The notes beneath the pieces were generated by a model. It was not told the origin of the DNA. It did no database searches and saw only the letters and a list, made by a program, of their open reading frames with translations. The position numbers and the translations under genes were made by a program. Of a DNA stretch of 64,000 bases, positions 1 to 64,000 are shown one piece after another. The first letter of the stretch is position 1, and each line of letters starts with the position of its first letter. The stretch covers positions 62,001 through 126,000 of the forward strand of contig NZ_MUYJ01000004.1 of the NCBI RefSeq assembly GCF_002155695.1, in the 5' to 3' direction. This stretch comes from Erythrobacter tepidarius. Lineage in GTDB: Bacteria; Pseudomonadota; Alphaproteobacteria; Sphingomonadales; Sphingomonadaceae.

Positions 1-20
1 TCGAAGGCGGAAAATCCCGA

Positions 21-55
21 AGAGGTCGCGCTGGTGCAGCGCGGCCTCTTTCATT
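21..55 (+). terminator. Rho-independent terminator of a gene upstream of the window
   Basis: An 11-bp stem (positions 21-31 pairing with 39-49, one G-T wobble) encloses a 7-nt loop and is followed by a short T-rich run. It would end a plus-strand transcript that enters from the left. In many related genomes rpsT lies upstream of dnaA, so this may be the rpsT terminator, but that gene is not in the window. Confidence 0.6.
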
Positions 56-410
56 TGCGACAAGTGCGACCCGTGCAAGCACGACAAATGTCAGGATTCC
101 CCGCGATTCGCGTGATCCGGCAACTACTTTTCCCATAAAAACAGACACATCAACGCAAGTCTGCGGGATGCGGGCGAGTCAACAGGATTATTTCATTTTT
201 TTTAAATCTGAGTGCTTGCGCAAAAGGCCGCAGCGTTCTTTATTCGCTTCTCACCCGGGGCGGGACAGCCCGGGTTCTTACAAACCGGCCGATGGGGGGC
301 GCTTCGGGAATCCGATTTCCGGAGACGGGGTGGTCTTTGCCTGTCGCAAAAACAAGTAAGCGCCTGTGGACAGCTAGGCCGCAGGGACCGAGCATATTGG
401 GGATGAGCTT
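56..410. other. Intergenic region upstream of dnaA
   Basis: About 355 bases without a convincing gene. It holds an AT-rich stretch near 180-215 with an eight-T run, and a stem-loop with perfect 7-bp arms (253-259 and 269-275). The dnaA ribosome binding site GGGG lies at 399-402. A weak DnaA-box-like word TGTGGACAG occurs at 365-373. The densely packed DnaA boxes expected of oriC are not visible. The dnaA promoter should lie here, but no clear -35/-10 pair was identified. Confidence 0.5.
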
Positions 411-1868
411 GTGCAAAGGATCGACAAGTCGCGAAACCCGCGCCGACCTGCGGATGACGATTTGATGGAAGATGCCGAAGCCGTGAATCTGGCCGCTGAC
501 TGGTCGGACATCAGCCAGGGCCTGCGCAAGGATCTGGGCCATCAGCTGCACAGCCAGTGGATCAAGCCGATCCAGGTCGGCAGTCTGAACCGCGATACGG
601 GGACGCTCGATCTCTATCTCCCGACCGAATTTTCGGCCAACTGGGTGCGCGACCGGTTCCATGATCGGCTGCAGCTGGCGTGGAAGATCGCCCGGAGCGA
701 AGTGCGTCAGGTCAATATCATGGTGCACCCGGGCCGCCGCCACCTGCCCGACCTGCGCCTCGATGATGGCCGCCGCCCTGCCAATGATGGCGCGAGCGCG
801 ATCGCGGTTGCTGCGGGCACCATGTCGGACGCGAACTTCACCTCCTCAGTGGGTCTCGATCCCTCGCTGACCTTCGCCGCCTTCGTCACCGGCGAGGCCA
901 ACATCCTTGCCTGCAACGCGGCGCAGCGCATGGCCGCGCTCGAACAGCCGCAGTTCTCGCCGCTCTACCTCAAGGCTGCAACCGGCCAGGGCAAGACCCA
1001 CCTGCTGCACGCAATTGGCCACGGCTATCTCCAGGTTCACCCGCGCGCACGGATCTTCTACTGCTCGGCCGAGCGTTTCATGGTCGAATTCGTGCAGGCG
1101 CTCAAGGCGAGCCAGACGATCGAGTTCAAGGCCCGTCTGCGCAGCTTCGATCTGCTGCTGGTGGACGACATCCAGTTCATCATCGGCAAGGCGAGCGCGC
1201 AGGAGGAACTGCTCTACACGATCGACGCGCTCCTCGCGGAGGGCAAGCGGCTGGTGTTCGCCGCCGACCGCGCCCCGCAGGCGCTCGACGGGGTCGAACC
1301 GCGCCTGCTCTCGCGCCTGTCAATGGGCCTTGTCGCCGACATCCAGCCCGCCGATATCGAGCTGCGCAAAAAGATCCTCGTCTCCAAGCTCTCGCGCTTC
1401 GCGCCACTCGCGGTGCCCGAGGACGTGATTGATTTCCTCGCCCGCACCATCACCCGCAACGTGCGCGAACTGGTCGGCGGCCTCAACAAGCTGATCGCCT
1501 ATGCCCAGCTGACGGGACAGGAAGTCTCGCTCCAGTTGGCCGAGGAACAGCTCACCGACATTCTCTCGGCTAACCGCCGCCGGATCACCATCGACGAGAT
1601 CCAGCGCACCGTGTGCCAGTTCTATCGCATCGACCGCGCAGAAATGAGCAGCAAGCGCCGTGCGCGGGCTGTCGTGCGGCCGCGGCAGGTGGCGATGTAT
1701 CTCTCCAAGGTTCTCACCCCGCGCTCCTATCCCGAAATCGGGCGTAAGTTCGGTGGGCGGGATCATTCGACCGTAATCCACGCGGTGCGGCTGATCGAGG
1801 ACCTGCGCCAGCGCGATGCCGACATGGACGGCGATGTGCGCAGTCTGCTGCGCCAGCTCGAAAGCTGA
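411..1868 (+). CDS. dnaA: Chromosomal replication initiator protein DnaA
   Basis: DnaA binds DnaA boxes at oriC, oligomerises with ATP, melts the origin and loads DnaB. The 485-residue product has an N-terminal interaction domain (about 28-105), a variable linker, an AAA+ core with Walker A TGQGKTH near 191-197 and Walker B LLLVDDIQF near 248-256, and a C-terminal DNA-binding domain whose signature is RDHSTVIHAV. The GTG start at 411 is preferred because GGGG precedes it by 8 bases. An in-frame ATG at 465 lacks a good Shine-Dalgarno and would cut into the N-terminal extension. The Walker A version with GQGK is a form I associate with sphingomonads. The gene stands alone, with 111 bp before the next gene. 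Confidence 0.97.
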   Translation: MQRIDKSRNPRRPADDDLMEDAEAVNLAADWSDISQGLRKDLGHQLHSQWIKPIQVGSLNRDTGTLDLYLPTEFSANWVRDRFHDRLQLAWKIARSEVRQVNIMVHPGRRHLPDLRLDDGRRPANDGASAIAVAAGTMSDANFTSSVGLDPSLTFAAFVTGEANILACNAAQRMAALEQPQFSPLYLKAATGQGKTHLLHAIGHGYLQVHPRARIFYCSAERFMVEFVQALKASQTIEFKARLRSFDLLLVDDIQFIIGKASAQEELLYTIDALLAEGKRLVFAADRAPQALDGVEPRLLSRLSMGLVADIQPADIELRKKILVSKLSRFAPLAVPEDVIDFLARTITRNVRELVGGLNKLIAYAQLTGQEVSLQLAEEQLTDILSANRRRITIDEIQRTVCQFYRIDRAEMSSKRRARAVVRPRQVAMYLSKVLTPRSYPEIGRKFGGRDHSTVIHAVRLIEDLRQRDADMDGDVRSLLRQLES

Positions 1869-1920
1869 TCCGGACGGAGGATGTTCCCACCAGGTATCCG
1901 CAAGCATGTCACCGCCATTC

Positions 1921-1952
1921 CGACAGGCTGATCCACAAGCCTGTCGACAGGC
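1921..1952 (+). terminator. Stem-loop downstream of dnaA with a DnaA-box-like loop
   Basis: Perfect 9-bp arms (1921-1929 and 1938-1946) enclose an 8-base loop. The word TGATCCACA, one mismatch from the DnaA-box consensus TTATCCACA, spans the end of the arm and the loop (1929-1937). The right arm also belongs to a perfect 14-bp palindrome, GCCTGTCGACAGGC at 1939-1952, so two alternative hairpins compete. There is no T-run, so if it terminates dnaA it is not a classical intrinsic terminator. Confidence 0.4.
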
Positions 1953-1979
1953 GTTGCCCAGGCTGTAAACAGCTTCTCC

Positions 1980-2399
1980 ATGCCTTCTCAGCGCCTTTCT
2001 CCCGACCAGATCGACCTGCCTGCCGGGTGGATTCCCGCGCTCGTCCGAGGGGCCAAGGGCAAGTGCCCGCGCTGCGGTCAAGCCGCGCTGTTCGCCAAGT
2101 GGCTCAAGCCTGTCGATCGCTGTCCGCATTGCAAGCAGGACTGGGCGGTTCAGCAGGCCGATGACTTCCCGGCCTATATCGGCATCTTCGTGGTCGGCCA
2201 CCTGCTCGCGCCGGTGGTGATCGCGATGATTTCCGGCGGCATTTCGCCATGGCTGACACTCGCGGTCATGCTGCCGGTCGCGGTGGTGATGCTGATTGCG
2301 ATGCTCCAGCCGACCAAGGGCGCGGTGATCGGCTTCCTGTGGTGGCACGGCGTCGGCGCCTTCCGGCAAGAGCGCCGGCCGCCGGACGACCAGCGATGA
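1980..2399 (+). CDS. DUF983 family membrane protein
   Basis: A 139-residue protein with a zinc-ribbon-like pair of CxxC motifs (CPRCG and CPHCK, about residues 31-52) followed by two hydrophobic segments (about 65-85 and 90-112). This is the architecture of DUF983, a family common in Alphaproteobacteria near respiratory or biosynthetic genes and without an established function. The stop overlaps the next start as ATGA, so it should be translationally coupled to the MoeB/ThiF-like gene. The coupling suggests a shared transcript rather than a proven shared function. Confidence 0.85.
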   Translation: MPSQRLSPDQIDLPAGWIPALVRGAKGKCPRCGQAALFAKWLKPVDRCPHCKQDWAVQQADDFPAYIGIFVVGHLLAPVVIAMISGGISPWLTLAVMLPVAVVMLIAMLQPTKGAVIGFLWWHGVGAFRQERRPPDDQR

Positions 2400-3169
2400 G
2401 CCTATCGGCTGCCAGGCTCGACCGCTTTGCCCGCCATATCGTCCTGCCCGAAGTCGGCGGGGCGGGACAGGTGAAGCTTGGCGAATCGCACGTGGCGGTG
2501 ATCGGGCTCGGCGGGATCGGCTCGCCGGCGCTGCAATATCTCGCCGCCAGCGGGATCGGACGACTGACGCTGGTCGATGATGATGTGGTCGACGTCTCGA
2601 ACCTCCAGCGCCAGACGATCTTCACCACCCGCGATGTCGGCCATGGCAAGGCGGTTTCAGCGCGGCGCTGGCTCGCGAATTTCGATGATGGCTTGCAGAT
2701 CGAAGTGTCCGATGCACGCATCACGCCCGAAAATGCTGCGGGCCTGATCGCCGGCGCGGATCTGGTGCTCGACGGGACCGACAATTTTGCCACCCGCCTC
2801 GCCGTCTCGGACGCCTGTGTTGCGGCGGGCATTCCGCTCATGTCGGCGGCGGTCGGGCGCTTTCAGGGACAGGTGGCGGCCTTCGCCGGGCACTTGCCAG
2901 GCGAAGCCTGCTACCGCTGCTTCGTCGGTGATGCCTTCGACGCCGAAGACTGCGATACCTGCGCCGATGAGGGAATGCTCGGCGCGATGGCCGGGTGGGT
3001 GGGCACCTTTGCCGCGCTGCAAGCAGTCAAGGTGCTGCTGGCCGGCACTGCGGCGCTGGGCGATCCAGCCTGGGGCAAGCTCCACATCCTCGACGGCCTC
3101 GCACCCGCAATGCGCACGATCCGCATTGCGAAGGACCCAGGCTGCACGGCCTGCGGCTCAGCCGCCTAG
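2396..3169 (+). CDS. moeB: HesA/MoeB/ThiF family sulfur-carrier adenylyltransferase
   Basis: An E1-like enzyme that adenylates the C-terminal Gly-Gly of a ubiquitin-like sulfur carrier (MoaD or ThiS) for molybdopterin or thiazole synthesis. The 257-residue product has the Rossmann nucleotide loop GLGGIGS near 37-43, the ATP/Mg motif DGTDN near 120, and two CxxC zinc pairs (CYRC and CTAC near the C terminus). Start 2396 overlaps the DUF983 stop by 4 bp; the open frame extends further upstream but only as an out-of-frame shadow of DUF983. No C-terminal rhodanese domain is present. MoeB and ThiF cannot be separated by eye. It overlaps the convergent cobB gene by 12 bp. Confidence 0.9.
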   Translation: MSLSAARLDRFARHIVLPEVGGAGQVKLGESHVAVIGLGGIGSPALQYLAASGIGRLTLVDDDVVDVSNLQRQTIFTTRDVGHGKAVSARRWLANFDDGLQIEVSDARITPENAAGLIAGADLVLDGTDNFATRLAVSDACVAAGIPLMSAAVGRFQGQVAAFAGHLPGEACYRCFVGDAFDAEDCDTCADEGMLGAMAGWVGTFAALQAVKVLLAGTAALGDPAWGKLHILDGLAPAMRTIRIAKDPGCTACGSAA

Positions 3170-3859
3170 CACCTCCTCTACCCATTGCGGCACCAGCACG
3201 CTCGCCGGGCCGTGGCGGGATTCGTCGAACAAGTGGCTGCCCTCGCTCGGCTCGAGATTGAGTTCGAGGCAGCGCGCGCCGTTCGCCCGGGCCTCCTGCA
3301 CGAAACCTGCCGCAGGATAGACCGCGCCTGACGTTCCGATCGAAACGAACAGGTCGCAGGCCTCAAGCGCCTGATAGATGCGTCCCATCTGGTAGGGCAT
3401 CTCGCCGAACCACACGACGTCGGGCCGCAAGGTCGGCGCGCGGCAGGCGGGGCACGGCGGGCGGTCGATCAGGGGGCCAAACCACGGGGAGCGCGTCTCG
3501 CAGGACGTGCACAGCGCGCTCTTCAATTCGCCATGCATGTGCAGCACGCGGGCCGATCCGCCGCGCTCGTGCAGGTCATCGACGTTCTGCGTGACGAGCA
3601 GCAGCTCGCCGGAAAACTCCCGCTCCAGCCGCGCCAGCGCCATGTGCGCCGGATTGGGCACGACATTGGCGAGCGCGGCGCGACGCATATCGTAGAAGTT
3701 GAGCACCAGATCGGGGTTCCGGGCAAAACCCTCGGGCGTGGCGACATCCTCGACCCGGTGCTGCTCCCACAGCCCCCCGGCGCTGCGAAAGGTATCGATC
3801 CCGCTTTCGGCGGAAATCCCCGCGCCGGTGAGGATGACGATGCGTTTAATCTCTGCCAT
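3158..3859 (-). CDS. cobB: NAD-dependent protein deacylase (sirtuin, CobB type)
   Basis: Removes acetyl or succinyl groups from lysines using NAD+, giving O-acyl-ADP-ribose and nicotinamide. The 233-residue protein has the NAD loop GAGIS (12-16), QNVDDLH (91-97), catalytic His109 in HMHG, and a four-Cys zinc site (C117, C120, C136, C139). Tyr56 and Arg59 in FYDMR match the Y-x-x-R pair that gives class III sirtuins affinity for succinyl/malonyl lysine, so desuccinylase activity is likely. Start 3859 is chosen because GAAGG sits 4 bases upstream; an ATG at 3874 is possible. It is divergent from dapB with only 33 bp between starts. Confidence 0.93.
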   Translation of the reverse strand: MAEIKRIVILTGAGISAESGIDTFRSAGGLWEQHRVEDVATPEGFARNPDLVLNFYDMRRAALANVVPNPAHMALARLEREFSGELLLVTQNVDDLHERGGSARVLHMHGELKSALCTSCETRSPWFGPLIDRPPCPACRAPTLRPDVVWFGEMPYQMGRIYQALEACDLFVSIGTSGAVYPAAGFVQEARANGARCLELNLEPSEGSHLFDESRHGPASVLVPQWVEEVLGG

Positions 3860-3892
3860 GAGGCCTTCAAGCATGGAGCATAGAGGCACGCA

Positions 3893-4627
3893 ATGGCGCA
3901 GCTGCAATTTGGAGTGATTGGGCACAAGGGTCGAATGGGTCAAGCGCTGGAAGTGGCGATTGCCGACGCGAGCCATGCGCTGTTCGCGGGGGTCGATGCC
4001 GGCGGGAGCATAGGCCCATTTGCCTCGCAGTGCGACGTGCTGGTCGATTTCTCCGCGCCCGATGCGCTGGCGGCGAACCTCGGCGCGGCAAGGGTGGCGG
4101 GCAAGCCGATCGTGATCGGCACCACCGGGCTGGAGGAGCCGCATTTCGTCATGCTCGCCGAGGCCGCGCGCGCGGTGCCGGTGTTGCAATCGGGCAATTT
4201 CTCACTCGGGATCACGCTCATGGCGCATCTGGTGCGCGAGGCGGCAGCACGACTCGGGCCGGACTGGGATATCGAGGTGCTGGAGATGCACCACCGCATG
4301 AAGGTCGACGCGCCGAGCGGCACCGCAAAGCTGCTGGGCGAGGCGGCAGCGAAAGGACGCGGGATCGTGCTCGCCGACAATATGGAAAGCGGCCGCCACG
4401 GGATGACCGGCGCACGCCGGGAAGGCGCGATCGGCTTTGCCACGCTGCGCGGCGGCACCGTGGCGGGCGAGCATTCGGTGATCTTCGCCGGGAGCGAGGA
4501 GCGCCTCACCCTCTCGCACTCGGCCGAGAACCGCATGATCTTCGCCCGCGGCGCGGTGAAGGCAGCGGAATGGCTGGTGGGCAAACCGGCGGGCCGCTAC
4601 ACCATGAACGACGTGCTAGGGCTGTGA
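3893..4627 (+). CDS. dapB: 4-hydroxy-tetrahydrodipicolinate reductase
   Basis: Catalyses the NAD(P)H-dependent reduction of 4-hydroxy-tetrahydrodipicolinate in the lysine/diaminopimelate pathway, supplying peptidoglycan cross-link precursors. The 244-residue product shows the N-terminal dinucleotide motif GHKGRMG (10-16) and the family signature EMHHRMKVDAPSGTA (131-145) with catalytic His133/His134 and Lys137. It is somewhat shorter than the E. coli enzyme (273), as is common in Alphaproteobacteria. nth follows after 10 bp, probably on the same transcript. Another DAP-pathway gene, dapE, is in the window at 7163-8314 but on the other strand. Confidence 0.96.
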   Translation: MAQLQFGVIGHKGRMGQALEVAIADASHALFAGVDAGGSIGPFASQCDVLVDFSAPDALAANLGAARVAGKPIVIGTTGLEEPHFVMLAEAARAVPVLQSGNFSLGITLMAHLVREAAARLGPDWDIEVLEMHHRMKVDAPSGTAKLLGEAAAKGRGIVLADNMESGRHGMTGARREGAIGFATLRGGTVAGEHSVIFAGSEERLTLSHSAENRMIFARGAVKAAEWLVGKPAGRYTMNDVLGL

Positions 4628-4637
4628 TCAGCCTGCC

Positions 4638-5303
4638 ATGAACAAAGCCCAGATCTTCGAATTCTTCCGCCGGCTGGCCGAGGACGATCCCGCTCCGCGC
4701 ACCGAGCTCGCATATGGCAATGCCTATCAGCTGTTGGTGGCCGTCGCCCTGTCGGCGCAGGCGACCGACGTGGGGGTCAACAAGGCCACCCGTGCGCTGT
4801 TCGCCAAGGTTCAGACTCCGCAGCAGATGCTCGATCTGGGCGAGGACGGTCTCAAGGAGCACATCAAGACCATCGGCCTGTTCAACTCCAAGGCCAAGAA
4901 CGTGATGGCCCTGTCGCAGATGCTGGTCGAGGACTATGGCGGCAAGGTGCCGGACACCCGCGAGGAGCTGGTGAAGCTGCCTGGCGTGGGGCGCAAGACC
5001 GCCAATGTCGTGCTCAATTGCTGGTTCGGGCAGGAAACCTTCGCGGTCGACACCCATATCTTCCGTGTCTGCAACCGCACCGGCATGGCCAAGGGCAAGA
5101 CGCCAGAGCAGGTCGAGGCCAAGCTCGAAAAACGCGTGCCCCCGCCCTTTCGCCTGCACGCGCACCACTGGCTGATCCTGCACGGCCGCTATGTCTGCAA
5201 GGCGAGGCAAGCCGAATGCTGGCGCTGCAAGGTGATCGATCTGTGCAGCTTCCGCAAGAAGGTGCTGACGTCGCCCAAGGGGCGGAGCAAGCAGCCCGAT
5301 TAA
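4638..5303 (+). CDS. nth: Endonuclease III (DNA glycosylase/AP lyase)
   Basis: Base-excision repair enzyme that removes oxidised pyrimidines and cleaves abasic sites. The 221-residue protein has the helix-hairpin-helix LPGVGRKTANVV with catalytic Lys120, catalytic Asp138 in VDTH, and a [4Fe-4S] loop with C187, C194, C197 and C203 in the C-x6-C-x2-C-x5-C pattern; these positions coincide with those of the E. coli enzyme. It sits 10 bp after dapB. Confidence 0.96.
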   Translation: MNKAQIFEFFRRLAEDDPAPRTELAYGNAYQLLVAVALSAQATDVGVNKATRALFAKVQTPQQMLDLGEDGLKEHIKTIGLFNSKAKNVMALSQMLVEDYGGKVPDTREELVKLPGVGRKTANVVLNCWFGQETFAVDTHIFRVCNRTGMAKGKTPEQVEAKLEKRVPPPFRLHAHHWLILHGRYVCKARQAECWRCKVIDLCSFRKKVLTSPKGRSKQPD

Positions 5304-5360
5304 GCCGCGGTTCAAGCGCGCCAGCAAGAGTGGTAAGTCCACCCGTGGAGGAACCATGCC

Positions 5361-5795
5361 ATGACCATCCGTCTCGATGTCCGTGCCCTGCTCCCCGTTC
5401 TGGCCCTGCAGCTTCTGGCGACAGCCTGCACCAGCGAGCGCGAGCGCCCCAGCGATGCCAATCCCACCGCCGGCGCCCCGCCCGTGATCGTCAAGGGCGA
5501 GCCGGTGAGCTGCATCAACCGCAGCCAAGTCCGTAACACGGTTGTGCGCAGCGACCGCGTGATCGATTTCGAGATGCAGGGCGGCAAGGTCTATCGCAAC
5601 ACGCTGACCAGCAATTGCCCCGGCCTCGGAATGGACCGCGCGATCACCTACAACACCTCGACCGACCAGCTGTGCACGCCGCAGATCGTCTATGTGCTGC
5701 AGAACGTCGGCGGCCAGCCGCGGCAAGGCGCGGGCTGCGGCCTCGGCAAGTTTGTGCCGGTGGAGTACGAGCGCAAGGCCAAGGCCGAAAACTGA
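5361..5795 (+). CDS. Putative lipoprotein, DUF6491-like
   Basis: A 144-residue secreted lipoprotein. It has a short hydrophobic leader ending in the lipobox LLATAC (Cys about 23), a low-complexity spacer, and a small domain with four conserved-looking cysteines (in SCIN, NCPG, LCTP and GCGL) that probably form disulfides. The spacing of Cys, the N-T-L-x-x-N-C motif and the size resemble the DUF6491 family of sphingomonads and caulobacters; this is from memory and unverified. GGAGGA precedes the ATG by 8 bases. It ends 6 bp from the convergent symporter gene. Function unknown. Confidence 0.75.
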   Translation: MTIRLDVRALLPVLALQLLATACTSERERPSDANPTAGAPPVIVKGEPVSCINRSQVRNTVVRSDRVIDFEMQGGKVYRNTLTSNCPGLGMDRAITYNTSTDQLCTPQIVYVLQNVGGQPRQGAGCGLGKFVPVEYERKAKAEN

Positions 5796-5801
5796 GCGGC
5801 C

Positions 5802-7130
5802 TCAACCGTCCTGCTCGAAATTGCTCGGATCCAGCTCCAGCCCCGCACGGCCATCGGCGGCGGTGTGGGCGGGGGCGCGAGGATGCTCGACAAAATCGGG
5901 CTCCTCCACCTCCAGCATCCCTTCCCACCGGGTGATCACCGCCGTGGCGACGGCATTGCCGACCACGTTGGTCGCGGTGCGGCCCATGTCGAGGAACTGG
6001 TCGATAGCCAGGATGATCGCCACTCCTTCCACCGGCAGACCGAACATCGCCAGCGTGCCGGTGATCACCACGAGGCTGGCGCGCGGCACAGCGGCAATGC
6101 CCTTAGACGAGATCATCAGCGTCAGCAGGATCATGATCTGCGTGCCGATGCTGAGGTCGATGCCATAGGCCTGGGCGATGAAAATCGTCGCGAAGCTCAT
6201 GTACATCATCGAGCCGTCGAGATTGAACGAATAGCCCAGTGGCAGCATGAAGCCCGAAATCCGGCGCGGCACGCCAAAGCGGTCTAGCTGTTCGAACAGC
6301 TTGGGCAGCGCAGCTTCCGACGAGGCGGTCGAGAAGGCGATCATCAAGGGCTGGCGGATGTAGCGAATCAGCGCGAAGATGCGCTGCCCAAGGAACAACG
6401 CCCCCGCGCTCAGCAGGATGAGCCAAAGCAGGACAAGCGAGAAATAGAACTCGGTCAACAGCGTGAGATAGGTGCCTAGGATCGCCAGACCGCTTGCGGC
6501 CACGACGTTGGCAAGCGCGCCGAACACCGCGATCGGTGCATAGCGCATGACATAGCCGGTGACTTGCAGCATCATCTCCGCCAGCGCGTCGGCACCCTTG
6601 ACCAGCGCCTGCCCGCGCTCGCCGATTGCCGAAAGCGCCACCCCGGCAAAGATCGAGAAGACGAGGATTTGCAGGATGTTGTTGGTCGCCAGCGCCTCGA
6701 CCGCGTTCTTGGGGAAGATCGAGAGAATGAAGTCGGTCGCTTTCAGCTCCTTGACCTCACCGACCGCGGCGGTGGCGGCAGCGACATCGGGGATCGGCGC
6801 ACCGATGCCGGGCTGGAACAGGTTGACCATCAACAGGCCGAGACCGATCGACACCAGGCTGGCGGTGATGAACCAGATCAACGCCCGCACACCGATACGC
6901 CCCAGCGCCGCGCTGTCGCCCATGTGGGCGATACCGACAACGATGGTCGACAGCACCAGCGGAGCGACCAGCATCTTGATAAGGTTAAGGAAGATGTCCG
7001 AAAGCAGCTTGAACCAGGGCGCGATCGAACCCTTGATCACCGCCGCATCCACTGTCTGGTTGAGCACCTGACCGACCACCACGCCGAGCACCATGCCGAG
7101 CAGGATGTAGAAGGTAAGCTTGCGATCCAT
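5802..7130 (-). CDS. Dicarboxylate/amino acid:cation symporter (DAACS family)
   Basis: Inner-membrane secondary transporter coupling uptake of C4-dicarboxylates or acidic amino acids to Na+ or H+. The 442-residue product begins with a transmembrane helix after MDRK and carries the family re-entrant loop with SSKGIAAVPRAS (the SSS/SKG..P hairpin) and RTATNVVGNAVAT near the C terminus, closer to the DctA-type TN..GN than to the GltPh-type NVTGD. Substrate cannot be assigned. GGGAGAG precedes the ATG at 7130. It lies 32 bp after dapE on the same strand and may be co-transcribed with it. Confidence 0.9.
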   Translation of the reverse strand: MDRKLTFYILLGMVLGVVVGQVLNQTVDAAVIKGSIAPWFKLLSDIFLNLIKMLVAPLVLSTIVVGIAHMGDSAALGRIGVRALIWFITASLVSIGLGLLMVNLFQPGIGAPIPDVAAATAAVGEVKELKATDFILSIFPKNAVEALATNNILQILVFSIFAGVALSAIGERGQALVKGADALAEMMLQVTGYVMRYAPIAVFGALANVVAASGLAILGTYLTLLTEFYFSLVLLWLILLSAGALFLGQRIFALIRYIRQPLMIAFSTASSEAALPKLFEQLDRFGVPRRISGFMLPLGYSFNLDGSMMYMSFATIFIAQAYGIDLSIGTQIMILLTLMISSKGIAAVPRASLVVITGTLAMFGLPVEGVAIILAIDQFLDMGRTATNVVGNAVATAVITRWEGMLEVEEPDFVEHPRAPAHTAADGRAGLELDPSNFEQDG

Positions 7131-7162
7131 GGTGTCTTGTCTCTCCCGGAATGTGGTTGGCG

Positions 7163-8314
7163 TTACGCCGCGGCTGCGTCCAGCGCCAGCGCCTGCGCAG
7201 CGATGCGGGCATAGATCCGCGCCAGCACGGCGAGATCGGGAATGGCGACGGCCTCGTCGCGCTTGTGCATGGTCGCGTTGCACAGGCCGAATTCGATCAC
7301 CGGGCACAGCGCGCGCAGGAAGCGTGCGTCGGATGTGCCCCCGGTAGTGCTGAGTTCGGGCACCAGCCCGGTCTCGGCTTGGATTGCCGCGCTCACCAGC
7401 GCCGAAAAGGCGCCCGGCTCGGTCAGGAAGGGTTCGCCCGAGATCACCGGGCGCGCCGTGCCGCCATGCCTTGCGGCGATCGCCATAACCCGTTCGGACA
7501 GGCTTTTGCCAGTATGCAGATCGTTGAAGCGGATCGAGATGCGCGCCTCGCCTTTTGCAGGGATGACATTGTGCGCCTTGTTGCCGACATTGATGTCGGT
7601 GATCTCGAGGTTCGAGGGCTGGAACCACGCGGTGCCGGTATCGAGCGTGAGCGCATCGAGTTCGGCGAGGATTGCCACCAGCCGCGGCAGCGGATTGTCG
7701 GCGAGGTGCGGATAGGCGACGTGGCCCTGCGTGCCTTCGACCGTGATGAAGATGTTGACCGAGCCGCGCCGCCCAATCTTCACCATATCGCCGAGCCGGT
7801 TGACCGAGGTTGGCTCACCCACGAGGCACAGGTCGGGCCGGATGCCTTCTGCCGCCATGTAATCGATCAGTGCGCGGGTGCCGTGGAGCGCGGGGCCTTC
7901 CTCGTCGCCGGTGATGATGAAGCTGATGGTGCCCGCTTGCTGCGGCACTTCGGCGACAGCGGCGACCATCGCCGCGATCGCGCCCTTCATGTCGACCGCG
8001 CCGCGCCCGTGCAGCAATTGCCCTCGCACTTGCGGCGCGAACGGATCGCTCGCCCAGCCCTCGCCCGGCGGGACGACATCGAGGTGGCCGGCAAAGGCGA
8101 AATGGCTTGAACCTTCAGGCCCATGGCGGATGGCAAAGAGATTTTCGACCGGGGCCTGTTCGGACCCGTCCGGCCCCTCCCCGCGCGTGAAGCGATGGAC
8201 CGCAAAGCCGAGCGGCACCAGCATCGCCTCGAGCGCGGCAAACACCGCGCCTCGGGCGGGGGTCACCGAGGGAGCGGCAATCAGGCGCTTGGCAAGATCG
8301 AGTACGTCGCTCAT
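7163..8314 (-). CDS. dapE: Succinyl-diaminopimelate desuccinylase
   Basis: Di-zinc M20 hydrolase that converts N-succinyl-LL-DAP to LL-DAP and succinate in lysine and peptidoglycan synthesis. The 383-residue protein shows the metal motifs GHLDVVPPG and GRGAVDMKG, the catalytic glutamate in TGDEEG, a dimerisation domain, and a final zinc histidine in NATMHKRDE. Length matches the family (about 375-385). The start at 8314 gives the expected MSDVLDLAKRLI terminus; an upstream extension of the frame would overlap the divergent cupin gene, whose start is only 29 bp away, so the two promoters must be packed into coding sequence or overlap. Confidence 0.95.
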   Translation of the reverse strand: MSDVLDLAKRLIAAPSVTPARGAVFAALEAMLVPLGFAVHRFTRGEGPDGSEQAPVENLFAIRHGPEGSSHFAFAGHLDVVPPGEGWASDPFAPQVRGQLLHGRGAVDMKGAIAAMVAAVAEVPQQAGTISFIITGDEEGPALHGTRALIDYMAAEGIRPDLCLVGEPTSVNRLGDMVKIGRRGSVNIFITVEGTQGHVAYPHLADNPLPRLVAILAELDALTLDTGTAWFQPSNLEITDINVGNKAHNVIPAKGEARISIRFNDLHTGKSLSERVMAIAARHGGTARPVISGEPFLTEPGAFSALVSAAIQAETGLVPELSTTGGTSDARFLRALCPVIEFGLCNATMHKRDEAVAIPDLAVLARIYARIAAQALALDAAAA

Positions 8315-8343
8315 CCTGCGGGGCCTAGCAGGAGTTGCCGAGA

Positions 8344-8811
8344 ATGCCCAAGCTCGATCTTGACGCGATCCCCCAGACCAATGCCACCGGCTACCCACCG
8401 CCCTTCGATGCGATGGTGGAGGGCCGCTGGTATCGCCGCCTGGCGCCGGCTGCGGGGCTGACGCTGATGGGGGCAAGCCATGTGACGCTCGCGCCCGGCG
8501 GCTATTCCTCGCAGCGCCACTGGCACCGCGGGCAGGACGAGCTGGTGGTGATGATCGCGGGCGAGGCGGTGCTGATCGACGATCATGGGGAGACTCCGGT
8601 TGGCCCCGGCGACGTGCTCGCCTTCCCGGCCGGAGAGGCCAACGGCCATCATCTGCACAACCGCTCGGACAGCCCCTGCGTCTTCGTCGCCATCAGCGCA
8701 GGCGGGCGCGAGGCCGACAGCGGGGTCTATTCCGATATCGACATGGTGTTCGATGCCCAAGGCTATGCCCGCAAGGACGGCACCCGATACGACGCGCGCC
8801 GCGCCCCCTGA
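8344..8811 (+). CDS. Cupin domain-containing protein
   Basis: A 155-residue single-cupin protein. Cupin motif 1 is visible as HWHRGQDELVVMIAGEA (metal His-x-His then Glu) and motif 2 as PAGEANGHHLHN with a metal-binding His. Such proteins bind a metal and a small ligand or act as dioxygenase, isomerase or sensor; no specific role can be given. ATG 8344 is favoured over TTG 8335 because GGAG at 8331 lies 9 bases before the ATG but abuts the TTG. Confidence 0.85.
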   Translation: MPKLDLDAIPQTNATGYPPPFDAMVEGRWYRRLAPAAGLTLMGASHVTLAPGGYSSQRHWHRGQDELVVMIAGEAVLIDDHGETPVGPGDVLAFPAGEANGHHLHNRSDSPCVFVAISAGGREADSGVYSDIDMVFDAQGYARKDGTRYDARRAP

Positions 8812-8962
8812 CCGAACCCGGAAGCGCCGTCGCCGGAGGCCGCCTCGCGCTGCTGCCGCCCACGGTGATCGCGGCGGTCTGGCGGTGGGCATGGTCACCT
8901 CGCTCACCTGGCGGCACCGGGCCAGCAGCAGCGCCAGCAACGCGCTGCCGTCACCGCCAGCT

Positions 8963-9625
8963 TCACCGCACCAGCTCGAACTGTTCGATCACCCATTGCT
9001 CTTCTTCGGCCGCGCCAATCCATTCGCGCATCCATTCGTGCCCGGTGATCGCTTCCATATAGGCCTGCGCGAAGCCGGGAACCCCGATCCCGTAGGTCAC
9101 GAAACGTGTCACGACCGGGGCATAGAAGATGTCCGCCGCCCCGAAGGTGCCGAACAGATAGGGCCCGCTGCGGCCATGGCGCGCGCGGGCTTCGGCCCAC
9201 AGGGTGAGGATGCGCAAGATATCGTGCTTGGTCTGCTCGGACAGGCCCGCCAGCGCGGTCCGGCGGCGGATGTTCATCGGCAGTTCCTTGCGCAAGGACT
9301 GGTAGGACGAATGCATCTCGGCCACCATTGCCCGGGCCATGGCGCGCGCGGTGTCATCCTTGGGCCAGAACCGCTCGCGCCCGACCTTGTCGGCAAGATA
9401 TTCCATGATCGCGAGGCTATCCCACACCACCGCCTCGCCGTCCCACAGGATCGGCACCTTGCCGCTGGACGGCTGGACCTCGCCCATGTCGTGCTTCAGC
9501 CGGTCCCACTCCTCGCCCATGATCGGCACGGTCAGTTCCTCGAAGTGCAGCCCCGACTGCTTGACCGCCAGCCAGCCGCGCAGCGACCAGCTCGAATAGT
9601 TCTTGTTGCCGATGATGATCTTCAT
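8963..9625 (-). CDS. Glutathione S-transferase family protein
   Basis: A 220-residue two-domain GST. The N-terminal thioredoxin-fold half starts MKIIIGNKNYSSWSLR, the hallmark of a proteobacterial GST subfamily in which the SSWS serine is the likely glutathione-activating residue; cis-Pro occurs in GKVPIL and the glutathione gamma-glutamyl contact in WDSLAI. The helical C-terminal half follows. Substrate unknown; detoxification is the family role. It is convergent with the cupin gene. Confidence 0.9.
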   Translation of the reverse strand: MKIIIGNKNYSSWSLRGWLAVKQSGLHFEELTVPIMGEEWDRLKHDMGEVQPSSGKVPILWDGEAVVWDSLAIMEYLADKVGRERFWPKDDTARAMARAMVAEMHSSYQSLRKELPMNIRRRTALAGLSEQTKHDILRILTLWAEARARHGRSGPYLFGTFGAADIFYAPVVTRFVTYGIGVPGFAQAYMEAITGHEWMREWIGAAEEEQWVIEQFELVR

Positions 9626-9915
9626 TGCGCCGCGTGCTCCACCTTGCCGGGCCGGTTTTGCGCCTCCCCCTAAGCGTTCATCCCTGAGCTGTCGATGCTG
9701 AACGGGGAGACAATTGAGACACTGTCCTGAAACGGAAACCGGGCCAGCGCGCAGTCGGTCAACTTCGGCTTCGAATTGCGCGCGGCGCATCGGTCTGGCC
9801 ATGGCGCGCAGGACGTTGCCGGTGAGGTAGCGGCGCATGGGCGCAAGGCTGGCAGGCTGGATGGCCGTAGGAAAACCCTTTCCTGCCGATGCACCTGCAC
9901 GCTATTTCGGGCCGC

Positions 9916-10335
9916 ATGTCGCTGCCCCGGTTTCACCTTGCCTTTCCCGTTGACGATCTCGCCGCAGCGCGCGCCTTCTATGGCGAGGTGCTGGGCTGCG
10001 CGGAAGGGCGATCGAGCGATGAATGGGTCGATTTCGACTTCCACGGCCACCAGATCGTCGCCCACCTCGCGCCGGGTCAGGCGGGCGACCGTGCCAGCAA
10101 CCATGTCGACGGCCACGGCGTGCCGGTGCCGCATTTCGGGCTGGTGCTGTCGATGGCGGAATGGGAAGCGCTGGCCGAGCGCCTGCGCGCGGCGGGCACG
10201 CCCTTCGTGATCGCGCCGACGATCCGCTTCAAGGGCGAGCCGGGCGAACAGGCAACGATGTTCCTACGTGATCCCTCGGGCAATGCGCTCGAGTTCAAGG
10301 CCTTCGCCGACATCGGCAAGCTGTTCGCCAAGTAA
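9916..10335 (+). CDS. VOC family protein (glyoxalase/dioxygenase superfamily)
   Basis: A 139-residue protein with two beta-alpha-beta-beta-beta modules typical of the vicinal-oxygen-chelate fold: [17 protein letters not shown] at the start, an internal metal-binding candidate HFGLV, and the C-terminal [13 protein letters not shown] with the metal Glu. It may be a glyoxalase, dioxygenase or resistance-type protein; the substrate cannot be told. The start at 9916 puts the fold's first strand near the N terminus; an in-frame ATG at 9889 is an alternative. Confidence 0.85.
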
Positions 10336-10429
10336 TCCGCGGCGCGGGGCACGCGGCAAAATTGCGAGTTGCCGCATCCGGTTCACTGCGCCAGCCTCGC
10401 GGGTCTGCCGCGGGGAGAGCTGCCGGAAC

Positions 10430-10834
10430 ATGAACGGGCCGTTTGTCTATGTCCTGATCGTCAGCGCGCTGGCGCTGCTGGCCTATTATTTCACCCTGCT
10501 GATGGCGGGCCTGGCGCGCGTCAAGTTCAAGATACCCGCGCCTTCGCATGACGGGCCGGAGGACTATCTGCGCCAGGTCCGCGCACACCAGAATACGCTA
10601 GAGCATCTGGTGCTGTTTCTGCCGGGGATGTGGCTCTTCGCCTATGCGGTAAGCCCATTGTGGGCGGCGGCGATCGGCTGCATCTGGCCGCCGATGCGGG
10701 TGCTCTATGCGCTGGGCTATCGCAAGGCCGCCGAGAAACGCCTGCTGCCGCTCTATATCTCGATGCCGCCGATCTATATCTTCGTGCTCGGTTCGCTGAT
10801 CGGGGGGATCATCAAACTGGTGGAAGGAGCCTGA
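10430..10834 (+). CDS. MAPEG family membrane protein
   Basis: A 134-residue protein with four hydrophobic helices and the MAPEG signature RAHQNTLEHLVLFLP (about 46-60), in which Arg and Glu contribute to glutathione binding in eukaryotic members. Bacterial MAPEG proteins are glutathione transferase- or peroxidase-like, or of unknown role. The start MNGPFVYV at 10430 is the first Met before helix 1. The stop is only 3 bp before the amidohydrolase gene, so the pair is very likely co-transcribed. Confidence 0.88.
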   Translation: MNGPFVYVLIVSALALLAYYFTLLMAGLARVKFKIPAPSHDGPEDYLRQVRAHQNTLEHLVLFLPGMWLFAYAVSPLWAAAIGCIWPPMRVLYALGYRKAAEKRLLPLYISMPPIYIFVLGSLIGGIIKLVEGA

Positions 10835-10837
10835 GGC

Positions 10838-12559
10838 ATGGCCGATTATGATTGGGTCATCCGCCGCGGCACGATTGCCGATGGCACCGGGGGCGATCTG
10901 ATCGAGGGTGACCTTGCCATCGCCGACGGGCGGATCGCCGCCATCGGGCAGGTTTCGGGCAAGGGGCGCGAGGAAATCGACGCGAAGGGGCGCATCCTTA
11001 CCCCCGGCTTCATCGATGTCCACACCCATTACGATGGCCAGTGCATCTGGGCCGAGGAACTCGCGCCCTCCTCCTCGCATGGGGTTACCACCGCGGTGAT
11101 GGGCAATTGCGGGGTGGGCTTTGCCCCCTGCCGCCAGGCCGATCACGACATGCTGATTAATGTCATGGAAGGGGTTGAGGACATTCCCGGCGTGGTGATG
11201 GCCGAGGGGCTGGACTGGGACTGGGAGACCTTCCCCGAATATCTCGACAAGGTCGCCGCCGGCAAGCGCGACATCGATGTCGCCGCCTACCTGCCGCACT
11301 CGCCCTTGCGGGTCTATGCCATGGGTGAACGCGGCGCAGCGCGCGAAGTGGCAAGCGAGGACGATCTCGCGCTGATGCGCCGTCTCGCCGCCGAAGCCAT
11401 ACGCGCTGGCGCGATCGGATTTGCCACTTCGCGGCTGAGCATCCACAAGACCGCCGACGGCGATGCGATCCCGACCTTCGATACCGACATCGCCGAGCTG
11501 GAAGCCATCACCCGCGGCATGGCCGATGCCGGGGCGGGGACGTTTCAGGTGGTGCTCGATGCCTTTGTCGGGTGGGACAAGGAATACGAGGTAATCGAGC
11601 GGGTGATCGCCGCCAGCGGACGCCCGGCGACCTTTACCCTCGCCTCGGGCAATGACGCGCCGCCGCGCTGGCGGCGGGTGCTGGAGATGCTGGAGCGCAC
11701 CAATGCCGGTGGCAGGGTCGCGACCGCGCAGGTCATGCCGCGCCCGATCGGGCTGATTGCGGGACTGGAGCTGACGGTGCATCCCTTCGTGCTGTGCCCG
11801 AGCTGGCAGAAGATCGCCCACCTTTCGATTCCCGAACAGGTCGCCGCGATGCGCGATCCGGCGCTGCGCGCGGCGCTGCTTGCCGAAGATTTCACCCCCG
11901 GCCATCCCTTCAACGAATTGGCGCGCAACTGGCGCTGGCTGTTCCCGCTCGACGATCCGCCCGACTATGCCCCGCCCGCACACATGAGCATGGCAGGGCA
12001 AGCGGCGGCGCGCGGCTGCACCCCGCAGGAGGTGGCCTATGACCGCATTCTCGCCACCGAGGGGCGCGGGCTGTTCCTCGCCGCGCTTGGCAATTACGAG
12101 AACGCGACGCTCGAATCGGCCCATGAAATGCTGCGGCACCCGCATTGCGTGCCCGGCCTGGGCGATGGCGGGGCGCATTATGGGGCGATCTGCGATGCAA
12201 GCTATTCGACCTATCTGCTGACCCAGTTCGTCAAGGGTGAAGGCCCGCTGAGGCTGGGACTGGCCGAGGCGGTGCATATGCTGGGGCAGAAGGCCGCGCG
12301 GGCGGTGGGCCTCGATGATCGCGGGACACTCATGGTTGGCGGACGGGCCGATCTCAACGTCATCGACCTCGATGCCCTGACCCTGCACCTGCCCGAAGTG
12401 GTTCGCGATCTGCCCGCGGGCGGCCGCCGTTTGCACCAGCGCGCCACCGGCTATGTCGCAACCTTCGTCGCGGGCCAAATGATCCGCCGCTGCGATGAAA
12501 GCAGCGGCGCGCGCCCGGGCCAGCTGATCCGCGGCGCGGGTTACCGGGCGGCGGCTTGA
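10838..12559 (+). CDS. N-acyl-D-amino-acid deacylase family amidohydrolase
   Basis: A 573-residue metal-dependent hydrolase of the amidohydrolase superfamily. The N-terminal beta-sandwich is followed by the metal motif GFIDVHTHYDGQ, and later metal/active-site residues occur in VMGNCG and in the DGGAHYG segment near the C-terminal third (Asp). The family includes D-aminoacylases and dihydroorotase-like enzymes acting on amide bonds of D-amino acid derivatives; the exact substrate is unknown. No signal peptide, so cytoplasmic. It forms a probable operon with the MAPEG gene. Confidence 0.88.
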   Translation: MADYDWVIRRGTIADGTGGDLIEGDLAIADGRIAAIGQVSGKGREEIDAKGRILTPGFIDVHTHYDGQCIWAEELAPSSSHGVTTAVMGNCGVGFAPCRQADHDMLINVMEGVEDIPGVVMAEGLDWDWETFPEYLDKVAAGKRDIDVAAYLPHSPLRVYAMGERGAAREVASEDDLALMRRLAAEAIRAGAIGFATSRLSIHKTADGDAIPTFDTDIAELEAITRGMADAGAGTFQVVLDAFVGWDKEYEVIERVIAASGRPATFTLASGNDAPPRWRRVLEMLERTNAGGRVATAQVMPRPIGLIAGLELTVHPFVLCPSWQKIAHLSIPEQVAAMRDPALRAALLAEDFTPGHPFNELARNWRWLFPLDDPPDYAPPAHMSMAGQAAARGCTPQEVAYDRILATEGRGLFLAALGNYENATLESAHEMLRHPHCVPGLGDGGAHYGAICDASYSTYLLTQFVKGEGPLRLGLAEAVHMLGQKAARAVGLDDRGTLMVGGRADLNVIDLDALTLHLPEVVRDLPAGGRRLHQRATGYVATFVAGQMIRRCDESSGARPGQLIRGAGYRAAA

Positions 12560-12627
12560 GAGGCTCCTTCAGGGGCCGCAGGATCGAGGTGAGGTCTCGT
12601 TAACGCACGGGACGTAGGATCGCACCC

Positions 12628-13344
12628 ATGCTCAAGTCCCGCATTCTCGCTGTGCTTGCCGCCACGGTCAGCATCCCGGCGCAGGCCAACATCATCGCCG
12701 GGCCAGCCAGCGTCATCGATGGCGATACGCTCGACATGACCGGAACGCGTATCCGGCTGTTCGGAATCGACGCGCCGGAAAGCGCGCAGTCCTGCACCCG
12801 CGAAGGCCAACCCTGGGCCTGCGGAGAGGAAGCGACAGCCAACTTGCGCGAGATCGTCGCTTCGCAGCAACTCGATTGCCGAGCGCTTGGCACCGACGCC
12901 TACGGGCGGACGCTGGCAATGTGCAGGACGCCGGTGTTCGATGTGGGCCAAGAGATGGTGCGGCGCGGAATGGCCGTGGCCAGCCGTGATGCGCCGGCTG
13001 AATACGAAGCGGCCACCCAAATCGCGCAGCGGATGCGCTTCGGTCTGTGGCGCGGCGAATTCCAGCGGCCGGACGAATGGCGCGCCGCCAATCCGCAGGC
13101 CACGGCGCCCTTGGCGCAGGCCGAATTCCGGATCGCGTCGCCGCGCGTGGCGCCATCCCGCCCTGCGCCCGAGCGGCGCTACACCAATGCCTTCGGCTGC
13201 GCGATCAAGGGCAACCACAGTCGCCATGGCGATTTCATCTACCACCTGCCGGGGCAGCGCTATTACGACGAAACCCGTCCCGAGGCGCTGTTCTGCACCG
13301 AGCGCGAGGCGCAGGCCGCAGGCTTCCGCCGCGCGAAGGAGTAG
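12628..13344 (+). CDS. Secreted thermonuclease (SNase-like) family protein
   Basis: A 238-residue exported protein. A signal peptide (about 1-20, ending in AQA) leads into a staphylococcal-nuclease fold with VIDGDTLDM (Ca2+ aspartates) and the catalytic triad equivalents Arg and Glu in IRLFGIDAPES and Arg in AYGRTLA. A second, C-terminal module contains IKGN followed by YHLPGQRYY and FCTEREAQAAGFRRA, a motif seen at the end of many alphaproteobacterial secreted SNases and probably a small disulfide or binding module. Predicted to degrade extracellular or periplasmic nucleic acid. Confidence 0.9.
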   Translation: MLKSRILAVLAATVSIPAQANIIAGPASVIDGDTLDMTGTRIRLFGIDAPESAQSCTREGQPWACGEEATANLREIVASQQLDCRALGTDAYGRTLAMCRTPVFDVGQEMVRRGMAVASRDAPAEYEAATQIAQRMRFGLWRGEFQRPDEWRAANPQATAPLAQAEFRIASPRVAPSRPAPERRYTNAFGCAIKGNHSRHGDFIYHLPGQRYYDETRPEALFCTEREAQAAGFRRAKE

Positions 13345-13347
13345 CCG

Positions 13348-14028
13348 CTAGCCCATCCACCCCTCGCCGAGCGCGTCGTCCAGCACCGCGGCGCGCAGGC
13401 GCGCGATGCCCATGCCCTTCTCGGCGCTGGTCTGGTGGATTTCGGGGTGCGCGGCGACGTGCTGGCGCGCTTCGGCAGCGGTCTTTTCCGTTACCGCCGC
13501 CAGTTCGCTCGCCTTGATCTTGTCGGTCTTAGTCAGGACGATGCGGTAGCCGACCGCGGCTTGATCGAGCATCGACATCATCTCCCGATCGACTTGCTTG
13601 AGACCGTGGCGACTGTCGACCAGCACCAGCGTGCGGGCCAGCACCGGCCGCCCACGCAGGTAGGAATTGACCAGCGCCTTCCACTTCTCGACCACCTTGA
13701 CCGGGGCCTTGGCAAAGCCATAGCCGGGCATGTCGACCAGCCGGAACAACGGCAATGCGCCCTCCTGCCTCGGCCGGCCCACGTCGAAGAAATTCAATTC
13801 CTGCGTGCGCCCCGGCGTCACCGAGGCGCGCGCGATCGCCTTGCGCCCCGTAAGCGCGTTGAGCAGCGAGGACTTGCCGACGTTAGAGCGCCCGCAAAAG
13901 GCGATTTCCGGCACCAGCGGATCGGGCAGGAACTTCAGTTGCGGCACGGACAGCAGGAAGTCGACCGGGCCGGAAAACAGCTTCGCTGCCGCTTCCTCGC
14001 ACCTTGCCTGATCGTCCGGATCGTTCAC
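13348..14028 (-). CDS. engB: Ribosome biogenesis GTP-binding protein EngB/YsxC
   Basis: Essential GTPase that assists assembly of the large ribosomal subunit. The 226-residue protein has G1 GRSNVGKSS, a G2 threonine in TPGRTQ, G3 DMPGYG and G4 TKTDK, and the short alpha/beta fold of the family. It is the last gene of the minus-strand rpmH-rnpA-yidD-yidC-engB block, 4 bp after yidC. It ends 3 bp from the convergent nuclease gene. Confidence 0.96.
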   Translation of the reverse strand: MNDPDDQARCEEAAAKLFSGPVDFLLSVPQLKFLPDPLVPEIAFCGRSNVGKSSLLNALTGRKAIARASVTPGRTQELNFFDVGRPRQEGALPLFRLVDMPGYGFAKAPVKVVEKWKALVNSYLRGRPVLARTLVLVDSRHGLKQVDREMMSMLDQAAVGYRIVLTKTDKIKASELAAVTEKTAAEARQHVAAHPEIHQTSAEKGMGIARLRAAVLDDALGEGWMG

Positions 14029-14032
14029 CGGC

Positions 14033-15802
14033 CTAGCCCTGAGTCTTCTTGCGCCCGGCGTCCTCTTTTTCCTTGGCTGCCGCCGCCTTCAGTTGCGGGT
14101 GCTTGGAATAGAGATAGCTTTGCTGCGCCAGCGTCAGGATGTTCGAGGTGACCCAGTAGAGCAGCAGGCCCGCAGCAAAGGGCGCCATCACGAACATCAG
14201 GATCCACGGCATGATCGCGAAGACCTGCTGCTGCACCGGATCCATCGCCGCCGGGTTGAGCTTGAAGGTCAGCCACATGGTGATCCCCAGCAGCACCGCG
14301 AGCGGCCCGATCGCGAGGAAGCCGGCTGGCACATCGTAGGGCAGCAGCCCGAACAGGTTGAGGATATGCGCCGGGTCAGGAGCCGAAAGGTCCTTGATCC
14401 ACAGCACGAAGGGTTCGTGCCGCATCTCGATGGCGAGCACCAGCACCTTGTAGAGCGCAAAGAAGATCGGGATTTGCAGCACGAGCGGCAAACACCCGGC
14501 CAGCGGATTCACCTTCTCTTCCTTGTAGAGCTTCATGATTTCCTGCTGCTGGCGCTGCCTGTCATCCTTGAAGCGCTCCTGGATTTCCTTCATCCGCGGC
14601 TGCACCGCGCGCATCGCCGCCATGCTGGCGAATTGCTTCTGCGCGATCGGGAACATCAGCCCGCGCACGATCACCGTCATCAGGATGATCGCCACGCCGA
14701 AATTGCCGACCAGGCCGTTCAATGTGCGCAGCAGCCACAAGAACGGCTTTTCGAAGAACCAGAACCAGCCCCAGGTGATCGCACGGCCGAACTGCGCGAT
14801 GCCGCTGTCCTCGTAGGAGTCGAGCAGTGTGCTTTCCTTGGCTCCGGCAAACAGGCGGGTCGACCGGGTGAGCGACTTGCCCGCAGGCACCGTCGCCGCC
14901 TCATAGAGCACATCAGCGCGGAACAGCTTGTCGCCAACCGCGCGGAATTCCGCACTCGCCACGCCCTTGCCGGGCACCAAGGCGGAAAACCAGTATTGAT
15001 CGGTAAAGCCGAGCCAGTCGGCCTTGCCCTCGATCTTGTAGAGCTTGTCCTCGCTCAGATCGATGCAGGTGCTCAGCAGGGTCCAGCCGCATTCGTAGCC
15101 GACATCGTAATTGGCCACCGCGTCGGCGGCAAAGACCGGGCCGGAATGGGCGATCCACTGGCTCAGGCTGGCATTGGCGCTGGTGCGCTTGATCAGCGCG
15201 AAGGGCTGGATGATTGCCGCCGCCGCGCCGGCATTGGTGGCGCTCTGGGTAGCGGTGATCATGAAGTTCTCGTCGACCGCAAAGCGGATGCGGTAGGTGA
15301 TCCCGGCTGCATCGGTGCGGGTCAGGGTGACGGGGGTTTCGGGGGTGAGACGCTGGCCGTCCGCCTGCCACAGCGCATTGGCGGGCTGACGCACGCCGCC
15401 GGTGAGGAAACCGAATTCGGCAAAATACTGTTCCGGGGTTCCCTCGGGCGCAAGCAGGCGCACCGGCCCCGAATCCTTCTTCACCGTCTGGCGGTAATCC
15501 TTGAGCACCACGTCATCGATCCGCGCGCCGAGGAGATTGATCGAACCGGCAAGGCGCGGGGTGTCGATCACGACACGGCCACCGCTGGCCAGCGCGGTTT
15601 TGAGATCGACCTTGCCCGTCGCCGCGACATCCGCGCCAAGACCGGCAGCGGGAGCAGCGCTGGCATCGGCACGGGCAGCTGCGGCCGTCCGCGCAGGCGG
15701 CGGCGTCGCGGCCTCGGGATAGAAATACCGCATGCCGATGTCCCAGCCGAGGATGAGCAGGCCCGAAAGCACCACGGCGAGCAGAAGATTGCGATTGTCC
15801 AA
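14033..15802 (-). CDS. yidC: Membrane protein insertase YidC
   Basis: Inserts and folds inner-membrane proteins, alone or with SecYEG. The 589-residue Gram-negative form has an N-terminal anchor (MDNRNLLLAVVLSGLLILGW), a large periplasmic beta-supersandwich domain, and the conserved 60KD_IMP core from about residue 375 with IPIFFALYKVL and a basic C-terminal tail (KAAAAKEKEDAGRKKTQG) for ribosome contact. It sits 77 bp after yidD and 4 bp before engB. Confidence 0.97.
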   Translation of the reverse strand: MDNRNLLLAVVLSGLLILGWDIGMRYFYPEAATPPPARTAAAARADASAAPAAGLGADVAATGKVDLKTALASGGRVVIDTPRLAGSINLLGARIDDVVLKDYRQTVKKDSGPVRLLAPEGTPEQYFAEFGFLTGGVRQPANALWQADGQRLTPETPVTLTRTDAAGITYRIRFAVDENFMITATQSATNAGAAAAIIQPFALIKRTSANASLSQWIAHSGPVFAADAVANYDVGYECGWTLLSTCIDLSEDKLYKIEGKADWLGFTDQYWFSALVPGKGVASAEFRAVGDKLFRADVLYEAATVPAGKSLTRSTRLFAGAKESTLLDSYEDSGIAQFGRAITWGWFWFFEKPFLWLLRTLNGLVGNFGVAIILMTVIVRGLMFPIAQKQFASMAAMRAVQPRMKEIQERFKDDRQRQQQEIMKLYKEEKVNPLAGCLPLVLQIPIFFALYKVLVLAIEMRHEPFVLWIKDLSAPDPAHILNLFGLLPYDVPAGFLAIGPLAVLLGITMWLTFKLNPAAMDPVQQQVFAIMPWILMFVMAPFAAGLLLYWVTSNILTLAQQSYLYSKHPQLKAAAAKEKEDAGRKKTQG

Positions 15803-15879
15803 GATTTTACCCCGAGAGAATGCGACGAGAAGTGTATTATTGGCGTAAAACGGCGCCGTTTAAACCCTGCGTTTCGGCC

Positions 15880-16089
15880 CTAGGGAACCGGATCATGGCC
15901 ATGACCGCCCCACGGGTGGCAGCGCATTAGCCGCTTGAACGCCATCCATCCACCCTTGAACGCACCATACTTGCCGATTGCCTGGATCGCATATTCGCTG
16001 CACGAGGGCGCATAGCGGCAGGTGGGTGGTATCAGGCGCGAGGGGCCGATCTGCCAGAACCGAGCGATCAGGATCAGGAGGTGCTTCAT
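15880..16089 (-). CDS. yidD: Membrane protein insertion efficiency factor YidD
   Basis: A 69-residue amphipathic membrane-associated protein that improves YidC-dependent insertion. The signature CRYAPSCSEYAIQAI and the C-terminal RCHPWGGHGHDPVP are both present. ATG 16089 overlaps the rnpA stop as ATGA, implying coupled translation; a start three codons upstream is also possible. Confidence 0.95.
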   Translation of the reverse strand: MKHLLILIARFWQIGPSRLIPPTCRYAPSCSEYAIQAIGKYGAFKGGWMAFKRLMRCHPWGGHGHDPVP

Positions 16090-16475
16090 CGCTGGCAATT
16101 CCCCTTGCGCGGACGGCGTCCGCCAGGCGAATCCCCTCGCCCCTGCCGCGCCCGTTCGAGCGCATCGCCCAGCTCCTTGGCCATCAGGCGGAAATCCCGC
16201 TCGATCCCGCCCACTCGTCCGATCAGCACGTGATCGTGATCGGCCAGGCCCTGCACCGGCAGCGCGGCGCGCAGCAGCGCACGAAACCGGCGCTTCATGC
16301 GGTTGCGCACCACGGCCTTGCCAATCTTCCGGCTAACGGTGATCCCGTAGCGGATGCCCTGCCCGCCATTGGGCCGGGTCAGCAACACGAAGCCGGGTCG
16401 CGCATTGCGCAGACCCGCATTGGCCGCAAGAAAATCCGCGCGCTTGGTAAGAACCGAAATCACAGGGGTCACCAT
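16086..16475 (-). CDS. rnpA: Ribonuclease P protein component
   Basis: Protein subunit of RNase P, which matures the 5' end of tRNAs. The 129-residue product carries the family RNR motif in RNRMKRRFRALLR (about 57-69) and the substrate-binding Phe/Lys-rich N-terminal strand region. It lies between rpmH and yidD, the canonical order. The C-terminal 20 residues are basic and look disordered. Overlaps yidD by 4 bp. Confidence 0.95.
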   Translation of the reverse strand: MVTPVISVLTKRADFLAANAGLRNARPGFVLLTRPNGGQGIRYGITVSRKIGKAVVRNRMKRRFRALLRAALPVQGLADHDHVLIGRVGGIERDFRLMAKELGDALERARQGRGDSPGGRRPRKGNCQR

Positions 16476-16484
16476 ATGACAAAC

Positions 16485-16503
16485 GGGCTCCCGAAGGGAG
16501 CCC
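16485..16503 (-). terminator. Hairpin between rpmH and rnpA
   Basis: Perfect 8-bp G+C-rich arms (16485-16492 and 16496-16503) with a 3-base loop that reads TTC on the transcribed strand, followed by GTTTG. It lies in the 114 bp between rpmH and rnpA. It probably acts as an attenuator or RNA-processing stop that lets the abundant L34 mRNA end while part of the transcripts continue into rnpA. Confidence 0.6.
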
Positions 16504-16589
16504 GCAAGGGCGACTGCCCGTCGCGGCCTATGCTGCGAAAGCCAAGCGGGCCGGATGACCCGCGCCCCGCGCCTGAGCGCGCCAGAAAA

Positions 16590-16724
16590 TTACGCGCAGA
16601 GCTTCTTGCGGCCGCGGGCGCGGCGGGCGCGCAGCACCTTCCGACCACCCGGGGTCGCCTTGCGGGCAAAGAAGCCGTGGCGACGGGCACGCACGAGATT
16701 GCTGGGCTGGAACGTACGCTTCAT
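16590..16724 (-). CDS. rpmH: 50S ribosomal protein L34
   Basis: A 44-residue, highly basic ribosomal protein that starts [18 protein letters not shown] and ends [11 protein letters not shown], matching L34 along its whole length. First gene of the rpmH-rnpA-yidD-yidC-engB block. The 5' open frame extends further but the canonical start is at 16724. Confidence 0.98.
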
Positions 16725-16797
16725 ATCATCCTCGAAAACTGGGCCGGCAAAGCGGCAGAGCGCGGCCACAAGGGCAGCGCAGATCAGGCCGCGGCGC

Positions 16798-17856
16798 TTA
16801 TGGGAAAGCCTGGCCAGAGTCAAGCAGAGCCAGCGGCTGGGGAATCGCCCCGTCAACCAGGCCGAGATTGGCATAGGCAAGGTGCGGAAGGGCGTATGGG
16901 CGCACCCCGGCGAGCGCCAGCACCAGCGCGGCCCGGGCGGACATGCCCGTCAGGCCCGTCGCTGGCGGCGCGGCCAGCAGCGCCGGCGCGGGCAGGGCCA
17001 GCGCAGAGCGGCTGCGCGGCGCCGTATCGATCCCGGCCGCGGGCGCGATCCAGCGCGTCATCTCGGCGCCGCGCAGCCAAAGGGCACCGTGATGCGGAAC
17101 CGAATTGGTCATCGCATAGAACGCCCGCGCTTGTTCGCGGCTCATGCCCATTTCGGCGTAGTAGTCGAGATAGAGCCGGTTCTCCGGCGCGTCAGGAGCG
17201 AAGTCGGACGGCTCGCGCCCCATCGCATCGCGCCACGAATGCACCGCGAACAGTGCGCCCGGATCCATGCTGCGGCGGGTTCCTGCAAGGAACAGCTCGA
17301 CCGCGCCAGAGCGCGCCGAGCCGCCAGCGGGGACATGGGTGGCAAGGCCGGCAGCGCGGATCATCCGCCCGAGTCGGAGATTGGCGATGTCGTTGCTGGT
17401 GCCCGGTGCGTCACGGAACTCGAGCACCCTGAGGCCCGGATAGGCGGCGAGCATCGCCTGGAAGGCGGCCGGGCTGGCCGCATCGGTGCCGGCGACCAGC
17501 GCCGCGCGCTCCTCGTCAAGCACGCGGAACGGGCCGAATCGCGCAATCCCGCCGTCAGCGCCCGATCCGCGCAGGGGTGCAGCGATGAAGCGCATCGGCT
17601 CCTCGATCACGATATCGCTGATGGTGGTTTCGCCGGCCCGCGAGAAGGTGGCGGCGCTGCGCTGGGCGGCGGGACCAAGCATGGCCGGGCTATCCCCGAC
17701 CCGCACCCAGGCCTGGGTGACGGGATCCCATTCCTCGACCCAACTGGTGGTCGCCACCACCCGCGCTCCGGCCTCGGCATGGATCTGCGCCAGCGCCGGC
17801 GTTGCGGGCAGCAGCAGCGCAAGAGCAGCAAGCAGGAGAGCGAGAGCGCGGTCCAT
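16798..17856 (-). CDS. Exported ClpP-class (COG3904-like) periplasmic protein
   Basis: A 352-residue protein with an evident signal peptide ([20 protein letters not shown] then ALAQ). The middle part resembles the ClpP/crotonase-like periplasmic proteins: a segment with [13 protein letters not shown], where the serine is the nucleophile candidate, followed by FAVHSW with the candidate catalytic histidine, preceded by a strand-helix repeat ([19 protein letters not shown]). The C-terminal third is Ala/Pro rich with a possible hydrophobic helix. Function unknown; a peptidase role is inference. It precedes rpmH by 73 bp on the same strand. The Met at 17856 is chosen because it begins the signal peptide. 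Confidence 0.6.
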
Positions 17857-17995
17857 GCCCGCCACAATCGCCGCGCATGCCTTCCGAAATCGCCAAGAAT
17901 TATGCTTTAGAAAACCCTGAACACCCTTCCCAAGGCGCTCGACAAGTCTCTCTAAAAGCTGCACTATCCCCAACAGCACGGGCTAGGGGGCAAAG

Positions 17996-19486
17996 ATGGT
18001 CGCGCTGGTGAGAACGGTCGCCTATCTCGGGCTGGAGGCACGCGCCGTCGAGGTGCAGTGCCACATCGGCCCCGGCCTGCCGCGCTTCAATGTCGTCGGC
18101 CTGCCCGACAAGGCGGTGAGCGAAAGCCGCGAGCGGGTGCAGGCGGCGCTGGCGGCGATGGGCCTCGCGCTGCCGCCCAAGCGAATCACCGTCAATCTTT
18201 CGCCCGCCGATCTTCCCAAGGACGGATCGCATTACGACCTGCCGATCGCGCTGGCGCTGCTGGCCGCGATGGGCGTGACCGATGCCGAGCAGCTGGGCGA
18301 CTGGATCGCGGTGGGCGAGCTGGCGCTGGATGGCCGGGTGGTCGCCAGTCCTGGCGTGCTGATTGCCGCGCTCCACGCCAGCGCGCAGGGTGCCGGGCTG
18401 ATCTGCCCCGCCGAACAGGGCCCCGAGGCGCGCTGGGCGAGCGGCGTGCCGGTGCTCGCGCCGCGCGATCTGGTGAGCCTCCTGGGCCATCTCAAGGGCA
18501 GCCTCGTCCTGCCCGAACCGCCGCGGGGCAGCGTGGCCGAGGCAGCAGGCGGCAATGATCTGAAGCAGGTCAAGGGGCAGGAGAGCGCCAAGCGCGCGCT
18601 GGAGATCGCAGCGGCCGGTGGGCACAATCTGCTGATGGTCGGCCCGCCCGGATCGGGCAAGAGCCTGCTGGCGAGCTGTCTGCCCGGCATCCTGCCCGAT
18701 CTCACCCCGGCAGAGGCGCTCGAGGTGTCGATGGTGCAGTCGGTCGCGGGGATGCTCGAGGCCGGGCGCATCAGCCGCGCCCGTCCGTTCCGCGCGCCGC
18801 ACCATTCGGCGAGCATGGCCGCGCTCACCGGCGGTGGGCTGAAGGTGCGCCCGGGGGAGGTCAGCCTCGCGCATCTGGGCGTGCTGTTCCTCGACGAATT
18901 GCCCGAATTCCAGCGTCCGGTGCTCGATTCGCTGCGCCAGCCGCTGGAAACCGGGCAGATCGATGTCGCGCGCGCCAATGCCCATGTCACCTTCCCGGCA
19001 CGCGTTCAGCTGGTCGCGGCGATGAACCCGTGCCGCTGCGGCTATGCCGGCGATCCGGCGCGCAATTGCAACAAGTATCCGCGCTGCATCGGCGAATATC
19101 AGGGGCGCCTGTCCGGCCCCTTGCTCGACCGGATCGATCTGCACGTCCATGTCGGGGCGGTGAGCGCATTGGACATGACCTTGCCCCCGCCCGCCGAGGG
19201 CAGCGCCGAAGTCGCCGCCCGGGTTGCCGCCGCCCGCGACCGCCAGACCGCGCGCGGCGTGCGCTCCAATGCCGAGCTGGAGGGCGCGAAGCTCGAAACC
19301 TTCGCCACTCCCGACGAGGCCGGGCGCAAGCTGCTGATGCAGGCGGCCGAGAAGCTGCGCCTTTCGGCACGCGGCTATACGCGGATGCTGCGGGTGGCGC
19401 GCACCATTGCCGATCTTGCCGGGGCCGAGAACGTCGGACGCATCCACATCGCCGAAGCGCTATCCTATCGGCTGATGACAGGTTAA
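17996..19486 (+). CDS. comM: YifB family Mg chelatase-like AAA ATPase (ComM)
   Basis: A 496-residue protein of the ComM/YifB type, a hexameric helicase that extends branch migration during natural transformation. It has the N-terminal ChlI-like domain (VALVRTVAYLGLEARAVEV), Walker A GPPGSGKSLL near 216-225, Walker B LFLDELPEF, sensor residues in a Mg-chelatase-type AAA core, and a C-terminal domain with a CxC...C metal-binding cluster (CRCGYAG and later Cys). No catalytic Lon protease dyad is expected for this family despite its database label. A TonB-like gene follows after 10 bp. Confidence 0.93.
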   Translation: MVALVRTVAYLGLEARAVEVQCHIGPGLPRFNVVGLPDKAVSESRERVQAALAAMGLALPPKRITVNLSPADLPKDGSHYDLPIALALLAAMGVTDAEQLGDWIAVGELALDGRVVASPGVLIAALHASAQGAGLICPAEQGPEARWASGVPVLAPRDLVSLLGHLKGSLVLPEPPRGSVAEAAGGNDLKQVKGQESAKRALEIAAAGGHNLLMVGPPGSGKSLLASCLPGILPDLTPAEALEVSMVQSVAGMLEAGRISRARPFRAPHHSASMAALTGGGLKVRPGEVSLAHLGVLFLDELPEFQRPVLDSLRQPLETGQIDVARANAHVTFPARVQLVAAMNPCRCGYAGDPARNCNKYPRCIGEYQGRLSGPLLDRIDLHVHVGAVSALDMTLPPPAEGSAEVAARVAAARDRQTARGVRSNAELEGAKLETFATPDEAGRKLLMQAAEKLRLSARGYTRMLRVARTIADLAGAENVGRIHIAEALSYRLMTG

Positions 19487-19496
19487 GGCGTGCGGT

Positions 19497-20375
19497 ATGG
19501 CCGGTTCCCCCTCCCCCGGCCAATCCAAGGGCGCAGTGGCACTTCCGGACGAACACCCAGCCTTGCTGACCGAGCGGCGCGCGCGGCCGGCCCGAGCGCG
19601 TTGGGGCGCCAAGCCCCGCCAGCGCTGGTTCAGCCTCGCCATCGCGCTCGCCATCGAGGGGTTGATCGTGCTGCTGCTGCTGACCCTCGGCGTGACGGTC
19701 ATGGGCGAGAAGGACGAGGAAGTGAAAGTCCTCACCCGGTTCACCGCGCGGGACTTCACGCCGCCGGCCGAACCCCAGCCGGAACAGCCGGCCGAGGCGC
19801 AGCCCGAGGAGAGCACCACGCCACTCGCAGTCCCGCCCGCGGCCGCGCGCCCGCCACCGCGCGATCTGCCCAAGCCCGAGCGACCCAAGCCGCCGATCAT
19901 CGCCAACCCGACAACCGTCCCACCCCCGCCGCCACCGCCGCCCCAGGCCGAACCAGCCCCGCGCGCCTCGCCCACGATTGCGGCGAGGATCAATCCGAAC
20001 AGCACCTACGGCCCGGTCGATTCGGGCCCGCCGCGCACCAGCATGGACACCGAGCGCGTCGGCACTGCCCCCAATGGCGAGCCGCTCTATGCCGCGCGCT
20101 GGTATCGCGAGCCGACCGATCAGGAGCTGGCGGGTTATCTCTCGACCGCCAGCAGCCCGGGTGTCGCGCTGATCGCCTGCAAGACTGTGGCAGGCTATTA
20201 TGTCGAGGATTGCACGCTGCTGAGCGAAAGTCCGCAAGGCGCTGGGCTGGGCCGGGCAGTGCTGGCGGCTGCGTGGCAGTTCCGGGTGCGCCCGGCGCGG
20301 CTCGGCGGGCGCGAGCAGTTCGGGTCATGGGTGCGGATCAGGATCACCTATTCGCAAAGCCGTGTGTCGCGGTGA
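19497..20375 (+). CDS. TonB-like energy transducer / proline-rich membrane protein
   Basis: A 292-residue protein with one N-terminal membrane helix (about 43-67), a long Pro/Glu/Ala-rich periplasmic linker including a run of eight prolines near 142-150, and a C-terminal globular part (about 175-285) whose last portion (WQFRVRPARLGGREQFGSWVRIRITY) resembles the TonB C-terminal domain. It could transmit proton-motive force to an outer-membrane receptor or be a TonB-like structural protein. No exbB/exbD genes are adjacent. It follows comM by 10 bp. Confidence 0.7.
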   Translation: MAGSPSPGQSKGAVALPDEHPALLTERRARPARARWGAKPRQRWFSLAIALAIEGLIVLLLLTLGVTVMGEKDEEVKVLTRFTARDFTPPAEPQPEQPAEAQPEESTTPLAVPPAAARPPPRDLPKPERPKPPIIANPTTVPPPPPPPPQAEPAPRASPTIAARINPNSTYGPVDSGPPRTSMDTERVGTAPNGEPLYAARWYREPTDQELAGYLSTASSPGVALIACKTVAGYYVEDCTLLSESPQGAGLGRAVLAAAWQFRVRPARLGGREQFGSWVRIRITYSQSRVSR

Positions 20376-20382
20376 TTCTCGT

Positions 20383-20470
20383 GGCAGACCCCCCGCCCCG
20401 CCTCCCCGCCCGACCACCACAGAGTGGTACTATTGGGGGCCGGGCGGGGAGGCGGGGCGGGGGGTCTGCC
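20383..20470. repeat. 30-bp perfect inverted repeat with G-quadruplex potential
   Basis: Arms 20383-20412 and 20441-20470 are exact reverse complements over 30 bases, with a 28-base loop that itself can pair (ACCAC/GTGGT). The right arm on the plus strand is almost all purine and has five or more G-runs of three to six separated by one to three bases, a strong G-quadruplex motif. It lies between the convergent tonB-like and recQ genes and probably serves as a bidirectional terminator; it could also be a dispersed palindromic repeat. Confidence 0.85.
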
Positions 20471-20493
20471 GATTCGCGCAAGCGAATCGCGTA

Positions 20494-22278
20494 TCAGGAA
20501 CGCAGGTGCTCACGCACCACGGCGATAAAATCCGGCCCCCAGGTTTCCAGCTTCTTCGCCCCCACACCCGCGATCGTGCCGAGTTCAGCCAGCGTTTCGG
20601 GACAATGGAGGGCCATGTCCCGCAGGACCGAATCATGGAAGATGACATAGGCGGGAAGCCCATGTTCGGCGGCGAGCGCTCTGCGCTTGGCCCGCAGCGC
20701 CTCGAACAGGCTATTGCCGACCGGGTTGGCCGCCGCCTCGCTGCCGCGGGTGCGGCGTTGGCGGAGCGGCGGCTCGGCGATCATCACCGCGGTCTCGCCC
20801 TTGAACACGCCCCGCGCCTCCGGCCCCAGCATCAAGCCGCCATGCTCGGTTGCTACCAGCATCCCGCGCGCGACCAGAGTGCGCGCCAGCGGCCGCAGCA
20901 GCCGTACCTCATGCGGGACGACGATGCCGAACACCGACAGCCGGTCATGCCCGCGCGCGGCGATTCGCTCGTCGTTCTGGCCGGTCAGCACCTTTTCGAT
21001 ATGGCCGATGCCGAAACTCTGCCCGGTGCGGTAGACCGCCGAGAGCAATTTGCGTGCGAGTTCGCTCGCCTCGACCACGCGGGGCGGATCGAGACAATTA
21101 TCGCAATTGCCGCAGACATCAGGTGGATGTTCGCCGAAATGGCGGAGCAGGATCGCCCGGCGGCAGATCGAGGCCTCGACCAGCGCCGCCAGCGCATCGA
21201 GCCGCGCGTTCTCGGCAGGCAGGCGTTCGGGCTCGAGCTGGCCGAGCCACTGCCTTGCACGGGCGAAATCGGACGCGCCCCAGAACAGGTGCGCCTCGGC
21301 CGGATCGCCATCACGGCCCGCACGGCCGGTTTCCTGATAATAAGCCTCGATCGATTTCGGCAGCCCGGCATGGATCACGAAACGCACATCGGGCTTGTCG
21401 ATGCCCATGCCGAAAGCAATGGTGGCGACCATCACCATGCTTTCCGAAGTGACGAATTCCGCCTGCACCTTGGCCCGGCGATCTGGGTCGAGGCCGGCGT
21501 GGTAGAACCCCGCTTGGCGGCCCGTGCGGGCGATGGCGGCGGCGAGATCCTCGGCCTGCTTGCGACTCGGGGCATAGACGATCCCCGCCCCGTTGAGCCG
21601 CTGAAGCAGTGCGACGATCTGGCGCGTCCCCGAATCACGCGGGGTGATGGCATAGCGGATATTGGGCCGGTCGAACCCGGCGACGATCAGGCCCCCGAGC
21701 GGGATGCCGAGCTGCCGCAGAATGTCCGCGCGGGTCGCCTGATCGGCAGTGGCGGTGAGCGCCAGGCGGGGAACATCGGGAAAGCGGTCGAGCAGCGGGC
21801 GCAGCATCCGGTAGTCGGGGCGGAAATCGTGCCCCCATTCGGACACGCAATGCGCCTCGTCGATGGCGAAGAGCGCGATTCGCGTATGTTCCAGCAGGCG
21901 TTGAAACCCGGCGGTCGAGGCGCGTTCGGGGGCGACATAGAGCAGATCCAGCGCGCCGTCGCGCAGCGCCTGCGCGGTCACGGCATTGCCGCTGTCGGCT
22001 GAGGTCATCGACGCCGCACGGATCCCGGCCGCACTGGCCGAACGGATCTGGTCATGCATCAGCGCGATCAGCGGGGAGATGACGATCGCGGTGCCGGCCC
22101 GCGCGAGCGCGGGGATCTGGTAGCACAGGCTCTTGCCCGCCCCGGTCGGCATCAGCGCCAGCGTATGCGCGCCCGCCATCACCCGGGCGATCACCGCCTC
22201 TTGCTGGCCGCGAAACGCGGTGTAGCCGAAGGTGCGGCGCAGAATATCGTGGAGTTCGGAACCGAGGGGCGCGTGCAT
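20494..22278 (-). CDS. recQ: ATP-dependent DNA helicase RecQ
   Basis: 3'-5' DNA helicase of recombination and fork repair. The 594-residue protein has Walker A MPTGAGKSLCYQ (about 43-54), DEAH in IDEAHCVSEWGHDFRPDY, helicase motifs IV-VI ending in QETGRAGRDG, a zinc-binding CGNCDNC, an RQC winged helix, and a C-terminal HRDC domain. It is full length for the RecQ class (about 600). A winged-helix regulator lies 61 bp upstream on the same strand. Confidence 0.97.
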   Translation of the reverse strand: MHAPLGSELHDILRRTFGYTAFRGQQEAVIARVMAGAHTLALMPTGAGKSLCYQIPALARAGTAIVISPLIALMHDQIRSASAAGIRAASMTSADSGNAVTAQALRDGALDLLYVAPERASTAGFQRLLEHTRIALFAIDEAHCVSEWGHDFRPDYRMLRPLLDRFPDVPRLALTATADQATRADILRQLGIPLGGLIVAGFDRPNIRYAITPRDSGTRQIVALLQRLNGAGIVYAPSRKQAEDLAAAIARTGRQAGFYHAGLDPDRRAKVQAEFVTSESMVMVATIAFGMGIDKPDVRFVIHAGLPKSIEAYYQETGRAGRDGDPAEAHLFWGASDFARARQWLGQLEPERLPAENARLDALAALVEASICRRAILLRHFGEHPPDVCGNCDNCLDPPRVVEASELARKLLSAVYRTGQSFGIGHIEKVLTGQNDERIAARGHDRLSVFGIVVPHEVRLLRPLARTLVARGMLVATEHGGLMLGPEARGVFKGETAVMIAEPPLRQRRTRGSEAAANPVGNSLFEALRAKRRALAAEHGLPAYVIFHDSVLRDMALHCPETLAELGTIAGVGAKKLETWGPDFIAVVREHLRS

Positions 22279-22339
22279 GAGGCGGCCCTAGCCCATGGCT
22301 CAGGCCGAAAGCACCCAAGCCGGCGGCGCTATCGACGGA

Positions 22340-22894
22340 TTATCCCGCAGCAGCGGCTTTCGCGGCGGCAAGATCGACCACATCGCCCTTGCCAAGCGCT
22401 GTGCCCGGGGTAGCGATGGTGCCGTCGGCGCGGCGGCCAAGATCGGCGGGACGGGTCAGCCACAGGTCCTGCGGGCCGAGAATGCGTCCGTCATGCGCGA
22501 GTATCGAGACCGGGCCGATCGGCAGCCGATCTCGCTCGTCGACCAGCACCGGATCCTCGACCACTTGCTCGCTGCTGTATTTCTGGCCCCACTGGCGCAG
22601 CGCCACCATGGCGGGCAGCAGGTCGAGACCCTTTTCGGTCAGACGATATTCGATCTTGCGGCGATCATCGGCGCAAGGCTCGCGCTTGAGGATGCCATGC
22701 TCCACCAGCTTGGCGAGACGGTTGGACAGGATGTTGCGGGCAATGCCGAGCTCGCTGAGAAATTCCTCGAAATGCTTGAGACCGTTGAAACTCGCGCGCA
22801 GGATCATGAACGACCAGCGTTCCCCCATCACATCGAGCGCCTGAGGCAGCCCGCATTCGATCAGATCCTTGAGCGGTTCTCTCAACTCACCCAT
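22340..22894 (-). CDS. HxlR family winged-helix transcriptional regulator
   Basis: A 184-residue MarR/HxlR-like DNA-binding protein. The N-terminal half shows the HxlR pattern: Cys14 (ECGLPQALDVMGERWSF), then LSELGIARNILSNRLAKL as helix-turn-helix and a wing ending YRLTEKG (about 90). The C-terminal 70 residues form a small extra domain. It is divergent from the secreted CC_3452-like gene across 207 bp rich in palindromes, so autoregulation and control of that gene are plausible but unproven. The lone cysteine near residue 14 matches redox- or aldehyde-sensing members of the family (for example QorR/HypR type). Confidence 0.9.
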   Translation of the reverse strand: MGELREPLKDLIECGLPQALDVMGERWSFMILRASFNGLKHFEEFLSELGIARNILSNRLAKLVEHGILKREPCADDRRKIEYRLTEKGLDLLPAMVALRQWGQKYSSEQVVEDPVLVDERDRLPIGPVSILAHDGRILGPQDLWLTRPADLGRRADGTIATPGTALGKGDVVDLAAAKAAAAG

Positions 22895-22967
22895 AGCTAC
22901 CGTCCCTTCCCTTGCGGGGTGATATGTAACCGCATTTTCGGGCTGTCACAAAAAAAATCCCGTTTTC

Positions 22968-23046
22968 GGTTGCAACTCGCAACCTAGATTGTTAAGTAGC
23001 GAATAGCAACTGGTTTCGAATCGAAATGTTGCATTGCAAAATGCAA
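22968..23046. promoter_or_regulatory. Cluster of palindromes in the hxlR-like/CC_3452-like divergent promoter
   Basis: Three dyads occur in 80 bases: GGTTGC-N5-GCAACC (22968-22984), TTTCGA-A-TCGAAA (23014-23026, perfect) and TTGCAT-N6-ATGCAA (23029-23046). The first and third share a TTGC/GCAA core. They lie in the AT-richer intergenic space between the divergent genes and are candidate operators, for example for the HxlR regulator. No -35/-10 pair is convincing. Confidence 0.45.
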
Positions 23047-23101
23047 GGATAGAGACCACAGGGCGATCGCCCCTCAAGACCACAAAGCAAAGGACAAAGC
23101 G

Positions 23102-23446
23102 ATGACGAACACCCTCTCCCTCCCCCGCTCCGGCAAACTCGCGATCCTCGCCTCGGCTGTGCTCTACACCGGGCTGGCCTTCGGCGTGGTTACCTCGACC
23201 ACCCCGGCCAACGCCGCTGGCGGCGCCTATTACAGCGCCACGCTCGCCGCGCCGGCGGGCGAAACGACCGCGGTTGCCGGCGGCGTCGCCTGGACCTGCG
23301 CGGGCACTACCTGCGTCGCCAACAAGGCGAGCGCCCGCCCGCTGCGCGTCTGCCGCGGCCTGAACCGCAAGTTCGGCGAAATCGCCGCCTTCCGCGTCGA
23401 TGGTGCAGAACTGGCCGCCGACGAACTGGCCAAGTGCAACGCCTGA
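23102..23446 (+). CDS. Small secreted protein, CC_3452-like
   Basis: A 114-residue exported protein. A signal peptide (about 1-38, ending ANA) precedes an about 75-residue mature domain with four cysteines (WTC, TTC, VCRG, KCNA) that probably form two disulfides, and the motif ARPLRVCRGLNRKFGEIAAF. I associate this pattern with the CC_3452 family of sphingomonads and caulobacters (from memory). No function is known. The ATG at 23102 is preceded by an A/G-rich leader including AAAGGACAAAGCG. A strong terminator follows. Confidence 0.8.
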   Translation: MTNTLSLPRSGKLAILASAVLYTGLAFGVVTSTTPANAAGGAYYSATLAAPAGETTAVAGGVAWTCAGTTCVANKASARPLRVCRGLNRKFGEIAAFRVDGAELAADELAKCNA

Positions 23447-23468
23447 TCAAGCACCGCACCTGATCCCC

Positions 23469-23562
23469 GCCGTCCGGCCCCCTCTCCAGCCCGGACGGCG
23501 CTGCACAGCCCCCGGAACGCCTGTCCCCCCGATGCCGCGTTCCGGGGGCGTGTTTTGCGGTT
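23469..23562 (+). terminator. Tandem hairpins ending the CC_3452-like transcript
   Basis: A first stem has 9-bp arms (23469-23477 and 23491-23499). A second has perfect 12-bp arms (23509-23520 and 23537-23548) followed by TGTTTTGCGGTTTTT. The second is a convincing intrinsic terminator for the plus-strand gene. Confidence 0.8.
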
Positions 23563-23649
23563 TTTCGCACCCGCCTGCGCGGGCGTCTCTTCGCCGCGGT
23601 TTCTGCCGAAGCGCGGCGAGCTTGTTCCACCAGCCCCGCGGATCGGGTT

Positions 23650-24276
23650 TCAGCGCGCTTCGGATCGCAAGGACGAGAGCAGCCCGGCCTCAACCAGCGC
23701 CGCCTCCAGCCCCGCTGCATCGGTGAACAGGTGCGTGTTCCAGCCGCGCGCCTTGGCGGCGGCGATGTTGGCGGGATTGTCGTCGGTGAAGAACAGCTGC
23801 GCTCCGGTGCGGCGGCTGCGCGCCTCGAGGATCTCGTAGATTCGCGGCTCGGGCTTGGCGACTTTCTCGACGCCAGAGACGATGATGTCCGCAAAGTGGT
23901 CAAAGATCGGCTGGGTCGGACGGAACGCCTGCCAGAACCTGTCACCGAAATTGGTCAGGCAGTAGAGCGGGACGCCCGCGGCCGCCAGCCGCTCGACGAT
24001 TTCATGCGAACCCTCGACCGGGCCGGGCACGGTTTCGTTGAAACGGGTGGCATAGGCGCGGATATGCGCCTCGTATTGCGGGAAGCGGGCGATCCGTTCG
24101 GGCACCATGTCGGCCAGCGCGCGGCCGCGGTCATGCTCGAAATGCCATTCCTCGGTCACGACGTTGGCAAGGAACCATTCAAGCTCCTCGCGGTCATCGA
24201 TCAGCTTCTCGAACAGGGCGGAAAGCTGCCACTGGAACAGCACCCGCCCGACATCGAACACGACTGCGGTCTGCAC
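23650..24276 (-). CDS. HAD family hydrolase (YihX-like)
   Basis: A 208-residue HAD phosphatase. Motif I VVFDVGRVLFQW has the nucleophilic Asp followed by x-Gly, as in the alpha-D-glucose-1-phosphate phosphatase YihX group; motif II is LTNFG, motif III the Lys in KPEPRIYE, and motif IV TDDNPANI. A helical cap domain lies between motifs I and II. The GTG start at 24276 (MQTAVVFDVG) follows GAGGAG by 10 bases; an open frame continues upstream to 24348 through the rpmJ terminator and is unlikely to be coding. Substrate unknown. Confidence 0.88.
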   Translation of the reverse strand: MQTAVVFDVGRVLFQWQLSALFEKLIDDREELEWFLANVVTEEWHFEHDRGRALADMVPERIARFPQYEAHIRAYATRFNETVPGPVEGSHEIVERLAAAGVPLYCLTNFGDRFWQAFRPTQPIFDHFADIIVSGVEKVAKPEPRIYEILEARSRRTGAQLFFTDDNPANIAAAKARGWNTHLFTDAAGLEAALVEAGLLSSLRSEAR

Positions 24277-24301
24277 GCCCGCTACGCTCCTCAAACGATT
24301 T

Positions 24302-24331
24302 CGGCCCGCGCTCCGACAAGGAGGCGGGCCG
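24302..24331 (-). terminator. Terminator of rpmJ
   Basis: Perfect 8-bp G+C arms (24302-24309 and 24324-24331) with a 14-base loop; on the minus strand it is followed by AAATCGTTT. It lies between rpmJ and the HAD gene, 40 bp after the rpmJ stop. Confidence 0.55.
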
Positions 24332-24370
24332 TGCATGTCATCAGCCACCCCTGCGGGCAGCCGCGCCGGT

Positions 24371-24496
24371 TCAGCCCTGGCGGGCCTTGAAGCGACGATT
24401 GGTCTTGTTGATCACATAGGTGCGGCCACGACGACGGATCACGCGGTTATCGCGATGGCGGCCCTTCAGCGACTTGAGGCTGTTGACGATCTTCAT
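24371..24496 (-). CDS. rpmJ: 50S ribosomal protein L36 (zinc-free type)
   Basis: A 41-residue basic protein starting [18 protein letters not shown] and ending NRRFKARQG. This is the alphaproteobacterial L36 form that lacks the CxxC...CxxxxH zinc site. It is alone here, with its own terminator and 103 bp before galE on the same strand. Confidence 0.97.
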
Positions 24497-24599
24497 GGCT
24501 CTTACGCTTTCAAATGCAAAGCGCGCCGGAAGCGGTCCGACGCGCGGAAATCGAAGCGAGCCGTTAGCGCCGCCCGCCCTGCGCGTCAATGCGAGTCTG

Positions 24600-25625
24600 T
24601 CAGGCAGCCTCGCGCAAATCGGCCAGTTTCCGTTCCCAGGCCAACGCATGGGCAATGATCGTGTCGAGATCGGCGTACCGCGGCTCCCAGCCGAGCGTTT
24701 CGCGAAGGCGGCGCGAATCGGCAATCAGCGAATCGGGATCGCCCGCGCGGCGGCCCTCGATGCGGCGCACGAGCCTGCGGTTCGTCACACGATCGACGGC
24801 ATCAAGCACCTCGCGCACCGAAAAGCCCCGGCCATAGCCGCAGTTCAACGTCAGCGAGCGCGAAGGCGCGGCCATCAGCGCCTCCAGCGTCAGCACGTGC
24901 GCGGCGGCAAGGTCGCTGACGTGGATATAGTCGCGCACCCCGGTGCCGTCGGGCGTGGCGTAATCGGTGCCGAACACGCTGACCGATTCGCGCAGGCCCA
25001 GCGCCGCCTCGATCGCCACCTTGATCAGATGCGTCGCCCCGGTGGTCGATTGCCCGCTGCGCGCCAGCGGATCGGCCCCCGCAACATTGAAGTAGCGCAG
25101 CACTCCGACATTGAGCGGGTGGGCCGCCGCGACATGGCGAAGCATCTGCTCGGTCATCAGCTTCGAAAAGCCATAGGGGTTGATCGGACGCTGCGGCGTG
25201 TCCTCCGACACAGCCGCGACATCGGGAATGCCGTAAGTCGCTGCGGTGGAGGAGAAAATGAAATGCGGCACCCCGGCCTTCACCGCCGCCTCGATCAGCA
25301 CCCGGCTCTTGGCGGTGTTGTTGTGATAATATTTGAGCGGATCGGCGACGCTTTCGGGCACCACCACCGAACCGGCGAAGTGCATGATCGCCCCGCGCCC
25401 TTCGCCCATGCCCTGTTCGGCGAAGATCCGCGCCAGCAGCGCCGCGTCCTCGATATCGCCATGATAGAAGGGCACGCCGGCAGGCACGGCAAATCGGAAG
25501 CCGGTCACCAGATTGTCGATCACCGCCACCGGCCAGCCGGCATCGCGCAGCGCCAGCACCGCGTGGCTGCCGATATAGCCCGCCCCGCCGGTGACGAGCA
25601 CGCAAGGTTTGCCGCAAAATGTCAT
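24600..25625 (-). CDS. galE: UDP-glucose 4-epimerase
   Basis: Interconverts UDP-glucose and UDP-galactose, supplying sugar nucleotides for surface glycans. The 341-residue extended SDR has the NAD motif TGGAGYIGS near 11-19, the catalytic Ser/Thr region FSSTAATYG, the active-site YGFSK (Tyr-x-x-x-Lys) near 152, and the C-terminal substrate-binding [10 protein letters not shown]. Full length for the family. It could feed the polysaccharide locus found 19 kb away. Confidence 0.95.
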
Positions 25626-25746
25626 GCAACGTGCCCTAGCACGCAGAGTGTTTGGAAAACGTCAACCGCCCCGCGGCCACAGCAGGCCTGTGCATGGCTC
25701 CGTGCTAGGCTTATAGGCTTCGGGGCCACCAAAAGGAATTGCTGCC

Positions 25747-26379
25747 ATGCGTAAGATCCGCCTGCTTGTCCCTGTCATCGCTGCCGCGGGGCTGGCCCTG
25801 TCGGCCTGCGCGACCACGCCCTATACTGGCCCGGTCGAAGTCACCCGCTTTGTAGCCGAACAGCCGGCGGGGCTGGGACAGGGAACCATCGCGATCACCT
25901 TCCCCGACGCAATGGACAACATGGCCGCGCGCTCGGCCTTTGCCGCCGCGGTCAGCGCAGAGCTGGCGCGGCTCGGCTACACCGTCGTTCCCGAAGGCAG
26001 CCCCGCTGGCCAGACCGCCGCGATCCGCACCACCCGCAATGCCATCGCCGCCGCCGACCAGAGCCGCCCTGGCCCGGTCAGCGTCGGGGTCGGCGGATCG
26101 ACTGGCAGCTATGGCTCGGGCCTCGGCGTGGGGGTGGGCATCAACCTTGGTGGCGGGCGCGAGAGTCCGAGCGTGATGACCGTTCTTTCGGTGCGCATCA
26201 CCCGCGCCGACGGGGTCACCCTATGGGAAGGCCGCGCACAGATCGCGACGGGGGTGAAGTCGCCCTTCTCGCAGACCAACACCAGCGCAAAGACGCTGGC
26301 GGCGGGCTTGTTCAGGGACTTTCCGGGTGGCAATGGCGAAACCGTGACGATCAGTGTCAAAAAGCTCCAAGGAAAGTGA
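25747..26379 (+). CDS. DUF4136 domain-containing lipoprotein
   Basis: A 210-residue lipoprotein. A leader with lipobox LALSAC (Cys about 21) is followed by a domain typical of DUF4136: a beta strand VTRF, the Ala-rich helix with [17 protein letters not shown], a Gly/Ser-rich loop (about 115-138), and a final strand/helix with WEGRAQ. DUF4136 proteins are outer-membrane or periplasmic lipoproteins of unknown function. AAAAGGAA lies upstream of ATG. The TGA overlaps the ATG of the M14 gene by one base (TGATG). Confidence 0.85.
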
Positions 26380-27518
26380 TGACCTGCCTTGCCATCGATG
26401 CCGCCTTCGACAGCGGCAACATCGAAGTGCTGTCGATCGAAGGCCGCACCGCCCGCCTTGCAATCCGCCGCGACAACGAATCCGCATTCTTCCAGTGGTT
26501 TCACTTCCGCGTCGCCGGCAAGGCGGGCGAGGAGGTGGTGCTCAAGCTCACCGGTCTCAACGCCAGCGCCTATCCGGGCGGTTGGCCGGACTACAATGCC
26601 TGCGTGACCGAAGATCGCGAATACTGGCGGCGCGCAGCGTCGAGCTTCGACAAGGACGAGGACGGCGGCACGCTGACCATCCGCTACCGGCCCGCCACCG
26701 ATCTGTTCTGGTGCGCCTATTTCGCGCCCTATTCGATGGAGCGGCATCACGATCTCATCGCCGATGCCGCCGCCTGCGAGGGGGTGGACTACGTCCGGCT
26801 CGGCACCACGCTCGATGGCCAGCCGATCGATTGCCTCGAAATGGGCGAGGGTAAGACGCAGGTTTGGCTCTATGCCCGCCAGCACCCGGGCGAGACCCAG
26901 GCGGAATGGTGGATGGAAGGCGCGCTCGAATGCCTGACCGACCCCGCCGACCCGGTAGCGCGGGCGCTGCGCAAGAATTGCCGCCTGCACATCGTCCCCA
27001 ATTGCAACCCCGATGGATCACGCCGTGGGCATTTGCGAACCAACGCGGTTGGCACCAACCTCAACCGCGAATGGGCCAACCCGAGTGCGGAGAAATCCCC
27101 CGAAGTGCTCGCGATCCGCAATCGGATGGATCAGACGGGCGTTGACTTTGCGATGGATGTCCATGCCGACGAGGCAATCCCGGCGGTGTTCCTCGCCGGG
27201 TTCGAGGGGATCCCCTCGTGGAAGGAAGAACAAGGCCAGGGCTTTTACCGTTACCAGCGCATCCTTGACCGCCGCACCCCCGACTTCCAGACCAGGCTCG
27301 GCTACCCCAAGGCAGCCAGCGGGAAGGCCAACCTGTCGATGAGCACGAACCAGCTCGCCGAGCGGTTCGGTGCGGTCGCGATGACGCTGGAGATGCCCTA
27401 CAAGGACCTTGCCGATTTCCCCGAGCCGGAACAGGGCTGGTCGCCCGAACGCTGCAAGCTCCTGGGTCGCGAATGTCTGGCGGCGCTGGTCGAGTGGCTG
27501 GAAGGGCGGGAGGGCTAG
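26379..27518 (+). CDS. M14 family zinc carboxypeptidase (cytosolic CCP-like)
   Basis: A 379-residue metallocarboxypeptidase. An about 120-residue N-terminal beta-sandwich, as in the cytosolic carboxypeptidase/AGBL group, precedes the catalytic domain with zinc motif RQHPGETQ (His and Glu), substrate residues in [17 protein letters not shown] (Arg and Asn), the third zinc ligand in DVHADE, and the general-base Glu in MTLEMPYKD. No signal peptide, so cytoplasmic. Bacterial members may trim acidic C termini or act as desuccinylase-like enzymes; substrate unknown. Translationally coupled to the DUF4136 lipoprotein and overlapping convergent cdd by 4 bp. Confidence 0.9.
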
Positions 27519-27940
27519 GCGAGATGCGCCGGGCCGAAAGCGTGCGGGAGCAGGGCGGATAGCAAGACGCGCCGGACATCCTGCTTGCTGGCGCACAGCA
27601 CCAGCGGATCGGTGCCGCCCAGCGCCGCGATTTCGTTGAGCACCTGGCGGCAGCGCCCGCACGGCGTGATCGGCTCGGCATCGGCCTTGAGCCCCGCCAC
27701 CGCCACCGCCACCAAGCCGCCGCGCCGTCCGGCCTCAAACGCCTTGGCGACCGCCACCGTCTCGGCGCACAGCGCAAGGCCGTAGCTCGCGTTCTCGACA
27801 TTGCAGCCAGCCACGATCGCGCCGTCTTCAAACAGCAGGGCAGCACCCACCGGATAGGCGGAATAGGGCGCATAGGCCTGCGCCGCCGCGGCAAAGGCGG
27901 CGTCGATCAACGCCTGCTCGGCGGCGGCATCGAGCTTCAT
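27515..27940 (-). CDS. cdd: Cytidine deaminase
   Basis: Deaminates cytidine and deoxycytidine to uridine forms in pyrimidine salvage. The 141-residue homotetrameric-type enzyme shows the zinc motif CAE (in [12 protein letters not shown]) and PCGRCRQVL, plus the nucleoside-binding [11 protein letters not shown] 27940 overlaps the upstream GH25-like stop as ATGA; an extension to 27958 would only add six residues. Confidence 0.95.
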
Positions 27941-28650
27941 TTCTGCACCACCACCCATTCGATCGGCTCCTCACTCGCCGCGGTCACCAGCGCGGAATTG
28001 GCACTCCATAGCAACCAAGGGCGCCCGGCATAATCCGGCCTTGCGCGATCGCGCATCAGCCACAGATCGCGGCTGAGCGCGGTGGCGGCGTTGTAACGTT
28101 GCGCGAAGGCTGGCGCGAGCCGCAGGATAGCCGCCGCACCGGCGTGCATCTCGATCTGGTTGATCAGCGTCATCAGCTCGCTTTCGACCGCCGCATCGCT
28201 CACCGGCGGATCGCATTCATCCGCCAGCCGCACCAGTCCGATTGCGGGCGGCAGCAGGCGCGGATCGCGCGGCACCATCTGCGCGAACAGCCCGCTCTGG
28301 CGATCGGCGGGCAGGCAGGGGTCAAATACGAGCATTGCGCCAACCTCAAGTCCCGCCGCGCGCGCCTTGGCGAATCGCTCGGCAAAAGCAGCCGGCGAGG
28401 TGTCCGTGTCGAGTGGAAGATAGACGAAACGCGCACCGATCGCCTTCAGCGTCTCGAACCGCACCGCGCCGCTCCCGGCGGGCAGCAACGCCCCCTGTTC
28501 GGGATAGAGCGTCTCGTCCGGACGCCACTCGCGCATGTCCCACCACAGCCAGCCCGCGAAGGCGAGCCCAATCAGCACCGCCAGCGCCACCAGCCGCAGC
28601 AACCATCGATGGGCGCCCTTGCGCCCCGCATTCCGGCGACCCTTGGCCAT
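27937..28650 (-). CDS. GH25-like membrane-anchored protein
   Basis: A 237-residue protein with an N-terminal basic tail, one membrane helix (about 19-41) and a periplasmic domain resembling glycoside hydrolase family 25 (lysozyme): VRFETLKAIGARFVYLPLDT, then AAGLEVGAMLVFD. The catalytic D-x-E expected after the third or fourth strand is not clearly present; the matching segment reads VRLADECD, and the end (WVVVQK) is also degenerate. It may be an inactive relative or a distinct fold. It overlaps cdd by 4 bp and follows the UPF0262 gene by 18 bp. Confidence 0.65.
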   Translation of the reverse strand: MAKGRRNAGRKGAHRWLLRLVALAVLIGLAFAGWLWWDMREWRPDETLYPEQGALLPAGSGAVRFETLKAIGARFVYLPLDTDTSPAAFAERFAKARAAGLEVGAMLVFDPCLPADRQSGLFAQMVPRDPRLLPPAIGLVRLADECDPPVSDAAVESELMTLINQIEMHAGAAAILRLAPAFAQRYNAATALSRDLWLMRDRARPDYAGRPWLLWSANSALVTAASEEPIEWVVVQK

Positions 28651-28668
28651 GCGCCCCTTGTTCTTGCC

Positions 28669-29202
28669 TTAGCCCTTGATGTGCAGCACGCAGATCAGCG
28701 TAAACAGCCGCCGCGCCGTGGCAAAATCGGTGTCGACCTTGCCTTCAAGCCGTTCGAGCAGCAGTTCAGCGGCATTGTTGTGGATGCCGCGGCGCGCCAT
28801 GTCGATCGTCTCGATCTCGGCCGGGGTCGCCTTGCGAATTGCCTGGTAATAGCTGTCGCAGATCGCGAAATATTCGCGGATCGGGCGACGGAAACGGGCC
28901 ATGCCGATCAGCAGGGTTTCGAGCAGCTGCCCGCCCTCGTCGCTGATGTCCATCGCCAGCCGGCCGTCATTGACCGACAGGTGGAGGTGATAGGGCCCGC
29001 GCGCTCCACGTTCGGCGCTACGCAGCGGCTTGAACGTGTTTTCCTCAATCAGATCGTAGATTGCGACGCGGCGTTCCTGCTCGACATCGGCGTTACGCCA
29101 CAGGATCGTTGCCTCGTCGAGCGTGATCCGGGCGATGCGATAGGTGCCCGCGCCACCGGCGGCGGGAGAAATCGGCAGGGAATCGGGCGGCGTATCGGCC
29201 AT
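28669..29202 (-). CDS. UPF0262 family protein
   Basis: A 177-residue cytoplasmic protein that matches UPF0262 in length and in ARITLDEATILWRNADVEQE, in AIYDLIEENTF, and in the repeated Asp/Glu-rich helices near the C terminus (YFAICDSYYQAIRKATP). UPF0262 is restricted to Alphaproteobacteria and has no assigned function. It is divergent from dnaB across 136 bp and likely heads a UPF0262-GH25-cdd operon. Confidence 0.92.
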   Translation of the reverse strand: MADTPPDSLPISPAAGGAGTYRIARITLDEATILWRNADVEQERRVAIYDLIEENTFKPLRSAERGARGPYHLHLSVNDGRLAMDISDEGGQLLETLLIGMARFRRPIREYFAICDSYYQAIRKATPAEIETIDMARRGIHNNAAELLLERLEGKVDTDFATARRLFTLICVLHIKG

Positions 29203-29261
29203 GAGGCGTGCCTTCGCAGATGCAGGGGCCGCACTTCAAGCACTTCGATCAAATCTCCCCG

Positions 29262-29270
29262 CTATCCACA
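29262..29270 (+). promoter_or_regulatory. DnaA-box-like site upstream of dnaB
   Basis: CTATCCACA differs from the DnaA-box consensus TTATCCACA at one position. It lies in the 136-bp space between UPF0262 and dnaB, about 70 bp before the dnaB start. It could link dnaB expression to DnaA. A single 8/9 match can occur by chance. Confidence 0.35.
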
Positions 29271-29338
29271 ACCGCGCGAAAGAATATTGTCGGCTTTCGC
29301 ACTTGCCTGATCCCCCCCGCCAGGCGCATCAGACCGGC

Positions 29339-30859
29339 ATGGCCGAACCGGAAAAAGTCACCCCGATCAGCGTCGCCGCCTCCGCGCCGGACGCGCCCCT
29401 GCGCAAACTGCCCGCCAATCTCGAGGCCGAGGCAGCGTTCCTGGGCGCGGTGCTGATCGACAACCGGGTGATCGAGGAGCTTCAGGTTCCCATCCGCCCG
29501 GAACACTTCTTCGAGCCGTTGCACCAGCGCATCTACGCGCGTGTGCTGGTGCTGATCGAGCGCAATGCCACCGCCTCGCCGGTTAGCCTGCGCCCCTATT
29601 TCGAGGCCGACGAGGCGCTCAAGGAGCTGGGCGGCACCTCCTATCTCGCGCAGCTGACGGCCAATGGCGCAGGCCTGCTCGCCCCGCGCGAGCTGGCCCA
29701 GCAAATCTACGATCTCGCGCTGCTGCGCGAGCTGGTGAGCGTCGGGCGCGGGCTGATCGAAGGCGCGCTCGACACCTCGCAGGACATCTCGCCGATGGAA
29801 CGCATCACCCAGGCCGAGGCCGATCTGTTCCGTGTCGCCGAGGGCGCTTCGACGGGCCGCGAGGCATCGACCTTCCGCGATGCCGCGCTGACCGCAATCA
29901 AGATGGTCGAAGCGGCGATGAAATCAGGCGGCGGCCTGTCGGGCAAGACCACCGGGCTGGATGCGATTGACCGCAAGACCAGCGGCCTGCACGATTCCGA
30001 TCTCATCATCCTCGCCGGCCGGCCGGGCATGGGCAAGACTTCGCTCGCCACCAACATCGCCTACAACTGTGCCGAAAAGCATCTCGAATGGCAGCGCGAC
30101 GGGGGGGAATTCAACTATGGCGCGCCGGTCGCCTTCTTCAGTCTTGAAATGAGCGCCGACCAGCTCGCCACCCGCATCCTTGCCGAACAGGCCGAGATTT
30201 CCTCCGAAAGCCTGCGCAGCGGCAAGCTCAGCCGCGAGGAATTCCAGAAGCTGTCCTTCGCCAGCCAGCGCCTTTCCGAACTGCCGCTCTACATCGACGA
30301 TACACCCGCGCTCACCATCGCCGCCCTGCGCACCCGCGCGCGGCGGATGAAGCGACGCCACGATGTCGGCCTCATCATCGTCGACTATCTCCAGCTGCTG
30401 CAAGGCTCCGGTCGGGCGAACGACAACCGGGTCAACGAAATCTCGGAAATCAGCCGCGGATTGAAAACCCTGGCCAAGGAATTGCAGGTGCCGGTGATCG
30501 CGCTCTCGCAGCTCTCCCGCGCGGTCGAAAGCCGCGAGGACAAGCGCCCGCAATTGTCGGACCTGCGCGAATCCGGATCGATCGAGCAGGACGCGGACAT
30601 GGTCTGGTTCATCTACCGCGGCGATTACTATCACCTGCTGGTCAAGCCCGACACGCCCGATGCCTCCTCACCGCCCGACGTGCAGGAGAAATACCGTGCG
30701 TGGGAGGAAAAGTTCGAAGGACTGGTGGGCAAGGCCACGCTGATCATTGCCAAGCAGCGTCACGGTTCGACCGGCAACGTGCCGCTCCACTTCCAGAGCG
30801 ACATCACCAAGTTCACCTCGCCCAACTACAAGGACTATTCGGACTACGGATTCGAATAG
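29339..30859 (+). CDS. dnaB: Replicative DNA helicase DnaB
   Basis: Hexameric 5'-3' helicase that unwinds the replication fork and binds primase. The 506-residue protein has an N-terminal helical domain (about 25-125), a linker, and the RecA-like core with Walker A GRPGMGKTSLA near 226, Walker B LIIVDYLQLL, and the arginine finger and DNA-binding loops near the C terminus (YRGDYYH, KQRHGSTG). Start 29339 gives MAEPEKVTPIS followed by the family N-terminal core; an open frame to 29144 would run into the divergent gene. Confidence 0.97.
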   Translation: MAEPEKVTPISVAASAPDAPLRKLPANLEAEAAFLGAVLIDNRVIEELQVPIRPEHFFEPLHQRIYARVLVLIERNATASPVSLRPYFEADEALKELGGTSYLAQLTANGAGLLAPRELAQQIYDLALLRELVSVGRGLIEGALDTSQDISPMERITQAEADLFRVAEGASTGREASTFRDAALTAIKMVEAAMKSGGGLSGKTTGLDAIDRKTSGLHDSDLIILAGRPGMGKTSLATNIAYNCAEKHLEWQRDGGEFNYGAPVAFFSLEMSADQLATRILAEQAEISSESLRSGKLSREEFQKLSFASQRLSELPLYIDDTPALTIAALRTRARRMKRRHDVGLIIVDYLQLLQGSGRANDNRVNEISEISRGLKTLAKELQVPVIALSQLSRAVESREDKRPQLSDLRESGSIEQDADMVWFIYRGDYYHLLVKPDTPDASSPPDVQEKYRAWEEKFEGLVGKATLIIAKQRHGSTGNVPLHFQSDITKFTSPNYKDYSDYGFE

Positions 30860-30971
30860 CCCGCAACTTCCCGCAGCGATCGGGAGCCAAGCGGCGGCAA
30901 CCGCGCCGATCGCGGCAATGCCCCCAACCTACCCTAGCCCCCTGCGCGCCGGATTCCAGCGCAGGCGCGCC

Positions 30972-32180
30972 TCACCGCGCCCCCAGCCGGCTCACGCGAT
31001 AATCGGCCAGGCTCATCCAGTATGCCAGCCGCCAGCGCATCCGCGCCAGCAGGGTTGACTGGCGGCGATACCACTGCGGGGTCACGGCGATGCTCGCGGC
31101 CTGCATATGATCGACCAGACGGCGTAGCGCAGCAGCCACCCCGGCATCCTCGATCCGCACCATCAGCTCGACATTGATACGAAAGCTGCGCTTGTCGAGA
31201 TTGGCGCTGCCGACATAGCTGACATCATCGGCCACCAGCAGCTTCATGTGCAGCTTGCTGGGCTGGAACTCGAAGATCCGCACCCCCGCCGCCAGCAGCC
31301 GCTTGTAGAGCAACCGGGCGATGTCGATCGCCACGCCGATATCGGACTTGCCGGGCATGATCATCCGCACCTTCCCGCGTCGCGCGACCTTGGCGAACTG
31401 GCGGCGGAAGCTCCTTGGCGGGGAGAAATAGGCCGAAACCGTATCGAGCCGCCGCGCCGTGACCAGATCCTTGCGCAGCCACCACGCCCAGTGCCCACGC
31501 CGCACCAGCGGGCCGCCGACCAGCAGGCGCACCGCGCCCGCGCTCCCGCGGGCCTCGCCGTCCCAGTCGCGCACGATCTCGCGCAAGCGGCTGAGTTGCT
31601 CGACCCGCCCCTGCTCCTCGCTCTCGACCCAGCGGTCGAGCAGCGCAAACCACGCGCAGAAACGCTCGACCACCGGCCCCTCGATCAGCACGGCCAGATC
31701 GCACCAGCCGTTCTCGACCGGAGGCTTGAAATAGTGGTCAGAAACGTTGGCTCCGCCGGTAATCACCCGCCGCTCATCGGCGATTGCGATCTTCTGATGG
31801 TTGCGCACGAAATAGCGGCTGTTCCAGCGCGAGGAGAAGACCGCGAAGCTGCCCCCTGCCTCGCGCAGCGGCGCAAAGAAGGCGCGCCCTGCGTCATTGC
31901 CGAAATCATCGACGATCAGCCGCACTGCCACCCCGCGGCGGACGGCGGCGATCAGCGCGTCACGCACCGCGGTTCCCGAAAGGTCGTCGTCGAACAGGTA
32001 GTAGAACAGCCGGAGCGATGTCTGCGCGCCCGCAATCAACCCGATCAGCGCGGCGAGGCGATCTGCCCCGCCCGGCAGGAAGGTGAAGTCGTGCCCTTGC
32101 GCCGCGATCCGGAACGGCGCGGGATCGACGTAGAGCCGCGGCTCCGGCGAAGCGGCCACGCTGGAGGTCTGCCCGTCCAT
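30972..32180 (-). CDS. Phospholipase D-like protein (cardiolipin synthase type)
   Basis: A 402-residue protein with two HKD motifs: NHQKIAIADERRVITGGAN and LHMKLLVADDVSYVGSANLD, each H-x-K-x4-D with the following Gly/Asn. This is the phospholipase D architecture of cardiolipin synthases and other phosphatidyltransferases. No N-terminal membrane helices precede the first domain, unlike ClsA, so it is closer to ClsB/soluble types. The ATG at 32180 is chosen over GTG 32225; neither has a clear ribosome site. Confidence 0.88.
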   Translation of the reverse strand: MDGQTSSVAASPEPRLYVDPAPFRIAAQGHDFTFLPGGADRLAALIGLIAGAQTSLRLFYYLFDDDLSGTAVRDALIAAVRRGVAVRLIVDDFGNDAGRAFFAPLREAGGSFAVFSSRWNSRYFVRNHQKIAIADERRVITGGANVSDHYFKPPVENGWCDLAVLIEGPVVERFCAWFALLDRWVESEEQGRVEQLSRLREIVRDWDGEARGSAGAVRLLVGGPLVRRGHWAWWLRKDLVTARRLDTVSAYFSPPRSFRRQFAKVARRGKVRMIMPGKSDIGVAIDIARLLYKRLLAAGVRIFEFQPSKLHMKLLVADDVSYVGSANLDKRSFRINVELMVRIEDAGVAAALRRLVDHMQAASIAVTPQWYRRQSTLLARMRWRLAYWMSLADYRVSRLGAR

Positions 32181-32327
32181 GGCACCAGCATAGCCCGATG
32201 CGACGCCAGCACCAGCCCCAATCACAGGACGAAGCTGGTCGCGGAATGCGCATTTTCTTGACTTGCGCGCTCGCCATCCCTAGCTGCGAGGCCTTCCCCC
32301 ATTCTTGCGAATCCGAAAAGGCCGCCC

Positions 32328-32672
32328 ATGGCACGCGTTACCGTTGAAGATTGCGTCGACAAGGTTCCCAACCGGTTCGACCTCGTCCTGCTCGCCGCCC
32401 AGCGCGCGCGCGAAATCTCCGGTGGCAGCGAACTTACCGTCGACCGCGATCGCGACAAGAACCCGGTTGTTGCCTTGCGCGAAATCGCCGAGCAGACGAT
32501 CCGTCCGGACGATCTGCGCGAAGCTCTGGTGACGAGCTTGCAGAAGATCTTGCCCGACGACGAGGACGAGGCTGACGAGATCGGTTCGCTCAGCCAATCG
32601 GCTGAAGCCCTGCGCATCACCGCCTCGGCCCCGGCCCGCACCAGTTCGCTCGGCGGGGATTACGACGGCTGA
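32328..32672 (+). CDS. rpoZ: DNA-directed RNA polymerase omega subunit
   Basis: Omega binds beta' and aids RNA polymerase assembly. The 114-residue protein has the conserved [30 protein letters not shown] start and the [14 protein letters not shown] core; an acidic linker and C-terminal tail follow. A -35-like TTGACT lies at 32258-32263 with a weak TAGCTG 17 bp later. rpoZ is usually next to spoT/rel, which is not here. Confidence 0.96.
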
Positions 32673-32870
32673 TCGCAACCGGCTGTCCGCAGCGCGAATC
32701 AGGCTTGCACCGGTCGCCCCTTTTGCAGGGTTATTGTCGGTTGCTTGCGATGTCATTGTCGCGCTCCAGCTGCGTTTGACCGGTTCATAACCGGCATCCG
32801 CTGCGCTTGTCATCGCTCTCTGGCAAGCTATCCCCTTGCGCTGTAATATTGGCGTAACATGAAGGGCAGC

Positions 32871-33602
32871 ATGGCTTCGATTGCGGTCTACAGCGTCAAG
32901 GGCGGGGTCGGAAAGACGACTTTGGCCGTCAACCTCGCCTGGTGTTCGGCCACCATCTCGCGCCGCAAGACGCTGTTGTGGGATCTCGACGCGGCCAATG
33001 GCTCGGGCTTTCTTCTCGGCATTGATCCGAAGAAAAAACGCAGCGCGGACAGCGCTTTCACGGAAGGGACCGATCTGCTGAAACTGGTCCAGGCGACCGC
33101 CTATCCCAATCTCGATCTCCTCCCGGCGGACGAAAGCATCCGCTCGCTCGACCGCTATCTTGACCGGCTGGGCAAGAAGAAGCGGCTCGCCAAACTGGTG
33201 GAAGGGCTCGCCAAGCATTACGACCGGATCGTCTTTGATTGCCCCCCGGTATTGAACGAAGTCAGCGCCCAGGTGATGCGCGCTGCCGATCTGGTGATCG
33301 TCCCCCTGCCGCCCTCCCCGCTGTCAGCCCGCGCCTTCGAGGTGGTGGTCGAGGAAGTGCGTGGCAGCGGCAAGAGCCATCCGCCGATTTTGCCTGTCTT
33401 ATCAATGCTCGATCTGCGCCGAAGCCTGCACAGGCAAGCGCGCGAGGCGAACCCGAATTGGCCCGCGATCCCGCTCGCCAGCGCGGTTGAGCAATGCGCG
33501 GTCGAAAGGAAGCCGATCGGCGCCTTCGCTCCGCGCTCCCCAGCGGCGCGCGCCATCGCTCAACTGTGGACCGCGATCGAACGCAAGCTCGCCACCCGCT
33601 GA
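32871..33602 (+). CDS. ParA/MinD family ATPase
   Basis: A 243-residue P-loop ATPase with deviant Walker A KGGVGKTT near 10-17, Walker A' in LWDLDAANGS, and Walker B IVFDCPPV. It belongs to the MinD/ParA superfamily of chromosome, plasmid or protein-positioning ATPases. No parB or minC/E is adjacent, so it is not the main chromosome ParA; a role in positioning another structure is possible. ATG 32871 is favoured because AAGGG precedes it by about 5 bases; ATG 32859 is the longer alternative. Its operator or partner is not visible. Confidence 0.88.
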   Translation: MASIAVYSVKGGVGKTTLAVNLAWCSATISRRKTLLWDLDAANGSGFLLGIDPKKKRSADSAFTEGTDLLKLVQATAYPNLDLLPADESIRSLDRYLDRLGKKKRLAKLVEGLAKHYDRIVFDCPPVLNEVSAQVMRAADLVIVPLPPSPLSARAFEVVVEEVRGSGKSHPPILPVLSMLDLRRSLHRQAREANPNWPAIPLASAVEQCAVERKPIGAFAPRSPAARAIAQLWTAIERKLATR

Positions 33603-33681
33603 GGCGGCGCGACAAGCCACTGGTAACGCCTGCGATTGCCCGCCATATTCGCACGCCGGGGCAGGCCAAGGGCGCGATGCA

Positions 33682-34746
33682 ATGAACGGAATCGGCGAAG
33701 GCATTGGTGCGGCGATCGAAGGCGGTCTCCTGTCCCGAGCGGTCGAGCCGGGACACGGCGAAGCGACAGGCACGCCGCATGCACTGGTAACCTGTGCCAA
33801 CTGCGGCGCCACCGTCACCGGTCATTATTGCGGCCACTGCGGCCAGAAGGCGCATATCCACCGCAGCCTTGCCGCGATCGGGCATGACATCATGCACGCG
33901 GTGCTGCATCTCGACGGCAAGCTGTGGAACACCCTGCCGCTGCTCGTCTTCAAGCCGGGCGCACTCACGCGCCGCTTCATCGCCGGCGAACGCGCCAAGT
34001 TCGTCAGCCCGATGGCGATGTTCCTGTTCACGGTCTTTGCGATGTTCGCGGTGTTCCAGATGGTGGGCATCTCACCGACCGATGACCTCGCCCAAGAAAT
34101 CGCCAGCAACAAGGACGAGAATGCCGGGCAATCGGTGTTCCGCAGCAAGGTGCGCGAACAGATCATCACGCTCGAACAGGAACGCGACAAACTGCCCAAG
34201 GGCGATCCGCGCCGCGCTGAAATTGCTGACCAGATCAAGGGTCTGAACATGGTGCTCGACGCCAAGCCGACGGAGATGAACCAGGCCGAGGATCCCCCAT
34301 TCTCTGTTACGGGGCTCACATGGCTGGACGAGGGCATCGTCAGAAAGTGGGAAAAGAACCCCGGGCTGATGCTCTATAAGCTGCAGTCGAACGGCTACAA
34401 GTTCAGCTGGCTGCTGATCCCGCTGTCGATCCCCTTCATGTGGCTGCTGTTCGCATGGCGGCGCAAGTTCAATGCCTATGATCACGCGGTGTTCGTCACC
34501 TATTCGCTGGCCTTCATGTCGCTGCTGTTCATCGCGGTGTCGATCCTCGGCGCAATACCGGGCGGAGGGGATTGGGCGGCACTGCTGTTCCTGATCGCTG
34601 CGCCGCTGCATCTCTACAAGCAGCTCAGGTGTGCCTATGGGCTAACCCGCTTTTCCGCGCTGTGGCGGTTCTTCGTGCTGCTATTCCTGATCGTACTCGT
34701 CCTGATCCTCTTTCTCCAGGCCTTGCTGGTGCTCGGCGCTTTCTGA
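33682..34746 (+). CDS. DUF3667 domain-containing membrane protein
   Basis: A 354-residue protein. A zinc ribbon (CANCG...HYCGHCGQ, about 35-53) is followed by the DUF3667 segment with HLDGKLWNTLPLLVFKPGALTRRFI, a membrane helix (about 111-130), a charged periplasmic or cytoplasmic coiled region, and three or more C-terminal helices. DUF3667 proteins are of unknown function; the N-terminal domain is shared with a widespread membrane family. It follows the ParA-like gene by 79 bp. Confidence 0.85.
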   Translation: MNGIGEGIGAAIEGGLLSRAVEPGHGEATGTPHALVTCANCGATVTGHYCGHCGQKAHIHRSLAAIGHDIMHAVLHLDGKLWNTLPLLVFKPGALTRRFIAGERAKFVSPMAMFLFTVFAMFAVFQMVGISPTDDLAQEIASNKDENAGQSVFRSKVREQIITLEQERDKLPKGDPRRAEIADQIKGLNMVLDAKPTEMNQAEDPPFSVTGLTWLDEGIVRKWEKNPGLMLYKLQSNGYKFSWLLIPLSIPFMWLLFAWRRKFNAYDHAVFVTYSLAFMSLLFIAVSILGAIPGGGDWAALLFLIAAPLHLYKQLRCAYGLTRFSALWRFFVLLFLIVLVLILFLQALLVLGAF

Positions 34747-34753
34747 GCCGGCG

Positions 34754-35038
34754 TCACGGGCAGGGATAGGTCTTCGCAATAAGCTCGGCAAAGGCGGCAT
34801 CGACACTCATGGCATCGCGTTGCGGCGCGGCATAGCTGCGCAGATGGACAATCAGCACGTCGGTGGTGATTTCGGTCTCGCCTTCAGGAAGGCAGCTGTG
34901 CGGTGCCTTGCCCGCGGCACGATCGGCCCCGATGCGAGCACGATAGGCAAGCGCAATCTGGCGCATCTGGCCAGCGGCGCGGGCGGGCGCCAAAGCGTTG
35001 AGTGCGAGGGACAAGCCGGCAAACAGCACTGGGCGCAT
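34754..35038 (-). CDS. Small secreted hypothetical protein
   Basis: A 94-residue protein with a signal peptide (about 1-21, ending ARA) and a mature part containing two cysteines (SCLP and the terminal YPCP). I do not recognise the family. It is supported as a gene by the signal peptide, the GGGAGG ribosome site 6 bases before ATG 35038, and its tight fit between DUF3667 (7 bp gap, convergent) and ftsH. Its ribosome site lies inside the ftsH terminator stem, which may control its translation. Confidence 0.65.
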   Translation of the reverse strand: MRPVLFAGLSLALNALAPARAAGQMRQIALAYRARIGADRAAGKAPHSCLPEGETEITTDVLIVHLRSYAAPQRDAMSVDAAFAELIAKTYPCP

Positions 35039-35039
35039 G

Positions 35040-35081
35040 AAAAACCTCCCGGCGAATGCTCAACGAGCTAAGCGCCGGGAG
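35040..35081 (-). terminator. ftsH terminator that contains the next gene's ribosome site
   Basis: On the minus strand perfect 9-bp arms CTCCCGGCG (35073-35081) and CGCCGGGAG (35046-35054) with an 18-base loop are followed by GTTTTTC. This is a good intrinsic terminator for ftsH. The 3' arm overlaps GGGAGG, the Shine-Dalgarno of the 94-residue secreted protein, so any read-through mRNA would have that site paired. Confidence 0.75.
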
Positions 35082-35120
35082 ACTGAACGATGGGTGCATT
35101 CGTGCCTTACCAGCGACGGA

Positions 35121-37079
<1,959 letters not shown>

Positions 37080-37184
37080 CGGGTGGATTCCTTTTCTCGC
37101 GGGTAATGTAGGGCGCGCAAGGTGAATGGCAAGCTAAAGCGCAAGGATGCGGATCGTGCCAATTTTCGAACAGCGTGATGAGAA

Positions 37185-37859
37185 TTATCGATCTTCGGCC
37201 CCACCCTCGGCCGTGCCGTAGGCGGCGAGGAACATCTCGACCGCCCCATCGATGCGCCTGCGCACCATTTCCGGTGCGATCTCCGCCCCGAAGCGCCGCT
37301 CAAGATCGCCCATCCCCTTACACAGCGCCACAAATTGCTCAGCCGCGAGCAAAGGGTCGGCAATTGCCAGTTCGCCGGCTTCGACTTCTTGACGAAGATA
37401 GGCCGCAAAAGCGTGCTTCATGCGCCATGGTCCGGCTGACAGGAAGGCAATTCCGATGGCGGGTTCATTCTCGGTTTCCGCCGAGATCCGGCGATCGAAG
37501 CGGATCATCTCCGGTCGGGACAGGAAAGCGACCACTGCCTCGCCAATCGCGGCAAGACGTTCGCGTATCGTGCCAGTCGGCATGGCATCGAGGGTGAAAT
37601 AGTCCCCCATCTTCTCGCATTCGTGCGCAACCGCAGCGGCGAACAAGGCGCGCTTGTCGCCGAACTGGTTGTAGATCGTGACCTTGGACACGCCGGCATC
37701 CGCGGCGATCTGTTCGATCGAGGTTGCGGCAAAGCCATGGTGGAAGAAGTGGTGCGCAGCGGTGTCGATGATCATCAGGTGCTTGGCCGCATCAAGCGGA
37801 CGGCCTGCGCGACGGCGACCGGAAAATCCTGATTTCTTCGGCGAACACCCGATTGACAA
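37185..37859 (-). CDS. TetR/AcrR family transcriptional regulator
   Basis: A 224-residue regulator with an N-terminal helix-turn-helix: AAHHFFHHGFAATSIEQIAADAGVSKVTIYNQFGDKRALF (key residues Thr, Ile, Gly, Tyr, Phe), preceded by the RAGRP motif; the C-terminal half is helical ligand-binding. Its start must be the TTG at 37859 if the N-terminal basic motif is kept; the next Met is inside the HTH. It is divergent from the ABC efflux operon with 93 bp between them, and two palindromes lie there, so it probably represses that operon. Ligand unknown. Confidence 0.9.
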   Translation of the reverse strand: MSIGCSPKKSGFSGRRRAGRPLDAAKHLMIIDTAAHHFFHHGFAATSIEQIAADAGVSKVTIYNQFGDKRALFAAAVAHECEKMGDYFTLDAMPTGTIRERLAAIGEAVVAFLSRPEMIRFDRRISAETENEPAIGIAFLSAGPWRMKHAFAAYLRQEVEAGELAIADPLLAAEQFVALCKGMGDLERRFGAEIAPEMVRRRIDGAVEMFLAAYGTAEGGAEDR

Positions 37860-37861
37860 AG

Positions 37862-37896
37862 TGAACGGCTCCGTTCAATTAAACGATACCGTTCAA
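37862..37896. promoter_or_regulatory. TetR-type operators in the efflux promoter
   Basis: A 16-bp palindrome TGAACGG-CT-CCGTTCA (37862-37877) is followed after one base by a second, imperfect copy (37879-37896, two mismatches). A -35-like TTGACA at 37853-37858 sits right beside them. The spacing and symmetry fit two adjacent TetR dimers covering the promoter of the permease operon and the start of the regulator. Confidence 0.6.
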
Positions 37897-37952
37897 TAAT
37901 GCGTTGATTCGCCCCTCCGCGCAACCCTGTCCTCTCGCAAAGGTTCTCCCGC

Positions 37953-39089
37953 GTGCTCTGGATCGCCATCAGGATGCTCACCGGTGATGCCCAGAAGTTC
38001 TACGGGCTCCTGTTCGGCATTGCCTTTTCCACTCTGCTCATCACCCAGCAGATGACGATCTTCGTCAACCTGGTGCAGCGCGGGGCGAGCGGGGTCTTCA
38101 ACGCGCCCGAGGCCGAGGTGTGGGTGATGGATCCGGTCAGCCGCACCACCGATGTCAGCTATGCCATGCCGGCCACCGCGCTCGATAAGGTGCGCTCGGT
38201 TCCGGGCGTGGAATGGGCCGTGCCGCACCTGCGTGCGGTTGCCAATGTGCGCACGGCGGAAGGCGATCTGGAAGGCGTTGCGGTGATTGGGGTGGACGAC
38301 GCCACTCTGATCGGCCTGCCCCGGCGCATGGCCCAGGGCGACAAGTCGGTGCTGTTCGCGCCGGATGCGGTTGCGATTGACGATACCGGCGCGCAGCGCT
38401 TCTTCCCGGCCGGCGCCAGCCCGATCGGCGCGCGGCTCGAACTCAACGATCAGCGCGCGGTAATCCGCGGCATTGCCGATGCCATCCCGAGCTTTACCAG
38501 CACCGTGGTGCTCTACACCCGCTATTCCAACGCGCTGAATTTCGTCCCCGGCACGCGTAACCGCCTGTCCTTCGTGCTGGTGGGCGTGAGCGAGGGCCAG
38601 ACCCCGGAACAAGTGGCCGACCGGATCGAGGCGGAAACCGGCCTCAAGGCCAAGACCCGCGATGAATTCGCTCAGGCGGGCATCGACTTCATCATCGAAA
38701 ACACCGGCATTCCAACCAATTTCGGGATCACGGTGTTCCTTGGTTTCGTCGTCGGCGTGGCGATTGTCGGCCTGACCTTCAGCCTGTTCATCCGCGACAA
38801 CATCAAGCAGTTCGGGGCCTTGAAGGCGATCGGGGTGACCAACGGCAAGATCGTCCGGATGGTTGCCGCGCAGGCCGGCCTCGTCGGCATGATCGGCTAC
38901 GCGCTGGGTGTCGTGGGTACGGTGCTGTTCATCTACGGCTTTTCCGCCAATCCGTTCTTCAAGGGCTTTTACATTCCCTGGCAGGTGCCGCTCATCAGCC
39001 TGGTGGCGGTCGTGATCATTCTCGCCATCACCGGGCTGATCGCAATTCGCTCGGTGCTCAGGACCGAACCGGCGGCGGTGTTCCGGTGA
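37953..39089 (+). CDS. ABC transporter permease (DevC/MacB-like, FtsX family)
   Basis: A 378-residue permease with an N-terminal membrane helix, a large periplasmic domain (about 45-245) and three C-terminal helices with FtsX-family sequence (GVTNGKIVRMVAAQAGLVG). It fits the DevC-like permease of heterologous tripartite exporters. GTG 37953 is preceded by AAGG at 9 bases; the product then starts LWIAIRMLTGDAQKFYG. It overlaps the ATPase gene by 4 bp. It is the first gene of the TetR-controlled operon. Confidence 0.9.
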   Translation: MLWIAIRMLTGDAQKFYGLLFGIAFSTLLITQQMTIFVNLVQRGASGVFNAPEAEVWVMDPVSRTTDVSYAMPATALDKVRSVPGVEWAVPHLRAVANVRTAEGDLEGVAVIGVDDATLIGLPRRMAQGDKSVLFAPDAVAIDDTGAQRFFPAGASPIGARLELNDQRAVIRGIADAIPSFTSTVVLYTRYSNALNFVPGTRNRLSFVLVGVSEGQTPEQVADRIEAETGLKAKTRDEFAQAGIDFIIENTGIPTNFGITVFLGFVVGVAIVGLTFSLFIRDNIKQFGALKAIGVTNGKIVRMVAAQAGLVGMIGYALGVVGTVLFIYGFSANPFFKGFYIPWQVPLISLVAVVIILAITGLIAIRSVLRTEPAAVFR

Positions 39090-39832
39090 GCCAAACGACC
39101 ATGACCATCCCCGCCAGCCCCCCGTGCGAGGCCGAAGCCGCGATCTGCGCGCGCGGTATTATCCGCGATTTCGAGGCGGGGCAGACCACCATCCGCGTGC
39201 TCCACGGCATCGATGCCGAGATCCGCTCGGGCGAGATGACCTATGTCGTGGGCGAGAGCGGCTCGGGCAAGACCACGCTGATCTCGATCATGTGCGGGAT
39301 CCTCTGGCCCACCGCGGGCGAAGTGAAGGTGTTCGGCACCGACATCTACAAGCTGTCGGACACCGAACTGGTGAACTTTCGACTCAACAATATCGGCTTC
39401 ATCTTCCAGCAGTACAACCTGATCCCCTCGATCGACGCCGCCGCCAATGCCGCGGTGCCGCTGATCGCCAAGGGCATGCCGGTCGAAGAGGCGCGGGAAA
39501 AAGCCAAGGTGCTGCTCGACAAGCTCAACATCGGCAATCAGGCTGACAAGCTCCCGCGCCAGCTTTCGGGCGGGCAGCAACAGCGGGTCGCAATCGCCCG
39601 GGCGCTGGTGCACGAACCGCGGCTGGTGGTATGCGACGAGCCGACGGCCGCGCTCGATGCGCGCTCGGGCCGGCGCGTGATGGACCTGCTGCGCGAAGTG
39701 GCGGTGGCGCCCGATCGCGCCTGCATCATCGTCACCCACGACAACCGCATCTTCGATCTCGCCGACCGCATCATCGTGCTCGAGGACGGGCGCATTACCC
39801 ATGACGGCAAGGAAATGCCCGATGGCCACTGA
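39086..39832 (+). CDS. ABC transporter ATP-binding protein (MacB/LolD-like)
   Basis: A 248-residue ATPase with Walker A GESGSGKTT, Q-loop QQYNLIPS, signature LSGGQQQRVAIARAL and Walker B VVCDEPTAALD, and an H-loop THDNR. It energises the adjacent permease. The GTG start overlaps the permease stop (GTGA). Together with the membrane-fusion and outer-membrane genes it forms a tripartite exporter. Confidence 0.94.
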   Translation: MSQTTMTIPASPPCEAEAAICARGIIRDFEAGQTTIRVLHGIDAEIRSGEMTYVVGESGSGKTTLISIMCGILWPTAGEVKVFGTDIYKLSDTELVNFRLNNIGFIFQQYNLIPSIDAAANAAVPLIAKGMPVEEAREKAKVLLDKLNIGNQADKLPRQLSGGQQQRVAIARALVHEPRLVVCDEPTAALDARSGRRVMDLLREVAVAPDRACIIVTHDNRIFDLADRIIVLEDGRITHDGKEMPDGH

Positions 39833-39871
39833 TGCCGCAGTCCCTTCTTTCCCCTGCCACCCGAGGACACT

Positions 39872-40861
39872 ATGGCTCTTCTGCCCCGCAACCTGAGTTT
39901 CTCGCGCCAGCTTCTGCCGGTCATCGCGGTCATCGGGATGGTGGTCGCCGCATGGTACATTGTCGGCAGCCTGCCCGACCGCACGACCATCGCGCCGGCG
40001 GAGCAGCCGCCCAAGCCGGTGGGCGAACTCGCCAACGCACCGCGCGTGGCGGGCGCAGGGATCGTCGAGCCGGCGAGCGAGGTAATCGACATCGGCTCGG
40101 CGTTGTCGGGGCTCGTCACCGATGTGCGGGTGAAGCCGGGCGACAAGGTCGCTGCGGGCGAGGTGCTGTTCCTTGTCGATGCCCGCGCCGCGCGCGCCAA
40201 TCTCGCGCAGGCCACCGCTGCGATCCGCGAGGCGCGCGCGGCCATCGTCGAGGCCGAGACCGCGCAACGCACCGCGCGCCAGCAGCTTGCTCTCTATCGC
40301 AGCCTGACTGACCCGGCCGCCGTAAGCCGCTCCGAAGTGATCCGCGCCGAGGGTGAAGAAGCCGCCGCCACCACCCGGCTCGGCCTTGCCCGTGCGCGCT
40401 TGGCCGCGGCCGAAGCCGCTGCTGCCGCCTCGCGCACCGAGATCGAACGCCTTACCGTGCGCGCGCCGATCGCGGGCGAAATCCTCGCAGTCAACATTCA
40501 CCCCGGCGAATTCGTCGCCACCCAGGGCGGCAGCTCGCAACCCTTCATCCAGATGGGCAACACCGATCCGCTGCATGTGCGCATCGACATCGACGAGAAC
40601 GAAGCGGTGCGCGTCAAGCTCGGCGCGCCGGCTGTGGTCAGTCCGCGCGGGGCGGCCGAACTCCACGTCACCGCCACCTTCGTGCGCGCCGAGCCGCAGG
40701 TGGTGCCCAAGCGCTCGCTCACCAACAGCGCCGCCGAGCGCGTCGATGTGCGGGTGCTCCAGCTGATCTATGCCCTGCCAAAGACCGACCGCTTCCGGGT
40801 CGGCCAGCAGGTCGATGCCTTCATTCCGGCCAAGAGCGCTCCGGCGGGCGGGGGGAACTGA
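39872..40861 (+). CDS. Membrane fusion protein (HlyD/RND periplasmic adaptor)
   Basis: A 329-residue periplasmic adaptor. An N-terminal anchor (about 13-32) precedes a lipoyl/biotinyl-like domain (GLVTDVRVKPGDKVAAGEVL), an Ala/Arg-rich coiled-coil hairpin (about 108-195), and a beta-barrel region ending FRVGQQVDAFIP. It links the inner-membrane ABC transporter to the outer-membrane channel. It is 39 bp after the ATPase and 3 bp before the channel gene. Confidence 0.92.
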   Translation: MALLPRNLSFSRQLLPVIAVIGMVVAAWYIVGSLPDRTTIAPAEQPPKPVGELANAPRVAGAGIVEPASEVIDIGSALSGLVTDVRVKPGDKVAAGEVLFLVDARAARANLAQATAAIREARAAIVEAETAQRTARQQLALYRSLTDPAAVSRSEVIRAEGEEAAATTRLGLARARLAAAEAAAAASRTEIERLTVRAPIAGEILAVNIHPGEFVATQGGSSQPFIQMGNTDPLHVRIDIDENEAVRVKLGAPAVVSPRGAAELHVTATFVRAEPQVVPKRSLTNSAAERVDVRVLQLIYALPKTDRFRVGQQVDAFIPAKSAPAGGGN

Positions 40862-40864
40862 GCC

Positions 40865-42283
40865 ATGCGGCGCGCTGCCCTTCCCTTTGCGGCGCTGCTG
40901 CCGCTCGCCTTGGGGGCCTGCGTGATGCAGCCAGCCCCGGAGATTGCGACGCCGGTGCCAGATCTGCCCGCGGCATTCTTCTACACCCCTGCCAGCGCCG
41001 AGCAAAGCGGCCTTGCCGCGCTGATGCCGAGCGCGGATCCGGCCTATGTCGCCCTGTCGCAAGCCGCGCTGGCCAAGGCGCCGAGCCTTGCCGAAGCCGC
41101 CGCGCGGATCGACGCCGCCCGCGCCGGCACGCGCCATGCCGGGGCCGAACGCCTGCCCAACATCACCGCCGATGCCGACGTCACCCGCAACCGTATCAAC
41201 CCCGCGCAGTTCGGCGCAGCGGGCCAGCAGGGCTTCATCCCGCGCGAGCAGACTTCCTATGGCGCGAACATCGTCGCCAGCTGGGACCCGGACATTTTCG
41301 GGCGGCTCAAGGCGCAGGAACGCGCCGCTCTTGCCCGGATCGATGCCGCCAGCGCGCAGGCACAGGGCGTGCGGACTGCGCTGCTGGCGGAGATCGCTGC
41401 CAGCGTGATCGACTGGCGCACGCTCGATTCCCGCGCTGCTGCCATCGAGGAAGATGTCGCCGCCGCGCAGACCCTCGCACGGCTGGCGAAGGTGCGTGAG
41501 GATGCAGGTATCGCGCCCGGTTTCGATCGGGTGCGGGCCGAGGCGACCGCGCGCTCCTCGCAGGTGCGCCTCGCCGCCCTGGAGAGCGAACGCGCGCGTC
41601 TGATCGGGCGGCTGGTGACGCTGACCGGGCAGGACGCGGCGAGCGTGCGCGCAGCGCTGGCCGCTCCGGTGACGCTGCTGACGCCAGCCGCCCCCCCTGC
41701 CGCACTGCCGTCCGACCTGCTGGCGAACCGGCCCGATGTCGCCGCCGCTGCCGCCAATCTTGCTGCCAGCGATGCCGATCTTGCTGCCGCCGCCCGCGCC
41801 CGCTTTCCGCGGATCACCTTGTCCGGGGTGATCGGCCTGCTCGCCTTCGATCCCGCGGAATTCTTCAACGATTCCATCATCGGCAACCTGAGCGCCGGGG
41901 TCGCCGGGCCACTGCTCGATTTCGGGCGCGTCGGAGCCGGGATCGATGCTGCCGCCGCCGAAAAGCGCGCCGCCTTTGCCGCCTATCGCGGGGCGGTGTT
42001 TCAAGCGCTGGGCGATGCGGAAGGCGCCTACGGCACTGTCGCTGCCGCGGATGCCGAGAGCCGGCTCGCGGTGGATGAACACGGCCAGCTCACCCGCGCG
42101 GCGAGCCTTGCCGAGACGCGCTACAAGGCCGGGCTTGCCAGCTTCCTCGACGTGCTCGAAGCGCGCCGGGCTGCCGATGCCAGCGGCGAACGCGCGGCAG
42201 CGGCGATGGGCCGGGCGCTGCGGGCGCGCGTGCTGCTGTGGCAGGCGCTGGGCGGCGATGCTCCGGCCAAGGCGGGCAGCTAG
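40865..42283 (+). CDS. Outer-membrane efflux lipoprotein (NodT/OprM family)
   Basis: A 472-residue TolC-like channel. The leader ends with a lipobox (LPLALGACVMQ, Cys about 19), and two OEP repeats follow with the usual pattern of alpha-helical hairpins and beta strands (LLDFGRVGAGIDAA near 343-356). The N-terminal Cys anchors it in the outer membrane. It completes the operon permease-ATPase-adaptor-channel. Confidence 0.93.
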   Translation: MRRAALPFAALLPLALGACVMQPAPEIATPVPDLPAAFFYTPASAEQSGLAALMPSADPAYVALSQAALAKAPSLAEAAARIDAARAGTRHAGAERLPNITADADVTRNRINPAQFGAAGQQGFIPREQTSYGANIVASWDPDIFGRLKAQERAALARIDAASAQAQGVRTALLAEIAASVIDWRTLDSRAAAIEEDVAAAQTLARLAKVREDAGIAPGFDRVRAEATARSSQVRLAALESERARLIGRLVTLTGQDAASVRAALAAPVTLLTPAAPPAALPSDLLANRPDVAAAAANLAASDADLAAAARARFPRITLSGVIGLLAFDPAEFFNDSIIGNLSAGVAGPLLDFGRVGAGIDAAAAEKRAAFAAYRGAVFQALGDAEGAYGTVAAADAESRLAVDEHGQLTRAASLAETRYKAGLASFLDVLEARRAADASGERAAAAMGRALRARVLLWQALGGDAPAKAGS

Positions 42284-42523
42284 CCGAGCGCCCGCACGGT
42301 CGGCCAGAAGCTTGCTACCAGGCCTCTCGCATCGTCAGCGCGAGGCAAGGCCGCGGCCTCGGCCTTGGCCATCAGGTGGCGCGGTTCCTCCAGCAGCGCC
42401 CTGCTCGCGCCATCGGCCGTCGCTGGCGCTATCAGGCGCGCCATGCCGGCCCCTTGCGTCTCCTGCGCATGGGACGCCCCCTCGTCTCTCCGCCGGGACT
42501 GTGCCGGGGCCGTGCCGCTTTGG
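42284..42523. other. Intergenic region, no convincing gene
   Basis: The 240 bases between the efflux channel and the MaoC gene. A minus-strand frame (42280-42444, 54 codons, possible AGGGG before an ATG) is open but has no domain, signal peptide or neighbour support, and it overlaps the channel's stop codon. I leave it uncalled. Confidence 0.4.
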
Positions 42524-42979
42524 TCAAGCGACGGGGGTGCGGTGGAGCAGCGCCGAACGCTCGCAGCGGCACACCAGCTCACCGCGCTGATTGTGCATTT
42601 CGTGGATGAAGGTGACGATCCCGGCATCGGGGCGCGAATTGCTGGCCCGCAGTTGCTTGACCTCGCTCGAAGCCCGCAAGGTATCGCCGATGAACACCGG
42701 GTTGGGCGTCACCACCTTGTCGAACCCGAGATTGGCGACCAGCGTTCCCAAGGTCGTATCCCCAACCGACAGCCCGACCAGCAGGCTGAAGGTGAAGGTC
42801 GAATTGACGAGGATCTGCCCGAATCCGCTGGCCTTGGCCGCTTCGACATCGAGGTGCAGCGGCTGGGGATTGTGGGTCATGGTCGAAAACAGCAGGTTGT
42901 CAGTCTCCGTAACGGTGCGCCGGATCGCGTGTTCGATCCGGTCACCCACCTGCCATTGGTCGAAATAGCGGCCCGCCAT
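42524..42979 (-). CDS. MaoC family hotdog-fold dehydratase
   Basis: A 151-residue acyl-CoA hydratase-like protein. The hotdog motif reads [14 protein letters not shown] and corresponds to the D-x-N/H-P-x-H-x-D active site (His/Asp) of R-specific enoyl-CoA or mesaconyl-CoA hydratases. The ATG at 42979 overlaps the upstream CaiB stop by one base (TGATG), so the two are coupled and probably act on the same acyl-CoA route. Substrate unknown. Confidence 0.88.
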
Positions 42980-44061
42980 CACGCACCCGCCGTCCAGCGC
43001 GCGACCACCGCATCCCCGTCATCCGCGCTCGAGCGCACCGCGCCTGGGGTGCGGCTGAACCGCGGCGCGGGGGCAGTGTGCCATTCGCCCTCGTGCTCGA
43101 TATAGGCCCCGCGCGCCTTCATGTGCGGATGCTCGCGCGCTTCTTCGAGTTCGAGCACGGGGGCGAAGCAGGCGTCCGAGCCTTCGAGCAGAGCGCACCA
43201 TTCGGCTTGCGTCTTCGTCGCGAACAACGCGGCAAGCTTTTCGGCGTAGGCCTCCCAGTTGGCGGGGTTCATTTGCCCTTCGGCGAGCTCGGCCGGCGCA
43301 CCGGCCTTGGCGAGCATTTCCGCATAGAACTGCGGCTCGATCGCACCCAGCGCGATCTCCCTGCCATCAGCGCATTTGAAGCAGCGGTAGAAATGCGCCG
43401 CTCCCCCGAGCATGCCCTTGCCCCGCTCGGTGGTGATGAAGGGCCGGCCGCGTACGCCGAAGAAGAAGCTCATCAGGCTGGTCGCGCCATCGACGATCGC
43501 GGCATCGACCACCTGACCGCGTCCCGAACGCTCGCGCTCGTAAAGCGCGGCCATGATCCCGAAGGCGCAATAGAGCGAGCCGCCTCCGAAATCGCCGACG
43601 AGGTTCTGCGGCGGCGTCGCGGTCTCGCCGGCCTTGCCAATCGCCGACAAGGCGCCGGTGATAGCGATATAGTTGATGTCGTGGCCCGCCGCATGGGCCA
43701 ATGGCCCTTCCTGACCCCAGCCGGTCATGCGGGCATAGACAAGGCGCGGATTTGCCCTGAGCAGCGTGTCCGGCCCCAGTCCCAGCCGCTCCATCACACC
43801 TGGACGGAAACCCTCGATCAGCACGTCGGCGCTGGCCGCGGCCTTGCGACAAAAGGCTTTGCCTTCCTCGCTCTTGAGATCGATGCCGATGCGGTGCCGC
43901 CCGCGCTCAACGACCGGGTTGGAAACCCCCGCGCCGGGCCGGTCGATCCGCACCACTTCGGCGCCAAGATCGGCCAGCAGCATGGCGACGTGCGGCCCCG
44001 GGCCGATACCGCTGAACTCGATCACGCGAAGGCCACTCAAGGGTCCTGATGGTTGGTTCAT
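42979..44061 (-). CDS. CaiB/BaiF CoA-transferase family protein (AMACR-like)
   Basis: A 360-residue protein with the class III CoA-transferase/alpha-methylacyl-CoA racemase fold: N-terminal [32 protein letters not shown], then [17 protein letters not shown] with the His and Asp that correspond to the AMACR acid/base pair, and a C-terminal ligand-binding part. The match to the AMACR version suggests racemisation of 2-methylacyl-CoA rather than CoA transfer. It is upstream of and coupled to the MaoC gene. Confidence 0.9.
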
Positions 44062-44208
44062 CGCTCTCTCCTTCGCGCGGGCTCTATCGTGGGGCAGGCA
44101 AGGCTGGCAAGTCTTCGGAAAGAGGCATTGTTAGGCCTTGATCATGCCGATAGGCTGCGGCCTAGGTGAAACTTGATTCGCCTGATCGCAGCCTTGGAAG
44201 CCCTGTTG

Positions 44209-45000
44209 ATGTCTCTCATCAAAGCAAGATTGCGCCAATTGCGGTCCGACGGCCATCTGGTCGGGCCAATCAATTTTCTTGCGAGCATGAATTATCGGCT
44301 GCGTTCTGCCCGCGATTATCTGAACAGGCAGAAGGTGCGGCGCGATTTGTCGTCGCGTCATTTCAGGGATAGCGTCGATAAACAGGTCGACTTTGCCATG
44401 AATGCGGGCAAGCAGTTCTTCCGACCGATGCAGAATCGCTGGGAAATCACCGAACTGATGCGCCGTGTGAGCCAGTGGCAGCCAAAGCGGGTTCTCGAAA
44501 TCGGCACGGCACGCGGCGGCACGCTGTTCCTGTTTTGCCAGAACGCCGCACCCGATGCGTCACTGGTCAGCATTGATCTTCCCCACGGGATCAATGGCGG
44601 CGGCTATCCCGAATGGAAGTCGTCGATCTACAAGTCCTTCGCGCAGCCGGGGCAAACGGTCACCTTGCTACGCGGCAATTCGCATGACGCTGCGATGAAG
44701 GAGGAACTTGTGCGACGCATGGGGCCTGAGCCATTCGATCTCATCATGATCGATGCCGATCATCGGTACGAAGGCGTCAAACGCGATTTCGAGCTCTACG
44801 CGCCGCTTGTCGCCCCGGACGGGGTGATCGTGCTGCACGATGTCCTGCCCAACCACTTCGATCCCGAAATCCGGGTTGACCGCTTCTGGAACGAAATCAA
44901 GGCGATCTACGATACCGAAGAAATCGTCGAGGATCCGGAACAGGGCTGCATGGGCATCGGTCTGGTCAGGAACTACCACCGCGCCAGTGTACCGGCCTGA
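44209..45000 (+). CDS. Class I SAM-dependent methyltransferase (CmcI-like)
   Basis: A 263-residue protein. SAM motif I is [11 protein letters not shown] (about 107-117) and the acidic post-I motif is SIDLPHG; a later [18 protein letters not shown] segment is typical of the methyltransf_24/cephalosporin-hydroxylase-like group that binds metal and methylates hydroxyl groups of small or glycan substrates. ATG 44209 is preceded by GGAAG; an upstream TTG at 44173 is the alternative start. By eye it is AT-richer than its neighbours. It is the first gene of the polysaccharide region; an O-methyl modification of the glycan is an inference. Confidence 0.8.
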
Positions 45001-45076
45001 AGCCGACAAGACGCCCAATGGGCCTGCAAAGGCAAACTTGCTTGTGACGGGCAACCAAGCGTCTAACTGCACGGCC

Positions 45077-45979
45077 ATGCGCAACCTCACCCATCTCGAG
45101 CGGCTCGAAGCCGAAAGCATCCACATATTCCGCGAAGTCGTGGCCGAGGCCCAGAACCCGGTCATGCTCTATTCGGTGGGCAAGGACAGCTCGGTGATGC
45201 TGCATCTGGCGCGCAAGGCCTTCTACCCTGCCCCGCCGCCGTTCCCGATGCTGCACGTGGCAAGCGGGTGGGATTTCCGGGACCTGCTCGCCCACCGCGA
45301 CCGCACCGTCCGCGAGTATGGGCTGCGGCTCATCATCGCCCGAAATGAAGAGGCCGAGGCGCAGGGTATCAACCCCTTCGACACCGGCAGCGCGCTCTAT
45401 TCACAGGCACAGCTGATCGAACCCCTCAAGCGCGCGCTGACGGAACACGGATTTGATGCCGCCTTCGGCGGTGGACGACGCGACGAGGAAAAGGCGCGGG
45501 CCAAGGAGCGCATCTTCTCCTTCCGGACCGCCGCGCACCGCTGGGATCCCAAGAACCAGCGCCCCGAGCTATGGAACCTCTACAACGCGAGGAAGGCGAA
45601 GGGCGAGAGCATTCGCGTCTTCCCGCTCTCGAACTGGACCGAGCTGGATATCTGGCAATATATTGCGCTCGAAAAGATCGACATCGTTCCGCTCTACTTC
45701 GCCAAACCGCGCCCCACGGTCGAGCGCGACGGGATGATCCTGGTGGTCGATGATGAACGCTTCCCGCTCGCACCAGGCGAGCAGCCGGTCATCCGCTCCG
45801 TCCGCTTCCGCACCCTGGGTTGCTATCCGCTCACCGGCGCGACCGTAAGCGAGGCGAGCGAGATGCGCCAGATTATCCAGGAAATGCTGCTCGCCACCAG
45901 TTCCGAACGGCAGGGCCGGGCGATCGACAAAGGGCAGTCGGCCAGCATGGAAGACAAGAAGCAGGAGGGGTACTTCTGA
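45077..45979 (+). CDS. cysD: Sulfate adenylyltransferase subunit 2
   Basis: CysD forms APS from sulfate and ATP, driven by GTP hydrolysis in CysN. The 300-residue protein has the PAPS-reductase-like ATP loop [17 protein letters not shown] (PP-loop SxGKDS), the [16 protein letters not shown] motif, and the [13 protein letters not shown] segment. A loop that I recall as HVDTGWKFRE in the E. coli enzyme reads [10 protein letters not shown] here. The stop overlaps the cysNC start by one base (TGATG). Confidence 0.95.
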
Positions 45980-47892
45980 TGGACACCCCTTCCTCCTTTC
46001 AGGCCGATGCTCTCATCGCCGAGGATATCGACGCCTATCTCCACCGGCACCGCCACAAGAGCCTGTTGCGCTTCATCACCTGCGGCAGCGTGGACGATGG
46101 CAAATCGACCCTGATCGGGCGGTTGCTCTACGATTCCAAAATGATCTTCGAGGATCAGCTGGCCGCGCTTGTCAGCGACAGCAAGCGCCACGGGACGCAA
46201 GGCGAGGCGATCGACTTCGCGCTGCTGGTCGACGGACTCGCCGCCGAGCGCGAGCAGGGCATCACGATCGATGTCGCCTACCGCTTCTTCACTACGGAAA
46301 AGCGCAAGTTCATCGTCGCCGACACGCCGGGGCATGAACAATATACCCGCAACATGGTCACCGGTGCCTCGACCGCGGATCTCGCCGTGATTCTGGTTGA
46401 TGCGCGCAAGGGCGTGCTGCGCCAGACCCGGCGGCACTCGTGGCTGGTCCACCTGCTCGGCATCCGCCACGTGGTGCTGGCGGTGAACAAGATGGACCTA
46501 GTGGATTACGATCAGGCAATCTTCGATGCCATCGTTGCCGATTACCGCGCCTTTGCCGAGAGCATTGGCATCAGGGATTTTACCGCGATCCCGATTTCGG
46601 GCTTCAAGGGCGACAATATCACCGCGGCCCCATCGGCCAACACCCCATGGTATTGCGGCCCGGCGCTGATCCAGCACCTCGAGACAGTCGATGTCGATGA
46701 TGCCGCCGCTCAGGCGCAGCCCTTCCGGATGCCGGTGCAATGGGTCAACCGCCCCAATCTCGACTTCCGCGGCTTTGCCGGGCTGATCGTCAGCGGCACG
46801 GTGCGGGTGGGCGATCCGGTGCGGATCGTGCCTTCAGGCAAGACCAGCACGGTGAAGGCAATCGTGACCTATGACGGCACTCTCGACGAGGCTGTCGCCG
46901 GCCAGTCGGTTACCATCACCCTCTCTGACGAGATCGATTGTAGCCGCGGCGATGTAATCGCTGCGGCTGACGATCCGCCGCAAGCATCCGACCAGTTCAG
47001 CGCCACCTTCGTGTGGATGGACGAGACGCCCCTGAAGCCCGGGCGCGGCTACTGGCTCAAGCTCGGCACCCAGACCGTCACCGCGACAGTCCAACCGCCC
47101 AAATACGAGATCGACGTCAACAGCCGCGAGCACCTTGCCGCGACGACGCTTGGCCTCAACGCGATCGGGGTGGCCGAATTCGCCACCGACCGGCCGATCG
47201 CCTTCGAGCCCTACGAGGTTAACCGTCAGCTAGGCGGGTTTATCCTGATCGACAAGTATACCAACGCCACCGTTGCCGCCGGCATGATTGCCTTCAGCCT
47301 GCGCCGGGCGGAAAATATTCATTGGCAGCCGGTCAGCATCACCCGCGAGGATCACGCGGCCATGAAGAACCAGACCCCGCGGGTGCTGTGGTTCACCGGC
47401 CTTTCGGGCAGCGGCAAATCGACCATCGCCAACGAGGTCGAAAAGCAACTCTTCCTGATGAACCGCCACACGTTCCTGCTTGACGGGGACAATGTCCGCC
47501 ACGGCCTCAACCGCGATCTTGGCTTCACCGAGGCCGACCGGATCGAGAATATCCGCCGGGTAGGCGAAGTCGCCAAGCTGATGGCCGACGCGGGCCTGAT
47601 CGTGCTGACCGCCTTCATCAGCCCCTTCCGCGCCGAACGCGAGATGGTGCGCAAGATGCTGCCCGAAGGCGAGTTCGTCGAGATTTTCGTCGACACCCCG
47701 CTGGAGGTGGCGGAGCAGCGCGACGTGAAGGGCCTCTACAGGAAGGCGCGCGAAGGCAAGCTCAAGAATTTCACCGGGATCGACAGCCCTTACGAACCGC
47801 CCGAGAACCCGGAGATCCGGGTCAACACCGTCGAGATGACCCCCGAACAGGCAGCACGTTACATCATCGACCGGATCATGCCGCTTAAATGA
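45979..47892 (+). CDS. cysNC: Bifunctional sulfate adenylyltransferase subunit 1/APS kinase
   Basis: A 637-residue fusion. Residues about 25-440 are CysN: an EF-Tu-like GTPase with G1 [10 protein letters not shown]3 DTPGHEQY and G4 NKMDL. The C-terminal part from about 465 is CysC, the APS kinase, with Walker [10 protein letters not shown] and the DGDNVRHGL substrate motif. It therefore turns APS into PAPS, the donor for sulfotransferases. Coupled to cysD upstream and to cysQ downstream (ATGA overlap). Confidence 0.97.
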
Positions 47893-48644
47893 ACCTCGCA
47901 ATGCTTGATGATGCCCCGCTGGCCGCGATGCTCGCCCTCGAGGCGGGGCGGGTGCTGAACGCCGTGCGCACCGGAACAGGGCTGACCGGCAGGGCGCTCG
48001 GCGATGCCGGTGACCGCGAGGCCAACCGCTTCCTGTGCCAAGCGATCCGCGCCGCGCGGCCCGATGACGGGCTGCTGTCGGAGGAGGAGCAGGACAATCC
48101 CGCGCGCCTTGCCAAGTCACGCGTGTGGATCATCGATCCGGTCGACGGCACGCGCGAGTATGCCGAAGGCCGCACCGACTGGGCGGTGCATGTCGCGCTC
48201 GCGGTGGACGGCGTGCCGGTGCATGGCGCGGTCGCATTGCCGGGCCTACCGGGCGAGGTGGTATTGCGCTCGGACCAGCCGCAGCTTCTCGCCCCGCTCG
48301 CAAGCCGACCGCGTTTTCTCGTCAGCCGCACCCGGCCAGCCGCCGAAGCACAGGCCGTCGCGGCGACATTGGGCGGCACGGTGGTGCCGATGGGCAGCGC
48401 CGGAGCCAAGGCCATGGCGGTTGTGCGCGGCGAAGCGGAGGTCTATCTCCATTCCGGGGGCCAGCACGAATGGGACAGCTGCGCGCCCGTGGCGGTTGCG
48501 AGGGCGTACGGGCTTCATTGCTCGCGTGTCGACGGGTCGCTGCTGGCCTATAACCAGCCCGATACCTATATGCCCGACCTGTTGATCTGTCGCCGTGAAT
48601 TGGCAGCGCAGGTCCTGGATGCAGTCGCACGGCTCAAGCCCTGA
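47889..48644 (+). CDS. cysQ: 3'(2'),5'-bisphosphate nucleotidase CysQ
   Basis: Removes the 3' phosphate from PAP, relieving inhibition by the by-product of PAPS-dependent sulfation or sulfate reduction. The 251-residue inositol-monophosphatase-like enzyme has metal motifs [15 protein letters not shown] and WDSCAP. It overlaps cysNC by 4 bp, so PAPS synthesis and PAP removal are on one transcript. Confidence 0.93.
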
Positions 48645-48754
48645 ACAACCATCGCCGCAGGCACCAAGACATGCGTCTGTTGTGCATTGCAACACAGGAT
48701 ATCGCTTGCTAGGCGAGCCATGGTCGCGGGACGTTGCGCCCTGGGGGAGCATTC

Positions 48755-50020
48755 GTGAAGATTGCCATTTTTGGACTGGGTTACGTAGGCGCGACGGCGG
48801 CCGGCTGCATCGCCAGCCAAGGACATATGGTGGTGGGCGTCGATGTCAGCGAGGCCAAGGTCGCCGCGCTCAACGCAGGTCGCGCGCCGGTCTATGAACC
48901 GGGACTGGATGATTTGATCGGTATTGCCCATGCCGAGGGGAGGATCAAGGCTGTCACCCGGCTGACGGACGAACTCGACGATGCCGACATCGCGATCGTC
49001 TGCGTGGGCACGCCAAGCGGCGTCGATGGCGCGCACAACATGAGCTACATCGCGCAGGTCACCCGCGCGATCGCCGCCGCGCTGAAGCCCGATCGCGTCA
49101 GGCCGCTGACGCTCGCATACCGCTCCACCATGCGCCCCGGCAGTTGCGAGAACATGATCTGGCCGATCCTTCAGAACCATCTCGGCGATGCTGCGGAAAG
49201 GGTGGTCGAGCTGGTCTACAACCCCGAATTCCTGCGCGAAGCGAGCGCGATTGAAGACTTCTTCAACCCGCCCAAGATCGTCATCGGCACGCGCGGTGGC
49301 AAGCGATCGGCCAATATGGCAAAGCTCAACGAAGGGATCGACGCACCGGTGTTCGAAGTGGGTCTGCGCGAGGCGGAGATCACCAAGTTTGTCGACAATT
49401 CGTGGCATGCGGTCAAGGTCGCCTTCGCCAACGAAATCGGCCGCGTGTGCCAGAATCTCGGCATTTCTGCCCAGCAAGTTCACGCAATCTTCAAGAGCGA
49501 CACCAAGCTCAACCTGTCCGCCTATTATACCCGTCCCGGCGGCGCCTTCGGCGGGTCGTGCCTGCCCAAGGACGTGCGCGCCCTGCAATATATCGCAGCC
49601 GACACCGGATCGGCCACGCACCTCGTAGACTCGCTCATCCGCTCGAACGAGGCGCACAAGCACCACCAGTTCCTGCACGCGACCCGCGGGCTCGAACCGG
49701 GTGCCAAGGTTCTGCTGGTCGGCCTCGCCTTCAAGCTTGAGACCGACGACTTGCGCGAAAGCCCGGCTGTCGACATGGCGCGCAAGCTGCTCGAAGCGGG
49801 CTATGATCTCGATATCTACGATCCCAAGGTGGCGCCCGATAACCTCGTCGGCCAAAACCTGGGCTATGCCTATTCGGTGTTGCCCCGCATCGACGGGCTG
49901 CTGATCGACAAGGCCACCGCCGAAACCCGCGACTATGCCCGGATCATTGCCACCAACCGCCTCATCGACAGCCTCGCCGTCGATCCGGCCAAGGTGGTCG
50001 ACATCAGCGCCATTCCCTGA
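48755..50020 (+). CDS. algD: GDP-mannose 6-dehydrogenase family protein (AlgD-like)
   Basis: An NAD-dependent four-electron sugar-nucleotide dehydrogenase, 421 residues. N-terminal KIAIFGLGYVG (NAD loop), NPEFLREASA, a central helix with KLNLSAYYTRPG, and FGGSCLPKDVRAL with the catalytic Cys follow the pattern I recall for AlgD more closely than that of UDP-glucose dehydrogenase, so GDP-mannuronic acid is the likely product. GTG 48755 follows GGGGGAG by 5 bases. It is 110 bp after cysQ, and a GT4 gene follows after 2 bp. Confidence 0.88.
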   Translation: MKIAIFGLGYVGATAAGCIASQGHMVVGVDVSEAKVAALNAGRAPVYEPGLDDLIGIAHAEGRIKAVTRLTDELDDADIAIVCVGTPSGVDGAHNMSYIAQVTRAIAAALKPDRVRPLTLAYRSTMRPGSCENMIWPILQNHLGDAAERVVELVYNPEFLREASAIEDFFNPPKIVIGTRGGKRSANMAKLNEGIDAPVFEVGLREAEITKFVDNSWHAVKVAFANEIGRVCQNLGISAQQVHAIFKSDTKLNLSAYYTRPGGAFGGSCLPKDVRALQYIAADTGSATHLVDSLIRSNEAHKHHQFLHATRGLEPGAKVLLVGLAFKLETDDLRESPAVDMARKLLEAGYDLDIYDPKVAPDNLVGQNLGYAYSVLPRIDGLLIDKATAETRDYARIIATNRLIDSLAVDPAKVVDISAIP

Positions 50021-50022
50021 CG

Positions 50023-51276
50023 ATGAACGCCCCTGCAACGCTCGGCGCCGAGGAAGGCATCCCGGCGGTCATCGAAGGCGAGCCGCTCAAGGGTCGTCAT
50101 GTGCTGATAGTCGTCGAGAACCTGCCCCTGCCATTTGACCGGCGGGTGTGGCAAGAGGCGCGCACGCTCAAGGCCGCGGGCGCGCATGTCTCGATCATCT
50201 GCCCCACCGGCAAGGGCTACGAGAGGCGCTTCGAAGTCATCGACGGCATCGAAATCCACCGCCACCCGCTGCCGCTGGAAGCCAAGGGCGCGATCGGGTT
50301 CCTCGCGGAATATGGTGCGGCGCTGTTCTGGGAAACGGTGCTGGCGTGGAAGATCCATATTAAGCGCCGGATCGATGTGATTCAGGGCTGCAATCCGCCT
50401 GACCTCATCTTCCTTGTCGCCCTGCCGTTCAAGCTGCTGGGCGTGCGCTACATCTTCGATCACCACGACATCAATCCCGAACTTTACGAAGCCAAGTTCA
50501 ACAAGCGCGGGTTTTTCTGGCAGCTGATGGTGCTGTTCGAGAAGCTGACCTTCATGGCAGCGGATGTCTCGATCGCAACCAATCATTCCTACCGCACAAT
50601 CGCGATCGAACGCGGCGGGATGAAGCCCGAGCGGGTGCATGTCGTGCGTTCCGGCCCCGATCTTTCGAAGCTCAAGCGGGTGGCTCCGGTCCCCCGCTGG
50701 AAGAACGGCCGCGCGCACATGGTCGGCTATGTCGGCGTCATGGGTGAGCAAGAGGGTATCGACCTGCTGATCGACGCGGTCGATCACCTTGTCCGCCGGA
50801 TGGGCCGCGAGGATATCCAATTCGTGCTCGTCGGCGGGGGGCCAGCACTGGCCGAGTTGCAGGCACTCGCCATGAGCCGCGGCCTCGGCGACTTCATCAC
50901 CTTCACCGGGCGCGCGCCCGATGCCGAATTGTTCGAGGTGCTCTCGACCATGGATCTGGGCGTCAACCCAGACCGGGTCAACGCGATGAACGACAAGTCG
51001 ACCATGAACAAGATCATGGAATATATGAGCCTCGGCAAGCCGATGGTGCAGTTCGACGTCACCGAAGGGCGGTTCTCGGCGCAGGAGGCCTCGCTCTATG
51101 CCAGGCCCAACGATCCGGTCGACTTGGCAGAGAAGATCGCGATTCTGATCGATGATCCCGCGGCGCGTGAGCGGATGGGCGCGTTTGGCCGCGCGCGCGT
51201 GGTCAACGAGCTTAATTGGCAGCATCAGATCAAACCCTTGCTCGCGGCCTACTTGCAGGCGCTCGGCAAGCAATAA
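50023..51276 (+). CDS. Glycosyltransferase family 4 protein
   Basis: A 417-residue GT-B glycosyltransferase. The N-terminal half has VLIVVENLPLPFDRRVWQEAR, a segment of exopolysaccharide GT4 enzymes, and the C-terminal nucleotide-sugar domain shows VGYVGVMGEQEGIDLLIDAV and a late Glu-x7-Glu-like region (EYMSLGKPMV). No signal peptide or membrane helix. Its donor and acceptor are unknown; the neighbouring dehydrogenases suggest an acidic sugar. Confidence 0.9.
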   Translation: MNAPATLGAEEGIPAVIEGEPLKGRHVLIVVENLPLPFDRRVWQEARTLKAAGAHVSIICPTGKGYERRFEVIDGIEIHRHPLPLEAKGAIGFLAEYGAALFWETVLAWKIHIKRRIDVIQGCNPPDLIFLVALPFKLLGVRYIFDHHDINPELYEAKFNKRGFFWQLMVLFEKLTFMAADVSIATNHSYRTIAIERGGMKPERVHVVRSGPDLSKLKRVAPVPRWKNGRAHMVGYVGVMGEQEGIDLLIDAVDHLVRRMGREDIQFVLVGGGPALAELQALAMSRGLGDFITFTGRAPDAELFEVLSTMDLGVNPDRVNAMNDKSTMNKIMEYMSLGKPMVQFDVTEGRFSAQEASLYARPNDPVDLAEKIAILIDDPAARERMGAFGRARVVNELNWQHQIKPLLAAYLQALGKQ

Positions 51277-51400
51277 TCGGGTTCGCTGATCCGCCCGCTG
51301 CGCCTCCCGCCCCGCCGCCGATCATGCCATCACGCCATAGGGGCCGGGTGGGCGGCACGAGCCGCGCTCAGCACGGCCCGGCATAGGCCGGGCGAAATGG

Positions 51401-51431
51401 TAAAATCGCAGGCAAGCCTAACGCGATTTTA
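51401..51431. promoter_or_regulatory. Perfect dyad upstream of wecC
   Basis: TAAAATCGC (51401-51409) and GCGATTTTA (51423-51431) are exact reverse complements, 13 bases apart, and the spacer starts with a second small palindrome AGGCAAGCCT (51410-51419). It lies 48 bp before wecC in the 202-bp gap after the GT4 gene. It may be an operator, or a terminator for the GT4 transcript followed by a new wecC promoter. Confidence 0.5.
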
Positions 51432-51478
51432 AGGGCTTTGCGGCCATTACCCGGCGCGTAATCCGGGACTGAGACCGC

Positions 51479-52783
51479 ATGAACGCTCCTTTCGACGCCA
51501 CCGCCGCGCTCGGGCGCAAGCCACAGACGCATCCAGCACCCGACCACCAGATCGCGGTGATCGGTCTCGGCTATATCGGCCTGCCGACGGCGGCCCTGCT
51601 CGCCTCTTATGGCTGGAGCGTGTGCGGTGTCGATGTCTCCCGCAAGGTGGTCGACACGGTCAATGCGGGCGGCGTGCACATCGAAGAGCATGATCTCGAC
51701 AAGCTGGTGCGTGATGCGATCACCGCGCGAACGCTTGTCGCCTCAACCGAGGTGCCCTCCGCCAGCTTCTATCTGATCGCCGTGCCGACCCCGCTGGGCC
51801 AGAACAATGCGCCCGACATCTCCCATGTCGAGGCCGCGGCGCGCGCGATTGCACCGAGGATCAGGCCGGGCGCCTGCGTGATCGTCGAGAGCACCTCGCC
51901 TGTGGGCACCACCGAGCGGGTGGCGCAGATCATCAGCGAACTGCGACCCGATCTCGTCGTGCCGCGCGAAGGCGCGACGGGCGAGGCCGACATCGCGCTG
52001 GCCTATTGCCCCGAGCGCGTGCTGCCAGGCCGGATCGTCAACGAACTGGTGCACAATGATCGGGTGATCGGCGGGGTCACCCCGGCCTGCGCAGAGCGCG
52101 CGGCGGTGCTTTACTCCAGCTTTGTCAAAGGCGACTGCTTCTGCACTACCGCCCGCGTGGCCGAGACGGTGAAGCTGGTCGAAAACGCGTTTCGCGATGT
52201 CAATATCGCCTTTGCCAACGAACTTTCGATGATCGCCGATGTCATCGGTGTGGACGTGTGGGAGGTGATTCGCCTCGCCAACCGCCACCCGCGCGTCAAT
52301 ATTCTCCAGCCCGGCCCCGGCGTGGGCGGGCATTGCATCGCGGTCGATCCGTGGTTCCTCGTCGCCGGTGCGCCCGAAGCCGCGAGGCTGGTGCGCACCG
52401 CGCGCGAAGTCAACGATCACAAGGCTGTGCATACTGAGGCACGCATCCGCGCACTGCTCGAAGCCATGCCCCACGGTAAGGTCGCGCTGCTCGGCCTCGC
52501 CTTCAAGCCGGACATCGACGACTTCCGCGAAAGCCCCTCGCTCGCAATCGCCGAGGCGCTGGCGCGTACTGACGGGGAGCGTATCCTCGTGGTTGAGCCA
52601 TTTACCAAGGATATTCCCGAGCCCCTTGCAGGAACCGGCGCAAGGCTGGTGACGCTTGACGCAGCCCTGCGGGCCGCCGAGATTGTGGTGGTGCTGGTCG
52701 ATCACACCGCCTTCAAGCATCTTGGCCCGGAGGATTTGTCCGGCAAGCTGGTGTTCGACACGCGGGGCATGCTGCAGCGATGA
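51479..52783 (+). CDS. wecC: UDP-N-acetyl-D-mannosamine dehydrogenase
   Basis: Oxidises UDP-ManNAc to UDP-ManNAcA. The 434-residue enzyme has the NAD motif VIGLGYIGLPTAALLA (about 24-39), CPERVLPG and NFxDV-like VENAFRDVNIAFANE, and the active-site GPGVGGHCIAVDPWF with the catalytic Cys. The WecC-type GGHCIAVDP distinguishes it from AlgD/Ugd. It overlaps wecB by 4 bp; the pair should make UDP-ManNAcA from UDP-GlcNAc. Confidence 0.95.
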   Translation: MNAPFDATAALGRKPQTHPAPDHQIAVIGLGYIGLPTAALLASYGWSVCGVDVSRKVVDTVNAGGVHIEEHDLDKLVRDAITARTLVASTEVPSASFYLIAVPTPLGQNNAPDISHVEAAARAIAPRIRPGACVIVESTSPVGTTERVAQIISELRPDLVVPREGATGEADIALAYCPERVLPGRIVNELVHNDRVIGGVTPACAERAAVLYSSFVKGDCFCTTARVAETVKLVENAFRDVNIAFANELSMIADVIGVDVWEVIRLANRHPRVNILQPGPGVGGHCIAVDPWFLVAGAPEAARLVRTAREVNDHKAVHTEARIRALLEAMPHGKVALLGLAFKPDIDDFRESPSLAIAEALARTDGERILVVEPFTKDIPEPLAGTGARLVTLDAALRAAEIVVVLVDHTAFKHLGPEDLSGKLVFDTRGMLQR

Positions 52784-53946
52784 ACAGCAGCGGCGGGAAA
52801 CCCCGCATTCTTGTCACTTTCGGCACCCGGCCCGAAGCCATTAAGATGTTTCCGGTGGTCTTCGCCCTACGTGAAACCGGCCGATTCGACGTGCGCGTAG
52901 CGGTCACGGCACAGCACCGCGAGATGTTGGATTCGGTGCTGACGATGGCGAGGATTGCACCCGACATCGATCTCGACCTGATGCAGCCCGGACAAAGCCT
53001 CGATGCGCTTTGCGCGCGTATCGTCACCCGCTTCGGCGCTGCACTCGATACAATCAAGCCCGATCGGGTGCTGGTCCACGGTGATACACTCACGACGACG
53101 ATGGCGACGCTGGCCTGCTATTTCCGTCGCATTCCGGTGGGTCACGTCGAGGCGGGCCTCAGAAGCGGCGATATCTATTCGCCGTGGCCCGAGGAAGTGA
53201 ACCGCAAGGTAACAGGCGCAATCGCCGATCTGCATTTCGCCCCGACCGAGACGGCCGCAGCGGCGTTGCGGGCGGAGAACGTTCCTGACAGCGCGATCCA
53301 CATCACCGGCAACACGGTGATCGACGCGCTGATATTCGCGCAGCACAAGATCGCTGCCGATCCGTCGCTGGCTCCGGTGGTGGCACCGCTCAGGGAGCGC
53401 TTCAAAGGCAAGCGCATCATCGCCGTCACCGCCCACCGGCGCGAGAACTTCGGTGCCGGGATGCAGCAGATTGCGGCCGCGATCCAGCAACTTGCCGCGC
53501 GCGAGGACGTGGCGATCATCTATCCGCTCCACCCCAATCCGAATGTTCTCGAAGTCATGCGTCCGGCGCTTTCCGGCCACGACAACATCGCCTTGATCGA
53601 TCCGCTCGACTATCTCGATTTCGTGGCGATGATGGCCGCAAGCGACATCGTGCTGACGGATTCCGGCGGCATTCAGGAAGAAGCGCCAAGTTTGGGCAAA
53701 CCGGTGCTGGTGATGCGCGCCACCACCGAAAGGCCAGAGGGTGTTGCTGCGGGCACGGCGCGTCTGGTCGGGGCAGATACAGCGCGGATCGTCGCAGAAA
53801 CGTCACGGTTGCTCGACGACCGGCAAGCCTATGAATCCATGGCCAGAGCGCACAATCCCTATGGCGACGGCAGCGCCAGCAGACGGATCGCCACGATCCT
53901 TGCCAACTTGCGACATCAGCCCTGCCGGCGTACCAGCCACGTGTAA
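52780..53946 (+). CDS. wecB: UDP-N-acetylglucosamine 2-epimerase (non-hydrolysing)
   Basis: Converts UDP-GlcNAc to UDP-ManNAc. The 388-residue GT-B-like epimerase shows the N-terminal FGTRPEAIKMFPV, GDTLTTTMATLA, VGHVEAGLRSGDIYSPWPEEVNR, the HRRENFG motif and DSGGIQEEAPSLGKPVLVMR. It starts inside wecC (ATGA). The last codons overlap a convergent membrane gene by 31 bp. Confidence 0.96.
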   Translation: MNSSGGKPRILVTFGTRPEAIKMFPVVFALRETGRFDVRVAVTAQHREMLDSVLTMARIAPDIDLDLMQPGQSLDALCARIVTRFGAALDTIKPDRVLVHGDTLTTTMATLACYFRRIPVGHVEAGLRSGDIYSPWPEEVNRKVTGAIADLHFAPTETAAAALRAENVPDSAIHITGNTVIDALIFAQHKIAADPSLAPVVAPLRERFKGKRIIAVTAHRRENFGAGMQQIAAAIQQLAAREDVAIIYPLHPNPNVLEVMRPALSGHDNIALIDPLDYLDFVAMMAASDIVLTDSGGIQEEAPSLGKPVLVMRATTERPEGVAAGTARLVGADTARIVAETSRLLDDRQAYESMARAHNPYGDGSASRRIATILANLRHQPCRRTSHV

Positions 53947-54461
53947 TAGATTGCCGCGCCCAAAACGGTCAGGCTCGCGCCGATATCAATAATCCAGTTG
54001 AGCTTTGCCGCCCCATAGAGCAGGGCATCGACTGAGTGCAGCGAGATAATCCGCAAGCCTATCAGACACAGCATTGCCATCGCCCCCCACAGCGCTGCCA
54101 TCCGCGCGACATTGCGCCGGCCGCGGACATAGCGCATCGTGCGATAGTGCAGCGCGAGCGTGCCTGCGCCGGCCAGAAGGACGATGGTTGCAATGATCGG
54201 CCCCTGAATTTCCCGGCGCTCTTGGTAGCTGTCCTCTGCGCGCAGTGCCGCCCGCAGGGCATTGCGCAGGCTGTCTTCCACATTCAGCAGGCGCAGGGCG
54301 ATCAGAACGGCAAAGAACAGGGCAAGAAGCAACCAGTGCCAGACATGCCTCGGCAATTGCCGCGCCCTGTGCGCGGTGAGCGTAGCAGCGAGGCAGGCGA
54401 CGATGACGCAGAAGTAAAGGCCGCTGGCCGAGAGGCTGAGGATCGAATGAGCGAAAGGCAT
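53916..54461 (-). CDS. Small integral membrane protein of unknown function
   Basis: A 181-residue protein with four to five predicted helices (about 10-30, 42-58, 90-108, 125-142, 152-172). I do not recognise the family. It is supported by its uninterrupted hydrophobic pattern, a Met start and a position in a cluster without other candidates. It is antisense to the 3' end of wecB and divergent from the Wza-like gene. A regulatory or assembly role in the polysaccharide locus is only contextual. Confidence 0.6.
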   Translation of the reverse strand: MPFAHSILSLSASGLYFCVIVACLAATLTAHRARQLPRHVWHWLLLALFFAVLIALRLLNVEDSLRNALRAALRAEDSYQERREIQGPIIATIVLLAGAGTLALHYRTMRYVRGRRNVARMAALWGAMAMLCLIGLRIISLHSVDALLYGAAKLNWIIDIGASLTVLGAAIYYTWLVRRQG

Positions 54462-54650
54462 CGCGCTTCTTGTCTGGGTGGGAAATTGCCCCGGGCCATG
54501 CCGCTAAAAGAGGTGCGCATCAAGTGGCGGTTTGCCTGCCAGCAAGGGGATTTGTGTCCGCGCCTTGCGTGCGGTGATGGCTGCCACCTGGCCTGGCTTC
54601 CCGTGCGGGACAACGGATCTCCTCGGGCGTGCCGGGGATGACCAAGAGTG

Positions 54651-54703
54651 TTGCGCTGGGGTATTCCTATGTATAAGCACGTGGTTAAGTAAGGGAGGAA
54701 TCC
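54651..54703 (+). promoter_or_regulatory. Likely promoter and ribosome site of the polysaccharide export operon
   Basis: TTGCGC (54651-54656) and TATAAG (54672-54677) are 15 bp apart, a plausible -35/-10 pair, and a strong GGGAGGA lies 6-7 bases before the GTG at 54704. The region is AT-richer than its surroundings. The promoter call is weak; the ribosome site is strong. Confidence 0.4.
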
Positions 54704-55435
54704 GTGCCACCACTGAGGTTCAAATCCGTATGGAAAGCCTCGGCCGCAGCTGCCGTGACGATCGCACTCGCAGGCTGCGCGTCCACTCCCGAGCCTGTTA
54801 TCGGCCCAAGCGTCGTCCAGCCGCGCGCCGATCTCGGGCAAAGCGGATACAGCCATCAGCGCCCGACCTCCTATGTCCTGCGACCTTCCGACCAGATCGC
54901 GGTGACGGTCTTCCGCGAGCCGGATTTTTCGCTCGAGAAAGTCAGGATCGGCGTGGAAGGCAATGTTTCTCTGCCTATGCTTGGCTCGATCCCGGCTGCG
55001 GGCATGACCGCCAAGCAGTTCGAGCAAGACGTTACCCGTCGTCTGGCTGCGGTCGGCCTGAAGTCACCCCTCGTCAGCGTCAATATCACCGAATATGCGT
55101 CACACCTCGTGACCGTCGAAGGTGCGGTTGAGACGCCCGGCGTCTATACTTTCCAGCCCGGCGCGCGCCTGTCCTCGGCGATCGCGCTGGCGAGAGGGCC
55201 GAAGCGGACAGCCAACACCAAGCAAGTCGCCGTGTTCCGCGAAAGTCCGGAGGGTATCATGGTGGCCAAGTTCGATTACGGGCAGATCCGCCAGGGAACG
55301 ATGCTCGATCCCGTGCTCCAGCCAGGCGATCGCGTTGTCATGGGCACTGACGGGCTGTCGGTGTTCTGGGAAGACCTGCTGAAGGCTTTGCCAGCGTTTG
55401 GCGTGTTTGCGGTCGCCGGCCTGAATAACAACTGA
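54704..55435 (+). CDS. Polysaccharide export lipoprotein (Wza/GumB-like)
   Basis: A 243-residue outer-membrane auxiliary lipoprotein. The leader ends in TIALAGCAST (lipobox, Cys about 24). The Poly_export domain YVLRPSDQIAVTVFREPDF runs from about 57 and one SLBB domain (VTVEGAVETPGVYTFQPG) follows. It is shorter than E. coli Wza (379) and matches GumB-like members with one SLBB and a short C-terminal helix. It forms the channel for the secreted polymer. The tyrosine kinase gene follows after 4 bp. GTG start with a strong ribosome site. Confidence 0.93.
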   Translation: MPPLRFKSVWKASAAAAVTIALAGCASTPEPVIGPSVVQPRADLGQSGYSHQRPTSYVLRPSDQIAVTVFREPDFSLEKVRIGVEGNVSLPMLGSIPAAGMTAKQFEQDVTRRLAAVGLKSPLVSVNITEYASHLVTVEGAVETPGVYTFQPGARLSSAIALARGPKRTANTKQVAVFRESPEGIMVAKFDYGQIRQGTMLDPVLQPGDRVVMGTDGLSVFWEDLLKALPAFGVFAVAGLNNN

Positions 55436-55439
55436 GACC

Positions 55440-57653
55440 ATGAACGAAAGACCGCTTGTCCAGGCCCCTGAGCCTGCCCGCCAAGGCGCATGGCTGGATG
55501 CTTACATGCCAGAAGGGCATCTGTATCCCGTCGCGCCGCGCCCCCAGCTGATCAATTTCGCGGCCATCCGCGGGGTGATTTTCCGCCAGCGCTGGCTCGT
55601 GGGATCGGTGATCGCCCTCGCCCTGCTGGTCGGTCTGGTCGTCACGCTGTTGGCAACGCCGATGTACCAGGCGCAGTCGAAGGTCGCGCTCAAGCCTTAC
55701 GGCCAGTACGTGGTCGAAGGCCAGGATGTCGAGCAGGGGGTGCCTTCCAGCCAGTTCTACGAATATATTTCAACCCAGATCGAGGTGATCAAGAGCCGCT
55801 CGCTGGCCGAAACGGTCGCGACAAATCTCAATCTCGCGACACGCAACGACTTTCTCGGCAAGGATGTCGACGAAGGCCGCGCTCCCGGCATGAGCGATGA
55901 GCAGTGGCTAGAAGCCAAGAAAAAAATGGCGGTCTCGCTTCTGGTGGGTTCCGTCGAAGCCACATCATCGCCCGAGAACTGGGTGATCACGATTGGCTTC
56001 AGGTCCGAAAGTCCCACGCTGGCGGCCGAGATTGCCAATGCCTATGCCGATGCCTTTGTCGCCAGCGGTTCGAGCAGCACGATCGAAAGCAATCGCTACG
56101 CGCTCGATTACCTTCTCAAACAGATCGAGGAGACCCGCAAACGGCTGGCCGAAGCCGAGCAGGTGACCAACACCTATGCGCGTAAAAGCGGGATCATCGT
56201 CCAGCAGTCTGGCGACGATGAAAATCCGACGGCCTCGACCCTCACGGCCAGCAATCTGGCCAGCATTAACGCCCGGGTCGCCAACGCGAAGGCTGCGCGG
56301 ATCGAAGCCGAACAACGCTGGCGCGCGATCCAGAACCTTCCTGCCGCCCAGCTCCCCGAGGTGCAGAGCAACCCCGTGCTCCAGGGCTTGGTGTCCGAGC
56401 GCACCGAGAAAAGCGCCCAGCTGGCTGACCTGCGCCAGCGCTACAACGACGACTTCCCTCAGATCCGCAATCTCGAAGCGCAGCTCAAGGTTCTCGATGA
56501 GCAGATCGAGCGCAGTAGTGCAGATATCAAGGCGACGGTTCGCAATCAGTATCTGGTGGCTCAGGCTCAGGAGCGTGCGCTTGCCTCCGAACTCGCCGCG
56601 CTGACCGGCGAGCGGCTGGTAGAGCAGGACCAGCAGGTGGAGCTGAGCGTGCTTGATCGCGAGGCCCAGGCCCTGCGTGACCAGCTGAAGACCCTGCTCG
56701 ACCGCTACAACCAGATCAACAGCGCGGCCAATGTCGAACCCGACACCATTACCAAGCTGGACCCCGCGGTCGTGCCGGGATCGCCCTATTCGCCCAATCT
56801 TCTCACCAATCTGGGCCTCGCACTGGTCTTTGGTGTGGCACTTGCCGGCCTGCTTGCAGTCCTGCGCGAGACCCTCGATGACCGGATCCGTTCGCTCGAC
56901 GAGGTCGAGGAAAAGATTGGTCTGCCCTTGCTCGGACACACGCCGCACGTGGAAAGTCGCGATATCGAAGCGCTTGGCACGAACCGGTTCAGCGCCCTGA
57001 TGGAGGCCTATTCCTCGATCCGCGCTGCGATCGATTTCAGCCTGTCCCGCAATCGCAACGTGATCCAGTTCACCAGCACTCAGGCCAGCGAGGGCAAGAG
57101 CACCACCGCTGTCATCCTGGCGGAACTCTTTGCGGGCCTGGGTCGCAAGACGCTTCTGATCGACGCGGACTTGCGCCGCCCCTCAGTCGCCGGATTGCTT
57201 GACATTGAACGTCCCAAGGTCGGCTTTGTCGAAGTGCTGCTCGGACATGTCGAGCTTGAGGCTGCGGTCGTCAAAGGGGTGCACGAGAATCTCGAGATTC
57301 TGCCGGTTGGCGAGATTCCGCCGAACCCGGTCGAAATTCTTGCATCGCAGGAATTGCATGATTTCATAGCCAAGTATCGTGAAGAATACTCGCTCATCAT
57401 CTTCGATTGCTGTCCGGTGCTCGGTCTCGCGGATGCGCCGATGCTCGCACGGCTCGTGGACGGGACCGTGTTCGTGCTCGAGGCGAACAAATTGCCGTTT
57501 GGTCAGGCGCGCTCCGCGATCAAGCGGCTTGTCGGAGCCGGTGCGAATGTTATCGGTGTGGTCCTCACCAAATATCGCGCGCTCGAGGCTGGTCAGGCCT
57601 ATGGCTACCAATACGAATACTACCAATACGGCCGCGACAAAAAGGCGCGCTGA
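55440..57653 (+). CDS. Polysaccharide co-polymerase and tyrosine autokinase (Wzc-like)
   Basis: A 737-residue fusion of a Wzz-type chain-length regulator and a BY-kinase. The N-terminal helix (about 54-74) and the second (about 455-475) border a coiled-coil periplasmic domain; the cytoplasmic kinase has Walker A ASEGKSTTA, Walker A' LLIDADLRRPS and a Walker B-like LIIFDCCPVLGLADA. The C terminus ends with a tyrosine-rich cluster (YGYQYEYYQYGRD) that is the autophosphorylation site in this family. It controls polymer length and export with the Wza-like protein. Confidence 0.94.
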   Translation: MNERPLVQAPEPARQGAWLDAYMPEGHLYPVAPRPQLINFAAIRGVIFRQRWLVGSVIALALLVGLVVTLLATPMYQAQSKVALKPYGQYVVEGQDVEQGVPSSQFYEYISTQIEVIKSRSLAETVATNLNLATRNDFLGKDVDEGRAPGMSDEQWLEAKKKMAVSLLVGSVEATSSPENWVITIGFRSESPTLAAEIANAYADAFVASGSSSTIESNRYALDYLLKQIEETRKRLAEAEQVTNTYARKSGIIVQQSGDDENPTASTLTASNLASINARVANAKAARIEAEQRWRAIQNLPAAQLPEVQSNPVLQGLVSERTEKSAQLADLRQRYNDDFPQIRNLEAQLKVLDEQIERSSADIKATVRNQYLVAQAQERALASELAALTGERLVEQDQQVELSVLDREAQALRDQLKTLLDRYNQINSAANVEPDTITKLDPAVVPGSPYSPNLLTNLGLALVFGVALAGLLAVLRETLDDRIRSLDEVEEKIGLPLLGHTPHVESRDIEALGTNRFSALMEAYSSIRAAIDFSLSRNRNVIQFTSTQASEGKSTTAVILAELFAGLGRKTLLIDADLRRPSVAGLLDIERPKVGFVEVLLGHVELEAAVVKGVHENLEILPVGEIPPNPVEILASQELHDFIAKYREEYSLIIFDCCPVLGLADAPMLARLVDGTVFVLEANKLPFGQARSAIKRLVGAGANVIGVVLTKYRALEAGQAYGYQYEYYQYGRDKKAR

Positions 57654-57775
57654 CGCGCCGAATGCCGGTGCTGCACTGCAACAGCGGCTTGTCCTGTCCA
57701 GAGTGCTGATTTAAGCCCAAGGGGCCCTCTCAAAGACGATCATCGCTCCCGTGGCTCCCGGATTGGACTAGCATC

Positions 57776-58651
57776 ATGACCAGCCATCCAGCCTTCACGG
57801 TCATCATCCCTGCCCACAACGAAGAGGCAGTGATTGGGCGCTGCCTCGCAACCGTCTTGCGCGACGCGCCCGAGGGCCACAAGATGGAAATCATCGTCGC
57901 CGCCAATGGCTGCGACGATCGCACCGTGGAACTGGCACGGGCCGCAGCCCCAGGCGCACGGGTGCTCGATCTGCCGAAGGGCTCCAAGACCGGCGCGATC
58001 AACGCCGCCAATGACATCGCGACCCACTTTCCGCGCATCTACCTCGATGCTGATGTCGAATGCGGGTTTGTGACGCTGGCTGCGCTCGCCAATGCGCTTT
58101 GCGAACCGGGCGTCATGACAGCTGCTCCGGCGATCAGGTTGGACTTTTCGCGGCTGAACTGGCTTGCCCGCGCCTATTACCGCGTCTGGCTGCGCCAACC
58201 CTATGCCACGGCAGGCAAGGGCGGGGCGGGTTGCTATGGCCTTTCGCGCGCCGCGCTTGAGGCGATCGGACGCTTCCCGCCGATCATCGCCGACGACCTG
58301 TGGATCCACACCCGCTTCCCCGACAGCCAGAAACGCTACATCACGAACGATGCGGAGGGCCGGCCGGTGTTCACGACTGTCCATCCACCGCGCACGGCGG
58401 GCGAGCAGGTGCGGATCGAGGCGCGGCGGCAGATCGGGACCGCCCAAGTCCGCCAGCTCCATCCCAGCCCCTACCTCGCCGAGCATGACGGCAAGCGCGG
58501 ACTCGGCGCCGCGCTGCGCAGCGGGGTCTCACCCCTTGATCTTGCCGTGTTTTCGGGTGTCAAGCTGTTCGCCCGCGCCGAGGCCAATTGGCGGCGGGCA
58601 CGCGGCAAGGCGCAGGAATGGACCCGCGACCTCAGCTCGCGGCAGGTCTGA
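57776..58651 (+). CDS. Glycosyltransferase family 2 protein
   Basis: A 291-residue GT-A glycosyltransferase. The N terminus has TVIIPAHNEEAVIGRCL, the metal-binding DXD equivalent is IYLDADVE (about 87-94), and the acceptor-side motif is RFPPIIADDLWIHTRFP. A C-terminal helical tail contains no clear membrane span. Donor unknown. It follows the kinase gene after 122 bp, and the next glycosyltransferase after 6 bp. Confidence 0.9.
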   Translation: MTSHPAFTVIIPAHNEEAVIGRCLATVLRDAPEGHKMEIIVAANGCDDRTVELARAAAPGARVLDLPKGSKTGAINAANDIATHFPRIYLDADVECGFVTLAALANALCEPGVMTAAPAIRLDFSRLNWLARAYYRVWLRQPYATAGKGGAGCYGLSRAALEAIGRFPPIIADDLWIHTRFPDSQKRYITNDAEGRPVFTTVHPPRTAGEQVRIEARRQIGTAQVRQLHPSPYLAEHDGKRGLGAALRSGVSPLDLAVFSGVKLFARAEANWRRARGKAQEWTRDLSSRQV

Positions 58652-58657
58652 TCGCCC

Positions 58658-59659
58658 ATGGACGAGGCCGCAATCACCGCTCGACCGGGAGCCGATGGCG
58701 GCAGCACCATTCCCGACGTCAGCATCATGATCGTCGCCTATAATTCGGCAGCGCTGATCGCGGACTGCATCGCCGCTATCCCGCAGGCCTGTCAGCGCTA
58801 CCGCCAGGAGACCCTGCTGATCGACAATGGCGACGGTTCCACCGAAGCGCTCGTCGCGGCTCGGTTCTCGTGGGTGCGGATCGTGCCCAGCCAAGGCAAT
58901 ATCGGCTTTGCCGGTGGCAACAACGTCATCGCCGGCCACGCCCGCGCACCGCGCCTGCTGCTGCTCAATCCCGACATGGTGGCCCATCCCGGCTCGATCG
59001 ACCGGCTGATCGACGGCGCGCTCGCCAACCCGGACGCGGGCGCATGGGGCGGCCTTACGCTCGACAGGGAGGGCCAGCCCGATACCGGCAATGCCATCGC
59101 CATCCCTTCGCTCATCGAACTAGCCAGCACTGCCATGGGCAAATCGCTGGTCGCCAGCCGCCCGATCCTCGGGATCGACACCGATGCCGAAGTCGATGTC
59201 CTCTGCGGCGGCTTCGTCATGTTCTCTCGCGAGGCGTGGGATGCCGCCCGCGGGCTCGACGAGCGCTTCTTCCTCTATTGCGAGGAGGTCGACCTGTTCT
59301 GCCGCCTCAAGCAGAAGGGCTACCGCTTCTGGCGCATCGCGGGCGCAAGGGCCACGCACATTGCTGGCCATGGCAACACGCTTTCGCCGATGCGGCTGCT
59401 CTATCGCGCCGCCGGGACGATGGAGTTCGTCCGCGCGCACTGGCGACCTGCACACCGTTGGCTGGCAGGATTTCTCGTGTGGCTTGCCGCCGCAGAACGG
59501 TGGCTTGCCGGTCGGCTGATCGGCAGATGGAACCTGCATCTGCGAGAGCTGGGCAATGGCTATCGTCTCGTGGCTATCCATCCGGCCTACTGGATCTTCG
59601 GATATCACAAGGGGCGGGGGCTCATGGCGAAGCTGGCGCGATCCCCTCTCAAGCCATGA
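58658..59659 (+). CDS. Glycosyltransferase family 2 protein, rhamnosyltransferase-like
   Basis: A 333-residue GT-A enzyme with VSIMIVAYNSAALI, GNIGFAGGNN, LLLLNPDM (metal DxD equivalent) and the FFLYCEEVDLFCRLKQKGYR motif in the C-terminal half, the standard pattern of GT2 rhamnosyltransferase-like enzymes. The C-terminal region (about 265-330) is Trp/Arg rich and amphipathic. It overlaps the next gene as ATGA. Confidence 0.9.
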   Translation: MDEAAITARPGADGGSTIPDVSIMIVAYNSAALIADCIAAIPQACQRYRQETLLIDNGDGSTEALVAARFSWVRIVPSQGNIGFAGGNNVIAGHARAPRLLLLNPDMVAHPGSIDRLIDGALANPDAGAWGGLTLDREGQPDTGNAIAIPSLIELASTAMGKSLVASRPILGIDTDAEVDVLCGGFVMFSREAWDAARGLDERFFLYCEEVDLFCRLKQKGYRFWRIAGARATHIAGHGNTLSPMRLLYRAAGTMEFVRAHWRPAHRWLAGFLVWLAAAERWLAGRLIGRWNLHLRELGNGYRLVAIHPAYWIFGYHKGRGLMAKLARSPLKP

Positions 59660-60516
59660 GATCGAGACACGTGATGCGTCCAACACCGCCGATCCGATCT
59701 GGAAAGCCCGACTTGCAACATTTCGTCCTCACCCGTTTCAATATCGCCAGTCCGGGCCGTGAAGCCCCGATCCGCAATTCTCCCGGCTGGCTGTCAGGCC
59801 GGTTCGAACTGTTCATGACCTATTGCCTTCCCAGCATGGCGGCACAGGAAAGCCATGCGTTTCATTGGCTGATCTATTTTGATGAGCAGACCCCGGAGCA
59901 GTTTCGCGAACAGATCATCGCCGCACAGTCACAGGTTGCGTTCGAGCCGATTTTCGTCGGCCCGTTTCGAGCCTCATTGGCCGCAGATGATGTGGCCAAA
60001 CGCCTCTCTCCCGGAACGCAGCGGGTCATAACAACGCGTCTCGACAATGACGATGCGGTCTCGCGCGACTTTCTGATGCGGATCCGCGCCGAGTGTGAGG
60101 GCTTGCCGGATGGGACAATCGTGAACTTCCGCCAAGGCGTCGCGCTGCGTGCTGGCCGCCTTTATACGGCGGTTGACGACAGCAATCCCTTTGCGTCGCT
60201 CGTCGAAGCCGCCGACGGCGCGAAGACGATCTGGGCCGCCCCACACACGGAACTCGCCGCGCGCTTTCCGACCAGACAAGTCGATACCGCACCTTGCTGG
60301 CTCCAGGTCGTGCACGGTGAAAACGTCGCAAACCGAATCAAGGGCAAGCGGCTTGGCGACAGGGACGTTCTCGACCGCTTTGGTCTGCGCCCGGGCATAG
60401 GGATCGAGGAAACCAGTGCCGCTGATCTGCTGCTCGATCGGCTGATTTTCCATCCCTTGCGCAGCCTGAGAGAGAAGATCATCGCGCTGGCAAAGGCGAT
60501 CCTGCGGCGACATTGA
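59656..60516 (+). CDS. Putative rhamnosyltransferase (Rhamno_transf-like)
   Basis: A 286-residue protein. The segment FVLTRFNIASPG, the hydrophobic-aromatic HAFHWLIYFDEQTPE and the metal-type TTRLDNDDAVSRDFL (about 115-129, D-x-D-D) match the Rhamno_transf family of putative rhamnosyltransferases, as I recall it. ATG 59656 overlaps the upstream stop by 4 bp; an ATG at 59674 would be shorter. Last plus-strand gene of the locus. Rhamnose as donor is inferred from the family name only. Confidence 0.8.
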   Translation: MRSRHVMRPTPPIRSGKPDLQHFVLTRFNIASPGREAPIRNSPGWLSGRFELFMTYCLPSMAAQESHAFHWLIYFDEQTPEQFREQIIAAQSQVAFEPIFVGPFRASLAADDVAKRLSPGTQRVITTRLDNDDAVSRDFLMRIRAECEGLPDGTIVNFRQGVALRAGRLYTAVDDSNPFASLVEAADGAKTIWAAPHTELAARFPTRQVDTAPCWLQVVHGENVANRIKGKRLGDRDVLDRFGLRPGIGIEETSAADLLLDRLIFHPLRSLREKIIALAKAILRRH

Positions 60517-60555
60517 TGGCATGACGCTAGGCGCGGCCAGCCTTGCGCGCGCAGT

Positions 60556-61914
60556 TCAGCGCAGCGCGTGTGCATGAGCGCGGTTGCCGAGGTTCACCGG
60601 AACCGGATATTTACCTCTTGGCGCTGGCGCCCTGAGCACCGCATAGGTTGCGTAACCCATGCTGACGCTGAGGCCCATCATCAGGTGGAACCAGACCTGC
60701 GCCGACAGCCAAACGGCCACCGAGACAACCGCAAAAGCCATAACGACCATGGCGATGGCAACGCCGCGCAACGCACGCCCATCGACCAGGTTCGCGCTGG
60801 ATTGGCGACGGATCAGCGCGAGAAATGCCAGAAAAATCACGATTGCGTACATCAGCGGAGGGACAATGCCCACCTGTATTGCTTGGAGCAACCAGTAGTG
60901 ATCAACCGATTTGCCCATCCAGAAGGGCCTTTCCCATTCCGCGTAGCCGATCCCGAACCACGGGTGCTTTTCGACATTCTGCTTGCCGAATCGCCAAATC
61001 AAAGTCCGGTAGTATGCGCTGGACGAATTGAGCGAGCCGAACCGGACCAGCAGGCTGTAAGTGCCGGACTTGGTTCCAAGCTCGGCGACGAACACGAAAA
61101 TGCCGAAAAGAATGAAGAACAGCCGCCAGGATATGTTGGCAATCCGCTCGGTCAACCAGTCATAGATGATGAGCACAATCATCGAGGTCAGCGCGAGAAG
61201 CGCGGCCGAGCTGACAGTGAAAAAGCTCGCAAGCGCAGCGCCCACGCCGACTAGGCGAGGCCATCCTCGCAAACCCGAAAACCAGTAAAGCGACAGCAGC
61301 GTCGACAAGACGACCCCGGCAAGGATCGGGTGCGGGAAAGGCCCGGCTGCTCGCAGCAGCCCAAGCCGGTAGTCTATCAGGCTGTACCCGCCCCCCACGC
61401 CGAGAAGCGAACGCGCAAGTGGCTGGATAATATGTGTTTTTGTAACCGATTCGAGCGTTATGATTGCAGCAGTGACAGCAAAGGCCGGCGCCATCAAAAT
61501 CAGGAACAGGCGAAGGTCTCGCAATGACCGGAGGGTTGACCGGGCAAAGAAGTAAGGAATGATGATGTCGCACGTCTGCGCGACCGACGCTGTGAAGAAG
61601 TCTTCGAAGGTTGCGCTTACTACGAAAAAGGCGACCCATATCCAGACTGCCGCCACGAGCATAAGGGCATCGGGCAGCACGAACCGCCATTGGCCGCGCA
61701 GCCTCGATCCAACGATGTAAAACACCGATGCCAAAAGCACGAACCGGTAGGGCGGAATCACCGATGTACCGATCGGGATGTTGAACTGCGGGGGCAAGAG
61801 CATGATGTACCCGAGCACCACCGCCAGCAGGACATTTGCTGACAGAGCCCCGCGCGCAGCTTGTCTCGCGGGCAATGGCATTCGACGCGTCACGAGGGGC
61901 CGGGCAATTGTCAC
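60556..61914 (-). CDS. O-antigen ligase/polymerase-like membrane protein
   Basis: A 452-residue polytopic protein with about ten to twelve hydrophobic helices and a larger loop near 280-330 containing the WaaL-type segment YYRTLIWRFGKQNVEKHPWFGIGYAEW (His and Gly-Ile-Gly). This is the Wzy_C/O-antigen-ligase pattern, so it polymerises or ligates a surface glycan at the periplasmic face. It is on the opposite strand to the glycosyltransferases. The GTG start at 61914 could be replaced by an ATG at 61881. Confidence 0.85.
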   Translation of the reverse strand: MTIARPLVTRRMPLPARQAARGALSANVLLAVVLGYIMLLPPQFNIPIGTSVIPPYRFVLLASVFYIVGSRLRGQWRFVLPDALMLVAAVWIWVAFFVVSATFEDFFTASVAQTCDIIIPYFFARSTLRSLRDLRLFLILMAPAFAVTAAIITLESVTKTHIIQPLARSLLGVGGGYSLIDYRLGLLRAAGPFPHPILAGVVLSTLLSLYWFSGLRGWPRLVGVGAALASFFTVSSAALLALTSMIVLIIYDWLTERIANISWRLFFILFGIFVFVAELGTKSGTYSLLVRFGSLNSSSAYYRTLIWRFGKQNVEKHPWFGIGYAEWERPFWMGKSVDHYWLLQAIQVGIVPPLMYAIVIFLAFLALIRRQSSANLVDGRALRGVAIAMVVMAFAVVSVAVWLSAQVWFHLMMGLSVSMGYATYAVLRAPAPRGKYPVPVNLGNRAHAHALR

Positions 61915-62412
61915 GCAACAACGCTAGCGGATTTCAGGTCTGCGTCAAAGCCGGTTTCCGAACCGAGGCCTGCGACCCAACCCGCAACGACCCGCTCGCT
62001 CACAATTACCGGCGATGATGACCCCACGAAGCGGCGAAAAATCTCCCATTTTTGCAGTATCTTAAAATCTCAACGAGGAGCAAATTCACCCGCGCAGCGA
62101 ATGGCGAGCGAAGCATTCGCAAGGGATCGCTCGATGCGCGTGAAACTATGTTTGCGGCGGCCATGAAAGTCTGACACGATCAGGAAGTCCATCATCAACC
62201 TGTTCGGACAATGGACGCATGATGGACGCATCACCGTCACAAGCAATGGCTCGGCCATTTTCGGTGAGAGCCGTCATCCCAAGAGGTAGGATCCTTGCGA
62301 CACAAAGGCCTGCGCCGCAGGCGCAATGGAGCGACGAAGAAAAAGCGCTTTCCTACATATAACCATAATGATTTAAGGACGTCATTAATGATAACCAGAA
62401 AGGTTAAAACTG
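61915..62412. other. Intergenic region between the polysaccharide locus and the spike module
   Basis: About 500 bases without a convincing gene, AT-richer than the flanks. It holds an 11-bp-spaced direct repeat of ATGGACGCAT (62211-62220 and 62222-62231), a small G+C hairpin near 62307-62323, and the likely promoter of the spike operon at 62341-62412. The boundary between two functionally different modules lies here. Confidence 0.5.
62359..62397 (+). promoter_or_regulatory. Dyad and repeats in the spike-operon promoter
   Basis: A near-perfect 16-bp palindrome TTAA-G-GAC-GTC-A-TTAA (62373-62388, one mismatched pair) is flanked by a direct repeat ATAACCA (62359-62365 and 62391-62397) whose copies are 32 bp, about three helical turns, apart. 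AAAGG precedes the ATG at 62413 by about 10 bases. The site does not fit the CtrA consensus (TTAA-N7-TTAA) because the spacer is 8. It is a candidate operator of unknown regulator. Confidence 0.45.
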
Positions 62413-62679
62413 ATGGCGGACCATTTCAGTACGGCAATTGACAGCCTGATTGCTCCCGCGCGCCTCGCCTTCGCGATCGTGCCGGCAGATACAAGCGATC
62501 TCCCCCAATATACGAAGGCCATCTATGTCGGCACGGGCGGCGACATCGCGCTGAGAGCCGTCGGATCGGACGAAGACGTGGTGCTGCGCAATGTGGCGTC
62601 CGGCAGCGTGCTTGCCATCCGGGTCGCGGCGCTGCGGCAGACTGGAACCACCGCCAGCGACATCGTGGGCCTTGCCTGA
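62413..62679 (+). CDS. Head-spike base protein, GTA/phage RCAP_rcc01079-like
   Basis: An 88-residue protein that resembles, over its whole length as I recall the family, the small spike-base protein of gene transfer agents and phages (RCAP_rcc01079 type): a conserved AFAIVPADTSDLPQ near 20-33, KAIYVGTGGDIALR near 35-48, and the C-terminal LRQTGTTASDIVGL. In Rhodobacter capsulatus this protein is the base of the capsid head spike. It is coupled to the next gene by TGATG. No other capsid, tail or terminase gene is in the window. Confidence 0.7.
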   Translation: MADHFSTAIDSLIAPARLAFAIVPADTSDLPQYTKAIYVGTGGDIALRAVGSDEDVVLRNVASGSVLAIRVAALRQTGTTASDIVGLA

Positions 62680-64000
62680 TGACATGGCATGGCATCGGCC
62701 TGATCTCGGGAAGCTCGGCCCCCCCGGTAGTGATGGACGGTCTTTTCGTGGCCATCCCAACCCTCACCCCTTCCCCCCAATGGAACGGCACGGCTGGTTC
62801 CGGCTTTGGGGGCAGCAATCCGGCGGCGCCAGTCGATCCGGTGCGCACCCTTGCCAAGCCTGCGCTGCGGTTGCTCACCCCGCCCAATCAGTGGTTCACC
62901 GATACGCTCGACGTGGGCGTCATCGCGGCGGCGGATGACAATGGCAGTCTCGAAAACTGTCTTGGGGTGCGCGAGGTTCGGTTCTACTACGAGGGCAACG
63001 TCGTTTCGGTCAGCGAACCGCGCTGGAACACCATCACCACCGAGCGCGGGGCGCGCAGCTATTATGGCTGGTGGGTGCGGCTCAAGAAACCCGCCAGCAC
63101 CGCAGGCACGGCGCGGCTCTACATCGAGGCAACCGCCAACGACAGCACCTTCCAGAAGCGGGTGATCGGCCCCTTCCTCTACTCGCCGCAGAACGTGCTG
63201 CACGACGTGGAAATCACCATCGACCCTGACCTCGCGGAAATTGCTGGCGAGCGCTATCAGTCGATCCCCAACGCCATTCCCTTCGTGGTTAACGGCAATT
63301 ACCAGAACCCGCGCTTCACCATCGCCAAGGCGGGGCGCTACACCACGGGCTTTGGCTCGACTTCGGCAGTGCCGACGGATCGCTGGACGATCACCGGGCG
63401 CTTCACGGTTGAGGCAAGCGTTCCGGGCGTCATCCTCGGCAACACCAGCTACACCACCGATGCCAATACGCTGATGAATGCGCAGCGCACCTTCTGGCGC
63501 TTCAAGGGCACGAATATCACTTTCGACGCGCAATATGGCACGTCGATGAACACCAATACCAGCACCGGCTATGGCCCCGGCCTGCCCGGCAATCACTGGG
63601 CAGACGGGATCAACATCACGAACCTTTCCTCGCTCGGCAAAAAGGAGCTTATCCGGGGCGGGCAGTGGAACGGCGGCGGTATGCCGAGCAACACCTGGTA
63701 TACCGAATGCCAGATTACCAAGCTCAACCAGCCGGTGGTCAACGCTTCGCTCATACGCGGCTGCTATGTCGGGGATAGCCAAAGCGACATTGCCAGCAAC
63801 GCCGTGTGCATCGTTTCCAGCGAGTTCGAGGGTTCGGATCAGAACGACCTCAACACGGATCGACCCGCCTTTACGATGGTTTACTCCGGCCCGGAAAGCG
63901 TGGCGACCGCCGCGCGTTCGGGCGGCAACTATTCGTCGGGCACGGGCGGCGGGGTTTGGACGGTGACGATTGGCTCGACCACCTATACCTTCGATCACGG
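62679..64000 (+). CDS. Head-spike/fibre protein, probably beta-helical (partial)
   Basis: An open frame from ATG 62679 to the right edge (at least 440 codons, no stop), so it continues beyond the window. The product is rich in Gly, Asn, Ser and Thr with repeated beta-strand-like segments (RTFWRFKGTNITFDAQYG, NHWADGINITNLSS, GGQWNGGG, GGGVWTVTIGSTTYTF) and an aromatic N-terminal part, the composition of parallel beta-helix or fibre proteins. Its overlap with the spike-base gene is the arrangement of rcc01079-rcc01080, so it is probably the spike that binds or degrades surface polysaccharide. No catalytic motif was recognised. Confidence 0.65.
   Translation, partial: MTWHGIGLISGSSAPPVVMDGLFVAIPTLTPSPQWNGTAGSGFGGSNPAAPVDPVRTLAKPALRLLTPPNQWFTDTLDVGVIAAADDNGSLENCLGVREVRFYYEGNVVSVSEPRWNTITTERGARSYYGWWVRLKKPASTAGTARLYIEATANDSTFQKRVIGPFLYSPQNVLHDVEITIDPDLAEIAGERYQSIPNAIPFVVNGNYQNPRFTIAKAGRYTTGFGSTSAVPTDRWTITGRFTVEASVPGVILGNTSYTTDANTLMNAQRTFWRFKGTNITFDAQYGTSMNTNTSTGYGPGLPGNHWADGINITNLSSLGKKELIRGGQWNGGGMPSNTWYTECQITKLNQPVVNASLIRGCYVGDSQSDIASNAVCIVSSEFEGSDQNDLNTDRPAFTMVYSGPESVATAARSGGNYSSGTGGGVWTVTIGSTTYTFDH

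What the first reader, a model, noticed from the sequence alone, without database searches (positions are those of the whole stretch)
62413..64000. GTA-type head-spike pair placed directly beside a surface-polysaccharide locus
The sequence shows a small protein with the GTGGD and C-terminal TGTTASDIVGL pattern of the rcc01079 spike-base family, coupled by TGATG to a long Gly/Asn/Ser-rich protein. In R. capsulatus the corresponding head spike, encoded away from the main GTA cluster, helps particles bind the recipient capsule. Here the pair is next to genes for an acidic polysaccharide. A receptor-synthesis locus and the spike that recognises it may be linked, so spike and glycan could be exchanged or co-evolve as a unit.
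Basis: partly seen in the sequence, partly recalled or inferred. Interest (0 to 1): 0.75.

Follow-up and report, generated by a model that had tools for sequence, protein, structure and literature searches.

The report
GTA head spike inside capsule locus
A bacterium keeps the gene pair for the capsule-grabbing head spike of its gene-transfer particle inside the gene cluster that makes its own surface polysaccharide, with the same DNA control site as the particle's capsid genes; relatives do the same, and some marine bacteria carry spike and polysaccharide genes together on plasmids.

Summary
Confirmed, and larger than first stated. The 88-aa ORF (62413-62679) is a head-spike base of the RcGTA Rcc01079 family (PDB profile E 1.1e-17), translationally coupled to a 1,053-aa fibre ending at ~65840. 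No prophage genes were seen beside it: the pair lies between a Wzy-like and a Wzx gene in the polysaccharide locus. The genome's GTA capsid cluster is on another contig and has no spike. The palindrome TAACC-N5-GGTTA occurs exactly twice in the 3.2-Mb assembly: just before the spike base and in the GTA cluster promoter.

The base occurs in 45 of 298 same-family genomes. Of 42 strong hits, 12 sit between capsid and connector genes inside a GTA cluster. Of the other 30, 23 lie among polysaccharide genes (1 of 20 control windows, p=4e-7). The base also lies near polysaccharide genes on 15 of 21 annotated alphaproteobacterial plasmids (no control taken).

Spike-capsule adjacency is already published for R. 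capsulatus. New here: two alternative homes, the shared operator, a second (LexA-like) control class, plasmid carriage, and glycan-locus spikes in genomes without a detected capsid. Exchange as a unit is only partly supported; binding of this fibre to this capsule is inferred.

The parts
62348..62357 (+). promoter-like element CTTTCCTACA
   Evidence: T[TG]TCCTA upstream of 68 of 79 spike bases at glycan or possible-glycan loci, 3 of 1041 control upstream regions; 16 copies in this genome against 3 of the reversed pattern
62392..62406 (.). palindromic operator TAACC-AGAAA-GGTTA, 6 nt before the spike-base ATG
   Evidence: one of only two TAACC-N5-GGTTA sites in the assembly; the other is in the GTA capsid-cluster promoter
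62413..62679 (+). head-spike base protein, 88 aa (Rcc01079 family)
62679..64000 (+). head-spike fibre, first 440 of 1053 aa (ends about window position 65840); N-terminal Gly/hydrophobic peptide MTWHGIGLI; body homologous to a modelled right-handed beta-helix
60556..61914 (-). Wzy-like polysaccharide polymerase / O-antigen-ligase-type protein (Wzy_C 30.4 bits, cut-off 31.7)
59671..60516 (+). putative rhamnosyl transferase (PF11316); start chosen by me within a longer open frame
57776..59659 (+). two GT2 glycosyltransferases
54704..57653 (+). Wza-like and Wzc-like export genes (names recalled from sequence, not Pfam-scanned here); homologues recur near spikes in relatives

Best explanation
The pair encodes the head spike of the genome's own RcGTA-type gene transfer agent, housed not in the capsid cluster but in the locus that makes the cell's surface polysaccharide. 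SHOWN by sequence: base homologous to Rcc01079; coupled fibre with a Gly/hydrophobic N-terminal peptide and, by homology to a modelled relative, a beta-helix body like tailspikes and polysaccharide lyases; a GTA cluster elsewhere in the genome whose capsid gene is followed directly by the connector gene, with no spike between; an operator shared by spike and GTA promoter and found nowhere else in the assembly. INFERRED: when the GTA is switched on, the same regulator switches on the spike. Base pentamers sit on capsid vertices, each holding one fibre by its N-terminal peptide as in RcGTA. The fibre binds, perhaps also trims, the capsule made by the neighbouring genes, so particles stick to cells of the same glycan type. 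Linkage means replacing the glycan locus by recombination also replaces the matching spike.
For: Homology to the solved RcGTA spike base. GTA cluster at G000:C31 with terminase, HK97 portal, HK97 capsid, connector, Rcc01695-family distal tail, GTA hub and megatron-like genes. In 12 of 42 strong family hits the base lies directly downstream of the GTA capsid gene, with the connector gene after it in 12 of 12, which ties the family to GTAs. Operator unique to the two loci. A matrix built from 20 GTA promoters scores spike promoters above controls: 24 of 79 over the 99% control threshold, p=2.5e-9. The remaining 30 spikes favour glycan loci, 23 of 30 against 1 of 20. Fibre relative modelled at pLDDT 84.5; VIA Z 16.5 AlgE6 epimerase, 16.3 RbmB lyase, 15.8 CBA120 tailspike 3. 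GTA-type capsid gene (E<=1e-100) in 35 of 45 spike genomes against 147 of 253 others, p=0.013.
Against: Six of the 30 spikes outside GTA clusters lie in genomes with no GTA-type capsid gene (E<=1e-15) and no PF05065 capsid (G041 of the same genus, G079, G102, G244, G258, G287). Two more lack a proper GTA-type capsid: G076 has only a partial match, and G046 has a capsid of another type on the spike's own contig, so that spike may belong to a prophage. So a spike can persist without its own GTA. 147 of 253 genomes without a detected spike carry the GTA capsid gene, so it is not needed everywhere. In other lineages the spike promoter carries a LexA-like box instead of the GTA-type operator. The base family also occurs in free phages (80 records). 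The operator pattern was chosen after seeing both promoters. The window's own N-terminal peptide fails the strict star pattern.
Confidence: 0.72

Rival explanations
1. The pair is a domesticated tailspike-like enzyme that now belongs to the polysaccharide system (a capsule-trimming or length-setting enzyme, as Pantoea WceF is described), with the base protein kept as a scaffold and no role in GTA particles.
For: Spikes outside GTA clusters persist in six genomes without a detected capsid. The fibre body resembles polysaccharide lyases, epimerases and WceF (6tgf Z 12.6). 32 of 79 relatives have a LexA-like box.
Against: The virion base protein is kept and usually coupled to a fibre. The operator is shared only with the GTA capsid promoter. 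The same family sits inside GTA clusters in 12 of 42. The N-terminal anchor pattern of the RcGTA type is found in 34 of 64 glycan-locus fibres against 25 of 1690 other genes.
Confidence: 0.14
2. The pair is a receptor-binding module of a prophage, or a phage remnant, that happens to lie in the glycan locus.
For: The base family occurs in 80 phage records and on a phage-like plasmid. The genome has two other phage-like head clusters, C1 and C9.
Against: Flanking genes that gave a Pfam match are polysaccharide-type genes or a methyltransferase. The fibre has no match among 50,697 phage records. The exact operator is absent from the other phage-like clusters. The promoter element is conserved in 68 of 79 relatives.
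Confidence: 0.08
3. Glycan loci are insertion hot spots, and the spike pair sits there by chance without functional linkage.
For: Glycan loci are variable and gain genes often (general knowledge). The polymerase Wzy does not covary significantly with the fibre. Some spikes sit elsewhere, e.g. in a chromosomal neighbourhood where PlsX- and FabH-type genes were identified.
Against: Strong enrichment; conserved promoter; recurrence in other families (L093 and L094 near Wzc) and on 15 of 21 annotated plasmids; the R. capsulatus precedent with shown binding.
Confidence: 0.06

Closest known systems
RcGTA head spike GhsA/GhsB (Rcc01079/Rcc01080) of Rhodobacter capsulatus
   Same: Homologous base; fibre with an N-terminal Gly/hydrophobic peptide; genes away from the capsid cluster and beside capsule genes (PMC10218006 passages); capsule binding shown there (PMC10218006 discussion; PMC7296036 passages)
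   Different: Different order of Alphaproteobacteria; fibre 1053 aa with a beta-helix body against 325 aa; palindromic operator shared with the GTA promoter, whereas CtrA and GafA sites are reported there (PMC9638019 passages)
GTA clusters of related Sphingomonadaceae with the spike in place (12 genomes, e.g. L062, L078, L097)
   Same: Same base family, mostly with a coupled fibre
   Different: Spike lies between capsid gene and connector gene (12 of 12); none of the 11 tested has labelled glycan genes within 20 kb
Tailed-phage 'tail fiber' family phrog_12296 (RcapNL, Flavobacterium phages, P8625)
   Same: Homologous base
   Different: Part of a phage genome; the window's fibre has no phage match
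Pantoea stewartii WceF (6tgf)
   Same: Tailspike-like parallel beta-helix glycan-modifying enzyme (entry title)
   Different: Weaker fold match (Z 12.6); whether it has a base protein or GTA link was not looked at here

Membership tests
RcGTA-type head spike | base protein homologous to Rcc01079 | tested here: met
   E 4.9e-7 single, 1.1e-17 profile
RcGTA-type head spike | fibre gene coupled to the base gene | tested here: met
   TGATG overlap
RcGTA-type head spike | fibre N-terminus with alternating Gly/hydrophobic residues that fits the base pentamer (IALGLGLGL in RcGTA) | tested here: inconclusive
   Window MTWHGIGLI is a shortened version and fails the strict pattern; 34 of 64 glycan-locus relatives pass it, 25 of 1690 control genes do
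RcGTA-type head spike | genome holds an RcGTA-type capsid cluster | tested here: met
   G000:C31, capsid TIGR01554, TIGR02217, TIGR02218; megatron model matched at 326.6 bits, below its cut-off of 800
RcGTA-type head spike | co-regulated with the GTA capsid genes | tested here: inconclusive
   Shared unique operator; no expression data
RcGTA-type head spike | present on particles and binds capsule | not testable with these tools
   needs particles and binding assays
ordinary prophage module | integrase, capsid or tail genes flanking the pair | tested here: not met
   Every flanking gene that gave a Pfam match is a polysaccharide-type gene or a methyltransferase; two downstream ORFs gave no match

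The most novel reading that the evidence does not exclude
The spike is a portable, glycan-matched receptor-binding cartridge that belongs to the capsule locus rather than to one particle. It travels with the polysaccharide genes, also on plasmids, and is switched either by the GTA operator or by SOS. Any compatible capsid made in the cell, GTA or prophage, can be fitted with it, so the cell's own capsule genes decide which kin its particles visit; this would also explain spikes kept in genomes without a detected capsid.
Probability: 0.25. Interest if true: 0.88.

Novelty: new variant of a known kind. Interest (0 to 1): 0.7.

Why it matters
How gene transfer agents choose recipients, and what keeps them aimed at kin, is open. 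If the spike that recognises the capsule is genetically tied to the capsule's own synthesis genes and shares the capsid genes' private switch, target choice can change whenever capsules change, without touching the particle. The spread over Sphingomonadaceae and alphaproteobacterial plasmids makes this testable by spike swaps between strains. It also gives a simple genomic way, base gene plus operator, to find scattered GTA parts in a large family of environmental bacteria.

Tried and rejected
CtrA-type TTAA-N7-TTAA sites within 160 nt upstream of spikes: 0 of 128 loci. CTTTCCTACA as a GTA-specific element: rejected. It is absent from L011, which holds the GTA promoter, and occurs 16 times genome-wide against 3 for the reversed control, with no common function seen in crude gene calls. 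LexA-like box at GTA promoters: 0 of 21 upstream regions of 240 nt, but three of these (L206, L210, L211) did not reach the TTGACA promoter. Whole spike fibre in phages: no match. Pfam for the window fibre: none. A model of the short L113 fibre (C-terminal module) was too poor to use (pLDDT 31.6). Hynes et al. 2016 (PMC5026251) is not held, so what it says about spike distribution is unknown to me.

Limits of the counts. Glycan labels were built from the spike neighbourhoods themselves, with the tested locus left out. No control was taken for the plasmid neighbourhoods. The 88-column tree resolves little. Spikes are related by descent, so Fisher values are not phylogenetically corrected. The 80 named loci came from a motif search biased to close relatives of the window protein. 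Three weak family hits (G017, G075, G156) were left out of the context counts, and four duplicate loci were dropped. The second base match in G244 (L096) was fetched but is not in the 42. Where my crude gene caller found no fibre start, frames were recovered stop to stop; ten of 128 loci had none.

Full report
What is there. The 88-aa ORF at 62413-62679 and the coupled ORF at 62679 are real. The second ORF continues past the window to about 65840 and encodes 1,053 aa. The small protein matches RcGTA head spike base Rcc01079 in the PDB at E 4.9e-7, and at 1.1e-17 with a profile of 41 relatives. It also matches the phage family phrog_12296. A 'Spike Base Protein' (8cjz) is the next PDB match, E 4.5e-5 with the profile.

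Surroundings. The pair lies inside a polysaccharide locus. Upstream are two GT2 glycosyltransferases, a putative rhamnosyltransferase and a Wzy_C-like membrane protein. Downstream are a Wzx-type flippase, a methyltransferase and a WsaF glycosyltransferase; two further ORFs gave no Pfam match. Farther downstream genes resemble an rml operon (names recalled). No phage gene was seen beyond the pair.

The genome's GTA. The own genome (3.2 Mb, 32 contigs) has an RcGTA-type cluster on contig C31. It holds an HK97 portal, HK97 capsid, head-tail connector, an Rcc01695-family distal tail protein, a GTA hub protein and a megatron-like protein; the last is below its curated cut-off. The connector gene follows the capsid gene directly, with no spike between. 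Two other phage-like head clusters lie on C1 and C9. The window base has one strong match in the genome, itself; three others are at E 0.19-0.56.

Shared switch. The palindrome TAACC-N5-GGTTA occurs exactly twice in the assembly: at window 62392-62406, 6 nt before the spike ATG, and at C31:24964-24978, before the first GTA gene. About one site is expected from base composition, and the reversed control gives none. I chose the pattern after seeing both promoters, so this is not a blind test. As a fairer test, a matrix built from the GTA promoters of 20 genomes was run on spike promoters. Their median best score was 3.6 against 0.9 for 1,040 other upstream regions of the same loci (p=2.5e-9), and 24 of 79 exceeded the 99% control threshold. 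A degenerate core ([ATC]A[AC]C-N5-GG) followed by TTGACA was found in 20 of 21 GTA promoter regions, and the exact AACC-N5-GGTT in 4 of 21.

A second control class. The 79 promoters are those of glycan (65) and possible-glycan (14) loci. T[TG]TCCTA lies upstream of 68 of 79 and 3 of 1,041 controls. GTTC-N7-GTTC (either strand) lies upstream of 32 of 79 and 12 of 1,041 controls. AACC-N5-GGTT lies upstream of 14 of 79 and 5 of 1,041 controls. No promoter has both of the last two (mutual exclusion p=5e-4, uncorrected for relatedness). I recall GTTC-N7-GTTC as the alphaproteobacterial LexA box; PMC6473078 (passages) speaks of GTTC and GAAC consensus groups for LexA sites. None of 21 GTA upstream regions carries it, three of which did not reach the promoter.

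Two homes. Of 298 genomes of the same family, 45 have the base. In 12 of the 42 strong hits it lies directly after the GTA capsid gene, with the connector gene 0.9-2.5 kb farther on in 12 of 12. Of the other 30, 23 have at least two labelled polysaccharide genes within 20 kb, against 1 of 20 windows taken elsewhere in genomes of the same set; 0 of the 11 GTA-cluster loci tested have any. A wider set of 128 distinct loci gives 65 glycan, 14 possible glycan, 13 GTA-cluster and 36 other contexts. A class-level draw of 385 genomes has 10 positives, 6 of them from other families. Of the 7 loci in those six, L092 lies in a GTA cluster, L093 and L094 near a Wzc gene, and the other four in neither context. 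On the 88-column tree the RcGTA base groups with L093 (99/98). Context needs 8 changes against 20 for shuffled labels, and the GTA-cluster label alone needs 4. The spike has therefore probably moved between the two homes more than once. The tree is short and cannot say in which direction.

Plasmids. The base is on 23 plasmid records, mostly Rhodobacterales. I fetched 22 regions. One of these (pBEN) has no annotation in the region, and the unannotated Pseudorhodobacter record was not fetched. Of the 21 annotated regions, 15 have at least two polysaccharide genes within 8-12 kb: rhamnose-sugar genes only; flippase plus YjbH. Six do not: three Thioclava plasmids with the same gene order, a Tritonibacter phage-like plasmid, one Sulfitobacter and one Rhizobium. 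No control neighbourhoods were taken for plasmids.

The fibre. Relatives share the first ~700 residues of the window fibre; the C-terminal part is modular. A 706-aa relative (L103, 41% identical over 739 aligned positions) was modelled at pLDDT 84.5, pTM 0.88: a disordered N-terminal 23 residues, a beta domain, then a right-handed beta-helix. VIA-align places the helix part with AlgE6 epimerase (Z 16.5, rmsd 3.2, 301 aligned), RbmB polysaccharide lyase (Z 16.3), CBA120 tailspike 3 (Z 15.8), and HK620 and P22 tailspikes (13.6 and 12.4). Foldseek alone was weak (best E 4e-4; viral library best 1e-4). Fold does not prove an enzyme. Other fibres of the family carry SASA or GDSL-type esterase domains. 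The strict anchor pattern holds in 34 of 64 glycan-locus fibres, 1 of 12 possible-glycan, 3 of 13 GTA-cluster and 9 of 29 other fibres, and in 25 of 1,690 control genes; the window's own peptide fails it.

Against the simple reading. Six spikes outside GTA clusters lie in genomes without a GTA-type capsid gene and without any PF05065 capsid. One of those genomes (G102) keeps a TIGR02217 gene and another (G244) a weak match. G076 has only a partial capsid match, and G046 has a capsid of another type on the spike's contig. GTA capsid presence is only moderately enriched with the spike: 35 of 45 against 147 of 253, counting matches at E<=1e-100 read from the listing, p=0.013. The spike may outlive its GTA or serve something else.

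Exchange as a unit. Over 10-15 genomes per gene, fibre similarity tracks Wza (partial r 0.62, p 4e-4), Wzc (0.47, 4e-4) and GT1 (0.43, 0.001) after removing GTA-portal similarity, but not Wzy (0.20, 0.07), GT2b (0.17, 0.11) or RmlB (-0.09, 0.50). This fits co-inheritance of locus pieces but not yet a glycan-structure match.

Literature. PMC10218006 (passages and discussion section) gives the R. capsulatus precedent: adjacency and co-regulation of capsule and spike genes, and weaker binding when the capsule genes are absent. PMC7296036 (passages) gives the spike architecture. PMC9638019 (passages) gives CtrA/GafA control of the R. capsulatus spike. PMC11150451 (passages) describes GafY/GafZ control in Caulobacter and gave no matching motif in the passages seen. 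PMC13420450 (passages) describes a separate, detachable tailspike conserved in Rhodobacterales GTAs. PMC8601537 (passages) reports spike relatives in R. capsulatus phages. PMC10883770 (term search of the main text) has no occurrence of 'head spike', rcc01079, rcc01080 or ghsA. Searches (capped listings) showed no paper whose title or abstract start describes this arrangement in Sphingomonadales or on plasmids; only part of the literature is held.

Verdict. A GTA head spike of known kind in a home known from one model organism, now shown to be a recurrent, separately controlled and plasmid-borne arrangement. The shared operator is the strongest new link; the orphan spikes are the strongest doubt.

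Noticed in passing
window 62348-62357; G000 genome-wide: CTTTCCTACA occurs 16 times in the genome against 3 for the reversed pattern; it looks like a promoter element of unknown class, and several copies lie in intergenic regions with no obvious downstream gene.
   Followed up: partly
L012 (G000:C9) and L013 (G000:C1): Two further phage-like head clusters in the genome, besides the GTA cluster.
   Followed up: partly
L054, L055, L106, L110, L120: In Sphingobium-like genomes the spike base sits in a chromosomal place that is neither a GTA cluster nor a glycan locus; a FabH-type gene (L120) and a PlsX-type gene (L106) were identified in two of these neighbourhoods.
   Followed up: partly
L250, L251, L252, L254, L257, L258 (plasmids): On Roseivivax and Sulfitobacter plasmids the spike base lies directly after a ParB-type plasmid partition gene.
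   Followed up: no
L246 (Tritonibacter mobilis p5): A phage-like plasmid with tail and lysozyme genes carries the spike base.
   Followed up: no
phage records: 72 of 80 phage records with the base are Flavobacterium phages.
   Followed up: no
L064, L056, L074 promoters: Some spikes in genomes without a detected capsid carry a LexA-like box, so possibly SOS-controlled spikes exist without a GTA.
   Followed up: partly
L075 (G046:C18): A spike base about 17 kb downstream of a PF05065 capsid of non-GTA type on the same contig; probably a prophage spike.
   Followed up: no
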